From: Roseateles sp.
GTDB lineage: Bacteria; Pseudomonadota; Gammaproteobacteria; Burkholderiales; Burkholderiaceae_C
Assembly: GCF_019237615.1 (NCBI RefSeq)
Contig: NZ_JAFAGT010000012.1
Location: 55,899 to 119,898, forward strand
Length of the DNA stretch: 64,000 nucleotides
Direction: 5' to 3'
Shown here: piece by piece, positions 1 through 64,000 of the stretch
Layout: every line of letters starts with the position of its first letter
Position numbering within the stretch: the first letter of the stretch is position 1
Translations under genes and position numbers: made by a program
Notes under the pieces: model-generated
The model's database searches: none
Seen by the model: the letters and a program-made list of their open reading frames with translations, nothing else
What the model was told of the DNA's origin: nothing

Positions 1-2502
1 GGCGACCGGGGTGTCCTGTCCATCGACGGCGCCTTCCTCGCGGCGGTTGCGATTGCGGTTGCGGCCACCGCGACGGCGGTTTTCGCGGCCATGGCCTTCG
101 CCGGTGTCATCGCTCTCGACCACCGGCGTGGCGTCAGCCGCGGCGGCTTCGGCCGGCGTGTCCGTGCCGGCTTCGACGGCGCCCTCGGTGCCGGCCGCAC
201 CGGCCTGCTCCTCACGGTCACGACCTCCACGGCGGCGGCGACGGCCGCGGCCCTGGCGCTCTTCGCCGGCCGGCGTGTCGCCGGTCGGAGGCAGGGCGGC
301 TTCGGCCTGGCTGTCAATGAAGGCGGGCGGCGCATCGTGGACCGCGGTCAGGTCCTCGCTCAGCGGCGCGGTCGCCGGCAGGGCGGCCTCGACCGGCGGG
401 CGCTCCTGGCGTTCCTGGCGCTCGCCACGCGGGCGGCGCTCCTGGCGCTCCTGGCGCTCGCTGCGTTCGCCACGCTCGGGGCGTTGCTGCTGTTCGGGCT
501 TGTCGCCGCCTTCGGCACGCTTGTTGTTGCGGTCGGTGCGTTCGCCACGCTCGCTGCGGGCCTCCTGCGGCTTGCCGTCACGGCGGCCACCGCGTTCGCC
601 ACGCTCACCACGCTCACCACGTTCGCCACGTTCGCCACGTTCGCCACGTTCGCCACGGCGGCCATCGCGGCCACCGTCGCGGCGGCCGTCACGGCCGCCT
701 TCGCGCTTGGGCTTGTCGGTGGCGGCGGGGGCGGGCGCCTCCACGGTCGGCACGGGGGCCGGGGCCGAGTCGCCACCGCCGAAGAAGCTGATCAGGCGGC
801 TGAAGAAGCCCTTGGCGGCCGGTGCGGGTGTGGCCGCCACGGGCGCGGGGGCCGGTGCCGCGACGGGCGCAGGCGCCGGTGCGGCGACGGGCGCGGGCTG
901 CTCGGGCAGGATGCCCTTGATGACGGGCTCCTGCTTGTTCTTCTTCTCGATGTCGCCGCGGCGGGTGATGCCCACCTCGTCCTGCGGCTCCTCGATCATC
1001 GTGTAGCTGGCCTGCAGGTTCTCCAGGCGCGGATCGTCATGGCGCAGGCGCTCCAGCTTGTAGTTGGGCGTCTCGAGGTGCTTGTTGGGCACCAGCAGCA
1101 CGGTGACGCGCTGCTTCAGTTCGATCTTGGTGATCTCGGTGCGCTTCTCGTTCAGCAGGAACGAGGTCACCTCCACCGGCACCTGCACATGCACGGCGGC
1201 GGTGTTGTCCTTCATGGCCTCTTCCTGGACCATGCGCAGGATCTGCAGCGCCGACGACTCGGTGTCGCGGATGTGGCCGGTGCCGTTGCAGCGCGGGCAG
1301 GTGATGTGGTTGCCTTCGCTCAGCGCCGGGCGCAGGCGCTGGCGGCTCATTTCCAGCAGGCCGAACTTGCTGATCGAGGCGAACTGAACGCGTGCGCGGT
1401 CGTTGCGCAGCGCGTCGCGCAGGCGCTGTTCCACGTCACGGCGGTTCTTGCTCTCCTCCATGTCGATGAAGTCGACGACGATCAGGCCGCCCAGGTCGCG
1501 CAGCCGCATCTGGCGGGCGATCTCGTCGGCCGCTTCGAGGTTGGTGCGGGTGGCGGTCTCCTCGATGTCGCCGCCGCGGGTGGCGCGGGCCGAGTTGACG
1601 TCGACGGAGACGAGGGCTTCCGTGTGGTCGATGACGATGGCGCCGCCCGAGGGCAGGTTCACCGTGCGGCTGTGGGCCGTCTCGATCTGGTGCTCGATCT
1701 GGAAGCGGCTGAACAGCGGCGCGTCGTCACGGTAGCGCTTCACGCGATGGCCCTGGTCGGGCATCACGTGGTTCATGAACTGGTGGGCCTGCTCGAACAG
1801 GTCGTCGGTGTCGATCAGGATCTCGCCGATGTCGGCGGTGAAGTAGTCGCGGATCGCGCGGATGACGAGGCTGCTCTCCTGGTAGATCAGGAAGGCGCCC
1901 TTGCCGCCCTTGGACGCGTCATCGATCGCGGTCCAGAGCTTGAGCATGTAGTTGAGGTCCCACTGCAGCTCGGCGGCGGAACGGCCGATGCCGGCGGTGC
2001 GGGCGATCAGGCTCATGCCCTTGGGGTACTCGAGCTGGTCGAGGTTCTCCTTCAGCTCCTCGCGGTCCTCGCCCTCGATGCGGCGGCTCACGCCACCGCC
2101 GCGCGGGTTGTTGGGCATCAGCACCAGGTAGCGGCCGGCCAGCGAGATGAAGGTGGTCAGCGCCGCACCCTTGTTGCCGCGCTCTTCCTTCTCGACCTGG
2201 ACCAGCAGCTCCTGGCCTTCCTTGATCGCGTCCTTGATCGTCGCGTTCTTGACGTCCGCGCCTTCGCGGAAGAACTGGCGCGAGATTTCCTTGAACGGCA
2301 GGAAGCCGTGGCGGTCCTCGCCGTAGTCGACGAAGCAGGCCTCGAGCGAGGGCTCGACCCGCGTCACGACGGCCTTGTAGATGTTGCCCTTGCGCTGTTC
2401 GCGGCCTTCGATTTCGGTCTCGAAGTCCAGCAGCTTCTGGCCGTCGACGATCGCGAGGCGCCGCTCTTCCGGCTGCGTCGCATTGATCAGCATGCGTTTC
2501 AT
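1..2502 (-). CDS. rne: Ribonuclease E (5' part, C-terminus cut by window edge)
   Basis: This is the endoribonuclease that starts mRNA decay and processes rRNA and tRNA, and scaffolds the degradosome. The 834 residues present begin [10 protein letters not shown]. They continue with the S1 RNA-binding segment, the catalytic core with [13 protein letters not shown] and [11 protein letters not shown] carrying the metal-binding aspartates, and the CPRC zinc-link. From about residue 500 the chain becomes a disordered Pro/Ala then Arg/Gly/Glu-rich tail containing tandem RGE repeats. The start is supported by AGGAG about 8 nt upstream. The reading frame is still open at base 1, so the C-terminus lies outside the window. 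That is why the ORF track does not list it; the plus-strand 845-aa ORF there is its shadow. It diverges from rluC, as in many proteobacteria. Confidence 0.96.
575..720 (-). repeat. In-frame 9-bp tandem repeats in the rne tail
   Basis: A run of near-identical 9-mers (ttcgccacg / ctcaccacg on the plus strand) encodes successive Arg-Gly-Glu triplets in the RNase E C-terminal region. Each unit is three codons, so slippage would change protein length without a frameshift. Similar RGE/RQE units recur at about 395-480. Confidence 0.85.
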
Positions 2503-3114
2503 GTCATCACTCCTCGCGCGCCCCGTGCGGAGACGCGCCACGTCATGCCACCCGCAGGTGGCGTTCAAGACGCACGAGCGACAGCGTGGAACCGTGGAAG
2601 GAGTGCCCTGGACCGCTCGGGTTTCTGACGGGGGTCAGACGCCGGGCGGCGTTGGCGCATGCGACCGGGCGGTCATGGCACGGCGGAGTCCAGCCTCGAC
2701 CCAGCCGCGCGTGAACGCGAACGCGCCGGGCCAGGCGACCACCGCAGCTTCTGGCTGGGGTCGCGCGGCGGGGCGCAGCGGGTGGGGGAGGAAAGGGCTC
2801 ATCCGCGAAGGACTGCTGGACGCTGGCGCAAGCCTTTGCGGTCCGGTCGTTGGATCGGACCACGCGCGCTCACGCCGTGAAAACCTTGTTTGGCAGCCGG
2901 CGCTCTTCTCGTTTCTGGACTTTTGAAGAGGAGCCGGTGGGTTCCGGGTGTCATCGCTCTGCCGCACCCTGTTGCCGACCGCCGTTTCACTTGGGGAAAC
3001 CGCCTGCCGACCGCAAGATGCGTTGCATCGCCTGGTTGTGGCCAGGGGGCTAGCCCCACCGGCCCCGCATTGCCGCCGCTAAAATCAAAAAAATCAAACA
3101 CTTACGGCAGCAAC
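2503..3114. promoter_or_regulatory. rne-rluC divergent intergenic region (rne leader)
   Basis: About 610 bases separate the divergent rne and rluC starts, and no credible gene lies here; ORFs in it lack family features. In E. coli the long rne 5' leader mediates autoregulation, and the length here fits the same arrangement (inference). Visible structure includes an inverted repeat GGTCCG(N10)CGGACC at 2840-2861 and a perfect palindrome GGGGCTAGCCCC around 3045-3056. A TAAAAT box at 3080-3085 lies on the rluC side. Confidence 0.5.
3080..3085 (+). promoter_or_regulatory. Putative -10 box for rluC
   Basis: TAAAAT within GCTAAAAT, the -10 form seen repeatedly in this window. No good -35 hexamer is visible. 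It lies about 30 nt before the proposed GTG start. Confidence 0.4.
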
Positions 3115-4113
3115 GTGGTGAAAAGGATTATAGGGGCAGGCCCTGAGGCCCCCGCCACGGCGTTGACATCCGCTGTGGGTACGGACAAACCCTCGGTTCG
3201 GCGCGTCGTCGTGGACGATGGATCGGCTGGCCAACGCCTGGACAACTTCCTGTTGCGCGAGCTCAAGGGCGTGCCCAAGACCCATGTCTACCGGCTCATC
3301 CGCTCGGGCGAGGTGCGCGTCAACAAGGGGCGGGCGCAGGCCGACACGCGCGTCGAGCTGGGTGACGAGGTGCGCATCCCGCCGGTGCGCCTGCCCGAGA
3401 AGGCGGCCGCGCCCGAGGTGCCGGCGCGCGAGTTCCCGGTCGTCTTCGAGGACGAGCATCTGCTGGTCATCGACAAGCCGGCCGGCGTTGCCGTGCATGG
3501 CGGTTCGGGCGTCAGCTACGGCGTCATCGAGGCACTGCGCCGCGCGCGCCCGACGGCCAAGTTCCTGGAGCTGGTGCACCGGCTGGACAAGGAGACCTCG
3601 GGTCTCCTGATGATCGCCAAGAAGCGCAGCGCGCTCGTCAACCTGCAGGACCAGTTGCGCGACCGCGAGACCGGCAAGACCTATGCCGCGCTGGTGTGGG
3701 GCGACTGGCCCGACAAGCTCAAGGTCGTCGACGTGCCCCTCGTGAAGTTCGTCGGCAGCGACGGCGAGCGCTGGGTGAGGCCCGGCAAGCCGGACGAGGC
3801 GCAGGCCAAGCGCTCCATCAGCCTCGTCAAGGTCGCTCAACGGACGCCGCGCTTCAGCCTGCTGGATGTGACCATCAAGACCGGCCGCACGCACCAGATC
3901 CGCGTCCACCTGCAGCAGGCCGGCCACCCCATCGTGGGCGACCCCAAGTACGGCGACTTCGAGCGCAACCGCGAGCTGGCGCGCGGCGCGCTGAAGTTCG
4001 ACCGCATGTTCCTGCACGCCCGCCGGCTGCGCTTCACCCATCCGGCCACCGGGGCCGAGATGACGCTGGAAGCGCCGCTGCCGCCGGACTGTGCGAAGCT
4101 GATGAACCCATGA
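3115..4113 (+). CDS. rluC: 23S rRNA pseudouridine synthase RluC/RluD family
   Basis: Pseudouridine synthase that isomerises uridines in 23S rRNA. An N-terminal S4 RNA-binding domain (GQRLDNFLLRELKG, then RVNKGRAQ) precedes the catalytic domain with HRLDKETSGLLM, whose Asp is the nucleophile. The RTHQIRVH motif follows. The ORF track starts upstream at 2890, but that extension crosses the promoter. In-frame GTG codons at 3115 and 3118 are the most plausible starts, although no strong ribosome site is seen, so the start is uncertain by tens of codons. The divergent partner is rne, the classical context of rluC. The stop overlaps the next start by ATGA. Confidence 0.92.
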   Translation: MVKRIIGAGPEAPATALTSAVGTDKPSVRRVVVDDGSAGQRLDNFLLRELKGVPKTHVYRLIRSGEVRVNKGRAQADTRVELGDEVRIPPVRLPEKAAAPEVPAREFPVVFEDEHLLVIDKPAGVAVHGGSGVSYGVIEALRRARPTAKFLELVHRLDKETSGLLMIAKKRSALVNLQDQLRDRETGKTYAALVWGDWPDKLKVVDVPLVKFVGSDGERWVRPGKPDEAQAKRSISLVKVAQRTPRFSLLDVTIKTGRTHQIRVHLQQAGHPIVGDPKYGDFERNRELARGALKFDRMFLHARRLRFTHPATGAEMTLEAPLPPDCAKLMNP

Positions 4114-4769
4114 GACCCCAACGCTTTGACCTGATCGCCTTCGACTGGGATGGCACCCTGTTCGATTCCACCGCCCTGATCGCGCGCTGCATCCAGCGCG
4201 CGGCCGTCGACATCGGCGAACCCGAGCCCGAGTTCGAGCGCGCCAAGTACGTCATTGGCCTGGGCCTGCGCGACGCGCTGGAGCATGTGGTGCCGGGTCT
4301 GTCGCACGACCGCTACGGCGAGCTGGGCCTGCACTATCGCCACCACTACCTGGGTTCCGAGCACGAGGTGTCGCTGTTCGACGGCAGCCTGGAGATGCTG
4401 AAGGCCTTGAAGGCGCGCCACCACTGGCTGGCCGTCGCCACCGGCAAGAACCGCGTGGGCCTGGACCGCGTGCTGGCCCATGCCGAGCTGACGAGCATGT
4501 TCGACGGCAGCCGTACGGCCGACGAGACGCGTTCCAAGCCGCACCCGCAGATGCTGCTGGAGCTGATGCGCGAGTTCGGTACCGAGCCCGAGCGCACGCT
4601 GATGGTCGGTGACACCACGCATGACCTGCTGCTGGCGGCCAATGCCGGCGTGGCGAGCGTGGGTGTCAGCTTCGGCGCGCATGACCCCGAGACCTTTGCC
4701 GAGCACGGACCGCTGTTCGTCGCGCATTCCACGCGCGAACTGCACGACTGGCTGATCCAGCATGCCTGA
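4110..4769 (+). CDS. HAD-family hydrolase (phosphoglycolate phosphatase-like)
   Basis: Haloacid dehalogenase superfamily phosphatase of 219 residues. Motif I is FDWDGTLFDS with both aspartates, motif II is the ATGKNR region, and motifs III/IV are SKPHPQ and GDTTHDLLLAANAG. The cap between motifs I and II is of the small alpha-helical PGP type. It lies in an overlapping cluster with rluC upstream (ATGA) and the Rieske gene downstream (8-nt overlap). Genes of this class next to rluC are often annotated gph, but the substrate cannot be read from sequence. Confidence 0.88.
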   Translation: MRPQRFDLIAFDWDGTLFDSTALIARCIQRAAVDIGEPEPEFERAKYVIGLGLRDALEHVVPGLSHDRYGELGLHYRHHYLGSEHEVSLFDGSLEMLKALKARHHWLAVATGKNRVGLDRVLAHAELTSMFDGSRTADETRSKPHPQMLLELMREFGTEPERTLMVGDTTHDLLLAANAGVASVGVSFGAHDPETFAEHGPLFVAHSTRELHDWLIQHA

Positions 4770-5148
4770 GCACGATGCCTCGCCGCCGCAGCGCCTGTGC
4801 GCGTCGACCGAGTTGCAGGAGCGCGGCAAGGCCGTCGGCTTCGACGTCATCCAGTGGCGCGAGCCGGTGCGCGCCTTCGCGCTGCGCTTCGACGGCCAGG
4901 CCGTGGCCTATCTGAACCGCTGCGCCCATGTGCCTACCGAGATGGACTGGCAGGAGGGCGAGTTCCTCGACCGCGACAAGCGCTACATCATGTGCAGCAT
5001 CCATGGCGCGGTCTACGACCCCCTGACCGGCCAGTGCCTGATGGGCCCCTGCACCCGTGGGCGGCTGACGAAGATAGAACTGACTGAACGCGACGGTCAG
5101 GTGTATTGGCACCCGACGCGCGACACCCAACCCGCCTTCGAAGGTTGA
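4762..5148 (+). CDS. Rieske [2Fe-2S] domain protein
   Basis: Small soluble ferredoxin-like Rieske protein (128 aa). Cluster ligands are visible as CAHVP (C-x-H) and CSIHG (C-x2-H), with the acidic segment EMDW between them. There is no catalytic oxygenase domain, so it is a stand-alone electron carrier or regulatory Rieske protein. Start ATG overlaps the end of the HAD gene, and the next gene begins two bases after its stop, indicating one transcript. The partner is unknown. Confidence 0.87.
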   Translation: MPEHDASPPQRLCASTELQERGKAVGFDVIQWREPVRAFALRFDGQAVAYLNRCAHVPTEMDWQEGEFLDRDKRYIMCSIHGAVYDPLTGQCLMGPCTRGRLTKIELTERDGQVYWHPTRDTQPAFEG

Positions 5149-5149
5149 C

Positions 5150-6139
5150 ATGAGCACTCCCGACGACGACCTGCCGCCTCCCATGCAAGAGCCCGTGGGC
5201 GTTCCGCCGCCCCGCGTGGCGCCGCAGCACGAGGCCTTGCTGGCCCAGCTGGCGCGCGACTTCCTGCACGAGCGGCGCATCGAGCGGCGCTGGCGTACGA
5301 GCTTCCGGCTGTTCTGGCTCGCGCTGGCAATCCTGCTCGTCTACGGCGTGTGGCAGGGCCGGCACCTGACGCCGTCGGCCACGCCGCACACGGCACTCGT
5401 CGAGGTGCGCGGCGAGATCGCCGCCGACTCCGAGGCCAGTGCCGAGCTGCTGCTTGCCGCGCTGAAGGACGCCTTCAAGGATGATGCTGCCCAGGCCGTC
5501 GTGCTGCGCATCAACTCGCCCGGCGGCAGCCCGGTGCAGGCCGGCATCGTCTACGACGAGATCAAGCGGCTGCGCCAGCAGTACGACAAGCCGGTCTATG
5601 CCGTCGTCGAGGAGATGTGCGCATCGGGTGCCTACTACATCGCCGCGGCGGCCGACGAGATCTACGTCGACAAGGCCTCGGTGGTGGGCTCCATCGGCGT
5701 GCTGATGGATGGCTTCGGTTTCACCGGGCTGATGGACAAGCTGGGTGTCGAGCGCCGCCTGCTGACCGCCGGCGAGAACAAGGGCATGCTGGACCCGTTC
5801 AGCCCGCTGCAACCCAAGCAGCGGGCCTATGCCCAGGCCATGCTGGACCAGATCCACCAGCAATTCATCACCGTCGTGCGCGAGGGTCGTGGCAAGCGGC
5901 TCAAGGAGACGCCCGACACCTTCTCGGGCCTGTTCTGGAATGGCGAGCAGGCCGTCACGATGGGGCTGGCCGATCACTTCGGCAACCTGGATTACGTGGC
6001 GCGCGAGGTCGTCAAGGCCGAGGAGGTCGTCGACTACACGCCCAAGGACAACGTGGCCGAGCGCCTGGCCAAGCGCTTCGGCGCGGCCATCGGCGCCGGC
6101 GCCGTGAAGGCGCTGCGCGATATCGCGCCCATCCGCTGA
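5150..6139 (+). CDS. Signal peptide peptidase SppA-type S49 serine peptidase
   Basis: Inner-membrane S49 peptidase (329 aa), short 36K-type. One N-terminal transmembrane segment (LFWLALAILLVYGVW, about residues 50-66) anchors a periplasmic domain. The substrate-binding INSPGGSP segment is followed by CASGAYYIAAAADEIY, whose Ser is the nucleophile, then VVGSIGV. ENKGMLDPF contains the expected catalytic Lys. Family members cleave signal peptides left in the membrane. It is the last gene of the rluC-HAD-Rieske run and converges on the PEP-CTERM gene with no intergenic space. Confidence 0.92.
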   Translation: MSTPDDDLPPPMQEPVGVPPPRVAPQHEALLAQLARDFLHERRIERRWRTSFRLFWLALAILLVYGVWQGRHLTPSATPHTALVEVRGEIAADSEASAELLLAALKDAFKDDAAQAVVLRINSPGGSPVQAGIVYDEIKRLRQQYDKPVYAVVEEMCASGAYYIAAAADEIYVDKASVVGSIGVLMDGFGFTGLMDKLGVERRLLTAGENKGMLDPFSPLQPKQRAYAQAMLDQIHQQFITVVREGRGKRLKETPDTFSGLFWNGEQAVTMGLADHFGNLDYVAREVVKAEEVVDYTPKDNVAERLAKRFGAAIGAGAVKALRDIAPIR

Positions 6140-7048
6140 TCAGCGGCGGGCGCGGCGGCCGGCGGCCAGCAGCGCCGCGAGGCCCAAACCGACCAGCGCG
6201 ACCGAGCCCGGCTCCGGCAGCGCCTGCGCCGTCGGCGTCTGCGGTCGCACGCTGGTCGTGCCCGGGATGGGCGCGTCGTTCACCTGCATGCTGGTGTTCC
6301 AGTTGTTCACGACCACCTGGCCGTTGATCTGGCCCCAGCCCGGGTTGACCGTGGCGTCCAGCGCCAGCAGCGAGGCGTTGATGCCGCCGTTGAGCAGCAC
6401 GCTGACGGCGTCGACCAGGTTGAAGATGACCTGACCCTTCTCGAAGCCCGTGTAGCCGTGGTTGCCGAAGTCCACCATGCTGCCGTGCACGTTGATGAGC
6501 ACCTGCGAGCCGGCGGCCAGCCCGTCGATCTGCATGTTCTTCAGCAGGTCCGAGGCCTGGACGTCGAAGACGGCCAACGACTGGCCGCTCGCGTTGAAGT
6601 GCAGCGTGCCCCACTGGTCGTAGGCCGAGCCGGTGTTGGCCATCGCGTCCCAGGCTTGCGAGAGCTGGCTCAGCCGCGCGCGCTCTGCGGCGAAATCGAT
6701 GCCCGTGCCGGACTGCACGCCGCCCTTGACCGTGCCGGACTGCGATGGCGTGTAGCTGCCGCCCACCTGCACGCCACCCCAGATCGATCCGCTCGTGAAG
6801 GTCAGGTTGCCGCCCACGGTGAGGCCCGTGCCGGCGTACAGCGCGCTGGAGCCGGTCTTGGTGTTGATCGAATAGCCGCTGATGTTGGCGTTGCCGCCGA
6901 CGGCCACGCGGCCCTCCACGTCGCTGCTGCTCACGTTCATGTTGCCGAAGGCCAGCAGGTTGAGGCTGGCGTCCAGGCCTAGCGTGACCGGCGCGGCATG
7001 CGCGGCGCAGGTGGCGAAAACGGCGGCGAGAAGGGCGAGTCGGCGCAT
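6140..7048 (-). CDS. Choice-of-anchor A family PEP-CTERM protein
   Basis: Secreted protein of 302 aa that should be processed by an exosortase. It has a cleavable signal peptide (MRRLALLAAVFATCAAHA), then a choice-of-anchor A type domain with LLAFGNMNVSSSDVEGRVAVGGNANISGYSIN-like sequence. The C-terminal sorting signal comprises LPEPGS, a hydrophobic helix and RRARR. The body is rich in Gly/Ser/Asn beta-strand repeats, consistent with an extracellular structural protein. An exosortase gene lies at 28.2 kb, so both sides of the sorting system are in this window. The extracellular role is unknown; matrix or floc formation is an inference. Confidence 0.9.
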   Translation of the reverse strand: MRRLALLAAVFATCAAHAAPVTLGLDASLNLLAFGNMNVSSSDVEGRVAVGGNANISGYSINTKTGSSALYAGTGLTVGGNLTFTSGSIWGGVQVGGSYTPSQSGTVKGGVQSGTGIDFAAERARLSQLSQAWDAMANTGSAYDQWGTLHFNASGQSLAVFDVQASDLLKNMQIDGLAAGSQVLINVHGSMVDFGNHGYTGFEKGQVIFNLVDAVSVLLNGGINASLLALDATVNPGWGQINGQVVVNNWNTSMQVNDAPIPGTTSVRPQTPTAQALPEPGSVALVGLGLAALLAAGRRARR

Positions 7049-7077
7049 CGGGCGTGGGGAGGGTTGGCGTAGCTCGC

Positions 7078-7089
7078 CAGTCTAGGAAG
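7078..7089 (-). promoter_or_regulatory. Possible -10 region of the PEP-CTERM gene
   Basis: Minus strand reads TTCCTAGACTGG, with TAGACT as a -10-like hexamer about 35 nt before the start. The similar CCTAGNCTG sequence precedes the two secreted paralogues at 17.9-19.1 kb. No -35 is recognised. Confidence 0.3.
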
Positions 7090-7184
7090 CCTTTCCTCGG
7101 GCGCACCACGCCCCGATGCGGGGGAAGGCGAGCCGCTTCGCGACGCAGTTCACGATTGGCCGGCAAAGTGTTGGCTGAGCTCCC

Positions 7185-7222
7185 ACAAAGGAAAAGGCCG
7201 CAGCCTGGCGGGCTGCGGCCTT
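7185..7222 (-). terminator. Rho-independent terminator of the Asr-like gene
   Basis: A perfect 12-bp stem (AAGGCCGCAGCC / GGCTGCGGCCTT, 7194-7205 and 7211-7222) has a 5-nt loop. On the minus strand it is followed by a T-rich stretch (TTTTCCTTTG). It lies directly after the stop of the minus-strand small gene. Confidence 0.85.
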
Positions 7223-7241
7223 GCGTGTAGCGCAGTTGCGC

Positions 7242-7508
7242 TTACTGTGCCTTGGTGTCGGTCTTGGCGGGAGCGTCGCCGGTCTTGGCCTCGGCGTGCT
7301 TCTTCTTGGCATGGTGCTTGTGGCCATGCTTGGCACCGCTGGCCGCTTCGGCGGGCGCGGTGGCCGCAGCGGGCATCGCCGTCGTCGTGGCGGCGGCCGG
7401 CTTGGTGGCCGGTGCAGGCGTTGCGGCCGGGGCCGGGGTCTGCGCCAGGGCCACGCCCGAGGCGAGCGTGATGAGGGCGGTAGCGAGGGTGGTCTTCAGC
7501 GTGTTCAT
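7242..7508 (-). CDS. Small secreted Ala/Pro/His/Lys-rich protein (Asr-like)
   Basis: Protein of 88 aa with signal peptide MNTLKTTLATALITLASGVALAQ, a TPAPAATPAP linker, and a His/Lys-rich basic tail (KHGHKHHAKKKHAEAK). The composition and order (signal, TPAP, then K/H repeats) resemble enterobacterial acid-shock protein Asr, but low complexity makes homology uncertain. The longer ORF of the track (to 7643) is rejected because the signal peptide starts at 7508. A strong terminator follows. A periplasmic disordered or metal/acid-buffering role is an inference. Confidence 0.7.
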   Translation of the reverse strand: MNTLKTTLATALITLASGVALAQTPAPAATPAPATKPAAATTTAMPAAATAPAEAASGAKHGHKHHAKKKHAEAKTGDAPAKTDTKAQ

Positions 7509-7641
7509 CTTCAAGGCTCCAGGGTGGTTGAGATTTCGGTTCGGGCTCGCGAGAGCTTGTGGAGACAACGAGGCCCCGCCGCCGCCGGTTGACCCCCACA
7601 ACCTGCGTTGCAAAACATTACAACGGCCAGAATCGGGCGCC

Positions 7642-9246
7642 ATGACTCTCTTCGACTGGAAGACCGGCTATCCGAGCCGGCGCAGCCCGCTGTTCGCGCG
7701 CAACATCGTCTCGACCTCGCATCCGCTTGCGGCTCAGGCCGGCCTGCGCGTGCTGCAGGTGGGCGGGAATGCGGTCGACGCGGCCATTGCCACCGCGGCC
7801 TGCATGACGCTTGTGGAGCCCTGCAGCAACGGCCTGGGATCGGACGCCTTCTGCATCCTGTGGGACGGCAGCCGCCTGCACGGCCTCAACGCGTCCGGAC
7901 CGGCGCCCGCCGCATGGACACCGGAGTCCTTCGAAGGGCCGGCCATGCCCAGGCGCGGCTGGGGCTCGGTGACGGTGCCGGGCGCCGTCGGGGGGTGGGC
8001 TGCCCTGAGCGAGCGCTTCGGCCGGCTGCCGTTCGCGGACCTGATGCAGCCGGCCATCGAGATCGCCGAGCGCGGCTACGCCGTGCCGCCCATCGTGCAG
8101 GGCAAGTGGGCCATGGCCGCGGCGCTGGGCGAGCTCACGTCGCAGCCCGGCTTTGCGCCGGCCTTCCTGCCCCGGGGCCGTGCGCCAGAGGTGGGCGAGC
8201 TGTTCCGCTTCCCAGACGCGGCACGCAGCCTGAGGCTGATCGCCGAGAGCCGGGGCGAGGCCTTCTATCGCGGCGAGATGGCTGCCGCGCTGGCCCGCTT
8301 CGCCCGCGAGACCGGTGGCGCGCTGACCGAGGCCGACCTCGCGGCCTACCGGCCCGAATGGGTCGCGCCGCTGGCCAAGGACTTCGCCGGCCACACGCTG
8401 CACGAGATCCCGCCCAACGGCCAGGGCATCGCGGCGCAGATGGCACTGGGGCTGCTGGAGCATTGGGATATCGCGGCGCATGCGGTGGACAGCCCCGAGG
8501 CCCAGCACTTGATGATCGAGGCGATGAAGCTGGCCTTCGCCGACGTCTACCGCTTTGTCGCCGAGCCGGGGTCGATGCCGGTCGGCGCGGAGCAACTTCT
8601 GGATCCCGGCTACCTCGCCGCCCGCGCCAGGCTCATCGACCCGGCCCGTGCCCAGGTCTTCGGTGCCGGCAACCCCGTCAAGGGCGGCACCATCTACCTG
8701 ACTGCGGCCGACGAGCGCGGCATGATGGTCAGCTTCATCCAGAGCAACTACATGGGCTTCGGTTCCGGCCTGGTGCTGCCGGGCTATGGCGTCAGCCTGC
8801 AGAACCGCGGCCACTGCTTCACGCTGGAGGCGGGCCATCCGAACCGGGTCGCGCCGGGCAAGCGGCCCTTCCACACCATCATCCCCGGCTTCCTGACCCG
8901 CGACGGCGCGCCCGTCATGAGCTTCGGCGTTATGGGCGGCAACATGCAGCCGCAAGGCCACCTGCAGACGCTGGTGCGCATGCTCAGCTATGGCCAGAAC
9001 CCGCAGGCAGCCTGCGACGCGCCGCGCTGGCGCTTCAACGAGGGCCTGTCCATCAACGTCGAGCCGCACATGCCGGGGGCCACCGTCGCGGCGCTGCAGG
9101 CGCGCGGCCACCAGATCGGCGACATCCATGACAGCTATCAGGACTTCGGCGCCGGCCAGTTCATCTGGCGGCTGGGCGAGCCGGGGGTCGAAGGCTATGT
9201 GGCCGCCAGCGATCCGCGCCGCGACGGCGCGGCGGTGGGCTGGTGA
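7642..9246 (+). CDS. Gamma-glutamyltransferase family enzyme
   Basis: Ntn-hydrolase of the GGT family (534 aa). VLQVGGNAVDAAIA near the N-terminus and PNGQGIAAQMAL are family signatures. The autocatalytic nucleophile is expected to be the Thr of KGGTIYLTAADERG, followed by MVSFIQSNYMGFGSG. No signal peptide is evident from ATG 7642, which suggests a cytoplasmic YwrD-like member rather than a periplasmic glutathione GGT. The ORF track begins far upstream at 7252 across the opposite gene. The start used here sits after a GCCAGAAT box. The stop overlaps the next gene as TGATG. Confidence 0.88.
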   Translation: MTLFDWKTGYPSRRSPLFARNIVSTSHPLAAQAGLRVLQVGGNAVDAAIATAACMTLVEPCSNGLGSDAFCILWDGSRLHGLNASGPAPAAWTPESFEGPAMPRRGWGSVTVPGAVGGWAALSERFGRLPFADLMQPAIEIAERGYAVPPIVQGKWAMAAALGELTSQPGFAPAFLPRGRAPEVGELFRFPDAARSLRLIAESRGEAFYRGEMAAALARFARETGGALTEADLAAYRPEWVAPLAKDFAGHTLHEIPPNGQGIAAQMALGLLEHWDIAAHAVDSPEAQHLMIEAMKLAFADVYRFVAEPGSMPVGAEQLLDPGYLAARARLIDPARAQVFGAGNPVKGGTIYLTAADERGMMVSFIQSNYMGFGSGLVLPGYGVSLQNRGHCFTLEAGHPNRVAPGKRPFHTIIPGFLTRDGAPVMSFGVMGGNMQPQGHLQTLVRMLSYGQNPQAACDAPRWRFNEGLSINVEPHMPGATVAALQARGHQIGDIHDSYQDFGAGQFIWRLGEPGVEGYVAASDPRRDGAAVGW

Positions 9247-9623
9247 TGCTGGAGGCGCTGCGCCTGAACCCCGGCGACGACCTGCGCGGCGCGCTGGAGG
9301 CGACCGGGCGCACGGGCTTCGTCGTGGCGGGCATAGGCAGCCTGTCGCAGGCGCAGCTGCGCCTGGCCGGCGAGCCGGAGCCGACCCCCATCGCCGGGCC
9401 GCTGGAGATCCTGACGCTGAGCGGCAGCCTGACGCCGGACGGTGCTCACCTGCATGCCAGCGTCGCCGATGCCGCGGGCCGGGTCATCGGCGGCCATGTG
9501 TGCGCCGGCTGCACGGTGCGCACGACGGCCGAGCTGCTCGTCGCGCCGCTGCCTGCCGGCTCGCTGGGGCGCGCCTTCGACGCGGCGACCGGCCATGCCG
9601 AGCTGGTGTTGCGTCGATCATGA
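9246..9623 (+). CDS. PPC/DUF296 (PD1-like) domain protein
   Basis: Protein of 125 aa matching the plant-and-prokaryote-conserved domain: AGIGSLSQAQLRLAG, LSGSLTPDGAHLHASVADAAGRVIGGHV and TVRTTAELLV. The HLHxS...GGH histidines are the likely metal ligands. Plant versions fused to AT-hooks bind DNA; the function of free-standing bacterial versions is unsettled. It is translationally coupled to the GGT-like gene (TGATG). GTG 9243 is an alternative start. Confidence 0.85.
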   Translation: MLEALRLNPGDDLRGALEATGRTGFVVAGIGSLSQAQLRLAGEPEPTPIAGPLEILTLSGSLTPDGAHLHASVADAAGRVIGGHVCAGCTVRTTAELLVAPLPAGSLGRAFDAATGHAELVLRRS

Positions 9624-9656
9624 CGGCCGGCACGCGACACCGGCCGGCCGCGCTGC

Positions 9657-9662
9657 TAGCAT
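9657..9662 (+). promoter_or_regulatory. Putative -10 box for the leader/MFS transcript
   Basis: TAGCAT within GCTAGCAT. It predicts transcription starting at about 9669-9670, which is the A of the leader ATG. No clear -35. Confidence 0.4.
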
Positions 9663-9669
9663 GCCGCTC

Positions 9670-9696
9670 ATGACCAAGTTGCTCGACCTCGACTGA
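9670..9696 (+). CDS. Candidate leader peptide MTKLLDLD, possibly leaderless
   Basis: Eight-codon ORF between the PPC gene and the MFS gene, too short for the ORF track except as the tail of a shadow ORF. The ATG lies 8 nt after a TAGCAT -10-like box, so the mRNA could begin at the start codon. The stop codon enters the first arm of a 7-bp hairpin. An in-frame ATG at 9661 would give MPLMTKLLDLD. Regulatory role is an inference from the layout. Confidence 0.4.
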   Translation: MTKLLDLD

Positions 9697-9738
9697 CGCG
9701 CCTCACGCGCGTCCTTTCCCGGCGGGGCCGCCCCCGCC
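9695..9738 (+). promoter_or_regulatory. Tandem GC-rich hairpins in the MFS leader
   Basis: Two perfect 7-bp stem-loops: GACGCGC-CTCAC-GCGCGTC (9695-9713, followed by CCTTTCCC) and GGCGGGG-CCGC-CCCCGCC (9721-9738). A later GTCGAG at about 9740 can pair with the CTCGAC in the leader ORF. The arrangement suits attenuation or translational control of the exporter. Confidence 0.5.
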
Positions 9739-9763
9739 TGTCGAGTCTCGAAAGCAGCCCGTC

Positions 9764-11041
9764 ATGTTCTCCCGCCTGATCCAGTTCTTCACCCTCGCGC
9801 CCGGCGACCTGCTGCGCGACGCGGTCTACCGCCGCCTGTGGTCGTCCATCCTGACGTCCTCGCTCGGTGGCCAGATCACCATGCTGGCCCTGCCGCTGAC
9901 GGCGGCCGTGCTGCTGCAAGCCAGCCCCACGCAGATGGGCCTGCTGCAGGCGATGGAGATCCTTCCCTTCGTGTTGTTCTCGCTGCCGGCCGGCGTGCTG
10001 CTGGACCGCGTCCGCAAGCTGCCCGTCTACATCTGGGGCGAGAGCCTGCTGGCGGTGGCCGTGGCCACCGTGCCGCTGGCTGCCTGGCTGGGTTGGCTGG
10101 GCATGGGCTGGCTGTACGTCGTCGGCTTCGTGCTGGGCTGCGTCTACACGGTGGCCGGAAGCGCGGCGCAGATCGTGCTGACCCAGGTGGTGCCGCGCGA
10201 GCGCCTGGTGGAGGCCCATGCGAAGAACGCGCTGGCTTCTTCGGGCGCCGAAGTGGCCGGGCCGGGGCTGGCGGGCGCGCTGATCAAGCTGCTGGGCGCG
10301 CCGCTGGCACTGGCCGTGAACGCGGGGCTGCTGCTGGTGTCGGCCGGCATCCTGCGCGGCATCCGCGTGCAGGAGACGCTGGCGGCGCGGCGCGACCAGC
10401 ATTTCTGGACCGAGCTCAAGGCCGGCCTTCGCTTCGTGCGCGAACGCCGGCTGCTCGTGAGCCTGGCCACGGCGGTGGGCTGCTGGCAGCTCTTTCACAA
10501 CGCGGCGCTGGTGGTGCAGATCCTGTACGCCACGCGCGAGCTGCAGCTGAGCCCGCAGACGGTGGGCCTGTCCTATGTCGCGCTGGGGGCCGGCACCGTG
10601 CTGGCCAGCGTGTTCGGCCACCGCATCAGCCGCCGTGTCGGCCCGGGGCCCTGCCTGGTGCTGGGCTTCGCGGCCTGCGGGGCCGGCTGGGCGCAACTGG
10701 CGGCGATGCCGGCGCGCTGGGGTGTGCCCAGCTTCGCGCTGATGCTGTTCGCCTTCGGCGTCGGCGCCGTGCTGATCTTCATCAACTTCCTGTCGCTGCG
10801 CCAGGCCGTCACGCCGGCGCCCATGCTGGGCCGCATGACGAGCACCATGCGCTGGCTCATCCTGCTGCCGGCCGGCCCTGGCGCGCTGATCGGCGGCTGG
10901 CTGGGCGAGCATATGGGGCTGCGCTCGGCGCTGGCCTTCTCGGGCGCGGGTGCCTGCCTGCTGGCGACGCTGGCCTGGCGGCATCCGGTGATACGCGGCG
11001 TGCGCGAGCTGCCCAAGCCGGTGGAGGTTGTGACGGCATGA
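9764..11041 (+). CDS. MFS transporter (MFS_3-type, drug/siderophore export-like)
   Basis: Major facilitator protein of 425 aa with about 12 hydrophobic segments. The loop 2-3 signature is PAGVLLDRVRKLPVYI, and the sequence PRERLVEAHAKNALASSGAEVAGPGLAG is typical of the EntS/MFS_3 branch, whose members mainly export small molecules. It follows a short leader ORF with hairpins and is coupled to the GNAT gene through ATGA. The substrate is unknown. An efflux pump coupled to an acetyltransferase would fit drug or metabolite resistance (inference). Confidence 0.88.
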   Translation: MFSRLIQFFTLAPGDLLRDAVYRRLWSSILTSSLGGQITMLALPLTAAVLLQASPTQMGLLQAMEILPFVLFSLPAGVLLDRVRKLPVYIWGESLLAVAVATVPLAAWLGWLGMGWLYVVGFVLGCVYTVAGSAAQIVLTQVVPRERLVEAHAKNALASSGAEVAGPGLAGALIKLLGAPLALAVNAGLLLVSAGILRGIRVQETLAARRDQHFWTELKAGLRFVRERRLLVSLATAVGCWQLFHNAALVVQILYATRELQLSPQTVGLSYVALGAGTVLASVFGHRISRRVGPGPCLVLGFAACGAGWAQLAAMPARWGVPSFALMLFAFGVGAVLIFINFLSLRQAVTPAPMLGRMTSTMRWLILLPAGPGALIGGWLGEHMGLRSALAFSGAGACLLATLAWRHPVIRGVRELPKPVEVVTA

Positions 11042-11616
11042 GCATCGAAGCCCCGCTGATCGACGTTCCCGAGCGCCTGACCGGCGAGCGCACCGTGCTG
11101 CTGGTGCCGCGCGCCGGCACGGGGGCGGAGATGGCTGTGGTCATCGCGCAGTCCCTCTCGCACCTGCGGCCCTGGATGCCGTGGGCGCAGGAGGCGCCCA
11201 CGGCCGAGAGTTCGGAGCTCGTCGTGCGCCGCATGCAGGCCGACTTCATCGCCCGTCGCGACCTGTGTTTCCACATGCATGCCCGCCGCGCCGACGGCAG
11301 CGCCGGCCGCCTGCTGGGCGGCACGGGGCTGCACCGCATCGACTGGGCCGTGCGCCGCTTCGAGATCGGCTATTGGGTACGTCCCGAGGCGCAGGGCCAG
11401 GGGCATGCCAGCGAGACCGTGCAGCTGCTGGCTGCGCTGGCGTTCGGCCAGCTGGGTGCCAGGCGCGTCGAGATCCGGATGGACTCGCACAACGCGAAAA
11501 GCCGTGCCGTCGCGCAGCGCTGCGGCTTCGAGCTGGAGGGCATTCTGCGCTGCGACAGCCTGGGCGTGGACGGTGCGCCGCGGGACACCTGCGTCTACGC
11601 GCGCATCGCGGGTTGA
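11038..11616 (+). CDS. GNAT family N-acetyltransferase (RimJ/RimL-like)
   Basis: Acetyl-CoA dependent acetyltransferase of 192 aa. FEIGYWVRPEAQGQGHASETVQLL carries the Q/RxxGxG/A acetyl-CoA pyrophosphate loop, and RVEIRMDSHNAKSRAVAQRCGFELEGILR is the RimJ/RimL-type C-terminal signature. It may modify protein N-termini, amino groups of small molecules or drugs. The start overlaps the stop of the MFS gene, so the two form an operon. Confidence 0.88.
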   Translation: MSIEAPLIDVPERLTGERTVLLVPRAGTGAEMAVVIAQSLSHLRPWMPWAQEAPTAESSELVVRRMQADFIARRDLCFHMHARRADGSAGRLLGGTGLHRIDWAVRRFEIGYWVRPEAQGQGHASETVQLLAALAFGQLGARRVEIRMDSHNAKSRAVAQRCGFELEGILRCDSLGVDGAPRDTCVYARIAG

Positions 11617-11622
11617 GCGGCG

Positions 11623-12471
11623 TCAGCGCGCGGCGCTGGCCGGCGGCGAGGCAGTGATCTGGCCGAGGTCGACCTCGGTGTCGATGCGGGTGCCGGCGAT
11701 GAACATCGGCCCCGCGGTCAACGGGCCCGGGCCGCTCTTGCCGTTTGGCCGTTGCTGCCAACGGGTGCCGCCTGCGCTGGTGTTGAGCCCGATGACATGG
11801 ATCGACGTGTAGCTTGCGAGCATCTCGGCGAACGATGGGCCGTTCGCGCGGACCCTTGCCTTGAAGTCAAGCGTCGTCAGCACGTTGCCGGCCAACGCAA
11901 CGATGGTGTAGCCCTGGTGCGTGATCTGCGTGACCCAGACCTTGTCTGCCATCGTGCGTTCGAGGATGGCCTCGTAGCGTGCGATATCAGCATCGGAGAA
12001 CGTGCTCCGGTCGGTGGCAGGCGGGGCGATAGGGTGGCGATCGAACCGCATGGCCAGCACGCCCACGCGCTGGCCCGCCTGCCGCCATAGGCGCACCTGT
12101 TCGATCAGCGCCAGCATGGCCTCGCTGCTGCCGCCGTCCTGGAAGGGGCCCGCCCAGGCGCCGGTGCCGACGAGTGCCCGTACATCCGAGGGCCGGCCGG
12201 CAGAAGCCAGGTAGCTGTTCAACGCCACCTGCTCCTGGCCCTCGCGTTCCAACGCCAGAATCACCGGCCGGCCGCTTTTCAGCAGGCCGCAGACCAGTTG
12301 ACCCACGAAGGCTGGCGCCTGCTCGGTGCCACGCAACTCTCCGACGACGATGACGCGAGCCTGGATCTTGGCGAGATCGACCTGAGGCGGGGCGTCGCAT
12401 TCTGGCGCGGCCAGCACCGTGCCAAGGGCGAGCCAGCCGGCCAGCAGCGCGGTGGCGGACTTGAGCTTCAT
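11623..12471 (-). CDS. Secreted protein of the TraB/ChaN/EreA-like fold (tentative)
   Basis: Protein of 282 aa with a signal peptide ([21 protein letters not shown]). The first strand-loop [25 protein letters not shown] and [20 protein letters not shown] resemble the erythromycin-esterase/ChaN/TraB superfamily. The usual histidine of the GExHG loop is Arg here, so it may lack hydrolase activity. The start is supported by GGGAGAG. It converges with the GNAT gene. A periplasmic role is likely, but the specific function is unknown. Confidence 0.6.
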
Positions 12472-12487
12472 CGTTCTCTCCCTGGGG

Positions 12488-13234
12488 TCATGGTTCGCCG
12501 GGGCCGAGCCGGTCCACCTCGTCCGTGATGAGACCGTCTATGCCGTCGGCGATCAGCCGCTGGGCCACCGCGGCGTCATTCACCGTGTAGACCAGCGCCC
12601 GCCAGCCGTTGGCGTGCAGGCGCTCGATGAGGCTGCGCTCCATCAGCTGCCAGTTCGTGATGACGGCGACGACGCCCAACGCCTCGGCGACCTCGGGCCA
12701 GCCGGGCCAGAGTTCGTCCAGCAGGAGTGCGCGGGGCAGGGCGGGCTCCGCGTCGCGAGCGGCGGCCAGGGCCTCGGGCTTGAAGCTGCTCAGCAGCGGC
12801 GGCAGCGCGCCGGCCCACAGCCGCGCGGCTTCGCGCGCGACGGCCGCGCCCGTGCGCGCCTCGTCGCCGGGGCAGGGCTTGATCTCGACGTTGAGCATGC
12901 AGGCATTGGCCTGGCAGAAGGCGGCAATCTGCGCGAAGCGCGGCAGCGGCTCGGCGGCATAGGGCGGGCTGTGCCAGCTGCCGGCGTCCAGCCGGGCCAG
13001 CGTCGCCCAGTCCATGCCGGCGGGCGAGCCCCGGCCGTTGCTGGTGCGCTCGAGCGTGTCGTCATGCAGCAGGAAGGCTTCGCCGTCCCGGCTGAGCTTG
13101 ACGTCACATTCGAAGGCTCGGAAGCCGAAGCCATGGCCCCGCCTGAACGCGGCCAGCGTGTTCTCCGGGGCGAGCGGGCCGGCGCCGCGGTGGGCCAGCC
13201 AAAGGGGATAGGGCCAGGGCTTCATCCCGCGCAT
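12488..13234 (-). CDS. ugpQ: Glycerophosphodiester phosphodiesterase
   Basis: Cytoplasmic GDPD (248 aa, TIM barrel) that hydrolyses glycerophosphodiesters to glycerol-3-phosphate and an alcohol. Signature motifs are [18 protein letters not shown] (HR...ENT) and [28 protein letters not shown] (E-x-D...HD), followed by LNVEIKP. There is no signal peptide, as in UgpQ. In-frame ATG at 13225 (MKPWPYP) is an equally good start. It is divergent from the large FAD/Fe-S gene across only about 40 bases. Confidence 0.93.
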
Positions 13235-13237
13235 TCT

Positions 13238-13262
13238 GGGGTGAAACCCCCTGCGCTACGAT
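13238..13262 (+). promoter_or_regulatory. Dyad and -10 box before the FAD/Fe-S dehydrogenase
   Basis: A perfect inverted repeat GGGGT-GAA-ACCCC (13238-13250) lies immediately upstream of TACGAT (13257-13262, in GCTACGAT). The repeat would occupy the -35/-10 spacer, a position suited to a repressor operator shared with the divergent ugpQ-like gene. Confidence 0.4.
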
Positions 13263-13273
13263 CCTTTCCCTCT

Positions 13274-16200
13274 ATGAACGCCCCGCATCCCCTGCTGCCG
13301 GAGGCCGCTGCAGCCGCCGACACCGACGCGCCGCGCCTGCGCGAAATTCCGTACAACTACACGTCGTTCTCCGACCGCGAGATCGTCATCCGCTTGCTGG
13401 GCCCCCGGGCCTGGGAGCTGCTGGACAAGCTGCGGCTGGAGCGGCGCACGGGTCGATCCGCGCGCATGCTGTACGAGGTGCTGGGCGACATCTGGGTGGT
13501 GCAGCGCAACCCCTACCTGCAGGACGACCTGCTGGACAACCCCAAGCGCCGTGCCCTGCTGATCGAGGCCTTGCACCACCGCCTGGCCGAGGTGCAGAAG
13601 CGCCGCGACCCGGCGAGCGACCCGCAGCGCGACGCGGCCGTGGGCGAGTTGCTGAATGCCGCGCGCGGCGCGGTGGCCGAGTTCGCCCAGTTCTTCGACA
13701 GCGTCACCACGCTGCGCAAGCGCGCTGCCAGGACGCTGGCCCGCCACACGGCCAGGGACAACATCAAGTTCGACGGCCTGTCGCGCGTGTCGCATGTGAC
13801 GGACGCGACCGACTGGCGCGTGGAATACCCCTTCGTCGTGCTGACGCCCGACACCGAGGCCGAGATGGCCGGGCTGGTGGGGGCCTGCTTCGAGCTCGGG
13901 CTGACTGTCATCCCGCGCGGCGGCGGCACGGGCTACACGGGCGGCGCGGTGCCGCTGGTGTGGAACAGCGCCGTCATCAACACCGAGAAGCTGGAGGCGC
14001 TGCGCGGTGTCGAGATGCTGCGCCTGCCGGGCCTCGCCGCCGAGGTGCCCACCATCTTCAGCGAGGCAGGCGTCGTCACGCAGCGCGTGGCGGACCTGGC
14101 CGAGGCGAATGGCTTCGTGTTCGCGGTCGACCCGACCTCGGCCGAGGCCAGCTGCATAGGCGGCAACGTGGCCATGAATGCGGGCGGCAAGAAGGCGGTG
14201 CTGTGGGGCACGGCGCTGGACAACCTGGCGAGCTGGAAGATGGTGACGCCGGAGGCCAAGTGGCTGGAGGTCGAGCGCCTCAACCACAACCTCGGCAAGA
14301 TCCACGACGTGGAGGTCGCGAGCTTCGAGTTGCGCTACTTCGACGCCACCGGCAAGGTGCTGGAGCGCACCGAGCGGCTGGACATCCCCGGCCGGGTGTT
14401 CCGCAAGGAGGGCCTGGGCAAGGACGTGACGGACAAGTTCCTCGCCGGCCTGCCGGGCATACAGAAGGAAGGCTGCGACGGCCTCATCACCAGCGCGCGC
14501 TGGATCGTGCACCGCATGCCCGCGCACACGCGCACGGTGTGCCTGGAGTTCTTCGGCAATCCCAAGGACTGCGTGCCCAGCATCGTCGACATCAAGGACT
14601 ACATGTTCTCGATCGCGGACACGGGCGTGCTGCTGGCGGGCCTGGAGCATCTGGACGACCGCTACCTGAAGGCGGTGGGCTATGCGACCAAGAGCAAGCG
14701 CGCCGTCCTGCCCAAGATGGTGCTGGTGGGCGACATCGTCGGCGACGACGCCGACGCGGTGGCGCGTGCCACCAGCGAGGTCGTGCGCCTGGCCAACGGC
14801 CGCTCGGGCGAGGGCTTCGTCGCCGTCAGCGCCGACGCGCGCAAGAAGTTCTGGCTGGACCGCAAGCGCACCGCGGCCATCAGCAAGCACACGAACGCGT
14901 TCAAGGTGAACGAGGACGTGGTGATCCCGCTGCACCGCATGGGCGAGTACACGCTGGGCATCGAGCGCATCAACATCGAGCTCTCGTTGCGCAACAAGCT
15001 GGAGCTGGTGACGGCGCTCCAGACGCTGTTTGCGGCCGGCCGACTGCCGCTGGGCAAGAGCGACGACGCGGGCGAGATCCCCAGCGCCGAGCTGCTGGAG
15101 GACCGTGTGCAGCAGGCGCTGGCGCTGCTGCGCGAGGTGGGCGAGCAGTGGCGCCAATGGCTGGACGGCCTGGACAGCGCCGGTTTCTTCGAGCGGTTGC
15201 AGACGCATGAGCTGCGCGCCTCGTGGCGGGCGCAGATCCTCAAGCCGCTGCAGGCCCTGTTCAGCGGCGCGGCCTTCGAGCCGCTGCTGGCCGAGTGCAA
15301 GCGCATCCACAAGGAGGTGCTGCGCGGCCGCGTCTGGGTGGCCCTGCACATGCACGCGGGCGACGGCAACGTCCACACCAACATCCCCGTCAACAGCGAC
15401 AACTACCAGATGCTGCAGACGGCCCACGAGGCCGTGGCGCGCATCATGACGCTGGCGCGCTCGCTGGACGGCGTCATCTCGGGCGAGCACGGCATAGGCA
15501 TCACCAAGGTCGAGTTCCTGAGCGACGCCGAGCTGGCCGCGTTCACCGAGTACAAGCAGCGCATCGACCCCGAAGGCCGCTTCAACAAGGGCAAGCTGCT
15601 GAAGGATGCGGACCTGCGCAATGCCTACACGCCGTCCTTCGGCCTGATGGGGCATGAGTCGCTGATCATGCAGCAGAGCGACATCGGCGAGATCGCCAAC
15701 TCGGTCAAGGACTGCCTGCGCTGCGGCAAGTGCAAGCCGGTCTGCGCGACGCATGTGCCGCGTGCCAACCTGCTCTACAGCCCGCGCAACAAGATCCTCG
15801 CCACCTCGCTGCTGGTGGAGGCCTTCCTGTACGAGGAGCAGACGCGCCGCGGCGTGTCCATCAAGCATTGGCAGGAGTTCGAGGACGTGGCCGACCACTG
15901 CACGGTCTGCCACAAATGCCTGACGCCCTGCCCGGTCAAGATCGACTTCGGCGACGTGACGATGAACATGCGCAACCTGTTGCGCAAGATGGGCCAGAAG
16001 ACCTGGCGTCCCGGCAACGCGGCGGCGATGTTCATGCTGAACGCGACCAACCCGGAAACCATCAAGCTCGCGCGCACGGCCATGGTGGGCCTGGGCTTCA
16101 AGGCGCAGCGCCTGGCCGTGGACCTGTTCAAGCCCGCAGGCCGCAAGCAGACCAGCGCGCCGCCGGCCACCGTCGGCGCAGCGCCGGTCAAGGAACAGGT

Positions 16201-17122
16201 CATCCACTTCATCAACAAGAAGCTGCCCGGCGGCCTGCCCAAGAAGACGGCGCGGGCGCTCCTGGACATCGAGGACAAGAACTACGTGCCCATCATTCGC
16301 CCGCCGGCCACGGCGAGCGAGACGGAGGCGGTGTTCTATTTCCCCGGCTGCGGCTCGGAGCGCCTGTTCAGCCAGGTGGGCCTGGCCACGCAGGCCATGC
16401 TGTGGCATGCCGGTGTGCAGACCGTGCTGCCGCCTGGCTACCTGTGCTGTGGTTACCCGCAGCGCGGCTCGGGCCAGTTCGACAAGGCCGAGAAGATGAT
16501 CACCGACAACCGGGTGCTCTTCCACCGCGTCGCCAACACGTTGAACTACCTGGACATCAAGACCGTGGTGGTCAGCTGCGGCACCTGCTTCGACCAGCTG
16601 CAGGGCTACAAGTTCGAGGACATCTTCCCTGGTTGCCGCATCATCGACATCCACGAGTACCTGCTGGAGAAGGGCATCACGCTGGGCTCCAAGAGCAGCT
16701 ACCTGTACCACGACCCCTGCCATTCGCCGATGAAGCAGCAGGAGCCGATGAAGACGGTGAGGGCGCTGGTGGGCGAGGGTGTCGTCAAGAGCGAGCGCTG
16801 CTGCGGCGAGAGCGGCACGCTGGGCGTCACGCGGCCTGACATCTCCACGCAGGTGCGCTTCCGCAAGGAAGAGGAACTGCGCAAGACCGAAGCCCAGTTG
16901 CGCGCGAGCGGCAAGGTGGGGGCGGACGACAATCTGAAGATCCTCACCTCCTGCCCCAGCTGTCTGCAAGGTCTGAGCCGCTACGGCAACGACCTGCAGA
17001 ACGGCCTGCTGGAAGCCGACTACATCGTCGTCGAGATGGCGCGCCAGATCCTGGGCGACAACTGGATGCCCGACTACGTGGCCAGGGCCAACAACGGCGG
17101 CATCGAGCGGGTGCTGGTGTGA
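13274..17122 (+). CDS. Fused FAD-linked oxidase / Fe-S (GlcD-GlcF-like) dehydrogenase, DUF3683 type
   Basis: Protein of 1282 aa in one chain. Order: DUF3683-like N-terminus ([21 protein letters not shown]), FAD_binding_4 ([37 protein letters not shown]), and the FAD-oxidase C domain ([25 protein letters not shown]). Two ferredoxin clusters follow ([22 protein letters not shown]), then two cysteine-rich CCG domains ([19 protein letters not shown]). This is the layout of D-2-hydroxyacid (D-lactate/glycolate) dehydrogenases that pass electrons to quinones; the substrate is unproven. The start chosen sits after a TACGAT box, and the ORF-track extension to 12419 overlaps ugpQ. It is coupled to the next gene by TGATG. 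Confidence 0.92.
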
Positions 17123-17484
17123 TGTTGGCGGGCTACCTGCGCACCGCCTTCAGGTGGCAGCGCGGGCGCCAGGGCAGCGGCTACGACAAGATGCTGCTGC
17201 TCACGGCGCGCTGGCCGCTGCCCTTCGACAGCTACCTGATCCGCTACCCCGAGGGCAGCGCCATCCCACCGCATACGGACCCGGTGCGGGCCGGGCGCCA
17301 TTACCGGCTCAACATCGTCCTGAAGGCCTCGCCGCGTGGCGGCGAGTTCGTCTGCGCGACGCCGATCTGGCAGAGCCGGCGCATCAAGTTCTTCCGGCCC
17401 GACGCCTGCGAGCACAGCGTGACGCGCGTCGAGGGTGGCAGCCGCTACGTGCTGTCGCTGGGCTGGGTACTCGGAGATCGATGA
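17122..17484 (+). CDS. Small 2OG-Fe(II) oxygenase-like protein
   Basis: Protein of 120 aa resembling the double-stranded beta-helix core of 2-oxoglutarate/Fe(II) oxygenases. IPPHTDPV supplies H-x-D, ACEHSVTRV supplies the distal His, and GGSRYVLSLGWVL places an Arg for 2OG. At this length it is close to a minimal core and may act on a peptide or small substrate. It overlaps the stop of the FAD/Fe-S gene (TGATG). GTG 17119 is an alternative start. Confidence 0.7.
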   Translation: MLAGYLRTAFRWQRGRQGSGYDKMLLLTARWPLPFDSYLIRYPEGSAIPPHTDPVRAGRHYRLNIVLKASPRGGEFVCATPIWQSRRIKFFRPDACEHSVTRVEGGSRYVLSLGWVLGDR

Positions 17485-17485
17485 C

Positions 17486-17926
17486 ATGAATTGCCCGCTA
17501 TGCACGACCGATGGTGGCCTCGTCGTCGCGCGCACGCCCCGGTTCCGTGTCGTGCGCGCCGTCGAGGGCGACGAGGCGCTGCGCTTCCCGGCCTTCTACC
17601 GTCTCATCTGGTCCGACCATGTCGCCGAGTTCAGCGACCTCGCGGCCGCGGACAGGCATGCCTGCATGGATGCCGTCACCGAGATCGAGCGCCAGCTGAG
17701 AGCCCTGCTCACGCCGACCAAGGTCAACATTGCCAGCCTCGGCAATGTCGTGCCGCATCTGCACTGGCATGTCATCGCGCGCTTCGACTGGGACAGCCAT
17801 TTCCCGGCGCCCGTCTGGGCCGGCGCGCAGCGTGACTTCCCCGGCGGCGCAGCGGCCCGTTTGCGGCTGCCGCTGCAGCGTGTCGACGCGGCGATTGCTC
17901 AGTCGTTGAGCAGTGCGATCCGGTAG
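17486..17926 (+). CDS. HIT family protein
   Basis: Histidine-triad nucleotide-binding hydrolase of 146 aa. The triad appears as HLHWHVI, preceded by VNIASLGNVVPH. CPLC near the N-terminus may bind zinc. Family members hydrolyse nucleotide phosphoramidates or dinucleotides. It follows the 2OG-oxygenase-like gene by one base and converges with the secreted paralogue, whose 3' end overlaps its own by about 28 bases. Confidence 0.9.
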   Translation: MNCPLCTTDGGLVVARTPRFRVVRAVEGDEALRFPAFYRLIWSDHVAEFSDLAAADRHACMDAVTEIERQLRALLTPTKVNIASLGNVVPHLHWHVIARFDWDSHFPAPVWAGAQRDFPGGAAARLRLPLQRVDAAIAQSLSSAIR

Positions 17927-18396
17927 CCCGCGCGTGTGAGGCCAGCCGTGCGCTGGCTGCGGTCGTCGGGGTCGAGGAAATCGATGCGGAAGCGGTAGAT
18001 CTGCGGGCCGGCCGAGGCCTGCTGGCCGCAGTCAAGGTCGTTGATGGCGTGGCGCACGGAGCGCTCGATGCTGCTGGACATGCCTTCGGCCTGGACCGCG
18101 GTGATGTTGCCGCCGTCCATGACGAGCTGGACCTTGACCTGGCCGGTGCGGCGCTCGCGGTCCCAGGTGGTCTGCAGCGAATCCTGCAATTGCCGGTCAA
18201 TGGCGTTGCAGCTGGCGCGCACGTCGTAGCGCGCGGGTGCTTCGATGACGTGGCCGCTGATTTCTACGCGGTCCAGGCCGGCGGTCTGGGCCAGCGCAGG
18301 GCCCGCCGTCAGCGCCAGCGTGAGGGCGCAGGCAAGGCCGGCAAACAGGCCGTTGAGCAGCGGTGTGCGCTGGGCGATGGAATAACGGATGGGCAT
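17899..18396 (-). CDS. Secreted protein of unknown function, paralogue B
   Basis: Unrecognised 165-aa protein with a signal peptide ending near ALAQ. After it comes GLDRVEISGHVIEAPARYDVRASCNAID, then a charged helix and YRFRIDFLDPDD. It is paralogous to the adjacent 18638-19135 gene: same length, same order, with VEISGHV.EAP.RYDV.ASC shared. The conserved Cys pair (ASC and DLDC/HLEC) may form a disulphide. The start at 18396 has AGGAG upstream; the ORF-track extension to 18483 is rejected. Confidence 0.75.
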   Translation of the reverse strand: MPIRYSIAQRTPLLNGLFAGLACALTLALTAGPALAQTAGLDRVEISGHVIEAPARYDVRASCNAIDRQLQDSLQTTWDRERRTGQVKVQLVMDGGNITAVQAEGMSSSIERSVRHAINDLDCGQQASAGPQIYRFRIDFLDPDDRSQRTAGLTRAGYRIALLND

Positions 18397-18637
18397 GATG
18401 GGCTCCTGTTGGGGCTGAGCGGGCGGGCAATGCAAAACGCGTCGACCCGTTTTCAGACTAGGCGCCGGAATGCACGCCCCCAAGCCGCAAGCGATGAGTT
18501 GCTTGGGGCATGCGACGACGCGCCGAAAACCGTGACCGAACTGCGGGGCGCCGCGAGTGCGCGTTCGGCGGCTTGGATGCCGGTCGTCATGGGGCTCGCC
18601 ATGCCGGGATGCCCACCGGGGTGACTTCCGTCATCGC

Positions 18638-19135
18638 TCAGCGAATCTCGACGAGCGCGATGCGGCTGGGTTGGTCGGCACCGGCCACGGTGTCCGGCAT
18701 GCGGTCCGGGTCGGCGAAGACGACGTGCATCCTGTAGAGGCTGGTGCCGGCCTGTGCGCCAGGGCACTCCAGATGGCCGACGGCGTTGCGCACGTCGCGC
18801 ATTGCCCGGAACGACAGGCCGCTGCGCGTGTTGACGGCAGTGACCTTGCCGTCCGTGACGACGAAGCGGACGTCGACGACGCCGTAGTCGCGCTCGCGCC
18901 ACCAGGTGCGCAGCAGCTCCTCCTGCAGCTTGGGCTCGATTTGCGTGCAGCTGGCATGCACATCGTAGCGCGGCGGTGCTTCGACGACATGGCCGCTGAT
19001 CTCGACGCGGTCGACGCCGGCGGACTGGGCCAGCGCGGGGCCGGCGCCCAGTGCCAGCGCGGCGGCGCAGGCCAGGCCGGCGAACGGACGGTGCAGCGCC
19101 GGCGTGCGCCGGGCGCGGTGGAAGGGAGTGTGCAT
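18638..19135 (-). CDS. Secreted protein of unknown function, paralogue A
   Basis: Unrecognised 165-aa secreted protein, tandem paralogue of the gene at 17899-18396. It has a signal peptide (to ALAQ), then GVDRVEISGHVVEAPPRYDVHASCTQIE, and LYRMHVVFADPDRM near the C-terminus. GGAG precedes the ATG. Upstream DNA is also duplicated (ACGGGTCGACGCG and CCTAG.CTGAA on the minus strand), so the copying unit included the promoter. This copy alone carries a 10-bp inverted repeat in its leader. Confidence 0.75.
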   Translation of the reverse strand: MHTPFHRARRTPALHRPFAGLACAAALALGAGPALAQSAGVDRVEISGHVVEAPPRYDVHASCTQIEPKLQEELLRTWWRERDYGVVDVRFVVTDGKVTAVNTRSGLSFRAMRDVRNAVGHLECPGAQAGTSLYRMHVVFADPDRMPDTVAGADQPSRIALVEIR

Positions 19136-19162
19136 GACAAGCTCCTGGTGGGTCTGAAGGGA

Positions 19163-19185
19163 GGTCGACGCGATTCGCGTCGACC
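19163..19185 (-). promoter_or_regulatory. Perfect inverted repeat upstream of paralogue A
   Basis: GGTCGACGCG-ATT-CGCGTCGACC: 10-bp arms and a 3-nt centre, just downstream of a CCTAGCCTGAA -10-like stretch. It could be an operator or an mRNA stem-loop. Paralogue B keeps only one arm. Confidence 0.6.
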
Positions 19186-19345
19186 CGTCTTCAGGCTAGG
19201 CGCCCGCGGGGGCGCTCCCAAACCGGAAGCGATGAAGTGCAGCCTGCATGCGATGGTCCGCAGAAAACCGCGATTGAACGGCCTGTCGTCGCATGCGTGC
19301 CGACGACCCGTGGCCGACTTCCGTCAGCCGCGGGCCGTGGCGGGG

Positions 19346-21382
19346 TCACCAGACGGTGAGCGGGTCGCTCGCCACCATCGCGCTGCCCGGCTTGCAGCTG
19401 AACGCCTGCGCGAAGTAGGCCGAGTTGCTCATCGGCGTCAGCACGCGGTACTTGGCCGGCGAGTGCGAGTCGGTGCGGAGCTGGTTGATCAGGAACTCGG
19501 TGCGCACCTTGTTGCGCCACACCAGCGCGTTGCTGAGGAAGAAGCGTTGCGCCGGCGTGTAGCCGTCGACCTTCTTGTCCGCGCCGCCGCTGCGCTTGAG
19601 CGCGCGCAGCAGCCCCTCGTAGGCGATGGGCAGGCCCGACATGTCGGAGATGTTCTCGCCCAGTGTCAGGCGGCCGTTGATGTTGTAGCCCGGCAACGGC
19701 GAGATCGCGCCGTAGCGTTCGGCCACCTTGTCGGCGCGGGCCTTGTAGCCCGCGGCGTCGGCCGGCGTCCACCAGTCGGTCAGCGAGCCGCCGGCATCGA
19801 AGTTGCGGCCGCTGTCGTCGAAGTGGTGCGTGATCTCGTGGCCGATGACCATGCCGATGCCGCCGTAGTTGACGGCGTCGTCGGCCTTGGCGTCGAAGAA
19901 GGGCGGCTGCAGGATGCCGGCCGGGAAGATGATCTGGTTCAGGCCGCCGGCGAAGGCGTTGACGATGTGGGGGCTGGTGCGCCAGCGGGCGCGCTCGACG
20001 GGGGCGTCCAGGTCCTTCACCTGCTGGCCGCTCTGCCACAGCGCGGCCCGGAGCCAGTTGCCGGCGTAGTCGTTGGCGCTGAGCTGCAGGCCTTCGAACT
20101 GCGGCCATTTGTCGGGCGCACCGATCATGGGCTGCATCGCGGCCAGCTTCTCCAGCGCGCGGGCCTTGGTGCCGGGCGTCATCCATTCCAGCTTCTCGAT
20201 GCGCGCCTTCATGCTGGCGCGCACGTCCTCGACCAGTTGCAACGAGCGCCGCTGCGCCTCGGGCGAGAAGGCGCGGGCGACGAACAGCTCGCCCAGCGCC
20301 AGGCCCACCGGCTCGCCGCCGGTGCGGCCGCCGATCTGCAGAATGACGTCCTCGCTGCGCGGCGCCGGGGCCTGCAGGCCGGTGATGGTCTTGCCGCGGT
20401 ACTCGAACGCTGCGTCCGCGAAGGCCTTGGGCAGGCGCTGCGAGGCGGCGTCCAGCACGCGCAGCGTCAGGTAGCGGCGCCACACGTCCAGCGGCGCCTC
20501 GGCGGCCAGCTTGGCGAAGCGGGTGGCGAACTCGGGCTGGCCGACGATGAGGCGCTGTGGCGCTTTGGCGCCGGCCGTCAGCACGGCGAAGTAGCCGGTC
20601 CAGTCGAAGCCCGGCGCGGCCGCGGCCAGCTCGGCCGGGCTCATCGGGTTGTAGTTCGCGTTGGGGTCACGCATCTTGGCGCGCTCGCGCGTGGCCTCGG
20701 CGAGCTGCGTCTCGAAGGCGGTCAGCGCGTCCAGTTCGGCGTCGCTGGCCGGGCGGCCGGCGGCGGCGAGCAGGGTCTTGGCGTAGGCCCGGTAGGCCGC
20801 CTTGACGGTGCGGGTGCGCTCGTCGTCGCGGAAATAGTCGTCGCGGTCCGGCAGGCCAAGGCCGGACTGGCCCAGCATCAGCACGTTGCGGCGCGTGTCC
20901 TTGCGGTCGGGCTGCACGCCCCAGCCCAGCGGCGCGGCGATGCCGCTGCGGTTCAGCAGCGCGACCAATGCCGGCAGGTCCTCGGCGCGTTGCAGGCCGT
21001 CGACGCGGTTCAGCAGCGGCGTGATGGAGCTGATGCCGCGGGCCTCGATGGCCGCCTCGTCCATGCCGCTGGTGTAGTAGGCGGCGATCAGCTTCAGGCC
21101 GGGCGTCGTCTGCAGCGCGGGCTTGTCGGCCAGCTCCTTCAGCGCCTTCTCCAGCAATGCGTCGTTGGCCTGGCGCAACTGCTCGAAGCTGCCAATGCGG
21201 GCGCGGCTGGCGGGCAGCTCGGTGGCGGCCTCCCAGTTGCCGTTGACGAAGGCATAGAAGTCGTCGCAGGGGGCGACGTCCTTGGACAGACCGCGCAGGT
21301 CCAGGGCGTGGACCGTGGTGGACAGGCCCAGCAGGGCGGCCGCGGCGGCGGCGGCCAGGCGGTGGCGGGGGATTCGGGTCAT
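19346..21382 (-). CDS. pepO: M13 family zinc metallopeptidase (PepO/neprilysin-like)
   Basis: Exported endopeptidase of 678 aa. A signal peptide (MTRIPRHRLAAAAAAALLGLSTTVHA) is followed by the M13 N-domain beginning PCDDFYAFVNGNW. The catalytic domain has VIGHEITHHFDDSGRNFD (HExxH) and GENISDMSGL, which gives the third zinc ligand Glu. The usual C-terminal CKPG...W ending is present (CKPGSAMVASDPLTVW). The ORF track fuses a long upstream extension to 22489, but the signal peptide fixes the start at 21382. It is divergent from the PstS-like gene. Confidence 0.94.
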   Translation of the reverse strand: MTRIPRHRLAAAAAAALLGLSTTVHALDLRGLSKDVAPCDDFYAFVNGNWEAATELPASRARIGSFEQLRQANDALLEKALKELADKPALQTTPGLKLIAAYYTSGMDEAAIEARGISSITPLLNRVDGLQRAEDLPALVALLNRSGIAAPLGWGVQPDRKDTRRNVLMLGQSGLGLPDRDDYFRDDERTRTVKAAYRAYAKTLLAAAGRPASDAELDALTAFETQLAEATRERAKMRDPNANYNPMSPAELAAAAPGFDWTGYFAVLTAGAKAPQRLIVGQPEFATRFAKLAAEAPLDVWRRYLTLRVLDAASQRLPKAFADAAFEYRGKTITGLQAPAPRSEDVILQIGGRTGGEPVGLALGELFVARAFSPEAQRRSLQLVEDVRASMKARIEKLEWMTPGTKARALEKLAAMQPMIGAPDKWPQFEGLQLSANDYAGNWLRAALWQSGQQVKDLDAPVERARWRTSPHIVNAFAGGLNQIIFPAGILQPPFFDAKADDAVNYGGIGMVIGHEITHHFDDSGRNFDAGGSLTDWWTPADAAGYKARADKVAERYGAISPLPGYNINGRLTLGENISDMSGLPIAYEGLLRALKRSGGADKKVDGYTPAQRFFLSNALVWRNKVRTEFLINQLRTDSHSPAKYRVLTPMSNSAYFAQAFSCKPGSAMVASDPLTVW

Positions 21383-21487
21383 GGGGGGCTTGAGCGGGGG
21401 AAAAGAAAGATTAGACCGTCCCTGCCGGTACGCGCCGGAAGACACAGGGCATGATTGCGGGTTTTCACCAGGACCTCGGCCCCGGAC

Positions 21488-22534
21488 ATGCCCCACTTCA
21501 TGCGCGCGACTCTGGCCTTCCTTGCCTCCCTGCTGCTGTGCACAGCCATCCAGGCCCAGCCGGTGGCGGGACAAGGGGCCACGTTCCCGTCCAAGGTCTA
21601 CGACACCTGGGCCCGCGCCTTCGCCAAGGCCGGCGGCGGCGCCGTCGCGTACAAGGGCACGGGCTCGGGCGATGGCATCAAGCAGATCACGGCCCGGCAG
21701 GTGGACTTCGGTGGCACCGACGCGCCGCTGGCCGCCGCCGAGCTGGCCAAGGCCAGGCTGGTGCAGATCCCCATGCTGGTGGGCGGTGTCGTGCCCGTCG
21801 TCAACCTGCCCGGCCATGGCGCGCCGCTGCAGCTCAGCGGCGAGGTGCTGGCCGACATTTTCATGGGGCGCGTCAAGGTCTGGAGCGACGCGCGCATCGC
21901 CGCGCTCAACCCCGGCGCCACGCTGCCGGCGCTGCCCATCAAGCGCGTGGTGCGTGCCGAGAAGTCGGGTACCAGCGACGGCTTCAGCCGCTATCTGGCC
22001 AGCGCTTCCGCCGCGTTCAAGGCCGAGGTGGGCGCCGGCCAGGCGCCGGCCTGGCCCGGCGAGCCGCTGAAGGCCGAGGGCAACGACGGCATGGTGCAGG
22101 CGCTGCGCGCCACGCCGGGCGCCATCGCCTACGTCTCCTACGACCGCGTGCTGCGCGACAAGCTCGCCGCCGTGAAGCTGCGCAACGCCGCCGGCCATTT
22201 CGTTGCGCCTTCGGAGCGCGGCTTCAGCGCCGCGGTGCTGGAGAGTGACATGCACCGACAGGGGGACGACCTCGCCACGCTGCTGGACCGCCCCGGCGCC
22301 GACGCCTGGCCCATCACCCTGACCAGCTTCGTCCTCGTCGACGCCGAGCCCGCCGAGGCAGCCAAGGCCCAGGGCGCGCTGAAGTTCCTGTACTGGTGCT
22401 TCATGCATGGCGACGACCTGACCCGCGGCTCCGGCTTCGCGCCGCTGCCGGTGAGCGTGCAGTCCCGCCTGGCGGCGCGCTTCACGCACGTGCGTCCCAG
22501 GGACGGCCGGCTGCCGGTCTATCAGTCGTTCTGA
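21488..22534 (+). CDS. pstS: PstS-like phosphate-binding periplasmic protein
   Basis: Substrate-binding protein of 348 aa with a signal peptide (MRATLAFLASLLLCTAIQAQ). Family motifs are GATFPSKVYDTWARAF, YKGTGSGDGIKQI, VDFGGTDAPL, IFMGRVKVWSD and RAEKSGTSDGFSRYL, which line the phosphate site. No pst permease or ATPase genes are adjacent, so it is an orphan binding protein here. Start codons at 21488 and 21500 are both possible. Confidence 0.9.
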   Translation: MPHFMRATLAFLASLLLCTAIQAQPVAGQGATFPSKVYDTWARAFAKAGGGAVAYKGTGSGDGIKQITARQVDFGGTDAPLAAAELAKARLVQIPMLVGGVVPVVNLPGHGAPLQLSGEVLADIFMGRVKVWSDARIAALNPGATLPALPIKRVVRAEKSGTSDGFSRYLASASAAFKAEVGAGQAPAWPGEPLKAEGNDGMVQALRATPGAIAYVSYDRVLRDKLAAVKLRNAAGHFVAPSERGFSAAVLESDMHRQGDDLATLLDRPGADAWPITLTSFVLVDAEPAEAAKAQGALKFLYWCFMHGDDLTRGSGFAPLPVSVQSRLAARFTHVRPRDGRLPVYQSF

Positions 22535-22548
22535 GGGACACTTGCGTC

Positions 22549-22941
22549 ATGGCTTCGCCCACCGAGATCACCGTCCACCAGCAGTCCCGCGTGCTGGAGA
22601 TCGCCTTCGACGATGGCGCGCGTTTCCGCATCCCGTTCGAGCTGATGCGTGTCTACAGCCCTTCCGCCGAGGTCATGGGCCATGGCCCGGGCCAGGAGGT
22701 GCTGCAGACCGGCAAGCGCGACGTCGTCATCATGGCGCTGGAGCCGGTGGGGCATTACGCCGTGCGACCCGAGTTCTCGGACGGCCATGCCAGCGGCCTG
22801 TTCTCCTGGGACTATCTCTACAAGCTCGGCAGCCAGCAGGACGCGCTGTGGCGCGACTACGAGGCTCGCCTGGCCGCCGCCGGTAAAGGCCGCGACGACG
22901 CCATGCCGGTCAAGGCCGGCGGCTCCTGCCACTCTCATTGA
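22549..22941 (+). CDS. DUF971 (gamma-butyrobetaine hydroxylase-like N-domain) protein
   Basis: Protein of 130 aa with the DUF971 pattern: [36 protein letters not shown] and the C-terminal [17 protein letters not shown]-terminal GGSCHSH may bind metal. The domain is often found next to ubiE in betaproteobacteria, as here (4 bases apart). Its biochemical role is not established. Confidence 0.9.
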
Positions 22942-22945
22942 TGCC

Positions 22946-23677
22946 ATGACGCAGACTCATTTCGGTTTCCAGCAGGTCGACGAACAGGAGAAGGCCGGCA
23001 AGGTCCGCGGGGTGTTCGACTCCGTCGCGTCCAAGTACGACCTGATGAACGACCTGATGTCGGCCGGCCTGCATCGGGCGTGGAAGGCCTATGCCGTGCA
23101 GGTGGCCAACCTGAAGCCGGGAGAGTGTGTCCTGGACATCGCCGGCGGCACCGGGGACCTGTCGCGCGCCTTCGCCCGCAAGGTGGGTGAGACCGGCGTC
23201 GTCGTGCACACCGACATCAACGAGGCCATGCTGCGCCAGGGCCGCGACCGGCTGCTGGATGAAGGGCTCATCCTGCCCACCAGCCTGGCCGACGCCGAGA
23301 AGCTGCCGTTCAAGAGCGAGAGCTTCGACCTCGTCAGCGTCGCCTTCGGCCTGCGCAACATGACGCACAAGGACCGCGCGCTGGCCGAGATGTGCCGCGT
23401 GCTCAAGCCCGGCGGCCGGCTGTTGGTGCTGGAGTTCTCGCGCATCGCCGAGCCGCTGCGCAAGCCGTACGACTGGTACTCCTTCAACATCCTGCCCAAG
23501 CTGGGTTCGCTGTTCGCCGGCGACGCCGAGAGCTACAAGTACCTGGCCGAGTCCATCCGCATGCACCCCGACCAGGCGACGCTGAAGGCCATGATGAAGA
23601 CGGCCGGATTCGGCCACGTGGACGTGCACAACATGAGCGCCGGCATCGTCGCGCTGCACGCCGGCATCAAGTGCTGA
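22946..23677 (+). CDS. ubiE: Ubiquinone/menaquinone C-methyltransferase UbiE
   Basis: SAM-dependent C-methyltransferase of ubiquinone biosynthesis (243 aa). It begins [33 protein letters not shown], a UbiE signature. SAM motif I is [15 protein letters not shown], later [26 protein letters not shown] and NILPKLGS. It is preceded closely by the DUF971 gene. In E. coli and many betaproteobacteria ubiJ and ubiB follow ubiE; here they are separated from it by the EPS locus. Confidence 0.96.
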
Positions 23678-23739
23678 GGCCCTGCGCCTGACTCGGCGTC
23701 GCGCGCCTGATGGCGCCATGCCGGGTCGCCCCGGTCCAT

Positions 23740-23757
23740 CCCCCATGAACATGGGGG
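23740..23757. promoter_or_regulatory. 18-bp palindromic site upstream of the eps operon
   Basis: CCCCCATG-AA-CATGGGGG: two perfect 8-bp arms about 135-150 nt before epsD. It has no T-tract, so it is not a good ubiE terminator and looks more like a dimeric regulator site. Confidence 0.6.
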
Positions 23758-23854
23758 TGCGGGAACTTTCGGCTTGAAATCGCTCTAAGCAGGGTCCGTC
23801 CGCGGTGCCTGCCATGGGTGCCGGGAGGTCCACAGAGGCGACATATCGCGCCGC

Positions 23855-23860
23855 TACACT
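23855..23860 (+). promoter_or_regulatory. Putative -10 box of the eps operon
   Basis: TACACT in CGCTACACT, 33 nt before the epsD ATG. No convincing -35 is visible, which would fit an activator-dependent promoter. Confidence 0.4.
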
Positions 23861-23892
23861 CGTCCGCTCACTTGGGGCAGGAGGCCCTTCCC

Positions 23893-24885
23893 ATGCATCA
23901 CAAGGACCCGCATCAGATGGCTCACCGACTGATTAACAACCGTGTCTTCCCGCTGCTGGCTGTCGTTGCCGCCACGGCGCTGTTGGTGGCCTGCGGGGGT
24001 GACAAGGGCGACAAGGCCTCCCAGACGGCCGCCAAGGTCAACAAGGAAGAGATCACCGTCCACCAGATCAATTTCGTGCTGCAGCGCCAGCCCGGCCTCA
24101 AGCCCGAGCAGGCCGAGGCCGCGAGCCGCCAGGTGCTGGAGCGGCTGATCGACCAGGAACTCGCGGTGCAGAAGGCCCAGGAGCTCAAGCTCGACCGCGA
24201 TCCGCGCGTGGTGCAGCAGATCGAAGCCGCCAAGCGCGAGATCATCTCGCGGGCCTACGCCGAGCGCGTCGGCGAGAGCGTCGCCAAGCCCGGCAACGAG
24301 GACATCGCCAAGTACTACAACGACAAGCCGGCGTTGTTCAAGGACCGCCGCATCTACAGCCTGCAGGAGCTGCAGATCGAGGCCAAGCCCGAGCAGTTCG
24401 AGGCGATCCGCGCCAAGCTGGCCGCCGCCAAAAGCCTCAACGAGTTCGCCGAGTACCTGAAGTCCGCCGAGCTGCGCTTCAGCGGCAACCAGGCCGTGCG
24501 CGCCGCCGAGCAGCTGCCGCTGGCCAGCGTGGACGCCATCTCTCGCATGAAGGATGGCGATTCCATGATCAGCCCGAACCCCGCAGGGCTGACGGTGCTC
24601 TTCCTCGTCGGCTCGCGCAGCCAGCCGGTGGACGAGGCGCGCGCGCGCCCTGCCATCGAGGCATTCCTGCTGAACCAGCGCAGGGCCGAGGCGCTGCAGA
24701 AGGACATCAAGGCGCTGCGCGACAGTTCCAAGATCGAATATGTCGGCAAGTTCGCGCAGCCCGCGCCTGCCGGCACGCCCGCGCCGCAGGCCGCCTCCGA
24801 GCCTGCGGCCCCGGCCCCGGCCCCGGCCCCGGCGGCCAGCGGCCTCGACCACGACGCCATCTCCAAGGGCATGGGCCTGAAATGA
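23893..24885 (+). CDS. epsD: EpsD family peptidyl-prolyl cis-trans isomerase lipoprotein
   Basis: First gene of the plus-strand EPS operon (330 aa). The N-terminal signal ends in the lipobox LLVACGG, then a SurA-like N-domain (KVNKEEITVHQINFVLQRQPGLKPEQAEAASRQVLERLIDQELAVQKAQELKL). A parvulin-like region follows, and an Ala/Pro tail ends the chain. EpsD proteins occur in exosortase-associated EPS loci and probably help fold or assemble the export machinery in the periplasm. GGAGG about 9 nt before ATG 23893 decides the start. The stop overlaps epsE (ATGA). Confidence 0.88.
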   Translation: MHHKDPHQMAHRLINNRVFPLLAVVAATALLVACGGDKGDKASQTAAKVNKEEITVHQINFVLQRQPGLKPEQAEAASRQVLERLIDQELAVQKAQELKLDRDPRVVQQIEAAKREIISRAYAERVGESVAKPGNEDIAKYYNDKPALFKDRRIYSLQELQIEAKPEQFEAIRAKLAAAKSLNEFAEYLKSAELRFSGNQAVRAAEQLPLASVDAISRMKDGDSMISPNPAGLTVLFLVGSRSQPVDEARARPAIEAFLLNQRRAEALQKDIKALRDSSKIEYVGKFAQPAPAGTPAPQAASEPAAPAPAPAPAASGLDHDAISKGMGLK

Positions 24886-25715
24886 TGCGGCGCGTGCAGG
24901 AACTGCTTCTCGCTGCCGCGCTCGGCCTCGGCGCCCTGGGCGCGCAGGCGCAGGCCGGTGCGCCCGCCGCCGCGGCAGCGGCCGAGTACCGCTTCGGTGC
25001 GGGCGACGTCGTGCGCGTCGTCGTCTACCAGAACCCCGACCTGACGCTGGAGACCCGGGTCTCCGAGACCGGCGTCATCAGCTACCCGCTGCTGGGCAGT
25101 GTGCGCATCGGTGGCCTCGGTGTCAGCGCCGCCGAAAAGCTCATCGCCGACGGCCTGAAGAACGGCAACTTCGTGAAGGCGCCCCAGGTCACGCTGATCC
25201 TGCTGCAGATCAAGGGCAACCAGGCCAGCGTGCTGGGCCAGGTCAATCGTCCGGGCCGCTACCCGATCGAGACGACCGACATGCGCATGACCGACCTGCT
25301 GGCCAATGCCGGCGGCGTGGCCACCACCGGCGGCGACATCGTCGTGCTCAGCGGCACGCGTGGCGGCAAGCCCTTCCGCATGGAGATCGACCTGCCCAGC
25401 GTCTTCGGCCCCAATACTGCGGCCGGTGGCGCCAGCGACGTGCTGATCCAGAACGGCGACGTGCTGTGGGTGGACCGCGCGCCGCTGGTCTACATCTACG
25501 GCGAGGTGCAGCGTCCCGGCCCGATGCGGCTGGAGCGTGGCATGACGCTGATGCAGGCCCTTGCCTCCGGTGGTGGCCTGAACCAGCGCGGCACGGAGCG
25601 TGGCATCCGCGTGCACCGCAAGTCGGCTGACGGCAAGGTCCAGGTCGTGCAGCCGGGCATGGACGACAGCCTCAAGGAGGGCGATGTGGTCTACGTCAAG
25701 GAAAGCCTGTTCTGA
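24882..25715 (+). CDS. epsE: Polysaccharide export protein EpsE (Wza-like OPX)
   Basis: Outer-membrane polysaccharide export protein of 277 aa. Signal peptide to AQAQ, then the Poly_export domain (YRFGAGDVVRVVVYQNPDLTLETRVSETGVISYPLLG) and SLBB domains (VLGQVNRPGRYPIETTDMRMTDLLANAGG and a second, VYIYGEVQRPGPMRLERGMTLMQALASGGG). It lacks an obvious lipobox and C-terminal amphipathic helix, so the outer-membrane pore may need EpsL. Coupled to epsD. Confidence 0.93.
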   Translation: MMRRVQELLLAAALGLGALGAQAQAGAPAAAAAAEYRFGAGDVVRVVVYQNPDLTLETRVSETGVISYPLLGSVRIGGLGVSAAEKLIADGLKNGNFVKAPQVTLILLQIKGNQASVLGQVNRPGRYPIETTDMRMTDLLANAGGVATTGGDIVVLSGTRGGKPFRMEIDLPSVFGPNTAAGGASDVLIQNGDVLWVDRAPLVYIYGEVQRPGPMRLERGMTLMQALASGGGLNQRGTERGIRVHRKSADGKVQVVQPGMDDSLKEGDVVYVKESLF

Positions 25716-25736
25716 AAACTGTGAATTGAGCTTGCT

Positions 25737-27158
25737 ATGACCTTCGGACAATTCATTGCCATCCTGCGCGCACGCTGGATGCTTGCCCTGGGCGTGCTGC
25801 TCGGGATCGTGCTCATCAGTGTCGCGCTGAGCCTGACTCTGCCCAAGCAGTACACGGCGACGGCCAGCATCGTGGTCGACGCCAAGCCGGATCCGTTTTC
25901 GGCACTGGGCTATCCGTCCATGGTGACGCCGGCCTTCATGGCCACGCAGGTCGACATCATCCAGAGCGATCGTGTCGCCCAGCGCGTCGTGCGCATGCTG
26001 AGGCTGACCGAGAACCCGCAGGTCCGCAAGCAGTGGATGGATGCGACCGGTGGTGAGGGCAGCATGGAAGCCTGGCTGGCCGACAGCTTCCAGAAGAAGA
26101 TGGACGTCAAGCCCTCGCGCGAGTCCAACGTCGTCAGCGTCTCCTACAAGGCCCCCGATCCGAAGTTCGCGGCAGGCCTGGCCAATGCCTTCGTCCAGGC
26201 CTATCTGGACACCGTGCTGGAGTTGAAGACCGATCCGGCCAAGCGCTACAGCAGCTTCTTCGACGCCCGCTCCAAGGAGGCCCGTGACACGCTCGAGGCG
26301 GCCCAGACCAAGTTGAGCGCCTTCCAGCGCGAGAAGGGCATCTTCAACGCCGATGAGCGCCTGGACGTCGAGAACGCGCGCATGAGCGAGCTGTCCTCCC
26401 AGCTGGTGGCCTTGCAGGCTGTCTCGGCCGAATCCGTCAGCCGCAATGCCCAGGCCAGCGGCTCTTCGGCAGACCGCCTGACCGAGGTTCTGAACAGCCC
26501 CATCGTGGGTCAGCTCAAGGCCGATCTCGCGCGCTCGGAAGCCCGTCTGCAGGAACTGAGTGCCCGTCTGGGCGACAGCAATCCGCAGGTCATCGAGCTG
26601 AAGGCCAACATCGCCGAGACCAAGCTCAAGATCGCCGACGAAACCCGCCGCATCACCGGTGGCGTGGGCGTCACCAACACGATCAACAGGCAGCGTGAGG
26701 CCCAGGTCCGCTCGGAGCTCGAAGCCCAGCGCACCAAGGTGCTGCACATGAAGCAGGTCCGCGACGAAGGCTCCGTGCTGATGCGCGACGTTGACAACGC
26801 ACAGAGGGCCTATGACGCCGTGCTGGCGCGCTTGACGCAATCCAGCCTGGAAGGCCAGGCCACGCAGAGCAACGTGTCCGGCCTGACCGTGGCGCTGCCG
26901 CCGCCGGACCCGTCCTTCCCGAACCTGACGCTGAACCTGCTGCTGGCCGTGTTCGGCGGCACGCTGCTGGGCGTGCTGGTGGCCTTCATCAAGGAGATCA
27001 CCGACCGCCGCATCCGCCTGGTCGAGGACCTCACGGTGGGCCTGGGGATTCCCGTCATCGGCGTGATGCCCAAGCCGGGTTCGAAGAAAAAGGGCCGCCT
27101 GGCGATTGCCGACGCACAGCGTCGCGTGGTCGGTCAGCTGCCGAACCCCGCCAAGTGA
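25737..27158 (+). CDS. epsF: Chain-length determinant EpsF (Wzz/PCP family)
   Basis: Inner-membrane polysaccharide co-polymerase of 473 aa. An N-terminal transmembrane helix (MLALGVLLGIVLISVALSLTL) opens into a Wzz domain, a long periplasmic coiled coil, the PPPDPSFPNLTLN Pro-rich segment and a second helix (LLLAVFGGTLLGVLVAFI). A short cytoplasmic tail KPGSKKKGRL follows. PCP proteins set polymer length together with a tyrosine kinase, here the next gene. Confidence 0.93.
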   Translation: MTFGQFIAILRARWMLALGVLLGIVLISVALSLTLPKQYTATASIVVDAKPDPFSALGYPSMVTPAFMATQVDIIQSDRVAQRVVRMLRLTENPQVRKQWMDATGGEGSMEAWLADSFQKKMDVKPSRESNVVSVSYKAPDPKFAAGLANAFVQAYLDTVLELKTDPAKRYSSFFDARSKEARDTLEAAQTKLSAFQREKGIFNADERLDVENARMSELSSQLVALQAVSAESVSRNAQASGSSADRLTEVLNSPIVGQLKADLARSEARLQELSARLGDSNPQVIELKANIAETKLKIADETRRITGGVGVTNTINRQREAQVRSELEAQRTKVLHMKQVRDEGSVLMRDVDNAQRAYDAVLARLTQSSLEGQATQSNVSGLTVALPPPDPSFPNLTLNLLLAVFGGTLLGVLVAFIKEITDRRIRLVEDLTVGLGIPVIGVMPKPGSKKKGRLAIADAQRRVVGQLPNPAK

Positions 27159-27200
27159 TCAGTCGCGAACCCAAGAGTCAGAGAAGGACGAAGATTCAAC

Positions 27201-28082
27201 ATGACCGACGCTAACGCCGGGCAATCCATGGCGGGGACCGAGGTCCGCGACCGTTCGATCGGCGCCATCATTGCCGAGACGCGCGATCTGTCGGCCGACC
27301 AGGTCGACCGGGTGCTGGCCTATCAGCGCGATCACAACGTCCGCTTCGGCGAAGCCGCCATTGCGCTGGGCTATGCCAATGCCGACGACGTGCTGTTCGC
27401 GCTGGCGCAGCAGTTCCACTATCCCTATGCGCCGGAAGAGTCGCGCCACCAGAATCCCGAACTGATCGCGCTGAACCAGCCTTTCTCGCCACAGGCGGAA
27501 GTGTTCCGCGCCGTGCGCAGCCAGGTGATGATGCGCGTCTTCAACGAGCCCGACGCGCCCCGTCGCGCTGTCGCGGTGGTGAGCCCCAACCAGGGTGATG
27601 GCAAGACCTTTTTCGCGGCCAACCTGGCCGTGGCGCTGGCCCAGCTCGGCGGCCGCACGCTGCTGGTGGATGCCGACATGCGCGGCCCGCGTCAGCACGA
27701 GGTGTTCGGTGTGCCCAACACCCATGGTCTGTCGGGCATCCTGTCCGGTCGAGCCGAGGGCCAGTTGATCCAGCAAGTCACGGCCGTGCCGGGTCTGTTC
27801 CTGCTGCCCGTCGGCATCACGCCGCCGAACCCGCTGGAGCTCATCGAGCGTCCGGCCTTCGGCCTGCTGCTGCGCGAGCTGCTGGTCAAGTTCGACTACG
27901 TGATCGTCGACACGCCCGCCGCCGAGCTCGGCGCCGACTCGCTGGTCATCGCCGCCCGTTGTGGTGCCGCGCTGCCCGTGGCGCGCAAGAGCGAATCCAA
28001 GCTGGACATGTTCCAGGAGCTTGTCCAGGGCCTGACCGACGCCTCGACCAAGATCGCTGGTGCGGTGCTGAACGAGTATTGA
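27201..28082 (+). CDS. epsG: EpsG tyrosine-kinase-like ATPase with MshEN-like N-domain
   Basis: BY-kinase family protein of 293 aa. Residues 128-136 form Walker A (SPNQGDGKT), 154-162 Walker A' (LLVDADMRG), and FDYVIVDTPAAE is Walker B. The usual C-terminal tyrosine cluster is absent; the chain ends in a single Tyr. Residues 19-42 and 48-71 are two 24-residue units separated by five residues. The second, RFGEAAIALGYANADDVLFALAQQ, closely follows the MshEN c-di-GMP-binding motif, and the first has Ser where Arg is expected. It acts with EpsF in chain-length control. Confidence 0.9.
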   Translation: MTDANAGQSMAGTEVRDRSIGAIIAETRDLSADQVDRVLAYQRDHNVRFGEAAIALGYANADDVLFALAQQFHYPYAPEESRHQNPELIALNQPFSPQAEVFRAVRSQVMMRVFNEPDAPRRAVAVVSPNQGDGKTFFAANLAVALAQLGGRTLLVDADMRGPRQHEVFGVPNTHGLSGILSGRAEGQLIQQVTAVPGLFLLPVGITPPNPLELIERPAFGLLLRELLVKFDYVIVDTPAAELGADSLVIAARCGAALPVARKSESKLDMFQELVQGLTDASTKIAGAVLNEY

Positions 28083-28152
28083 TCGGGAACGGCGACGCAG
28101 GGCGATGGACGGGTCTTGGACGGATCGAACCGGCGTTGCAGCGAGGGAGACC

Positions 28153-29010
28153 ATGTCGACGCTGACGCGTGAGGACAAGGGCCTGCTGGGCCTGCTGCTG
28201 CTGGGCTTCGCGGCCCTGTACCTGCCCACCTACTACGGGCTGGCCCATACGGTCTGGGCCAGCGACGAGCAGGGCCACGGGCCCATCATCCTGGCCGTCA
28301 GCCTGTGGCTGCTGTACCAGCAGCGCAGTGCGCTGGCGGCGCTGCAGGCGCGCCCGGCCTACGGGGCCGGCGCGGCGGTGTTCCTGTTCGCGCTGCTGCT
28401 CTACACCTTCGGGCGTTCGCAATCGATCTACCTGTTCGAGGTCTCCTCGCAGATATTCCTGCTCGCCGGCGGCACGCTGCTCGTCCTGGGCTGGCGCGGG
28501 CTGAGGCTGATCTGGTTCCCGCTGTTCTTCCTCATCTTCATGGTGCCTCTGCCCGAGGTGCTGGTGACCGCCGTCACGACGCCGCTGAAGTCGGCCGTGT
28601 CGGCCGTGGCGTCCAGCCTGCTGTACTGGGCCGGCTACCCGGTCGGCCGGGCCGGCGTCATCATCACGGTGGGCCAGTACCAGTTGCTGGTCGCCGATGC
28701 CTGCGCGGGCCTGAACTCGATGTTTACGCTCGAGGCGCTCGGCATGCTCTACATGAAGCTGATGAACTACACCTCGGCCGGCCGCAACATCACGCTGGCC
28801 CTGCTGCTGGTGCCGATCTCCTTCGTCGCCAACATCGTTCGCGTGATGGTGCTGGTGCTGGTGACCTACCACTTCGGTGACGCGGCGGGCCAGGGCTTCG
28901 TGCACGGCTTCGCGGGCATGGTGCTGTTCCTGGTCGCGCTGATGATCATGCTGGTCGTGGACAAGCTGCTCAACCTGTTCTGGCCCGGCAGCCGGCAAGT
29001 CAAGTCATGA
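28153..29010 (+). CDS. xrtB: Exosortase (XrtB-like)
   Basis: Polytopic membrane cysteine protease-transpeptidase (285 aa, about eight hydrophobic segments) that processes PEP-CTERM proteins. The catalytic Cys is in VADACAGLNSM (about residue 184), the Arg in ANIVRVMVL (about 230) and the His in GFVHGFAGMVLF (about 251). The B subtype is inferred from epsI, epsG and epsL in the same locus. The start at 28153 is chosen over 28105 because GAGGGAG lies directly upstream. It overlaps epsI (ATGA). Confidence 0.92.
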   Translation: MSTLTREDKGLLGLLLLGFAALYLPTYYGLAHTVWASDEQGHGPIILAVSLWLLYQQRSALAALQARPAYGAGAAVFLFALLLYTFGRSQSIYLFEVSSQIFLLAGGTLLVLGWRGLRLIWFPLFFLIFMVPLPEVLVTAVTTPLKSAVSAVASSLLYWAGYPVGRAGVIITVGQYQLLVADACAGLNSMFTLEALGMLYMKLMNYTSAGRNITLALLLVPISFVANIVRVMVLVLVTYHFGDAAGQGFVHGFAGMVLFLVALMIMLVVDKLLNLFWPGSRQVKS

Positions 29011-29687
29011 AGCTCAATCGCATGGTCGTGGGGGTGATGACGGCGCTGATGCTCGCCTCCAGCGGCGCGTCGCGCTACATGACGCCGACCGAGCACCTGG
29101 CCGACAAGGTCGGCAAGCCCGACCTCGAAACGCTGTTCCCCAGGCAGTTCGGCGTCTGGCGCGTCGACGCCAACGTGCCGGTCATCCTGCCCGCGCCGGA
29201 CGTGCAGGCACGCCTGGACGCGATCTACAACCAGGTGCTCAGCCGTACCTATGTCGATGATCGCGGACAGCGCATCATGCTGTCGGTCGCCTATGGCGGC
29301 GACCAGTCCGATGGCACGCGCATCCACCGGCCCGAGGTTTGCTATCCGGCGCAGGGCTTCCAGATCCTGTCCAACCGGGTTGATCACATCGGCATGCCGG
29401 GCCGCGAGCCGCTCAAGGTGCGCCGCCTCGAGTCCAAGCTGGAGCAGAGGCTGGAGCCCATCACCTACTGGGTGGTCGTGGGTGACAGTGTCGTCGTCTC
29501 GGCGTCCGAGCAGAAGCTGGCGCAACTGCGCTATGGCCTGCGGGGCGTGATCCCGGACGGCCTGCTGGTGCGGGTTTCCTCGATCGACCCCGAGGCGAGC
29601 CGGGCCTTCAGCCTTCAGCAGCAATACATCGCCGATCTTGCCCGTTCGCTGACGCCGCAGGCCAGCCTGCGGGTGTTTGGTAAGTAG
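29007..29687 (+). CDS. epsI: EpsI, exosortase-associated protein
   Basis: Protein of 226 aa with one N-terminal membrane or signal segment and the EpsI hallmark IHRPEVCYPAQGF. EpsI domains accompany exosortases, either fused to the C-terminus or as the next gene, and are needed for EPS production or sorting by an unknown mechanism. Here it is separate and translationally coupled to the exosortase. Confidence 0.92.
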   Translation: MKLNRMVVGVMTALMLASSGASRYMTPTEHLADKVGKPDLETLFPRQFGVWRVDANVPVILPAPDVQARLDAIYNQVLSRTYVDDRGQRIMLSVAYGGDQSDGTRIHRPEVCYPAQGFQILSNRVDHIGMPGREPLKVRRLESKLEQRLEPITYWVVVGDSVVVSASEQKLAQLRYGLRGVIPDGLLVRVSSIDPEASRAFSLQQQYIADLARSLTPQASLRVFGK

Positions 29688-29729
29688 GCTTGGGCTTGGT
29701 CCACGCGTGTGACGGTGGCATCTGCTGAC

Positions 29730-29752
29730 GGGTGCTACCCCGGACAGCACCC
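29730..29752 (+). promoter_or_regulatory. Stem-loop between epsI and the flippase gene
   Basis: GGGTGCT-(9 nt)-AGCACCC, a perfect 7-bp stem about 20 nt before the flippase ATG and lacking a T-tract. It may be an mRNA processing or stability element within the operon. Confidence 0.4.
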
Positions 29753-29771
29753 AGGCAGGACAGGCAGCAAG

Positions 29772-31289
29772 ATGAGCAGCGAGCTGGCAAACAAGAGCGT
29801 GACGGCAGCCAAGTGGGGAGTGATCTCCACGGCGGCCAAGTTCGTGCTGCAGCTCGCCGTCAATGTCGCGGTGGCCCGGTTGCTGGGCCCAGACAGCTAT
29901 GGTTTGTTCGCGCTTGGCACGCTGGTGCTGATGCTGGCCACCTTCTTCTCCGACTTCGGCTTGGGCTGGGGGCTGATGCAGCGCCAGCACATCACCGACG
30001 AGCAGGTCCGCTTCGTCTTCACCTGGCAGACGCTGTCGGGCCTGTTCGGCGCGCTGGTCCTGATCACGGCGGCGCCGCTGATCGCCGGCTTCATGCGCGA
30101 CCCGCGCCTGGTCGACGTGGTGCGCTGGCTGGCGCTGACCTGCCTGCTCAACGGCATGGCATCAACGGCCAACAACCTGCTGCGCCGGGAACTGCGCTTC
30201 AAGGACATTGCCGTCGTCCAGATCCAGAGCTACCTGGTGGCCTACGGTTTGTTCGGCCTGCCGATGGCGGCGCTCGGATGTGGGGTATGGAGCCTCGTGA
30301 CGGCCTGGATCATGCAGTCCCTGGCCCAGTTGCTGCTGAGCCTGCGTGCGAGGCCGCATGCCTTGAAGCCGCTGCCGACAATCGAGCAGCCGCGCGAGTT
30401 CATCAACACCGGCGCTGTCGTCTTCCTGACCAACGTCTGCAACTGGATGTTGCTCAACATCGACCGGCTGCTGTTGGGGCGCATCGTGAGCACGCACGCT
30501 GCGGGCCTGTACGCGGTCGGCTACAACCTCGCCAGCGTGCCCAACTCGCTGCTGATATCGGCACTCCAGCCTGCCTTCCTGGCGTCGGGGGCGAAGTTGC
30601 AGGACGACCGGCAGCGCCTGCGGCGTGCGTACCTGGAGATTCAGTCCTTCGTCTGGATCGTCATCGCACCTCTGTTCGCGCTGCTGGCCCTGTCCGGGCG
30701 CGACATCATCGCTCTGCTGTATGGCCCGGCCTGGGTGGAGAGCGGCCCGGTCTTCGGCCTGCTGGTGCTGGCCATGCCGCTCTATCTGGCCTGGGCCATG
30801 TCCACACCCGTGCTGTGGAACACCGGCCGGCGCCGCCAGGAGGTGATGTTGCAGCTGCCTGTGCTGCTTCTCGCGGTGCCGGCACTGGCTTGGGCAGCCG
30901 GCGCGGGCGTCGCTTTCGTGGCCGCCGTCGCAGCAGCCGTGTTCGCGTTGCGCTTCGTTGCCATGGCAGTACCGGTCTGCCGCGCGCTGGCGGTGAGCTG
31001 CCGCGACGTGCTGGCTCTTATCGGTCGCAGCGTCGTCGTCAATTGCGGTGTGGCCGGACTCGCGCTGCTTGCGGGCCAAGTCGGCGAGGCCGTCACCCGC
31101 CACGACGCACTGCTGATGACGTTTCGCACCGTTGTCGGAGGCCTGGTGTTGGCGATGCTGCTGCTTGCCGTGCCGCGACTGATGGGTCAGCATGCCGCCA
31201 GCCTGCTGCTGCGCTTCGTGCCGCAACGTCTGCGCGAGTCCGGCCCTTTGTCCGGCCTGCTGGCCCGGCAACTGGCCCGCAGGCCCTGA
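29772..31289 (+). CDS. Wzx-like polysaccharide flippase (MOP superfamily)
   Basis: Integral membrane protein of 505 aa with about 12-14 transmembrane segments. It begins SVTAAKWGVISTAAKFVLQLAVNVAVARLLGPDSYGLFAL, characteristic of the polysaccharide transporter family, and has NIDRLLLGRIVSTHAAGLYAVGYNLA. It should flip the undecaprenyl-linked repeat unit across the inner membrane. AGGCAG precedes ATG 29772. It follows epsI by about 85 bases. Confidence 0.9.
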   Translation: MSSELANKSVTAAKWGVISTAAKFVLQLAVNVAVARLLGPDSYGLFALGTLVLMLATFFSDFGLGWGLMQRQHITDEQVRFVFTWQTLSGLFGALVLITAAPLIAGFMRDPRLVDVVRWLALTCLLNGMASTANNLLRRELRFKDIAVVQIQSYLVAYGLFGLPMAALGCGVWSLVTAWIMQSLAQLLLSLRARPHALKPLPTIEQPREFINTGAVVFLTNVCNWMLLNIDRLLLGRIVSTHAAGLYAVGYNLASVPNSLLISALQPAFLASGAKLQDDRQRLRRAYLEIQSFVWIVIAPLFALLALSGRDIIALLYGPAWVESGPVFGLLVLAMPLYLAWAMSTPVLWNTGRRRQEVMLQLPVLLLAVPALAWAAGAGVAFVAAVAAAVFALRFVAMAVPVCRALAVSCRDVLALIGRSVVVNCGVAGLALLAGQVGEAVTRHDALLMTFRTVVGGLVLAMLLLAVPRLMGQHAASLLLRFVPQRLRESGPLSGLLARQLARRP

Positions 31290-31346
31290 GGCCACCTTGT
31301 CCAGCCCCTTCAATCACGGACCGATGCCGAGAAGACGAAAGACGCC

Positions 31347-32792
31347 ATGGAACTGATCCTCTTCTACAGCGGCTACCTATTGCTGGCCTTTTTGCTGGCC
31401 ATGGCCCTCGTGTTCATCGTGGGGGGCACCATCCATTTCGGCACGAAGAGCACGGACGGCTTTCTGCTCTATTTCGTGCTGCCGATGATCTTTGCACTAG
31501 CGGTGAGCACACTTGCTTCCGGGCGAGACCTGAGCTTGCCGGATGAGTACCTGGCCGGCTTTTCGCAAGCCGGTGGCGGCGGGATGGCCAAATGGGTGCA
31601 GAGAATCACGACGGTGTTCCTGCTGGCTGCATCGATCGAGCGACTGACCGTGTTCGTGCTCACGCCGTTCGATCCGCGCAAGCCGCATGGCCTGATGATC
31701 GCCTTCGGGCTGTTCTGGCTCTGTTCCGTCGCCCTCCCGGCTGCTTTCGGCACTCGGCCTACCGTCTCGCATGAATACATCTATTCGTTGCTGATCGGTA
31801 TGGCGGCGCTGCTGAGTACCGAAGCGGGCGCTGAGCGGGCGATCCGCTTTGCGCGTGTCGTGCTGGTGGTTTTCATGCTCGCCAGCCTCGCGCTGATCGT
31901 CGTCAAGAAGAGCATGGTGCTTGCCCCGTATCCGAGCAGCCTGATTCCCGGCTTCGCGCAGCGCTTCTCAGGGTTGGCGACCGGCCCCAACGCGATGGGG
32001 CCGCTGGCCGTACTGGCATTGATCTGCCTGTGGTGCTATCCGTTCCGCTGGCGTGCGCTGCAGTGGCTGGGCTGGGTTGTCGCGTTGCTGACGCTGCTGC
32101 TGACGCAGTCCAAAACCAGCTGGCTTGCGGCCGTCGCCTGCTTCATCGTGCTGTTCTCAATCCGGGCGCGTGGACAGGTTCACGTGTACTTGACCGACCC
32201 GCGCCTGCGTCGCTCCACACTGGCCGTGCTGATCAGCGTTGCCGCGCTGATTCTGTTCGCCATGCTTCTGTTGTCGTCGGGTGTGCTGGCGGCCAAGATG
32301 GAGAAGTTCCTGGCTACCAAGCTCGGCGCCGACATGGCCAGCCTGACCGGCCGCAACGAGATCTGGGCCGTCGCCTTCGGCGAGTGGAAGCAGAACATCC
32401 TGTTCGGCTACGGGCCCTCCCTCTGGGACCCGCTGTACCGCTACCAGATCCGGATCCCCGCAGCCGTCCACGCGCACAACCAGCTGCTCAACATCCTGGC
32501 CGCATCGGGCCTCATCGGCCTGACCAGCTTCCTGGGGTACATGGGAATGCTGGTGAAGCGCTTCATTCCGCGCTTCACCAGTTACAACGGCTTCACGGCG
32601 GCGTTGCTGGTGTTGATCTTCATGCGATCGATCAGCGAGGTGCCGTTGAACCTGCAGAGTTTCGGCAGCGAATCCTTGTTCCACATGCTGCTGTTGATGG
32701 CCCTCGCCGGTGCGCCTGCGCTGGAGAGGGCGCGAGGGCCGCATGGTCGTCGATTGAGCGGGACGGCGGGTTTGCAGGTGCGGCATGTCTGA
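31347..32792 (+). CDS. O-antigen ligase/polymerase-like membrane protein (Wzy candidate)
   Basis: Polytopic membrane protein of 481 aa with about 10-12 helices. The Wzy_C/O-antigen ligase signature is recognisable as LTQSKTSWLAAVACFIVLF and a large loop with SLTGRNEIWAVAFGEWKQNILFGYGPSLWDPLYR and VHAHNQLLNILAASGLIGL. It most likely polymerises repeat units in the periplasm. Codon use is visibly less GC-biased than in its neighbours. It overlaps the next gene by 8 bases. Confidence 0.87.
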   Translation: MELILFYSGYLLLAFLLAMALVFIVGGTIHFGTKSTDGFLLYFVLPMIFALAVSTLASGRDLSLPDEYLAGFSQAGGGGMAKWVQRITTVFLLAASIERLTVFVLTPFDPRKPHGLMIAFGLFWLCSVALPAAFGTRPTVSHEYIYSLLIGMAALLSTEAGAERAIRFARVVLVVFMLASLALIVVKKSMVLAPYPSSLIPGFAQRFSGLATGPNAMGPLAVLALICLWCYPFRWRALQWLGWVVALLTLLLTQSKTSWLAAVACFIVLFSIRARGQVHVYLTDPRLRRSTLAVLISVAALILFAMLLLSSGVLAAKMEKFLATKLGADMASLTGRNEIWAVAFGEWKQNILFGYGPSLWDPLYRYQIRIPAAVHAHNQLLNILAASGLIGLTSFLGYMGMLVKRFIPRFTSYNGFTAALLVLIFMRSISEVPLNLQSFGSESLFHMLLLMALAGAPALERARGPHGRRLSGTAGLQVRHV

Positions 32793-33714
32793 AGTCGCGC
32801 CGGCCTGGTCCGTCGTCGTTCCGGTCTACAACAAGGCGCCCTACGTCGAAGCTACGCTACGGTCCGTGCTCGCCCAGCAGTGCGCGGGCGATTTCGAGAT
32901 CGTCGTCGTCGATGACGGCTCGCGGGACGGCAGTGCTGCGATCGTCCAGGCCATGGCCGATCCGCGCATTCGCCTCATGATCCAGGCCAATGCCGGTGTT
33001 TCCGCGGCGCGCAACAACGCGGTGCGGCAGTGCAGGGGCGAATTCGTCGTCTTCCTCGACGGCGATGACCTCCATCATCCCGAATGCCTTTCACGGCTAG
33101 CCGCATTGCGGCGGCAGTTTCCGGTGGCGGACATGCTGGCTGGCGGCTATGTGCGCGTCGCCCACGAGGACATGGCCAGCTACCGTTTCGAACCGCTAGC
33201 CGACGTACCAGGCGAACTCATGCGCGACGTGCCGGCCCGCTTTCTCCAACTCGGCATGCCTTTCTTCACCAGCTCCATTGCGGTCCGCCGCGCCCTGTTT
33301 GAGTGCCTCGATGTCTGGTTCCCAGAAGGGGAGAACATGGGCGAGGACCTTGACCTTTGGCTCCGATTGGCGGAGCGAGGCCCGGTGGCATACACGGCGG
33401 CGCCGCTGGCGGTCTATCGTGTCGGGCGGTCGGACAGCCTGATGGGTAGCTATCGCGATGCCGTCTGGCTACCTGTCTGGCGACGCCTGCGTCAGCGTGC
33501 CCTTACGGGGCCCATGCCCTCGCACCTGCGGTCTTCGTCCTTGCGCTTGGCTGCGGAGATGGAGATCACGCTGGCGCGGCGGCTGGCCAGGGCGGGGCGC
33601 CGTCGCGAGGCATGGCGCCACCTCTGCATGGCTCGAGCCGCGGCTCGCGGGCATCGTTGGTGGATCACGGCTTTGGGATTGTCCACCGGCTGGAAGTCGT
33701 TGTTGAACCGTTGA
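32785..33714 (+). CDS. Family 2 glycosyltransferase
   Basis: Cytoplasmic GT-A glycosyltransferase of 309 aa. WSVVVPVYNKAPYVEATLRSVLAQ is the N-terminal nucleotide-sugar site, VVVDDGSRDGS the first Asp motif and FVVFLDGDDLHHPECL the DxD. ENMGEDLDLWLRL is the probable acceptor/base region. It should add one sugar of the repeat unit; donor and acceptor are unknown. Confidence 0.92.
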   Translation: MSEVAPAWSVVVPVYNKAPYVEATLRSVLAQQCAGDFEIVVVDDGSRDGSAAIVQAMADPRIRLMIQANAGVSAARNNAVRQCRGEFVVFLDGDDLHHPECLSRLAALRRQFPVADMLAGGYVRVAHEDMASYRFEPLADVPGELMRDVPARFLQLGMPFFTSSIAVRRALFECLDVWFPEGENMGEDLDLWLRLAERGPVAYTAAPLAVYRVGRSDSLMGSYRDAVWLPVWRRLRQRALTGPMPSHLRSSSLRLAAEMEITLARRLARAGRRREAWRHLCMARAAARGHRWWITALGLSTGWKSLLNR

Positions 33715-33725
33715 ATGGGGGCGCC

Positions 33726-34136
33726 GTGATCAGGATTTTCAGGCTCGCGAGCTTCCTTCATCGAAAGCGAGTTCCGTTGCTGCCCCGGTTCCTGTATGTG
33801 TTGAACCGGATTCTTTTCTCGATCGCCTTGCCGCCTTCGGTCACGCTGGGCCGCAACGTGCTCTTCGGCTACAGCGGCCTTGGGATCGTGGTGCACGCCA
33901 ACTGCGTGATCGGCAATAACGTGAAGATCAGTCAGAACGTCACCATTGGTGGGAGGTCAGGGCATGTGGCCGTACCGGTCATCGAGGACGACGTCGAGAT
34001 TGGCGCGGGCGCCTGCGTTCTCGGTCCGATACGCGTGGGGCAGGGGGCAAAGATCGGTGCCAACGCAGTCGTACTCAATGACATTCCGCCCGGCGCGGTG
34101 GCGGTCGGCGTGCCGGCCACGCTGCTGCGGAACTGA
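33726..34136 (+). CDS. Left-handed beta-helix acetyltransferase
   Basis: Hexapeptide-repeat transferase of 136 aa similar to serine acetyltransferase C-domains. Repeats are IGNNVKISQNVTIGG, VIEDDVEIGAGACVLG and IRVGQGAKIGANAVVLN, then GVPATLLRN. It probably O- or N-acetylates a sugar of the EPS. Start GTG 33726 is preceded by a G-rich stretch and gives the usual short N-terminus; the ORF-track upstream extension overlaps the GT2 gene. Confidence 0.85.
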   Translation: MIRIFRLASFLHRKRVPLLPRFLYVLNRILFSIALPPSVTLGRNVLFGYSGLGIVVHANCVIGNNVKISQNVTIGGRSGHVAVPVIEDDVEIGAGACVLGPIRVGQGAKIGANAVVLNDIPPGAVAVGVPATLLRN

Positions 34137-34146
34137 GGACAGTTGG

Positions 34147-35418
34147 ATGGAGCCTTGTATGCAGTCAGGCACCCAACCTATGCGGATCTTCTTTCTCATG
34201 TATGACGCGCTGCCGCCGTTTAGGTCGGACGTCAAGGTCTTGTTCGGGCAGGAGCTACCCAAGCTGGGTGTGCTGTCCGATGTCGCAGGCCAAGCGGGAG
34301 GCGGCCTTGACGCGACGGGTAGTTGGGGTGGTGGCGTCATGCATGTGACGGGTCCCCTGCGAAAGGGGTTGGTCGGGGAACTGGTCAGGCCCTTTCAGGA
34401 TTTGCTGGCCATGCGCCGTCTTGAAAGCGAGCACCAGGTCATCCAGGTGCGCGACAAGATCCGGACCGGACTGTTGGCATGGATCGTTGCACGCTTGACG
34501 GGGCGGCGCTTCGTGTACTGGATGTCCTTCCCCTTCGCCGAGGGCCATGCCGTTCGTGCAAGGGACGTGGGCTTTACCAAGGGGCCCATAGTGTGGATCG
34601 CCAACTGGGCAAGAGCTCAGTTGGCGCAGCAGGTTTTCTATCGCTTTCTGATCAAGCGCGTCGACCACCTGTTTGTACAGAGTGACGAGATGTGCCGGGA
34701 GATGCGGGAGCACGGCGTACCCGCCGCGCGCATGACGGCGGTTCCCATGGGCGTGAATTCGGAATGGTTCGATCGCGACAGGGCAGCGATGGCGGGAGAC
34801 GTGCCCGAACCATTGCGTGGGCGCCGTGTTCTTGCCTATGTGGGCACATTGGCACGTTCGCGAAGACCCGAGTTTCTGGTGCAAGTGCTTGAAAGGGTTC
34901 GTGAAGTCGAGCCTGGAGCCTTCCTGCTGCTGATAGGTGATGCGCCCAACTCTGATGAGCGGGCATGGTTGCGAGAAATGATCGCAAGCAGCAGTTCGGC
35001 GAGCTCCATTCATCTCACCGGCTGGGTAGACCAAGACACGGCACAGCGCTGGCTGGCGCATGCAGAACTCGGATATTCACCCTTTCCGCGTGGGCCGCTG
35101 TTGGACTCAGCTTCACCAACCAAGGCCATTGAGTACCTTGCTCAGGGCATTCCTTGCGTGGCCAATGACAACCCCGACCAGCAACTGGTGCTTACACAAA
35201 GCGGGGGCGGGTTTTGCGTCCCGATGGAGGTCGAGGCGTTCGCGCATGCGAGCATGCGCCTGCTGAGTGATCCCCCCATGGCAACGAAGATGGGGAGTGC
35301 CGGAAAAGCCTGGGTGCAGCAGCATAGGGACTACAGCGTGTTGGCGCGTCAGGTCGCCTCGGTTTATGAGCGCCTGTGCCCCTCCGCCGGCCCGCCGCAG
35401 CAGGAGCAGATGAGATGA
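34147..35418 (+). CDS. Family 4 (GT-B) glycosyltransferase
   Basis: Glycosyltransferase of 423 aa. The C-terminal GT1-type domain has RRVLAYVGTLARSRRPEFLVQVLERV, IHLTGWVDQDTAQRWLAHAELGYSPFPRGPLLDSASPTKAIEYLAQGIPCVAND, with the E of the E-x7-E region in SPTKAIEYL. ATG 34147 has GAGGA seven bases upstream; ATG 34159 and 34180 are alternatives. Base composition is lower in GC than the flanks. Confidence 0.9.
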   Translation: MEPCMQSGTQPMRIFFLMYDALPPFRSDVKVLFGQELPKLGVLSDVAGQAGGGLDATGSWGGGVMHVTGPLRKGLVGELVRPFQDLLAMRRLESEHQVIQVRDKIRTGLLAWIVARLTGRRFVYWMSFPFAEGHAVRARDVGFTKGPIVWIANWARAQLAQQVFYRFLIKRVDHLFVQSDEMCREMREHGVPAARMTAVPMGVNSEWFDRDRAAMAGDVPEPLRGRRVLAYVGTLARSRRPEFLVQVLERVREVEPGAFLLLIGDAPNSDERAWLREMIASSSSASSIHLTGWVDQDTAQRWLAHAELGYSPFPRGPLLDSASPTKAIEYLAQGIPCVANDNPDQQLVLTQSGGGFCVPMEVEAFAHASMRLLSDPPMATKMGSAGKAWVQQHRDYSVLARQVASVYERLCPSAGPPQQEQMR

Positions 35419-36509
35419 AGGTGTTGATCGTTGGGGCCGGCAATGCGGGCTGTGCGCACGCGTCGGTTTTCTCGGCCCGTGGGCACGAGGTGGCCCTGCT
35501 GAAGACCTCGCATGTATTGCACGACGAGAACTTCGAGACCGTGCTCGCGCGCCGGGGCATGAACTGGATCGACGGGCCGGGCAAGGCCATGGCGCCGCGT
35601 TTCCAGCCATTCGCGCTCGTGACGCGCGACCTGCAGGCCGCGCTGGCCTTCGATCCGCAGATCGTCTTCGTGGCCGTTCAGTCCACGCAGCAGCCGGTGC
35701 TGGCCGCACGCATCGCACCGCAGCTGCGCGCCGGGCAACTGCTCATCACCAGCCCCGGCTATATGGGAAGCGCCTATTTCCGCAAGCATCTGCGCGACCA
35801 AGACGTGCTGGTCGCCGAGGGCGAGAGCCTGCCGTTCGACGCTCGCATCATCGAGCCGGGCTGCGTGCAGGTGCTCTGGGAGAACACGCGCAACGCGCTG
35901 GCCTTCCTGCCGCGCTCGCGTTCGGAGGAGGGCCTGAGGCTGGCCCAGCAGCTGACGCCGCGCTATGTCGCCACGCGCACCAACGTCGTGGAGTCGGCGC
36001 TGCACAACCCCAACCTCATCGTGCACACGGTGGGCACGCTGCTGTCGGCCAGCCGCATCGAGCATTCGGGCGGCGAGTTCTGGATGTACCGCGAGGGCTT
36101 CACGCCCGGCACGCTGCGCCTGCTGGACAAGCTGGACGCCGAGAAGATGGCCCTCCTGCAGGCCTGCGGCGCCAGGCCCGAGCCCTGCCTGGAGTCCTTC
36201 AAGTTCCGCAACGAGCGGGACCTGTCGATGCCTGCCATCGACGTGTTGCGCAAGTACGCGCGTGAAGGCGGGCCCAAGGGGCCGCCGGACCTGCAGACCC
36301 GCTACATCACCGAGGACGTGCCCATGGGTTTGGGGTTGATGGTGAGCCTGGGCGAACGTCTGGGCATCGCCACGCCGATGACGCGCGCGCTGATCGAGAT
36401 CGCCTCCGGCCTGCTGGACCGTGACTTCGCGGCCGAGAGCCGCACGCTGGACGACCTCGGCTTCGGAGGCCTGGACGGCGCCGGCTTCGTGGCTGCGGTG
36501 AACGCCTGA
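35415..36509 (+). CDS. NAD/NADP octopine/opine dehydrogenase family protein
   Basis: Protein of 364 aa with a Rossmann start VLIVGAGNAGCAHASVFSARGHEVALLK, a middle QSTQQPVLAARIAP region, and the helical C-domain including ESALHNPNLIVHTVGTLLSASRIE with a probable catalytic His. Family members reductively join an alpha-keto acid to an amino group (opines). It is unusual as an EPS operon gene and is coupled on both sides (ATGA upstream, and the next ATG begins in its stop codon). It might make an N-carboxyalkyl amino acid or amino sugar that decorates the polymer (inference). Confidence 0.85.
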   Translation: MKVLIVGAGNAGCAHASVFSARGHEVALLKTSHVLHDENFETVLARRGMNWIDGPGKAMAPRFQPFALVTRDLQAALAFDPQIVFVAVQSTQQPVLAARIAPQLRAGQLLITSPGYMGSAYFRKHLRDQDVLVAEGESLPFDARIIEPGCVQVLWENTRNALAFLPRSRSEEGLRLAQQLTPRYVATRTNVVESALHNPNLIVHTVGTLLSASRIEHSGGEFWMYREGFTPGTLRLLDKLDAEKMALLQACGARPEPCLESFKFRNERDLSMPAIDVLRKYAREGGPKGPPDLQTRYITEDVPMGLGLMVSLGERLGIATPMTRALIEIASGLLDRDFAAESRTLDDLGFGGLDGAGFVAAVNA

Positions 36510-37837
36510 TGGCCTGGCCGGATTCGTTCGAGAAGGCCTACCTGCGCTGGCGTCGCTTCGTTCCGGCGCGGCTGCTGTACCACCCCAGGCATTTCGAGAT
36601 CCTGGCGCTGGAGCGGCGCTTCGCGGCGCGGCCGCAGGAACGCGCGGCCTGGGTGGATGCCAAGCTTCGCGCGCTGCTGACCGGCGCGCTGCGCCACGTG
36701 CCGCACTATCGCGACATGGTCAAGCTGTCCGAAGCCGAGCTGGCGAGGGCGCCGGCCATGGAGCTGCTGCAGCGCTTCCCGGTGCTGGAGAAGGCCGAGG
36801 TGATGGCGGCGCAGAACCGCTTCCTGGACGAGCGCTTCAAGAGCCCGCTGATGCACTACGCCACCAGCGGCGGCTCCAGCGGCGAGGGCATAGGCCTGTG
36901 GCGCAACAAGCGCCTGGCCGACATCGAGCGGGCCTTCTTCACTTTTCACTGGGCGCCGGCGGGCTTCAGTTTCGACAAGGCGAGGCTGCTGCGCATCGGT
37001 GCCGATGCCCGCGCGCAGGCGCACGAGCCGCCCTGCCGCGTGGTGGGCAACCGGCTGATGCTGTCGCCGTATCACGTGAACGCTCGGCACCGCGATGCCA
37101 TCGTGGCGGCGTTGCGTGCCTTCCGGCCGCAGTGCATGCACGCCTACCCCAGCCTCGCTGCCGCGCTGGCCGAGCTGCTGCAGGGTATGCGGCCCGAGGA
37201 CTGTGGGCTGGACGCGTTGCGCGGCGTGGTGCTGGCCTCCGAGCCGGCCACCGCGGCGCAGCTGGCCACGACGCATGCGGCGTTCGGCATGCCCATCATC
37301 GTCAACTATGGCCTCACGGAACGCACCAACATCGCGTTCGCGCGCTACGAGCCGGGTCGGCCGCTGCGCTACAGCTTCGACGCCTTGTACGGCGTCAGCG
37401 AGAACCGCGACTGGCAGGGCCAGCCCGAGATCGTCGGTACGTCGCTGTGGAACGACGTGATGCCGCTGATCCGCTACGCCACGCGCGACTTCGGCCGCAT
37501 CGACGCGCATGGCGTCTGCGAGCGCCTGGAGGGGCGGGCCCAGGAGTTCCTGGTGGACCGCAACGGCGCCAAGCTGCCGGGCCTGTCCATCGTCATCGAC
37601 GAGGTGACCTGGGATTTCGTGCGCCTGTACCAGGTGCAGCAGGAGCGGCCGGGCGCCATCCGCATCGCCGTGGTACCGCGCCAGGCGCCGCTCAGCGACG
37701 CGCAGCGCGCCTTCGTGCTGGATGCGCAGATCAAGCGCTGGGGCAGCTTCTTCGCCGTGGAACTCGTGGAGGTGGACGACATTCCGCCGGCCGCGAACGG
37801 CAAGCGCAAGCTGGTCGTGAGCCAGGTGCAGGCATGA
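36509..37837 (+). CDS. CapK/phenylacetate-CoA ligase-like adenylate-forming enzyme 1
   Basis: Protein of 442 aa of the PaaK/CapK branch of ANL enzymes. YATSGGSSGEGIGLW is the phosphate-binding loop, LRGVVLASEPATAAQL and IVNYGLTERTNIAFA the central motifs, and TRDFGRID with PAANGKRKLV at the C-terminus supplies the late Asp and Lys. CapK-like enzymes in polysaccharide loci are presumed to activate a carboxylic acid for amide or ester decoration. Adjacent to the opine-dehydrogenase gene, whose product has free carboxylates. Confidence 0.85.
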   Translation: MAWPDSFEKAYLRWRRFVPARLLYHPRHFEILALERRFAARPQERAAWVDAKLRALLTGALRHVPHYRDMVKLSEAELARAPAMELLQRFPVLEKAEVMAAQNRFLDERFKSPLMHYATSGGSSGEGIGLWRNKRLADIERAFFTFHWAPAGFSFDKARLLRIGADARAQAHEPPCRVVGNRLMLSPYHVNARHRDAIVAALRAFRPQCMHAYPSLAAALAELLQGMRPEDCGLDALRGVVLASEPATAAQLATTHAAFGMPIIVNYGLTERTNIAFARYEPGRPLRYSFDALYGVSENRDWQGQPEIVGTSLWNDVMPLIRYATRDFGRIDAHGVCERLEGRAQEFLVDRNGAKLPGLSIVIDEVTWDFVRLYQVQQERPGAIRIAVVPRQAPLSDAQRAFVLDAQIKRWGSFFAVELVEVDDIPPAANGKRKLVVSQVQA

Positions 37838-38895
37838 GCAGCCGGCGTCCATGGATGGTCGGTACCGACCCGGCCGGCCAGGGCGGCATCGCGGCCGTCA
37901 TCAGCGTCTATCTGCAGCAGGGCTGGATGGCGCGCCACGGCGTGCGCTATCTGGTGAGCCACCGGGCCGGCTCGGCCCTGGCGCGTGCCCTGCTGTTCCC
38001 CTGGGCATTGCTGCAACTGCTGGCCGCCTTGCTCGCGGGTCGCGTGAGCGTGCTGCACGCCCAGGTGGCAAGTTATGGCAGCTTCGCGCGCAAGTCGCTG
38101 CTGCTCGCGCTGGCACGGGGCTTTGGCGTGCCCACCGTCTTCCACCTGCACGGTGCCGAGTTCCAGAAGTTCTATGCCGGCTCGCCGGCCTGGCGCCAGC
38201 GCTGGATCCGTCACTCGCTGCGCCGCAGTACCCGTGTGCTGGCCTTGTCCGAGGCCTGGCGCGACTTCCTGCTCACCATCGTGCCCGAGGCCCGGGTGTC
38301 GGTGCTGGCCAACCCGGTGGCCTTCCCGCCGCCGCAGCCTGAGGCGCGGTCGGTGCCGGGCCGCGTGCTGTTCCTGGGGCGCGCGGACCAGCGCAAGGGC
38401 ATCTTCGACCTGCTCGCTGCGTTGGGCCAGGCGCGGGCGCAACTGCCGCATCTGCACCTGCATGTGGGTGGCGATGGCGACCTGGATGCGGTGCGCGCAG
38501 CCGTCGCTCGCGAGGGCCTGGACGACGCGGTCACGCTGCTGGGCTGGGTGCGCGGTACGGCCAAGGAGCGCGAGCTGGCCGAGGCCGAGATCTTTGTGCT
38601 GCCGTCCTATGACGAGGGCCTGCCGATGGCCATGCTGGAGGCCATGGCCCGAGGCAAGGCGGTGCTGACCACGCCGGTGGGCGGTATCCCGCAGGCCGTG
38701 CGTGACGGGGTGGACGGCGTGCTGGTGCCGCCGGGCCAGCCGCAGCAACTGGCCGCGGCACTGCTCCGGCTGGGCCGCGATGCCCGGTTGCGCGCTGCGC
38801 TGGGCGCGGGCGCCGTCGCGCGCGTGCGCACCTGCTACGCGACCGACACGGTGCTGGCCGAGCTGGACCACGTCTACCAGGGGCTGGGCGCGTGA
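37834..38895 (+). CDS. Family 4 (GT-B) glycosyltransferase
   Basis: Glycosyltransferase of 353 aa. VGTDPAGQGGIAAVISVYLQQG is a typical GT4 N-terminus, then VFHLHGAEFQKFY, RVLFLGRADQRKGIFDLLAAL and the E-x7-E region FVLPSYDEGLPMAMLEAMARGKAVLTTPVGG, which is well conserved. Overlaps both neighbours (ATGA and GTGA), so it belongs to the operon. Confidence 0.93.
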   Translation: MSSRRPWMVGTDPAGQGGIAAVISVYLQQGWMARHGVRYLVSHRAGSALARALLFPWALLQLLAALLAGRVSVLHAQVASYGSFARKSLLLALARGFGVPTVFHLHGAEFQKFYAGSPAWRQRWIRHSLRRSTRVLALSEAWRDFLLTIVPEARVSVLANPVAFPPPQPEARSVPGRVLFLGRADQRKGIFDLLAALGQARAQLPHLHLHVGGDGDLDAVRAAVAREGLDDAVTLLGWVRGTAKERELAEAEIFVLPSYDEGLPMAMLEAMARGKAVLTTPVGGIPQAVRDGVDGVLVPPGQPQQLAAALLRLGRDARLRAALGAGAVARVRTCYATDTVLAELDHVYQGLGA

Positions 38896-40841
38896 GCAGC
38901 AGCCAGGAAGCACAGGGCCGCTGGCGCTGGCTGTGGAACCGCCTGCGCTGCATGACGCCGGTGGAGGTGGTGCATCGGGCCGCGCGCGCCGCGACGGCGG
39001 CACGACGCCAGCGCCTGATGGCCGAGCCGGTGCCTGCGCCCGCCCTGGTGGAGGCGCCGCGCTGGGTGCAGGTGCCGCCGGCGTCCGAGCAACTGGTGGC
39101 CGGGACGACCCCGTATCTGGACGAGGCGGGCGCGCTGCATGCCGGCCGGGTGCGGCTGTTCGAGCGCGAGCGCTTCGACGTGGGCGTGGAGCCCGACTGG
39201 CTGCGCTGCCCGCTCACCGGCGTGACGGCGCCGCTGAGGCCGGCGCGGCGCATCGCCATCACCGACCGTGCCCAGGTGGGGGACATCAAGTACCTGTGGG
39301 AGCTGAATCGCCACCTGCAATGGGTGACGCTGGGGCAGGCCTGGGCGCTGGACGGCGACGCTGCGCACCTGGACCTGCTGCGCCGCCAACTGGCCGGCTG
39401 GCTGAAGCAGAACCCGCCGGGGCAGGGCCCCAACTACACGAGCAGCCTGGAGGCAGCCATCCGCCTGGTCAACTGGTCGGTCACCTGGCAGCTGCTGGGC
39501 GGCGCGAACGGCGCGATCTGGCAGGGTCATGAAGCTCTGCGTGGCGCCTGGCTGGAGGCGGTATACCGCCACGCCCGGCAGGTCGCGCGGGCCTACTCCC
39601 GGCATTCGTCGGCCAACAACCACCTGATTGGCGAGCTGTGCGGCGTCTACGTGGCCAGCCGCACCTGGCCCGCCTGGCCGCAGTTGGTGCGGTTGGGCGA
39701 CGCCGCCAGGCTGGAACTGATCGCGCAGGTCGACCGCCAGGTGCATGCCGATGGCGTGCCTGCCGAGCAGGCCTTCGAGTACGCCGGCTTCATCTTCGAC
39801 TTCCTGTGGCTGGCCGAGCGCTGTGCAGCGGCGAACGCCGAGCCCATGCCCGAGGCCTACCGGGCGCGCCTGCGCGCGATGGCCGACTTCGCGCACGCCT
39901 TGGGCGGTGCCAGCGGCGGCATGCCCGCCGTGGGCGACGCCGACGGCGCCGAGGCCCTGCGGCTGGACCCGCGGCCGGGCCGCGAGCCACTGGCCGCCCT
40001 GCTGGAGAAGGAGGCGGCGCTCGGTGATCGCGCCGTGCCGCCCTGGCTGCGGCCGCGCGACGACATCGCCTGGCTGGGACTGGCCCGCCCGCCGGTGGCG
40101 CTGCGGGCGGCTGCCACGCTGGACTTTGACGCCGGTGGCTACGTGCTCTTCGAGGGCGGCCACCTGCAAGGCGGCATGGACGTGGGCCCGCTGGGCTACC
40201 TGGGCATTGCGGCGCATGGCCATGCCGATGCGTTGCAGGTCTGGCTCAGCGTGCAGGGCGAGCCGCTGCTTATCGACCCCGGCACCTATGCCTACTGGGC
40301 CGAAAAGGCCTGGCGCGACTATTTTCGGGGCACCTCGGCGCACAACACGCTGGAGCTGCTGGGCCGCGACCAGAGCGACAGCGGCGGGCGCTTCATGTGG
40401 ACGCGGCATGCCCGGGCACGGCTGCTGCGGCGCGAGCGTTCCGGCCCGGGCCGCCTGCGCGTGGTGGCCGAGCATGACGGCTATGGCACGGCGCTGCTGC
40501 ACAGGCGCGAGCTGGCGGTGGACTGCGAAGCCGGCCGCCTGGAGCTGCGGGACACGACGCCGCGGCCGGTGGCGGCGGCCCTGCATTGGCACCTGGCACC
40601 CGGCTGGCAGTGCGAGCTGCTGGGTGACACCTTGTTGGCCCGCCGGGGGCGCTGGCAGGCGCGGCTGCGCGTGCAGGCCGACGCCCCGGGCGAGCTGGCG
40701 CTGCTGCAGGGGCAGACCGATCCGCCGCTGGGCTGGGCCTCAGGCGCCTATGGCGACAAGCAGCCCAGCCCCGTGCTGCGCTGGCGTGGCACCGCGGCCC
40801 GCTGGAACACCTTCATCGACATCGAATCCCTTTCCGAATGA
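38892..40841 (+). CDS. Heparinase II/III family protein (EPS operon)
   Basis: Protein of 649 aa starting at GTG. It has an alpha/alpha-toroid N-domain (LKYLWELNRHLQWVTLGQAWAL-like, ending with SSANNHLIGELCGVYVA) and the heparinase II/III C-domain with LGIAAHGHADALQVWLSVQGEPLLIDPGTYAYW and FRGTSAHNTLELLG. The latter contain the His residues usual in these lyases. No signal peptide is visible, so its compartment is uncertain. Such genes occur in many EPS loci; lyase or epimerase action on uronic acid polymer is an inference. Confidence 0.88.
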   Translation: MSSSQEAQGRWRWLWNRLRCMTPVEVVHRAARAATAARRQRLMAEPVPAPALVEAPRWVQVPPASEQLVAGTTPYLDEAGALHAGRVRLFERERFDVGVEPDWLRCPLTGVTAPLRPARRIAITDRAQVGDIKYLWELNRHLQWVTLGQAWALDGDAAHLDLLRRQLAGWLKQNPPGQGPNYTSSLEAAIRLVNWSVTWQLLGGANGAIWQGHEALRGAWLEAVYRHARQVARAYSRHSSANNHLIGELCGVYVASRTWPAWPQLVRLGDAARLELIAQVDRQVHADGVPAEQAFEYAGFIFDFLWLAERCAAANAEPMPEAYRARLRAMADFAHALGGASGGMPAVGDADGAEALRLDPRPGREPLAALLEKEAALGDRAVPPWLRPRDDIAWLGLARPPVALRAAATLDFDAGGYVLFEGGHLQGGMDVGPLGYLGIAAHGHADALQVWLSVQGEPLLIDPGTYAYWAEKAWRDYFRGTSAHNTLELLGRDQSDSGGRFMWTRHARARLLRRERSGPGRLRVVAEHDGYGTALLHRRELAVDCEAGRLELRDTTPRPVAAALHWHLAPGWQCELLGDTLLARRGRWQARLRVQADAPGELALLQGQTDPPLGWASGAYGDKQPSPVLRWRGTAARWNTFIDIESLSE

Positions 40842-41590
40842 CCGCCAACCGCATCCAGATCATGGGCTGCAACGTCGACAACCTCAGCATGGAGGAGACG
40901 CTGCAAGTCATCGATGGCTTCATCCGCAGCGGCCGGCCGCACCAGCATGTGGTCGTCAATGTCGACAAGATCGTCAAGGCGCAGCACGACGAGGAGCTGC
41001 GCCGCATCATCAACGACTGCGCGCTCATCAACGCCGACGGCATGCCGGTGGTGTGGGCTTCGCGCTGGCTGGGCAAGCCGCTGAAGGAGCGCGTGGCCGG
41101 CGTGGACCTGTTCGAGGCCCTGATGCGGCGCTCGGCGCAAACCGGCTGGCGGGTCTATCTGCTGGGCGCGCGTGACGAGGTGGTGCAGGGCGTCAAAGAC
41201 CTCTATGAGCGCAAGTACCCGGGCCTGACGGTGGCTGGCGCGCGGGACGGCTACTGGCAGGCCGGCGAGGACGAGGCCGTGGCGCGGCAGATCGCCGATG
41301 CGCGGCCCGACATCCTGTTCGTCGCCATCAGCTCGCCCAAGAAGGAGCAGTTCCTGGGCCGCTATCAGGCCATGATGAAGGTGCCCTTCGCCATGGGCGT
41401 GGGGGGCACCTTCGACGTGGCGGTCGGCAGGGTGAGGCGCGCGCCCGTCTGGATGCAGCGCAGCGGGCTGGAGTGGTTCTATCGCTTCCTGCAGGAGCCC
41501 CGGCGCATGTTCCGGCGCTATTTCATCGAGGACATGGCGTTTGCCGGATTGCTCTGGCGCGAGTGGCGCGCGACAGCGAAGCGAAAATAA
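40838..41590 (+). CDS. wecG: WecG/TagA/CpsF family glycosyltransferase
   Basis: GT26 glycosyltransferase of 250 aa. VVVNVDKIVKAQHDEELRRIINDCALINADGMPVVWASRWLGKPLKERVAGVDLF and ISSPKKEQFLGRY are family signatures. Members transfer ManNAc, ManNAcA or glucose to a lipid-linked sugar. A wecB homologue lies 5 kb downstream, so UDP-ManNAc is a plausible donor (no wecC is seen). Start overlaps the heparinase stop. Confidence 0.9.
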   Translation: MTANRIQIMGCNVDNLSMEETLQVIDGFIRSGRPHQHVVVNVDKIVKAQHDEELRRIINDCALINADGMPVVWASRWLGKPLKERVAGVDLFEALMRRSAQTGWRVYLLGARDEVVQGVKDLYERKYPGLTVAGARDGYWQAGEDEAVARQIADARPDILFVAISSPKKEQFLGRYQAMMKVPFAMGVGGTFDVAVGRVRRAPVWMQRSGLEWFYRFLQEPRRMFRRYFIEDMAFAGLLWREWRATAKRK

Positions 41591-41640
41591 ATTGAAATGT
41601 GAATAAATGAAAATGGCGGCAGGGAAGAAGGGGAGGACCC

Positions 41641-43026
41641 TTGTACACCAGTCGTATTTACAGGGTTAGCCCGCCGTGGGCGCAGTCCTGGCTGCTGAGC
41701 GGGCGTGCCTGGTTGAGGGGCATGCTGCGCGAAGGCCGGGGCATGCAGGACGAGCTGCTGGATCTGTCGCGCACCGAGCGCATGGATGACCGGCAACTGG
41801 AGGCTTTGCAGGTGCTGCGCCTGCAGGAGCGCCTGGTGCAGGCCGGCAGCGAGGTGCCCTACTACCGGGCGCTGTTCGCCCGCCTGGGTTTCGATCCGCG
41901 CGATTTCACGTCGCTGGATCAACTGGCCTCCCTGCCCATCCTGGAGAAGGCCCAGGTGCAGGCCGCGGGCGAGGCGTTGTGCTCCGACGCCCGGATCGGC
42001 CCGCGCTTTCGCAGCACCAGCAGCGGCACCACGGGCAGCCACCTGGAAGGCTGGCGCGACCTGCGCTCTATCGTGCGCGAGAACGCCTTCGTCTGGCGTC
42101 AACTGCAATGGGCGGGCGTGCGGCCCGGCGATCGGCGCGCCTGGTTGCGCGGCGACAAGATCGTGCCGGCCGACCAGCAGCAAGGCGCGTTCTGGCGCCT
42201 GAACCGCGCCGACCGCCTGCTGATGCTGTCGAGCTACCACCTGACGCCGGCGCGCGTGAACGAGTACGTCGAGGCGCTGGAGCGCTTCGACCCGGTCGCC
42301 ATCCAGGCCTATCCGTCGGCCTTGGTGTTCATCGCGGCCGTGCTGGATGCGCGAGGCCGCCGCTATGGGCATGCCTGCGGCAGTCCGCGCCGGCTGAGGG
42401 CCATCGTGACCTCCTCGGAAACCTTGCTGCCGGCCCAGCGCCAGTTGCTGGAGCGGGTGTTCGGCTGCCGCGTGTTCGACTGGTATGGCGCCTTCGAACG
42501 CGTGGCGGCCATAGGCACCTGCGAGGAGGGCAACTACCACCTGCTCAGCGACTACGGCTATGCGGAGTGGCAGGAGGCCGAGGACGGGCAGGACCTGATC
42601 GGCACCGGCTTCGACAATCGGGCCATGCCGTTGCTGCGCTACCGCGTCAACGACCGGGTGCTGATGGAGGCCGACGGCTGTGGGGCCTGTCCCTGCGGGC
42701 GCGCCTTCCCGCGTGTGCGGGCGGTACTGGGGCGTGGCCAGGATGTGCTGTACGGCGTCGACGGCCATCGCGTCTTCATGCCCGCCAACGTGTTCGACAA
42801 CCTGCCAGGCCTGGTGGCCGGCCAGTGGCGCCAGAGCAGGCCCGGTCATGCCGAGTTGCTGCTGCAGTTCCAGCAGGGGCGGGGCATTCCCGACGGCGAC
42901 GTCGAGGCTGTGGCCCGCCGCTACACGGGGGCCGCCATCGACATCGAGATCCGCTGCGTCGACCGCATCGAGCGCACCGCGGCCGGCAAGCTGCCCGCGG
43001 TCGTGCACGAGTTCGCTGCCGCATGA
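41641..43026 (+). CDS. CapK/phenylacetate-CoA ligase-like adenylate-forming enzyme 2
   Basis: Protein of 461 aa. STSSGTTGSHLEGW is the phosphate-binding loop, IVTSSETLLPAQRQLLERVFGCRVFDWYGAFERVAAIGTCEEGNYH is the family core and CGACPCGRAFPRV is a CxxCxC cysteine motif. It is clearly diverged from enzyme 1. The start is TTG 41641, supported by a strong GGGGAGGA immediately upstream. The Lys near the C-terminus is in TAAGKLPAVV. It should activate a carboxylate; the substrate is unknown. Confidence 0.83.
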   Translation: MYTSRIYRVSPPWAQSWLLSGRAWLRGMLREGRGMQDELLDLSRTERMDDRQLEALQVLRLQERLVQAGSEVPYYRALFARLGFDPRDFTSLDQLASLPILEKAQVQAAGEALCSDARIGPRFRSTSSGTTGSHLEGWRDLRSIVRENAFVWRQLQWAGVRPGDRRAWLRGDKIVPADQQQGAFWRLNRADRLLMLSSYHLTPARVNEYVEALERFDPVAIQAYPSALVFIAAVLDARGRRYGHACGSPRRLRAIVTSSETLLPAQRQLLERVFGCRVFDWYGAFERVAAIGTCEEGNYHLLSDYGYAEWQEAEDGQDLIGTGFDNRAMPLLRYRVNDRVLMEADGCGACPCGRAFPRVRAVLGRGQDVLYGVDGHRVFMPANVFDNLPGLVAGQWRQSRPGHAELLLQFQQGRGIPDGDVEAVARRYTGAAIDIEIRCVDRIERTAAGKLPAVVHEFAAA

Positions 43027-43700
43027 CGGCGCTGTGGCGTCGCATGTGGGTGAGCGCCACCCGCCTCGGGCCGCGTCGCAGCGTGCAGACGCTGGCGAGC
43101 ATGGTCGAGGATGCGCTGTTCGACCTCAGGCTGGGGACCGACACGACGGCGGCGGTGCCGCAAAGCCGGCTGCAGGTGCTGAGCCCCGACAAGCAGGGTG
43201 ACGCCAAGCCCTATGTGATGACGCGTGCCCGCGCGCTTCGTCATGCCTTCAAGCGCTGTCCCGCGCCGCGTGACCTGCGTTTCAACGACATCGGCTGCGG
43301 CAAGGGCAAGGTGGTGATCACGGCCGCGCTCGAGGGCTTCCGCAACGTGCGCGGGCTGGACTTTGCGCCGGAACTGGTGGAGGCGGCGGAGCGCAACCTG
43401 GCCCTGGTGCGCGAGCGGTTGCCGGCCGGCAGCCGGGTGAGCGTGGAGTGCGCCGATGTGACGCAGGCCGAGTTCGGCCCCAGCGACGGCGTGTTCTTCC
43501 TCTACAACCCGTTCGCGGCCGACGTGATGCGCGGCTTCAGCGAGCACCTGGCGCGGTCGTTGCAACAGCACCCGCGCAAGATCTGGGTGATCTACGCCGA
43601 TCCGGCCTTCCTGTCCACGATGCTGGCGCACCTGCCGGTGCGCGAGACGGCGCGCAGCGCCTACGGCGGTTTCACCTTCGTGCAGCTCGAGACGAGCTGA
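43023..43700 (+). CDS. SAM-dependent class I methyltransferase
   Basis: Methyltransferase of 225 aa. Motif I reads LRFNDIGCGKGKVVITAA, then VRGLDFAPELVEAAERNL (acidic loop for ribose) and GVFFLYNPFAADVMRGF. It is the last gene of the plus-strand EPS operon, overlapping the CapK-like gene by 4 bases. O- or N-methylation of the repeat unit or its decoration is likely (inference). Confidence 0.88.
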   Translation: MTALWRRMWVSATRLGPRRSVQTLASMVEDALFDLRLGTDTTAAVPQSRLQVLSPDKQGDAKPYVMTRARALRHAFKRCPAPRDLRFNDIGCGKGKVVITAALEGFRNVRGLDFAPELVEAAERNLALVRERLPAGSRVSVECADVTQAEFGPSDGVFFLYNPFAADVMRGFSEHLARSLQQHPRKIWVIYADPAFLSTMLAHLPVRETARSAYGGFTFVQLETS

Positions 43701-43722
43701 CGAAGACCAGGCCTGCAGCCGC

Positions 43723-46215
43723 CTACTGCGGCAGCGTGACGAGGCGCTTGTCGAACTGGACGGCCCGGCCGCCGGACACGCTGACGACCACTTGCGTGCC
43801 CGTGCGCTGGACCTGGACGGGCACGTTGCGGCAGCCGTCGCGCAGCACGGTCAGGTGGGCGAACTCCGCGCTGCGTGTCAGTGCCGTGAAGCGGCCGTGC
43901 GACTGGGCCGGCTGCGTGGTCTCTGGCGCGACGTCCCAGGCGGTGGTCTGGGCGAACGAGGTCGCGGGGCCGTAGCGGTCCAGGCAGACCGAGGCCGCGC
44001 CGTTGACGGCGCGCACGTTGGCGGCGTCGGCGACGAAGGGGTTGGGCGAGTGGAAGTTCAGCTCCCATTGTCGGGCCGTCGCGCTGGTGGCCCAGTCGTA
44101 GACCAGGGTGACGCCGTTGGCCTTGTCCACCACGACGCTGCGCACGGCATTGGTCAGTGCGGGCACCCAGGTGCCGTAGACCGGGTGCACGCCGCGGTAG
44201 GCGAGCGTGGCGTCGCCGGTGACGGCCGCATAGCTGCCCTGGGTCTTCGCCAACGTCAGCGAACCGCTGGAATCCATGCTCTGGAAGGGGTCGGTGGGCT
44301 TGGCGGCACCCGCCGAGCTCTCGCTCTGGCCGAAGCCCCCGTCGTAGGTGAGCGCGTTCGCGTAGCGCGTGGCGCGGATGCTCTTGTGGTGCGGGCTGTT
44401 GTAGTAGGGGTAGTAGCCCGCGTTGATGAGCAGCGGCAGGCCCTGCGAGACATAGGCCACCGAGTTCTGGTCGGCGTGCGAGTGGTTGTAGGCGCCAAAG
44501 CGGCTGGATCGAAAGAACACGGAGGTGCGGTCGCTGCGCCTGATGTCGTTGTGCATCGCAGCCAGGCCCGTGTCCATCGAGAACCAGTCGTTGGCCGTCG
44601 GCGCCACGGCGGCCGGCAGGGGCCGGGCATCGGCGCCCAGCAGCAGCAGCTCCCAGGCGCTGGCGTCATCGGGCTTGCTCATGTTGACCGAGCGGGCCTG
44701 CAGGTACCAGCTGTCGCGAGGGTCGCGGGACTGCTGCGCGTGCATGCGCATGTAGGCGGGGCTGTAGACGTTGTACAGGTCCCGCGTCTCCATCTCGTCG
44801 CCGAAGGCGCTGGACTGCAGCCAGGCCGGGGCCGAGAACGCCATGAGCTGCTCGCCTGCGCGCCTGAACACCGCCAGCTGATAGAGGTTCACGCCGGCGA
44901 TGACGCGCACGGCGGCGGCATAGGGGACCGTGCCGGTGAAGTTGTACCAGGCGTAGGCGATGCCATTGCCATAGCTGCCATCGGCACCCCAGATCTCCAG
45001 GTTGTAGAGGCTGAGGTCCCAGTAGCGCGCCAGCATGCTGGACGCCTCGGGGAAGTCCGCTGCGCCGCTGACCAGCATCAGGGTCTGGGCGACGTAGCGC
45101 AGGTTGGTCTGGCCGTGCGAGTCGAAAGGCTCCCTGTCCAGCTGCTGCAGCGACGCCGTGGTCTGCAGCACCCGGGTACGCAGAGCGGTCACGATCCTCG
45201 TGCGCTCGGCGGCCGTGAAGTCGCTCCAGAAGAGGTCCAGGCCTTCGGCCAGCGCGAGGTAGATCTCGCGATTGGACTGGTCGGAATTCGTCTCGCTGGT
45301 CTGGCCGTTCGGATTCCAGGCGGCGAGGTTGAGCACGCGAGCCTTGGCCTGCGCGAGCAGGCTGGCATTGCCGTCGAGCCGGCCGATCAGCGCGAGGTTC
45401 TCGATGTTGAAGCGCTCGCTGCGCGTGGTCTGGACGAGGTCGCGGGTGGCCTGCACCTGGGCCAGGTTCGCGGTGCCCACAGTCGAGGCGCCGCCGTCGG
45501 GGTTGGCGGGCAGGGCCTGGGTGATGGCCCAGTTGGCGCGGGCGCGGATCAGCGTCAGCACGGGCAGGTTCTCGGCCAGCAGGGCGGTGCCGCGCAACGA
45601 GGCGTAGCTGGATCCGGCGGCCAGCATGCGAGGGCGTGCACGGGCGGCCACCTGGGTCGCGACGGTGGCGCCGTCGGGCATGTCGCCGATCTTTAGCGTG
45701 GCGCTGGCGTCGGCACCGGTCGTGGCGGACAGGGCGGCGCGCGCCGTGGCGGCGGCCTCGATCGAAAAGCGGCGCCAGCTGGTGGTGACGGCAGCGCCCT
45801 TGGTGTTGACGTAGTTCACCGCCCATTCGTAGTCGCCGACAGCCAGTTGCTGCGTGACGCGCAGCCGCGGCTCGGTGATGCCCGAGAGGCCATACACGAT
45901 GCCGCCGCCGGCGCGGCGCACGCTCAGGCTGTAGGCGGTGCCGGTGAGGCGGTCGCGGGCCTCCGCCCAGGAGAACAGTGGCGTGCTGGAGAGCACGGCG
46001 CAATCGTCTGGCTCGATGAGCCGCTGGTGCGTCGGCATGTTCGACAGCCAGTCGGCCGGCAGGGCGGGGCAGCTCGTGATGCCGGCGGACGGGGGATCGC
46101 GGCGCAGCTGCTCGTCAACGTCGATTGCTGGGTGCTGTCTGGGTTGCTGGCAGGCGGTCAGCGACAAGGCGGCGAGGACGCAGCAGGACAGGGCGATTTG
46201 GCGAACGGCCAGCAT
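43723..46215 (-). CDS. Heparinase II/III-like lipoprotein
   Basis: Protein of 830 aa. The signal peptide ends in the lipobox SLTACQQ, so it should be a lipoprotein facing the periplasm or surface. It continues with a DUF4962-like N-domain, an alpha/alpha toroid and a heparinase II/III C-domain with FGAYNHSHADQNSVAYVSQGLPLLINAGYYPYYNSPHHKS. It is not obviously a PEP-CTERM substrate. The start at 46215 is supported by GGAG about 8 nt upstream; the ORF-track extension to 46341 is rejected. It converges with the operon's last gene and may trim or release EPS. Confidence 0.85.
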   Translation of the reverse strand: MLAVRQIALSCCVLAALSLTACQQPRQHPAIDVDEQLRRDPPSAGITSCPALPADWLSNMPTHQRLIEPDDCAVLSSTPLFSWAEARDRLTGTAYSLSVRRAGGGIVYGLSGITEPRLRVTQQLAVGDYEWAVNYVNTKGAAVTTSWRRFSIEAAATARAALSATTGADASATLKIGDMPDGATVATQVAARARPRMLAAGSSYASLRGTALLAENLPVLTLIRARANWAITQALPANPDGGASTVGTANLAQVQATRDLVQTTRSERFNIENLALIGRLDGNASLLAQAKARVLNLAAWNPNGQTSETNSDQSNREIYLALAEGLDLFWSDFTAAERTRIVTALRTRVLQTTASLQQLDREPFDSHGQTNLRYVAQTLMLVSGAADFPEASSMLARYWDLSLYNLEIWGADGSYGNGIAYAWYNFTGTVPYAAAVRVIAGVNLYQLAVFRRAGEQLMAFSAPAWLQSSAFGDEMETRDLYNVYSPAYMRMHAQQSRDPRDSWYLQARSVNMSKPDDASAWELLLLGADARPLPAAVAPTANDWFSMDTGLAAMHNDIRRSDRTSVFFRSSRFGAYNHSHADQNSVAYVSQGLPLLINAGYYPYYNSPHHKSIRATRYANALTYDGGFGQSESSAGAAKPTDPFQSMDSSGSLTLAKTQGSYAAVTGDATLAYRGVHPVYGTWVPALTNAVRSVVVDKANGVTLVYDWATSATARQWELNFHSPNPFVADAANVRAVNGAASVCLDRYGPATSFAQTTAWDVAPETTQPAQSHGRFTALTRSAEFAHLTVLRDGCRNVPVQVQRTGTQVVVSVSGGRAVQFDKRLVTLPQ

Positions 46216-46283
46216 TCTCGTAACTCCAGGGCGACCTGCACGGAAGGACTGGCACAGATCGATCCGGCCATTCTTGTTCAACT

Positions 46284-46298
46284 CCCCTAACAATGGGG
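46284..46298. promoter_or_regulatory. CCCC-N7-GGGG dyad before the heparinase-like lipoprotein
   Basis: CCCCTAACAATGGGG, about 70 nt upstream of the gene start. It resembles, with different spacing, the palindrome before epsD (AACATGGGGG against AACAATGGGG). AAGAAT on the minus strand at about 46270 could be a -10. Confidence 0.4.
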
Positions 46299-46405
46299 CG
46301 CGTTGGGCGGTAACCATCGGTGATCGGGTGACCGAATCCACACCTGGTAGCCGCTGACATGCAACTGTCGCACGGCGAAAGGGCGGTCACGGCGCGTGAC
46401 CGGGG

Positions 46406-47512
46406 TCAGGCGTCGAGCCGGGCGGCCAGCACGGCCACGATGCGCTCGGCCGACCTGCCGTCCCACAGCGCGGGGCGGCGGCCCTTCTTGCCATTGCCGG
46501 CGATGGCCTGCAGCGCGTGGTGGATGACGTTGGCGGGGGCCGTGCCCGCCAGCACGTTGCTGCCTTCGTCGACGGTGACGGGGCGCTCGGTGTTCTCGCG
46601 GATGGTGACGCAGGGCACGCCCAGAGCGGTGGTCTCCTCCTGCAGGCCGCCGCTGTCGGTCAGCACGACGACGGCGTCCTTCCAGAGGTGCAGGAAGCTC
46701 ATATAGGCCTGCGGGCCCATCAAGGTGACGTTGGGGCCCAGGTCGATGCCGAACTTCTCGATGTTGGCTCGGGTGCGCGGGTGCACCGGGAAGACGAGCG
46801 GCAATTCCTGGCCGACGCGGCGCAGCACGGTGGCGACCTTCTCCAGCGCTTCGGCGCTGTCGACGTTGCTCGGGCGGTGCAGCGTGACGACCGCGTAGCG
46901 GGGGTGCTCGCGCTTGAAGGCGTCGCTCTCCAGGCCGGTGGTGTCCTGCTTGGCGAGCTTGTCGGCCTGGTAGAGCACGTTGTCCACCATGACGTGGCCC
47001 ACGTCCCAGACCTTGCTCATGTCCTTGCCCTCGCGCTGCAGGTGGGCGTAGCCGCTGGGTTCGGTGACGAAGAACCAGTCGGTGATGGCGTCGGTCACGA
47101 GGCGGTTGATCTCCTCGGGCATGGACATGTCGCCGCTGCGCAGGCCGGCCTCCACATGGACGACGGGCACACCGGCCTTCTTGGCGACTATTGAGCAGGC
47201 GAGGGTGGAATTGACGTCGCCGACGACGAGGCAGGCCTGTGGCTTCGCGGCGGCGATCAGCTGCTCGTAGGCCCCCATGATCTTGCCGGTCTGTTCGGCA
47301 TGGCTGCCGCCGCCACAGCCCAGGCGCACGTCCGGCGCGGGAATGCCCAGCTCCTCGAAGAAGACGTCATTCATGTCCCGGTCATAGTGCTGGCCGGTGT
47401 GCACGATCTTCCAGTCCAGGCGGCCATCGCTGCGCAGGGCGCGCACGATGGGGGCGATCTTCATGAAGTTCGGGCGCGCGCCGGCAATCAGGTGGATGCA
47501 GGGTTTGGACAT
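46406..47512 (-). CDS. wecB: UDP-N-acetylglucosamine 2-epimerase (non-hydrolysing)
   Basis: Cytoplasmic epimerase of 368 aa making UDP-ManNAc from UDP-GlcNAc. It begins IHLIAGARPNFMKIAPIVRAL; TGQHYDRDMNDVFFEELGI, VEAGLRSGDMSMPEEINRLVTD, HPRTRANIEKFG and LTDSGGLQEETTALGVPCVTIRENTERPVTVDEGSN are all diagnostic. The start at 47512 gives the standard N-terminus. TAGAAT at 47545-47550 (minus) is a likely -10. It provides the donor precursor for WecG. Confidence 0.95.
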   Translation of the reverse strand: MSKPCIHLIAGARPNFMKIAPIVRALRSDGRLDWKIVHTGQHYDRDMNDVFFEELGIPAPDVRLGCGGGSHAEQTGKIMGAYEQLIAAAKPQACLVVGDVNSTLACSIVAKKAGVPVVHVEAGLRSGDMSMPEEINRLVTDAITDWFFVTEPSGYAHLQREGKDMSKVWDVGHVMVDNVLYQADKLAKQDTTGLESDAFKREHPRYAVVTLHRPSNVDSAEALEKVATVLRRVGQELPLVFPVHPRTRANIEKFGIDLGPNVTLMGPQAYMSFLHLWKDAVVVLTDSGGLQEETTALGVPCVTIRENTERPVTVDEGSNVLAGTAPANVIHHALQAIAGNGKKGRRPALWDGRSAERIVAVLAARLDA

Positions 47513-47544
47513 GGCAGACGGGCCGGGGCTCTGGTTGGGGCGGG

Positions 47545-47550
47545 ATTCTA
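47545..47550 (-). promoter_or_regulatory. Putative -10 box of wecB
   Basis: TAGAAT on the minus strand, about 33 nt before the wecB start. A CAGAAT box on the plus strand at 47655-47660 may serve the divergent epimerase gene. Confidence 0.4.
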
Positions 47551-47706
47551 GGAGTGGGGGCTTGGCCGCGACGAGGCTCATTCGAGGGGCGTATCTGGGC
47601 GCCGCGCGACGCGCCGTGTGCCAGCGCGCATGCGAGCGGGGCCGGGCGCTGAGCCAGAATAACGGCCGGTACTTGCCCCGTTCCTATTTCTTCCAGGGTG
47701 GATCGC

Positions 47707-48714
47707 GTGAAAATTCTTGTCACCGGCGCGGCCGGCTTCATCGGCATGCATGTCAGCCAGATCCTGCTGGCCCGCGGCGACCAGGTGATGGGCCTGGACA
47801 ACCTGAACGACTATTACAGCCCTCAGCTCAAGCATGACCGTCTGGCCCGCCTGACGCCCAAGCCCGGCTTCAGCTTCGTGCAGATGGACGTGGCCGACCG
47901 CGAGGGCATGGCCAGGTTGTTCGCCGAACAGCGCTTCGACCGCGTCGTGCACCTGGCCGCCCAGGCCGGCGTGCGCTATTCCATCGAGAACCCGCACGCC
48001 TACATCGACAGCAACATCGTCGGGTTCACCAACATCCTGGAGGGCTGCCGCCACAACGGCGTGCAGCACCTGGCCTATGCGTCCAGCTCCAGCGTCTACG
48101 GTGGCAACACGCTGATGCCGTTCTCCGAGCATCACAGCGTCGACCATCCCATCAGCCTCTACGCAGCGACGAAGAAGGCCAACGAGCTGATGGCCCACAC
48201 CTATTCGCACCTGTTCGGCCTGCCGACGACGGGCCTGCGCTTCTTCACGGTCTACGGCCCCTGGGGCCGGCCGGACATGGCGCTGTTCCTGTTCACCAAG
48301 GCCATCATCGAGGGACGGCCCATCAACGTGTTCAACCACGGCAAGATGATCCGCGACTTCACCTACATCGACGACATCGCCGAAGGCGTGGTGCGCGTGC
48401 TGGACCGCACGGCCACGGCCGACCCCGACTACGACCCCGCCAGCGCCGACCCCGCCCGGTCGAGCGCGCCCTACCGGGTCTTCAACATCGGCAACCACGC
48501 GCCCATCGAGCTGATGAGCTTCATCGAGGCCATCGAGCAGGCCGTGGGGCGCGAGGCGGTGAAGAACTTCATGCCCATGCAGGACGGCGACGTGCCGGCC
48601 ACGCATGCCGACGTGGAAGAGCTGGCCGCCTGGACGGGCTTCCGCCCCGCCATGCCGGTGCCCGAAGGCATCCAGCGCTTTGTTGCCTGGTATCGGGACT
48701 ACTACCGGGTCTGA
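47707..48714 (+). CDS. UDP-glucuronate 4-epimerase-like SDR (NAD-dependent epimerase)
   Basis: Extended SDR epimerase of 335 aa. It has [108 protein letters not shown] (YxxxK), typical of UDP-GlcA C4-epimerases. It should give UDP-galacturonate, using product from the next gene, ugd. GTG 47707 is preferred for its upstream AGGGTGG; GTG 47698 is the alternative used in the ORF track. A terminator follows. Confidence 0.92.
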
Positions 48715-48733
48715 CCGGGGCCGCCTGACCGAC

Positions 48734-48758
48734 AGCCGCCGCCAGGCGGCTATTTTTT
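48734..48758 (+). terminator. Rho-independent terminator after the epimerase
   Basis: AGCCGCC-GCCA-GGCGGCT stem-loop followed by ATTTTTT, 20 bases after the stop codon. Confidence 0.9.
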
Positions 48759-48810
48759 GTGTCGATTTTTTGAAGCTGGCGGCAGGCCTGGACTTCAACG
48801 CGCCTGTCAT

Positions 48811-48839
48811 GTGCGGTCATTAAAAAGCCGTTACCGCAC
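48811..48839 (+). promoter_or_regulatory. Inverted repeat in front of ugd
   Basis: GTGCGGT-(15 nt)-ACCGCAC: perfect 7-bp arms ending 16 bases before the ugd ATG. It encloses CATTAAAAA and could be an operator or 5'UTR stem-loop. Confidence 0.45.
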
Positions 48840-48854
48840 TGAACGAGATACGGC

Positions 48855-50180
48855 ATGAAAGTCACCGCCATCGGCACCGGTTACGTGGGTCTGGTCACGG
48901 GCGCCTGCCTGGCCGAGATGGGCAACCATGTCGTCTGCCTGGACGTCGACGCCGAGAAGATCCGCATCCTCAACGAGGGCGAGATCCCCATCCACGAGCC
49001 CGGCCTGCAGGAGGTGGTGCGCCGCAACGTCGCGGCTGGTCGCCTGCAGTTCACGACGGACGTGGACCATGCCGTGCAGCATGGCACGCTGCTCTTCGTC
49101 GGCGTGGGCACGCCGCCCGACGAGGACGGCTCGGCGGACCTGCAATACGTCGTCGCGGCGGCCCGCGCCATCGGCCGCCGCATGACGGACTACAAGGTCA
49201 TCGTCGACAAGAGCACCGTGCCCGTCGGCACCGCCGACCGGGTGCGCACGGCGATCCGGGAGGAACTGCATGCGCGCGGGCGTGGCGACATGCCGTTTGC
49301 GGTGGTGTCGAACCCGGAGTTCCTGAAGGAGGGCGCCGCGGTCGAGGACTTCATGAAGCCGGACCGCATCATCGTCGGCTCGGACGATGAGCAGGCCACG
49401 CTGTTGATGCGTGCCATCTACTCGCCGTTCAACCGGACCCAGGACCGCATGCTGGTCATGGATGTGCGCAGCGCGGAGTTCACGAAGTACGCCGCCAACG
49501 CGATGCTGGCCACGCGCATCAGCTTCATGAACGAGCTGGCCCTGCTGGCGGAGAAGGTGGGTGCGGACATCGAGCTGGTGCGCCGCGGCATCGGCTCCGA
49601 CCCCCGCATCGGCTACCAGTTCCTCTATGCGGGTGCGGGCTACGGCGGCTCCTGCTTCCCCAAGGACGTCAAGGCACTCGTGAAGACGGCCGCCGACCTG
49701 GGGCTGCCGCTGAAGGTGCTGACCGCCGTGGAAGAGGCCAACGAGCGCCAGAAGCGCGTGCTGGTCGACAAGGTCGTGGCGCGTTTCGGCGAGGATCTGA
49801 AGGGGCGCCGCTTCGCCGTCTGGGGGCTTGCCTTCAAGCCCGATACCGACGACATGCGCGAGGCGCCGTCGCTCGTCGTGCTCGACGAGCTGACCCGGCG
49901 CGGCGCGACGGTGCTGGCCTATGACCCCGTCTCCATGCCCGAGGCGGCCCGCGTGCTGGGGCCGCGCGACGACGTGCGGCTGGTCAAGCGCGCCGAGGCC
50001 GCGATCGAGGGGGCCGATGCATTGCTGGTGCTGACCGAGTGGAAAGAGTTCCGCACGCCGGACTTCGACGCGATCAAGGCCGCGATGAAGGCCCCCGTCA
50101 TCCTGGACGGCCGCAACCTCTACGACCCCAAGCTGATGAAGGCGCTGGGCGTGGACTACAGCGGCATAGGCCGCGGCTGA
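48855..50180 (+). CDS. ugd: UDP-glucose 6-dehydrogenase
   Basis: NAD-dependent enzyme (441 aa) that oxidises UDP-glucose to UDP-glucuronate. [22 protein letters not shown] is the dinucleotide fold, [14 protein letters not shown] and [14 protein letters not shown] the family motifs, and [13 protein letters not shown] carries the catalytic Cys. [20 protein letters not shown] is the UDP-binding C-domain. It follows an independent terminator and dyad, so it probably has its own promoter. It converges with rfbC, the stops being 3 bases apart. Confidence 0.96.
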
Positions 50181-50183
50181 GCT

Positions 50184-50735
50184 TCAGTCGAAGGTCCTGG
50201 CGTCGGCCAGCAGCGGCGCCGCCTCGTCCTTGGGCGAAAGCTGCGGCGCGAGGCCGTCCAGCGGCCAGGCGATGCCGATGGTCGGGTCGTTCCAGCGCAC
50301 CGACCCCTCGTACTCCGGCGCGTATTCACCGCTGGTCTTGTAGAGGAAATCCGCGCTGTCGCTGAGGACGACGAAGCCGTGCGCGAAGCCGGGAGGGATC
50401 CACATCTGCAGCCGGTTCTCCGCCGAAAGCTCATGGCCTACCCAGCGGCCAAAGTTCGGGCTGGATCGGCGCAGGTCGACCGCGACGTCGAAGACCGTGC
50501 CGCTGACACAGCGCACCAGCTTGCCCTGTGCGTGGGGATGCAGTTGATAGTGCAGTCCACGCAGCACCCGGCGAGTGGATCGTGAATGGTTGTCCTGCAC
50601 GAACTTGACGCCGTAGCCCAGCGCCTGGTTGAAACGGATCTCGTTCCAGCTTTCCAGAAAGAAGCCGCGGGTGTCGCCGAAGACCTTGGGTCCGATGAGC
50701 AGGACTTCGGGCAGGGCGGTTGGCGTGATTTGCAT
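50184..50735 (-). CDS. rfbC: dTDP-4-dehydrorhamnose 3,5-epimerase
   Basis: Cupin epimerase of 183 aa, third enzyme of dTDP-L-rhamnose synthesis. FGDTRGFFLESWNE, FVQDNHSRSTRRVLRGLHYQ (with the catalytic His), QGKLVRCVSGTVFDVAVDLRR and PPGFAHGFVVLSD are diagnostic. It is the last gene of the minus-strand operon, 3 bases after rfbA. Confidence 0.96.
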   Translation of the reverse strand: MQITPTALPEVLLIGPKVFGDTRGFFLESWNEIRFNQALGYGVKFVQDNHSRSTRRVLRGLHYQLHPHAQGKLVRCVSGTVFDVAVDLRRSSPNFGRWVGHELSAENRLQMWIPPGFAHGFVVLSDSADFLYKTSGEYAPEYEGSVRWNDPTIGIAWPLDGLAPQLSPKDEAAPLLADARTFD

Positions 50736-50738
50736 GGT

Positions 50739-51632
50739 TCAGAAGGCCTTGTCCGTCAGCAGCTTGAGCAGGTACTGCCCATAGCCGTTCTTGGCGAGCG
50801 GCTTGGCGAGCGCCTCGAGCTGGCCGGCGTCGATCCAGCCGGAGCGGAAAGCGATCTCCTCCGGGCAGGCGACCTTCAGGCCTTGGCGCTTCTCCAGCGT
50901 GGCGATGAACTGCCCGGCTTCCATCAGGCTGTCGTGCGTGCCCGTGTCCAGCCAGGCGTAGCCTCGGCCCATGATCTCGACGTTGAGCTGGCCCCGGCTC
51001 AGGTAATGGGCGTTGATGTCGGTGATTTCGAGTTCGCCGCGCGCGCTGGGGCGGATGTCGGCCGCGATGTCGCAGACCTGCTCGTCGTAGAAGTAGAGGC
51101 CCGTGACGGCGTAGTTGCTCTTGGGCACCTTGGGCTTCTCCTGGATGGACCGTGCCCGCCGGGCCGCATCGAACTCGACGACGCCATAGCGCTCCGGGTC
51201 CGTCACGTGATAGGCAAAGACGCTGGCGCCGACCTCGCGCCTGGTGGCGCTGTCCAGCAGGCCGCCGAAGTCGTGACCGTAGAAGATGTTGTCGCCCAGC
51301 ACCAGTGCGCTGGGATGGTCGCCGACGAAGTCACGGCCGAGGATGAAGGCCTGGGCCAGGCCATCGGGGCTGGGCTGCACGCAGTAGCTGATGTTCAGCC
51401 CCCAGCGCGAACCGTCGCCCAGCAGGGCCTCGAAGCGCGGCGTGTCCTGCGGCGTGCTGATCAGCAGGATGTCGCGTATGCCCGCGAGCATCAGCGTGCT
51501 CAGCGGGTAATAGACCATGGGCTTGTCGTAGACCGGCAGCAACTGCTTGCTGACCGCCAGCGTGGCCGGGTGCAGGCGGGTGCCCGAGCCGCCGGCCAGG
51601 ATGATGCCCTTGCGGGCCTTGCTCATGCTCAT
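50739..51632 (-). CDS. rfbA: Glucose-1-phosphate thymidylyltransferase
   Basis: Nucleotidyltransferase of 297 aa making dTDP-glucose. [44 protein letters not shown] is the signature loop; [13 protein letters not shown] and [15 protein letters not shown] carry the metal and sugar sites. Overlaps rfbD by 4 bases. The operon order rfbB-rfbD-rfbA-rfbC is the common one. Confidence 0.97.
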
Positions 51633-52525
51633 GCGTGGGTCTCCGGCAGGATCTCGTTCAGCATGCGCGTCACGCCCTGTTGCCAGGGCGGCAGGTGCAG
51701 GCCGAAGCGCTGCTGCAGCTTGGCCGTGGCCAGGCGGGAGTTCAGCGGGCGTCTGGCAGGTGTCGGGTAGTCGCTGGTCGGGATGGCGAGGATCTGGTCC
51801 GGCGCGACGCGGATGCCGACGCCTCGGGCACGGGCGAATTCGATGACGAAGCGCGCGTACTCATGCCAGCTCGTCGCGCCGCCGGCCACCGCGTGATAGG
51901 TGCCCACCAGGGCGGGGTTCACGCGCGCGGCGCGCAGCATGGGCACGGTCAGGTCGGCCAGCAGATCGGCGCCCGTCGGTGCGCCGATCTGGTCGGCAAT
52001 GACCTTGAGCTGCTCGCGTTCTTGGCCCAGGCGCAGCATGGTCTTGGCGAAGTTGCCGCCGCGGGCCGCATAGACCCAGCTGGTACGCAGGATGAGGTGC
52101 TGGCAGCCGCTCGCGCGGATGGCGTCCTCGCCCTCGGCTTTGGTGGCGCCGTAGACACTCAGCGGGCCGATGGCGGCCTCCTCGTCGCGGTGATGGCTGC
52201 CGCTGCCGTCGAAGACATAGTCCGTCGAATAGTGCACCAGCAGGGCACCCATGCGCCGGGCCTCGATGGCCAGCAGGGCCGGCGTCTGCGCGTTGATCTG
52301 GCGTGCGAGCTCGGGTTCGCTCTCGGCCTTGTCGACCGCCGTGTGGGCAGCGGCATTGACGATGACCTGCGGCGCGACGGCCCGCACCCGGGCCAGCAGG
52401 GCCTCGGGCTGCGTGAAGTCGGCGCCATCGTCGAAGTCCAGCGCGACGACCTCGCCGGCCACCGCCAGCGAACGCTGCAGTTCCCAGCCGACCTGACCGC
52501 CCTTGCCGAGCAGAAGAATCCTCAT
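51629..52525 (-). CDS. rfbD: dTDP-4-dehydrorhamnose reductase
   Basis: SDR reductase of 298 aa for the last step of dTDP-L-rhamnose synthesis. [18 protein letters not shown] binds [34 protein letters not shown] and [14 protein letters not shown] (YxxxK) are family motifs. Four bases separate it from rfbB. Confidence 0.96.
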
Positions 52526-52529
52526 GGCG

Positions 52530-53585
52530 TCAGCCGTACTGCTTGCTGAGCCAATCCCGGTACGCGCCGCTCTGCACGCGGGCGACCCATTCCGGGTGAT
52601 CCAGGTACCACCGCACCGTCTTGCGGATGCCGGTCTCGAAGGTCTCGGCCGGGCGCCAGCCCAGCTCGCGCTCGATCTTGCGGGCGTCGATGGCGTAGCG
52701 GCGATCGTGGCCCGGGCGGTCCTTCACATAGGTGATGAGGCGCTCGTAGGGGCCGTCCGCCGAGGGCTTGAGCTCGTCCAGCAGCGCGCAGACGGTCTTC
52801 ACGATGGCTATGTTGGCCTTCTCGTTCCAGCCGCCGATGTTGTAGGTCTCGCCGGGCCTGCCGCCGGCCAGCACGGCGCGGATGCCGCTGCAGTGGTCGG
52901 TCACGTACAGCCAGTCGCGGATCTGCTGGCCGTCGCCGTAGACGGGCAGGGGCTTGCCCGCGAGCGCGTTGACGATCATCAGCGGGATCAGCTTTTCCGG
53001 GAAGTGAAAGGGCCCGTAGTTGTTGGAGCAGTTGGTCGTGATGACCGGCAGGCCATAGGTGTGGTGCCAGGCGCGCACGATGTGGTCGCTGGCGGCCTTG
53101 CTGGCCGAGTAGGGGCTGTTGGGCTCGTAGGGGTGGGTCTCGGCGAAGGGCGGGTCTTCGGGCCTGAGCGAACCGTAGACCTCGTCGGTGGACACATGAT
53201 GGAAGCGGAAGGCCTGCTTGGCATCGCCCTCCAGCCCGTTCCAGTGCGCGCGAGCCGCTTCCAGCAGGGTGAACGTACCTTCCACATTCGTCTTCACGAA
53301 GGCGCCTGGGCCGTGGATGGAGCGGTCCACATGGCTCTCGGCCGCAAAGTGGACGATGGCGCGCGGCCGGTGCGTCGCCAGCAGCTGGTCCACCAGCGCG
53401 CGGTCGCAGATGTCCCCCCTGACGAAGACATGGCGCGCATCTCCTGCCAGCGTCGCCAGGTTCTCCGGGTTGCCGGCATAGGTCAGCGCGTCGAGGTTGA
53501 CGACCGGCTCGTCGGACTGGCGCAGCCAGTCCAGCACGAAGTTGCTGCCTATGAAGCCGGCACCGCCGGTGACGAGGAGGGTCAT
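52530..53585 (-). CDS. rfbB: dTDP-glucose 4,6-dehydratase
   Basis: SDR dehydratase of 351 aa. [96 protein letters not shown] are diagnostic. The start at 53585 overlaps the manC stop by 4 bases; the ORF-track start at 53792 lies within manC. Confidence 0.97.
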
Positions 53586-55015
53586 GTTCTGCCGTAGGTG
53601 TCCTCGAAGCGGACGATGTCGTCCTCGCCGAGATAGGAGCCGGACTGCACCTCGATGATCTCCAGCGGCACCTTGCCCGGATTGGCGAGGCGGTGGGTCT
53701 GGCCGAGGGGGATGTAGGTGGACTGGTTCTCGGTCAGCAGGATGGTCTTGTCGCCGTTGACGATCTCGGCCGTGCCGCTGACGACGATCCAATGCTCCGC
53801 GCGGTGGTGGTGCATCTGCAGGCTCAAGCTGGCGCCCGGCTTGACCATGATGCGCTTGACCTGATGGCGCGGGCCGTGGTCGATGCTGTCGTACCAGCCC
53901 CAGGGGCGGTGCACCTTGCGGTGCAGTGCGTGCTCACCGCGCTGCTCGGCGCCCAGGCGGCTGACGATCTGCTTGACCTCCTGGCTGCGTGCGCGGTCGC
54001 TCACCAGCACGGCGTCGGCCGTCTCGACGACGACGACGTCCTTCAGGCCCACGACGCCGACCAGTCGGCTGGTGGCATGCACCAGCGTGTTCTGGCTGTC
54101 GGCGATCAGTGCGTCGCCGACAAAGGCGTTGCCGTCGGCGTCCTTGTCGGCCACCTGCCAGACGGCCTCCCAGGCGCCCAGGTCGTTCCAGCCGGCGTCC
54201 AGCGCCACCATGCGCAGCGGGAGGTCGGTGCCGGGGCAGCGCTCCATGACGGCGTAGTCGACGGACTCGGCAGGCACGGCGGCGAACTCGGCCTTGCCCG
54301 GCCGGACGAACTTGGCGTCGGTCTGGCGTTGCGCCCAGGCGGCGCGGGTGGCGGCAGCGATGTCGGGGCGGAAGCGCTCCAGCGCCTGCATCCAGACGCT
54401 GGCCCGCAATACGAACATGCCGCTGTTCCAGTAGTAGCCACCCTCGGCGAGGTAGCGCTGGGCCGTCTCCAGGTCGGGCTTCTCGACGAACTGCGCCACG
54501 GCCAGGCCGGTGCCGTCTTCCAGCGTGCGGATATAGCCGTAGCCGGTCTCGGGCCGGTCGGGCGTGATGCCCAGGATGGCGATGGCGCCATCCGCGGCGA
54601 TGCGTACCGCCTGCTGCAATGCGACCGTGAAGGCGGTCGGCCGGGTGACGGTCTGGTCGGCCGGCGTGACGACGAGGACGGGGTCCTGGCCGCCTTCCAG
54701 TGCCGCCAGCGCCGCCAGCGTCATCGCCGGCGCGGTATTGCGTCCGCAGGGCTCCAGAAGCACGCTGCTGGGCTCCAGGCGGGCCTCGCGCAACTGGTCC
54801 AGCACGAGGAAACGGTGCTCCTCGTTGCCGACGATGCAGGGCGCGGCCAGCGCCAGGTCGGGCGCGGCCAGCGCGGCGAGGCGGCGTGCGGCAAGCTGGA
54901 ACAGGCTCTCGTTGCCCGACAGCACGAGGAACTGCTTGGGATAGCCGGCGCGCGACAGCGGCCACAGCCGCGTGCCGGAGCCGCCGGCCATGATGACGGG
55001 TTGGACCTGGATCAT
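53582..55015 (-). CDS. manC: Mannose-1-phosphate guanylyltransferase / mannose-6-phosphate isomerase
   Basis: Bifunctional type II PMI-GMP of 477 aa for GDP-mannose synthesis. The N-domain has [25 protein letters not shown] and [10 protein letters not shown], with VEKPDLETA. The C-terminal cupin has [50 protein letters not shown] with the metal His. No phosphomannomutase gene is in this window. Coupled to rfbB and 3 bases after galE. Confidence 0.96.
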
Positions 55016-55018
55016 TGT

Positions 55019-56038
55019 TCAGGCGGGCTTGAAGCCGTGGGGGTTGAGATGCTGCCAGCGCCAGCTGTCCTCGCACATGCGTGCGAGATCCAGCTTGGCC
55101 TGCCAGCCGAGGGCCTCGCGGGCCTGTGCCGGGTCGGCCCAGCAGGCGGCCACGTCGCCGGGGCGGCGCGCCACGATGTCATAGGGCACGCTGCGGCCGC
55201 TGGCGGCCTCGTAGGCGCGCACCAGTTCCAGCACGCTGTAGCCCCGGCCGGTGCCGAGATTGACGGTGAGCGAGCCGGGCTGGTCCAGCAGCCAGTGCAG
55301 CGCCGCGACATGACCCTCGGCGAGGTCTGTCACATGGATGTAGTCGCGCACCCCGGTGCCGTCCGGCGTCGCGTAGTCGCCGCCGAAGACGGACAGTCGG
55401 CTGCGCCGGCCCACGGCCACCTGGGCGACGTAGGGCATCAGGTTGTTGGGGGTGCCGCGCGGGTCTTCTCCGATGCGGCCGCTCTCATGCGCGCCAACCG
55501 GGTTGAAGTAGCGCAGGCAGGCGGTCTGCCATGCCGGCTCGCTGGCGCCCAGGTCGCGCAGGATCTGCTCGCCCATCAGCTTGGTGGCGCCATAGGGGTT
55601 GGTCGCCGACGTCGGCGCGTCCTCGCGCAGCGGCAGCTCCTGCGGCGCACCGTAGACGGTGGCGCTGGAGCTGAAGACCATGCGCGTGCAGCCGTGGCGC
55701 TTCATCACCTCGCAGGTGTTGATGAGGCCGCCGAGGTTGTTGCGGTAGTAGGCCAGCGGCTGGCTGACCGACTCGCCGACGGACTTGTAGGCGGCGAAAT
55801 GCACGACCGCCGCCGGCCGGTGGCTGGCGAAGATCTCGTCCAGCGCGGCGGCGTCGCAGACGTCGGCGCGCTCGAACTCGATGGGTGCGCTGGCCAGTTC
55901 GGCCAGGCGCTCCAGCACGATGGGCGAGCTGTTGGCGAAGTTGTCGACGCCGACGACACGGTAGCCGGCCTGCTGCAGCGCCAGCCAGGTGTGCGAGGCG
56001 ATATAGCCGGCGGCGCCGGTCAGCAGGATGGTGGTCAT
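55019..56038 (-). CDS. galE: UDP-glucose 4-epimerase
   Basis: SDR epimerase of 339 aa. TTILLTGAAGYIASHTWLALQQAGYRVVGVDNFANSS, HFAAYKSVGESVSQPLAYYRNNLGGLINT, FSSSATVYGAP, TNPYGATKLMGEQILRD and YFNPVGAHESGRIGEDPRGTPNNLMPYVAQVA are GalE signatures. It supplies UDP-galactose to the EPS pathway. Confidence 0.96.
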   Translation of the reverse strand: MTTILLTGAAGYIASHTWLALQQAGYRVVGVDNFANSSPIVLERLAELASAPIEFERADVCDAAALDEIFASHRPAAVVHFAAYKSVGESVSQPLAYYRNNLGGLINTCEVMKRHGCTRMVFSSSATVYGAPQELPLREDAPTSATNPYGATKLMGEQILRDLGASEPAWQTACLRYFNPVGAHESGRIGEDPRGTPNNLMPYVAQVAVGRRSRLSVFGGDYATPDGTGVRDYIHVTDLAEGHVAALHWLLDQPGSLTVNLGTGRGYSVLELVRAYEAASGRSVPYDIVARRPGDVAACWADPAQAREALGWQAKLDLARMCEDSWRWQHLNPHGFKPA

Positions 56039-56053
56039 CGGTTCATCAATTCA

Positions 56054-57292
56054 TCAGTAGACGATGGCTTGGCCCGTGCAGCCGTAGCTGCTGGCGCCGT
56101 AGATGTACTGCGGCACGCTGCTGTCGCGGCTGGCGTGGTTGTACTGGCAGGTCAGGCTGAGGCCGCGCGAGAACGCCCAGCTTAGTCCCAGACCATAGGC
56201 TTTGTCATTGTCGAAAGCGTCCGCGAGCTGGATGCCGGCGTCGCTCGCGCGGTGGCTGCGATTGAGATTGAAGTTCGCATTCAGGCTCAGCTTGCCCGTC
56301 AGCGCATAGCTGCCGGTGAGGCGCCAGCTGGTGTAGAGGCGGTTCACGTCCGTCGTCTGGCTCGTGCTTTCCTGGCCGGTGTCGCGCGAATACTGCGCAC
56401 CCAGCTGGATCTTTCCGGTGGGCCGCCAGGTCCAGCCGATCGCGCCGGTCGTGCCGCTGAAGTTCCGCAAGTTGTCCAGGCTGTGCTTGAGCTGGCTGCG
56501 GCTCAGGCGCGTGTTCAGGCTGCTGCTGCCGCCGGTGTCCCAGCTGGTCGTGAAGTCGACGTCGTTGCGCGTGTAGTGGTCGACCTCGCTGCGGACCTCG
56601 AACTGCAGCGTGGCTGGGTTGAAGACCACGCCCACGGGATAGCGCGGGTACTGCCCCTGGGTGTGGCGCCCCACCAGGCCCAGCTTCAGGTTGCCGCCCG
56701 GCGTCGCGTAGACGCCAAGCTGGCTGGTGTCCTGGCGGAAGGCGAAACGGTCGTACTCCGGGGCGCTGAAGTCGCGCTGCTTGTGCGACCAGCCGCCTTC
56801 TAGCGAATAGCGCGTCAGCATCCCCAGGCGAACCAGCGCGGCGTACTCGTCGTTGCGCTCGGTGTTCTTCTTGAAGATGGGGGTCACGCCGCCGCCGATG
56901 TTGAAGTCGGCCAGCGCGCGGCTGGACGTCGCGCTGAGCGTGCCCGACAGGTTGCCCAGCGTCTGCCAGGCCAGCGCGCTGCGCAGCGTGTAGGACTGGT
57001 TGTCCAGGTCACGGTTGCTGCTGTAGCGGTTGTTCTGCAGCAGCCCGTCCACCGTCACATGCTGGCGGCCGAAGCGCTGGTCCAGGCCAGCGAGCAGACC
57101 GGCGCTGACGACGGTGTCGCTGTTGTTGGCGTTGGCCTGCCGGAAGACGTTGGAGACGTGCGAGACGCCCAGGGAGCCGCCGGCATAGAACGGCGTCACG
57201 TCATCGGTCTGGGCCTGGGCGGATGCGGTCAGGGCCGCGGCCGAGGTCAATGCCGCCAGCGTGATCCGGCGGCAGGGGGGCTTAATAGGCAT
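56054..57292 (-). CDS. epsL: Outer-membrane beta-barrel protein EpsL-like
   Basis: Protein of 412 aa with a signal peptide (to AQAQ) and many alternating amphipathic strands rich in Arg/Asp/Ser, ending in aromatic VY. Sequences such as DDVTPFYAGGSLGVSHVSNVFRQ and RSSLNTRLSRSQLKHSLDNLRN-like strand patterns suit an outer-membrane barrel. It matches the position and look of EpsL, the exosortase-B-associated putative EPS outer-membrane transporter. Its start overlaps the stop of the sugar transferase gene by 11 bases. Confidence 0.82.
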   Translation of the reverse strand: MPIKPPCRRITLAALTSAAALTASAQAQTDDVTPFYAGGSLGVSHVSNVFRQANANNSDTVVSAGLLAGLDQRFGRQHVTVDGLLQNNRYSSNRDLDNQSYTLRSALAWQTLGNLSGTLSATSSRALADFNIGGGVTPIFKKNTERNDEYAALVRLGMLTRYSLEGGWSHKQRDFSAPEYDRFAFRQDTSQLGVYATPGGNLKLGLVGRHTQGQYPRYPVGVVFNPATLQFEVRSEVDHYTRNDVDFTTSWDTGGSSSLNTRLSRSQLKHSLDNLRNFSGTTGAIGWTWRPTGKIQLGAQYSRDTGQESTSQTTDVNRLYTSWRLTGSYALTGKLSLNANFNLNRSHRASDAGIQLADAFDNDKAYGLGLSWAFSRGLSLTCQYNHASRDSSVPQYIYGASSYGCTGQAIVY

Positions 57293-58670
57293 GTCGATCG
57301 AACACCACCAGCCTCACGGTGCGCAGGATGATCTGCAGATCGAGGGCCAGCGACCAGTTGCGCAGATATTCCAAATCGTATTCGACGCGTGCGACCATCT
57401 TGTCGATGGTGTCGGTCTCGCCGCGCAGGCCGTTGACCTGGGCCCAGCCGGTGATGCCGGGCTTGACCTTGTGCCGCACCATGTAGGCCTTGATAAGCTT
57501 GCGGTACTCCTCGTTGTGCGCGACCGCATGCGGGCGCGGGCCCACGATGCTCATGCGACCTTGCAGCACGTTGATGAACTGCGGTAGTTCGTCCAGCGAG
57601 GTGCGACGGATGAAGGCGCCGAACGGCGTGATGCGCGGGTCGTCCTTGGTGGCCTGCTTGACGACGCTGCCGTTGTCCAGCGCACGCATGGAGCGGAACT
57701 TGTAGACGGTGATCTCCTCGCCGTCCAGGCCGTTGCGGCGCTGCCTGAAGATCACGGGGCCGGGCGAGCTCAGCTTGACGCCCAGGGCCAGCAGCAGAAG
57801 CAGCGGCGAGATCAGGAGGAGGATGAGCGCGGCCAGCACCATGTCGCTGAGCCGCTTGACGAGCTGGTTGGTGCCCGTGAACGGGGTTTCGCAGATGCCG
57901 ACCACCGGCACGCCGTTCATGTCCTGCAGCCGGCCCTGGATGATGCTGATGCCGAACACATCGGGCACGAAGAAGAGAGACGCCGTCGTGCCCTGCACCT
58001 GCTCCAGCAGCGCGACGATGCGCGGCTGGGAGCCCAGCGGCAGCGTGATGTAGACCTCGCGCACGCCCTTGTCGCGGACGAAGTCGCTGAGCTGGGCCAG
58101 CGTGCCCAGCAGGGCGGCGCCGGCCTCGGGGTGCAGGCGCTCCGGGCTGCGGTCGTCGAAATACCCGAGGCAGATGACGCCCTGGGCCTCACGCAGCGCG
58201 CGAGCCACCTTGTGGCCCAGCGGCCCGGCACCGACGACGACGGCCGTGCGGCGTGCGCCGGGATCGCGGGCCCGCCACTGCTGGACGCGGCGGCCTGCCT
58301 CGGTGGCGGCGATCTGCGCGATGGGCGTGATGAGCGCCCACCAGAGCAGCACCTGGTTCTCGAAATAGTGCAGGCTGTTGGTCGCGTAGCCGCACAGCAG
58401 CAGGATGCCCAGCAGCACCAGCCACGACGACAGCACGTCGACGAAGGCGCTGGCGGGGTGGTCGCCGAAGCGGTTGCGGCCCGGGAAGGTGAGGGCGAAG
58501 ATCAGCAGGCACAGCGTCAGCGCCGGGCGAAGCACGGGCTCGCCGAAATGACCACTCACGAGGAGGAAGGTCAGAACGATGACACCGGGCTCGAGGAAGG
58601 CGGCGATCAGGGACTCGACCGACTGCGGTGCGCTGTAGAACGTCCTCTTGTAGCTGCGGTCCTCAAACAT
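57282..58670 (-). CDS. Undecaprenyl-phosphate sugar phosphotransferase (WcaJ/EpsB-like)
   Basis: Initiating polyprenyl-phosphate hexose-1-phosphate transferase, 462 aa from ATG 58670. About five N-terminal membrane helices precede a CoA-binding-like domain (AVVVGAGPLGHKVARAL). The catalytic C-domain has KRLSDMVLAALILLLISPLLLLLALGVKLSSPGPVIFRQRRNGLDGEEITVYKFRSM, RRTSLDELPQFINVLQGRMSIVGPRPHAV and RHKVKPGITGWAQVNGLRGETDT. It loads the first sugar, probably glucose, onto undecaprenyl phosphate. ATG 58733 is an alternative start. It is the first gene of the eight-gene minus operon. Confidence 0.93.
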   Translation of the reverse strand: MFEDRSYKRTFYSAPQSVESLIAAFLEPGVIVLTFLLVSGHFGEPVLRPALTLCLLIFALTFPGRNRFGDHPASAFVDVLSSWLVLLGILLLCGYATNSLHYFENQVLLWWALITPIAQIAATEAGRRVQQWRARDPGARRTAVVVGAGPLGHKVARALREAQGVICLGYFDDRSPERLHPEAGAALLGTLAQLSDFVRDKGVREVYITLPLGSQPRIVALLEQVQGTTASLFFVPDVFGISIIQGRLQDMNGVPVVGICETPFTGTNQLVKRLSDMVLAALILLLISPLLLLLALGVKLSSPGPVIFRQRRNGLDGEEITVYKFRSMRALDNGSVVKQATKDDPRITPFGAFIRRTSLDELPQFINVLQGRMSIVGPRPHAVAHNEEYRKLIKAYMVRHKVKPGITGWAQVNGLRGETDTIDKMVARVEYDLEYLRNWSLALDLQIILRTVRLVVFDRHAY

Positions 58671-58730
58671 CGGTTCGGCGCGCCCCGACGGGGGCCCACG
58701 GGGCTGGAAAAGCGAACCGGGATTCTCCAC

Positions 58731-58751
58731 CATCAAATTTGACGGTTGATG
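58731..58751. promoter_or_regulatory. Nested dyads between the sugar transferase gene and ubiJ
   Basis: CATCAA-(9 nt)-TTGATG (58731-58751) encloses a perfect TCAAATTTGA palindrome at 58733-58742. This is an AT-rich operator-like spot in a GC-rich divergent region. Confidence 0.4.
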
Positions 58752-58782
58752 CCGTCGCGTCCCTCGTTCAGGGTCCGCTGCC

Positions 58783-58788
58783 TACAAT
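58783..58788 (+). promoter_or_regulatory. Putative -10 box of ubiJ-ubiB
   Basis: TACAAT, 8 bases before the ubiJ ATG, which would give an almost leaderless mRNA. No good -35. Confidence 0.35.
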
Positions 58789-58795
58789 CTTCGCC

Positions 58796-59341
58796 ATGTC
58801 TTCTCCCTGGCCCATGCCACCCCTGCCGTCGCTCACGCCGCTGCTGATGCCGGCCCTGCAGGACCGTCTCGTGCTGCTGATCAACCATGTCGTCTCGCGC
58901 GAGCCCATCGCGGCGCAGCGCCTGCGGCCGCTGGCCGGGCGCGGCCTCGTCGTGCATCTGGCGCGCTGGCCGGCCCTGCTGCCGGCCGCGCCGGATTTGA
59001 TACTGGGTGTGACACCGGCCGGGCTGTTCGAGCGCCTGGACACCGCACCGGCCGGCCCGGGCGGCCTGCGCATCGAGATTGACGCCGCCAACCCGGCCAG
59101 GTTGGCCCTGGGCGCGCTGAGCGGCGAGGCGCCGACCGTCGGCGTGCAGGGCGACGCCGCCTTTGCCGGCGAGATGCACTGGCTGATGGACAACCTGCGC
59201 TGGGACGTCGAGGACGACCTGGCCGGCATCGTCGGGCCGCTGGCCGCCCGCCAGCTGGCCCAGTTCGGCCGCGCGCTGCGGCGTTCTCTGTCTGGCCTGG
59301 CCCAGCGTTTCGCGACGACGACGTCCGGCGGCGCCGCATGA
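58796..59341 (+). CDS. ubiJ: Ubiquinone biosynthesis accessory factor UbiJ (SCP2-like)
   Basis: Protein of 181 aa with an SCP2-like lipid-binding core ([32 protein letters not shown]) and a helical C-terminus ([31 protein letters not shown]) as in UbiJ, which organises the Ubi complex. The assignment rests largely on its overlap with ubiB (ATGA). The ORF-track upstream start overlaps the divergent EPS gene and is rejected. Confidence 0.82.
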
Positions 59342-60900
59342 GGTTTGTCTCGCGGCTGCTGGTCATCCTGTGGACGGTCTGGCGCTTCGGTCTCGATGAC
59401 CTGGCGCTGTCGGGCCTGCGTCGGCGGCGCTTCCAGCTGCTGCGCCGCCTGACGCGGCTGGGCCGGCGCTGGCGGCAGCCGCGCGGCGTGCGGCTGCGCC
59501 TGGCGCTGGAGCACCTGGGCCCCATCTTCGTGAAGTTCGGTCAGGTGCTGTCGACGCGGCGCGACCTGCTGCCGGCCGACGTGGCGCTGGAACTGGCCAA
59601 GCTGCAGGACCGCGTGCCGCCCTTCCCGGCGGCACTGTCGCGTGAGATGGTGGAGCGCGCCTTCGGCCGGCCGCTGGAGGAGCTGTTCGCCAGCTTCGAC
59701 GCCGAGCCGGTAGCCAGCGCCAGCATCGCGCAGGTCCATTTCGCGACGCTGAAGGATGGTCGCGAGGTCGCCGTCAAGGTGCTGCGCCCCGGCATGCTGG
59801 ACGTCATCGACGACGACCTGGCGCTGATGCGCCAGCTCGCCGCCTGGATCGAGCGCTTCTCCGCCGATGGCCGGCGCCTGAAGCCGCGCGAGGTGGTCGC
59901 CGAGTTCGACACGTATCTGCACGACGAGCTGGACCTCGTCCGCGAGGCCGCCAACGCCGCCCAGCTGCGCCGCAACATGGAGGGCCTGGACCTGGTCATG
60001 GTGCCCGAGATGCACTGGGACCTGTGCAGCTCCGAGGTCATCGTCATGGAGCGCATGAAGGGCGTGCCCATCTCGCAGCGCGCCGTGCTGGAGCAGGCTG
60101 GCATCGACATCAAGAAGCTGGCCCGCGACGGCGTGACCATCTTCTTCACCCAGGTCTTCCGCGACGGCTTCTTTCACGCCGACATGCACCCGGGCAACAT
60201 CCAGGTCAGCCTCGCGCCCGAAACCTTTGGCCGCTACATCGCGCTGGATTTCGGCATCATCGGCACGCTGACCGAGGTGGACAAGGACTACCTGGCGCAG
60301 AACTTCATCGCCTTCTTCCAGCGCGACTACAAGCGCGTGGCCGAGTTGCACATCGCCTCCGGCTGGGTGCCGCCCGAGACGCGAGTCGATTCGCTGGAGA
60401 GCGCCGTGCGGGCCGTCTGCGAACCGCATTTCGACCGTCCGCTGAAGGACATCTCGCTGGGCCAGGTGCTGATGCGCCTGTTCCAGACCTCGCGCCGCTT
60501 CAACGTCGAGATCCAGCCCCAGCTGGTGCTGCTGCAGAAGACGCTGCTCAACGTCGAGGGCCTGGGCCGCCAGCTGGACCCAGAGCTTGACCTCTGGGCC
60601 ACGGCCAAGCCCTTCCTGGAGCGCTGGATGAACGATCAGGTCGGCTGGCCGGCGTTCAACAAGCAGCTCATGAAGGAGGCGCCTCGCTTCGCCCAGCTCA
60701 TCCCCGAGCTGCCGCGGCTGCTGCACGACGCGCTGAAGCAGCAGGCCCAGCGCGGCGGCGACGCGGAGCTGCGCGCGCTGGTGCGCGAGCTGCGCAGCAC
60801 CAACCGGCTGCTGTCCGGGCTGCTGTGGGGGGCTGCCGGCTTTGCGCTGGGCATCATGCTGGCGTGGCTGGCGTTGCGCTTTCACGACCTCGGCCTTTAG
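59338..60900 (+). CDS. ubiB: UbiB atypical kinase/ATPase
   Basis: ABC1/UbiB family protein of 520 aa required for ubiquinone biosynthesis. The KxGQ motif is [41 protein letters not shown] has the ASAxQVH/K pair; [13 protein letters not shown] and [10 protein letters not shown] are the catalytic and metal motifs. Two C-terminal transmembrane helices ([23 protein letters not shown]) anchor it in the inner membrane. Confidence 0.97.
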
Positions 60901-60965
60901 GTCGCCGCCGTCACGCCGCCTTCATAATCCGCGCCGTTTTCCGGCCCAATACCGTTCCCACGCCC

Positions 60966-62429
60966 ATGAACACCACGCTCATCGTCTTCGTCGTGCTCTA
61001 TCTGCTCGGCACGCTGGGCATAGGCGTCTGGGCCGGCCGGCACATCAAGAACACCAGCGACTTCGCCGTCGCGGGCCGCAGCCTGCCGCTGGTCATGGTG
61101 GTGACGACCACCTTCGCGACCTGGTTCGGCGCCGAGACGGTGATGGGCATCCCTGCCCGCTTCGTGCAGGGCGGCCTGCACGACATCGTCGAGGACCCCT
61201 TCGGCGCCGGCCTGTGCCTGGTGCTGGTGGGCGCCTTCTTCGCCGCCAAGCTCTACCGCAAGAACCTGCTGACCATCGGCGACTTCTACCGCCAGCGCTT
61301 CGGCAGGGGCGTGGAGATCTTCTGCTCGCTGGCCATCATCCTCAGCTACCTGGGCTGGGTGGCCGCCCAGGTCACGGCGCTGGGCCTGGTGTTCTCCATC
61401 CTGACCAACGGCGCGATGAGCCCCGAGATGGGCATGGTCGTGGGCGTGCTGGCGGTGCTGATCTACGTCGTCATCGGCGGCTTCCTGGCCGTGGCCTGGA
61501 CGGACTTCGTGCAGATGATCGTGCTGGTCATCGGCCTGAGCGTCATCGCGGTGTTCTCGGCCGGCCTGGCCGGTGGGGCCGGTGCGGTGCTGCAACTGGC
61601 CGCGCAGAAGGATCTCGGCCGCTTCCTGCCCAAGCCCGGCTTCACCGAGATGGCCATGTTCATCGGCGCGGGCCTGACCATGATGCTGGGCTCCATCCCG
61701 CAGCAGGACGTGTTCCAGCGCGTCATGTCCGCCAAGGACGCCAAGACCGCGCAGCGTGGCGCGATGATCGGCGGCTTCAGCTACATCGCCTTCGCCTTCG
61801 TGCCCATGTTCATCGTGCTGGCCGCCGTCGTCGTCATGGGCGACAAGGCGCTGGACCTGGCGCAGAACGACTACCAGCGCGTGCTGCCCACCTTCATCAT
61901 GGGCCACATGCCGCTGACCATGCAGATCCTGTTCTTCGGCGCACTGCTGTCGGCCATCAAGAGCACCTCGTCGGCCACGCTGCTGGCGCCGACGACCAGC
62001 TTCGTCGAGAACATCCTCAAGCAGATCCGCCCCGGCATGACTGATCGCCAGCAGCTCGTCGCGATGCGGGTGACGCTGGTCATCTTCGCGTTCTGCGTGC
62101 TGATCTACGCGATCGCGCTGCAGGGCACCTCCATCTACGAGCTGGTCAGCGCGGCGTACCAGGTCACGCTGGTCGCCGCCTTCGTGCCGCTGGTGTTCGG
62201 GCTGTACTGGAGCCGTGCGACGACACAGGGCGCGGTGTTCTCCATCTTCGCCGGCGTGGCCGTGTGGGTGGTGTTCTTCCCGCAGATCACGACCTGGGGC
62301 GAGCTCTTCCCGGGCCAGCTCGCCGGCCTGCTGGCCGCGCTGGTCGGCATGGTGGCCGGCTCGCTGATGCCGCAACTGCTGACCGACCGCCGCGAACACG
62401 TCAGCCATCACCTGTCGCCGCACGGCTGA
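60966..62429 (+). CDS. Sodium:solute symporter (SSS family)
   Basis: Membrane transporter of 487 aa with about 13 helices. It starts VVLYLLGTLGIGVWAGRHIKNTSDFAVAGRSLPLVMVVTTTFATWFGAETVMGIP, typical of SSS, with GGFLAVAWTDFVQMIVLVIGL and SAIKSTSSATLLAPTTSF as sodium-site segments. The substrate (sugar, amino acid, carboxylate) is not predictable. CATAAT at about 60925 may be its -10. The ORF-track start inside ubiB is rejected. Confidence 0.93.
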   Translation: MNTTLIVFVVLYLLGTLGIGVWAGRHIKNTSDFAVAGRSLPLVMVVTTTFATWFGAETVMGIPARFVQGGLHDIVEDPFGAGLCLVLVGAFFAAKLYRKNLLTIGDFYRQRFGRGVEIFCSLAIILSYLGWVAAQVTALGLVFSILTNGAMSPEMGMVVGVLAVLIYVVIGGFLAVAWTDFVQMIVLVIGLSVIAVFSAGLAGGAGAVLQLAAQKDLGRFLPKPGFTEMAMFIGAGLTMMLGSIPQQDVFQRVMSAKDAKTAQRGAMIGGFSYIAFAFVPMFIVLAAVVVMGDKALDLAQNDYQRVLPTFIMGHMPLTMQILFFGALLSAIKSTSSATLLAPTTSFVENILKQIRPGMTDRQQLVAMRVTLVIFAFCVLIYAIALQGTSIYELVSAAYQVTLVAAFVPLVFGLYWSRATTQGAVFSIFAGVAVWVVFFPQITTWGELFPGQLAGLLAALVGMVAGSLMPQLLTDRREHVSHHLSPHG

Positions 62430-62446
62430 GTGCGGGCGCCTGTCGC

Positions 62447-62452
62447 TAAAAT
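62447..62452 (+). promoter_or_regulatory. Putative -10 box of the fmdB-DUF502-aspS group
   Basis: TAAAAT within GCTAAAAT, 31 bases before the FmdB-like start, as before rluC. No -35 recognised. Confidence 0.45.
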
Positions 62453-62482
62453 GGCGGGCTTTTCGCCTTCGAAGACCTCGCC

Positions 62483-62788
62483 ATGCCGATCTACGCCTAC
62501 CGCTGCAGCGCCTGTGGCCACGCCAAGGACGTGCTGCAGAAGCTGTCCGACGCGCCGCTGACCACCTGCCCGGCCTGCGGGGCCGAGAGCTTCTCCAAGC
62601 AACTGACGGCCGCCGGCTTCCAGCTGAAGGGCTCGGGCTGGTACGCGACCGACTTCAAGGGCGGCGCCACGGCGGGCGCGGCCGGTGCCGCGGCTCCGGC
62701 GGACGCTGCAGGCGGCGACGCGCCCAAGGCCGAGGCGGCAGGCAGCACGTCGTCCACCCCCTGCGGCGGCTCCTGCGCCTGCCACTGA
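62483..62788 (+). CDS. FmdB family zinc-ribbon protein
   Basis: Protein of 101 aa beginning MPIYAYRCSACGHAKDVLQKLSDAPLTTCPACGAESF, the CxxC...CxxC zinc ribbon of the FmdB family. An Ala/Gly-rich linker and a Cys-rich end (CGGSCACH) follow. Members are proposed regulatory proteins of unclear function. It precedes DUF502 and aspS, a conserved betaproteobacterial order. Confidence 0.93.
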   Translation: MPIYAYRCSACGHAKDVLQKLSDAPLTTCPACGAESFSKQLTAAGFQLKGSGWYATDFKGGATAGAAGAAAPADAAGGDAPKAEAAGSTSSTPCGGSCACH

Positions 62789-62800
62789 CCGGCCAGTTCC

Positions 62801-63481
62801 GTGGGCGCCTCACTCCGCAAATACCTGGTCGCCGGCCTGCTGGTCTGGCTGCCCCTGGCCATCACCATCTGGGTTCTGGCCCAGGTGCTGGACGTCGTCA
62901 ACGGCGTCTTCGGGTCGCTGCTGGCCGCGCTGGCCCTGGTCATGCCTGCCTCGCTGCGCGACGGGCTGCTCGAGCTGCGCCACGTGCCCGGCCTGGGCGT
63001 GGTCATCCTGACCGGCGGCCTGCTGGCCACCGGCGTCCTCGTCGCCAACATCTTCGGCCAGTGGCTGCTGACGCAGTGGGACCGGCTGATGTCCAACATC
63101 CCCATCGTCAAGAGCATCTACAGCTCGGTCAAGCAGGTGTCGGACACGCTGTTCTCCAGCAGCGGCAATGCCTTCCGCGAAGCGGTGCTGGTGCAGTATC
63201 CGCGCGAGGGCTCCTGGACCATCGCCTTCGTGACGGGCACGCCCAGCGGCGAGGTGGCCTGCCACCTGGCGCAGGAGCACGTCAGCCTCTATGTGCCGAC
63301 GACGCCCAACCCCACGTCGGGCTTCTTCCTCATCATGCCGCGCGCCGACGTCAAGCCGCTGCAGATGACGGTGGACGAGGCGCTGAAGTACATCATCTCC
63401 ATGGGCACGGTGGCGCCCATGGCGCATTCCGGCGATCCCTGCGGCGGGCCGGACGAGGCCGCGCGAAATCAGCCGGGTTGA
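62801..63481 (+). CDS. DUF502 membrane protein
   Basis: Protein of 226 aa starting at GTG. Two membrane segments ([41 protein letters not shown]) are followed by [40 protein letters not shown] and [36 protein letters not shown], all diagnostic of DUF502. Role unknown. It lies between the FmdB-like gene and aspS. Confidence 0.94.
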
Positions 63482-63566
63482 ACGCCCCGGCAGGCGTTCA
63501 ATCCTGAGAGCCGAGCGAGCTCATCAGTGCCCACAAGACACCCCTGCAAAGAATTCGGAGAACCTC

Positions 63567-64000
63567 ATGCGTACCTGCTATGCCGGCCAAGTCAGCGAAA
63601 AGCTGCTCGACCAGACCGTGACCCTGATGGGCTGGGCCCATCGCCGCCGCGACCATGGCGGCGTCATCTTCATCGACCTGCGCGACCGTGAAGGCCTGGT
63701 GCAGGTCGTCTGCGACCCCGACCGCGCCGACATGTTCAAGATCGCGGAGGACGTGCGCAGCGAGTACTGCCTCAAGATCGTTGGCAAGGTGCGCGCCCGC
63801 CCGGCCGGCACCGAGAACGCCAACCTCGTGTCCGGCAAGATCGAGGTGCTGTGCCACGAGATCGAGGTGCTGAACCCGTCGGTGCCCATCCCCTTCCAGA
63901 TCGACGAGGACAACCTGTCCGAGACGACCCGCCTCACGCACCGCGTGCTGGACCTGCGCCGTCCCTACATGCAGAACAACCTGATGCTGCGCTACCGCGT
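63567..64000 (+). CDS. aspS: Aspartyl-tRNA synthetase (5' part, cut by window edge)
   Basis: Class II synthetase; 144 residues are present. [48 protein letters not shown] is the N-terminal OB-fold anticodon-binding domain, and [32 protein letters not shown] leads into the catalytic domain (motif 1 region). GGAG lies 7-8 bases upstream of ATG. The rest lies beyond base 64000. Confidence 0.97.

Follow-up and report, generated by a model that had tools for sequence, protein, structure and literature searches.

Does EpsG, encoded in an EPS cluster of Roseateles sp., carry a domain through which c-di-GMP could act directly on polymer chain length? Direct control by c-di-GMP is established for synthase-type polysaccharides, through PilZ on BcsA and MshEN on NfrB. 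The switch generally accepted for Wzx/Wzy-type systems is phosphorylation of tyrosines on the co-polymerase or on its partner. An earlier note on the 64,000-nucleotide stretch analysed here (the window) had described a tandem MshEN-like motif at the N-terminus of EpsG, and proposed that chain-length control responds to c-di-GMP through this BY-kinase.

The epsG gene sits between epsF and xrtB in a cluster of the order epsD-epsE-epsF-epsG-xrtB-epsI (Table 1). Its product matched TIGR03029 (EpsG) over residues 17-292 (profile positions 2-274 of 274); the score of 276.7 bits did not reach the cut-off of 313.8, yet the operon context fits EpsG.

Table 1. Genes of the EPS cluster and elements of EpsG, with positions in the window.
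Feature	Positions	Strand	Evidence or remark
epsD, peptidyl-prolyl isomerase family	23818..24885	+	TIGR02925 over cut-off
epsE, outer-membrane polysaccharide export protein	24882..25715	+	TIGR03028 over cut-off
epsF, polysaccharide co-polymerase	25737..27158	+	TIGR03017, 523.9 bits, over cut-off
epsG, 293 aa, MshEN_N-like and BY-kinase-like domains	27201..28082	+	ORF, TIGR03029, AlphaFold2 model
EpsG motif I, residues 19-42, SIGAIIAETRDLSADQVDRVLAYQ	27255..27326	+	sequence, NF053729
EpsG spacer RDHNV, residues 43-47	27327..27341	+	sequence
EpsG motif II, residues 48-71, RFGEAAIALGYANADDVLFALAQQ	27342..27413	+	sequence, NF053729
EpsG linker FHYPYAP..., residues 72-99, into kinase-like domain	27414..27497	+	
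EpsG ExxRxxR (E100, R103, R106)	27498..27518	+	invariant in 115/115 relatives
EpsG Walker A SPNQGDGKT (K135)	27582..27608	+	
EpsG Walker A', TLLVDADMRGPR	27657..27692	+	
EpsG Walker B DYVIVDTP	27894..27917	+	
EpsG Tyr293, last residue	28077..28079	+	no tyrosine cluster beyond last strand
xrtB, exosortase B	28105..29010	+	TIGR03113 over cut-off
epsI, B-type	29007..29687	+	NF045609 over cut-off

Relation of the EpsG N-domain to MshEN_N

Both units of 24 residues, and the spacer of five between them, were found where they had been described, with residue 19 starting at 27255 and residue 71 ending at 27413; the spacer between the motifs of MshE is likewise five residues long (PMC5013675). NF053729, an NCBIfam model of the MshE-related c-di-GMP motif, aligned its positions 2-53 (of 53) with EpsG residues 20-71. 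This profile detected the domain at E 1.3e-6, but the score of 28.1 bits fell short of the curated threshold of 38. With Pfam, the EpsG N-domain gave no match up to E 1, and a distant set of 35 EpsG members yielded no match to MshEN or T2SSE_N.

A survey of EpsG homologues with NF053729 found the motif in every member scanned, both in the distant set (35/35, best E 2.6e-14) and in a near set (47/47, best E 3.1e-11), each of which contains the window protein. Eighteen of the 35 distant members also matched the NfrB model. In contrast, NF053729 was absent, at E up to 0.01 and among the families listed, from all eight other BY-kinase-type proteins of the same phylum that served as controls; for three of these the families listed are the best 25 of 26-29. 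When a profile of 44 N-domain sequences was compared with PDB sequences, the top matches were Thermus thermophilus PilF (5.1e-9) and Vibrio cholerae MshE (5htl; 3.5e-7), and both alignments were in register with the EpsG motifs.

Structure prediction likewise pointed to the MshEN fold. AlphaFold2 predicted a four-helix bundle, with helices at residues 20-27, 32-45, 49-56 and 61-71; pLDDT was 69 for the N-domain alone, 89 on average for the full-length protein and 84-94 for blocks of residues 21-70. The nine best Foldseek matches of the N-domain model were all N-domains of PilF, MshE or PilB (MshEN/GSPII-type), the best-fitting ones having an rmsd of 1.7 A over 58 columns. Their E-values (0.5 to 2) are non-significant by themselves, as expected because the domain is small and helical. 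Taken as a whole MshEN domain, the earlier assignment holds for one half: EpsG comprises the MshEN_N half (about 53 residues), and the MshEN_C subdomain is absent. Homology of this N-domain to the ligand-binding MshEN_N subdomain is near certain.

In the same genome, other MshEN-type matches over the cut-off occurred on contig 5 (a PilB/GspE-like ATPase) and on contig 18 (one or more secretion-type ATPases). On contig 18, two adjacent frames at 38999-41196 (L081, L083, L085, L086) have MshEN-type motifs; one carries several tandem motif copies and the second is a secretion-type ATPase.

Ligand-contact positions and possible c-di-GMP binding

In MshE, the ligand positions are Arg9, Leu10, Gly11, Leu25, Leu29 and Gln32 of the first motif, and Arg38, Leu39, Gly40, Leu54, Leu58 and Gln61 of the second (PMC5013675). 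The EpsG equivalents are S19, I20, G21, V35, L39 and Q42, and R48, F49, G50, V64, L68 and Q71. EpsG shares with the MshEN_N of MshE, besides two 24-residue motifs, a five-residue spacer and four predicted helices, the Gly at position 3 (G21, G50) and the Gln at position 24 (Q42, Q71) of both motifs, as well as the motif II Arg. It differs from MshE in having Ser in place of the motif I Arg, Val in place of Leu25 (Ala in most distant members) and Phe in place of Leu39, in lacking MshEN_C, and in that its N-domain sits on a BY-kinase-like domain rather than on a secretion ATPase. The positions of the hydrophobic cluster (Ile20, Val35, Leu39, Phe49, Val64, Leu68) are all hydrophobic, mostly not Leu. 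At the leading Arg position, motif I has Ser19, which lies outside even the set widened to Lys and Leu, and motif II has Arg48. Arg28 occupies the turn of motif I, whose Gly is gone in the EpsG branch of the window.

Across 115 relatives, most of these positions hardly vary: G50 and L68 were kept in all, G21, F49 and Q71 in 114, and Q42 in 105, although Gln42 is replaced in 10 of 34 distant members. Position 48 is Arg in 100 and Lys in 11. Position 19 is Ser in 79, Thr in 13, Ala in eight and Arg in only two, so that the first unit does have Ser for the leading Arg, as had been described, but this is no peculiarity of the window protein: Ser, Thr or Ala is the family rule. The preceding Arg that had been pointed out, R18, occurs in just 63 of the 115 relatives; it was thereby ruled out as a shifted, conserved replacement. 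One natural pair differs at this site, the relative L135 having Arg and its close relative L134 Ser.

Over 96 non-redundant sequences, mean entropy was 0.64 bits at the 12 ligand positions versus 1.68 at the other 41 (one-sided p 2e-4), which points to strong family-wide constraint on the ligand positions of the N-domain. Hydrophobic core positions without ligand contact had a mean entropy of 1.0 bit, and some of the conservation may be structural. The most telling conserved positions are both Gln and R48, since the corresponding residues of MshE are known for contacting the ligand.

Published work on related domains, in which MshEN_N by itself binds c-di-GMP with a KD of 0.35 uM (PMC5013675), points both ways at the leading Arg position. 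PilF GSPII-B binds with a KD of 6 nM despite Lys and Leu at the Arg positions, and GSPII-C binds despite Pro in motif II (PMC11731258); the leading Arg is therefore replaceable. On the other side, the R9A mutation cost MshE 83% of its binding and the mutant did not complement (PMC4624772), although the affinity fell at most fivefold according to a later paper (PMC5013675), and PilF GSPII-A constructs in which Ser, combined with A41, occupied the Arg position of motif II did not bind (PMC12002112). Ser19 of EpsG is neither Arg, Lys nor Leu, which would count against binding, as would Val and Phe in place of Leu25 and Leu39 around the first guanine, the replacement of Gln42 in some distant members and the sub-cut-off NF053729 score of the window protein. 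GSPII-A, -B and -C belong to the same domain family as the EpsG N-domain, and PilF supplied its best PDB sequence and fold matches. EpsG differs from GSPII-B, which has Lys and Leu at the Arg positions, and from the non-binder GSPII-A, which lacks both Gln that EpsG keeps. Weighing these residues, we consider it somewhat probable that the EpsG N-domain binds c-di-GMP. Phe49, near-invariant at the MshE Leu39 spot by the first guanine, could, speculatively, offset the lost Arg stacking. The genome encodes 47 GGDEF matches, none on the contig of the window; therefore c-di-GMP is probably present in the host.

It is a substantial, if rather doubtful, possibility that this descendant of MshEN_N has lost c-di-GMP binding and that it now has a structural or docking function towards EpsF or some other EPS protein. 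The family-wide absence of the motif I Arg, the impairment of MshE by R9A, the sub-cut-off NF053729 score of the window protein and the loss of the turn Gly in its branch would all fit such a history, and two related domains, the XpsE N-domain and PilF GSPII-A, ceased binding through changes of this kind. In these two, however, Gln residues were lost along with Gly or Leu contacts that are otherwise conserved. EpsG proteins have, with few exceptions, retained the two Gly, the two Gln and the Arg of motif II, and Gln42 and Gln71 match MshE residues described as contacting the ligand backbone.

A site retuned for another ligand, e.g. 3',3'-cGAMP or a mononucleotide, in which the changed first half accommodates another base, is improbable. 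The changes do cluster on the Gua1 side, where Arg9 has become Ser, Leu25 Val or Ala and Leu39 Phe, with the Gua2 side largely canonical, and MshEN binds cGAMP weakly (KD 330 uM; PMC5013675). But the glycines whose amides read the guanine edge (G21 and G50) are among the best conserved residues, which argues for guanine on both sides, and independent evidence for a different ligand is lacking. Finally, a chance likeness of two amphipathic helical hairpins, to which the sub-cut-off score of the single sequence, the empty Pfam result and the weak Foldseek E-values might point, is extremely improbable and was ruled out by the NF053729 match, its presence in all scanned relatives and in none of the controls among the families listed, and the PDB profile matches in the right register.

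The kinase-like domain and its likely partner EpsF

The kinase-like part of EpsG matched CapAB and Wzc, and the window protein keeps Walker A, A' and B, as well as ExxRxxR, which we take, from CapB and Wzc, to be the BY-kinase ring-contact motif. With CapB, Wzc, Etk and VpsO it has in common the kinase-domain fold and the three Walker motifs; it differs from them in its extra N-terminal MshEN_N-like domain and in the absence of a C-terminal tyrosine cluster. None of the 115 EpsG relatives has such a cluster: their chains stop 0-3 residues beyond the E292 position, and no more than a single Tyr occurs in that stretch. By comparison, 21 of 24 other BY-kinase-like proteins of the phylum have four to seven tail Tyr. 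Frameshift or truncation of one gene was ruled out as the cause, all 115 relatives stopping at the same place. Relocation of the cluster to EpsF was likewise ruled out, since 65 of 79 EpsF proteins, and also that of the window, are free of Tyr over their final 60 residues.

The Walker A lysine is kept in 79 of 81 members of the window's branch and lost in 34 of 34 distant members, where Arg, Ala, Cys, Thr, Val or Leu replaces it. These 34 form the better-scoring TIGR03029 branch, including those members above its cut-off that were analysed. Thus, the distant EpsG proteins with the best TIGR03029 scores (L089-L092, L094, L119-L147) have neither Walker A lysine nor tyrosine tail. Judged by its residues, EpsG is a tail-less BY-kinase-like protein, not a plain 'tyrosine kinase'; the family name probably misleads annotation, and merits caution across the family. 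Lacking a tyrosine tail, EpsG cannot be switched in cis in the usual way, by tail phosphorylation. A response through the BY-kinase, as the earlier note had it, is hence tenable as far as the BY-kinase-like domain goes, but not by way of tail autophosphorylation.

EpsF is likely to be the partner of EpsG; in 79 of 80 loci, epsF immediately precedes epsG. The genome has three matches to LMW tyrosine phosphatases, none on the contig of the window. Two other short BY-kinase-like proteins (L117, L112) are encoded beside a separate co-polymerase gene; their P-loops are degenerate (GEGRS, SGCTY), and both lack a tyrosine tail as well as an MshEN-like domain.

A possible c-di-GMP switch on EpsF

NfrB of Escherichia coli is a c-di-GMP-activated glycosyltransferase with an MshEN domain. 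Like EpsG, it places this domain on an exopolysaccharide machine; NfrB, however, is a synthase, and EpsG the partner of a Wzx/Wzy-type co-polymerase. EpsG is a new architecture from known parts. In the papers searched, we found no earlier link of EpsG or a BY-kinase with MshEN.

In its logic, the EpsG-EpsF pair looks like the EcpK/EpsV pair. The BY pseudokinases EcpK and HfsB are, like EpsG, stand-alone partners of a separate PCP-2 protein and have no tyrosine tail (PMC12004946). EcpK has lost all Walker motifs and its N-terminus is unstructured, whereas the window EpsG has retained these motifs and carries a ligand-type domain. For EcpK/EpsV, a cycle of binding and unbinding that does not depend on phosphorylation was put forward in 2025, the driver not being identified there (PMC12004946). 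By analogy, the N-terminal ligand domain of EpsG could be the natural driver of an EcpK-like cycle, which makes EpsG a concrete candidate driver for this phosphorylation-independent class, with specific residues.

The mechanism we propose, tentatively and as a whole a little short of probable, is as follows. In EpsG, a short linker connects a ligand domain of MshEN_N type, predicted to have four helices, with a BY-kinase-like domain that stands alone and would work with EpsF, the co-polymerase of the preceding gene. The N-domain would bind c-di-GMP, its affinity altered by the loss of the Arg stacking on the first guanine, and the bound ligand would change EpsG docking on, or assembly with, EpsF; EPS polymerisation and chain length would be changed in turn. 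Bound ligand would then be a natural substitute for the tail-phosphorylation switch. Control of EpsF by c-di-GMP-bound EpsG, the central step, is a plausible reading that we hold with some reserve. The broader view, that in the EpsG family c-di-GMP binding took over from the cycle of tyrosine phosphorylation in switching the co-polymerase ring between assembly and disassembly, and that a second messenger directly sets chain length in a Wzx/Wzy-type system, seems unlikely.

About a quarter of the genomes sampled from the order of the window (71 of 300) encode EpsG relatives at E up to 1e-50. Within the genus, a match was present in 18 of 20 genomes, this one among them. The TIGR03029 cut-off was exceeded in only three of 299 genomes sampled across the phylum. 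Several Aquabacterium genomes have two or more EpsG copies per contig (L036/L078, L062/L067, L063/L064 and others), possibly representing two EPS systems. Downstream in the same EPS region of the window, a heparinase-like protein with weak HepC matches is encoded at 38892-40841, followed by a WecB/TagA/CpsF-type glycosyltransferase at 40838-41590.
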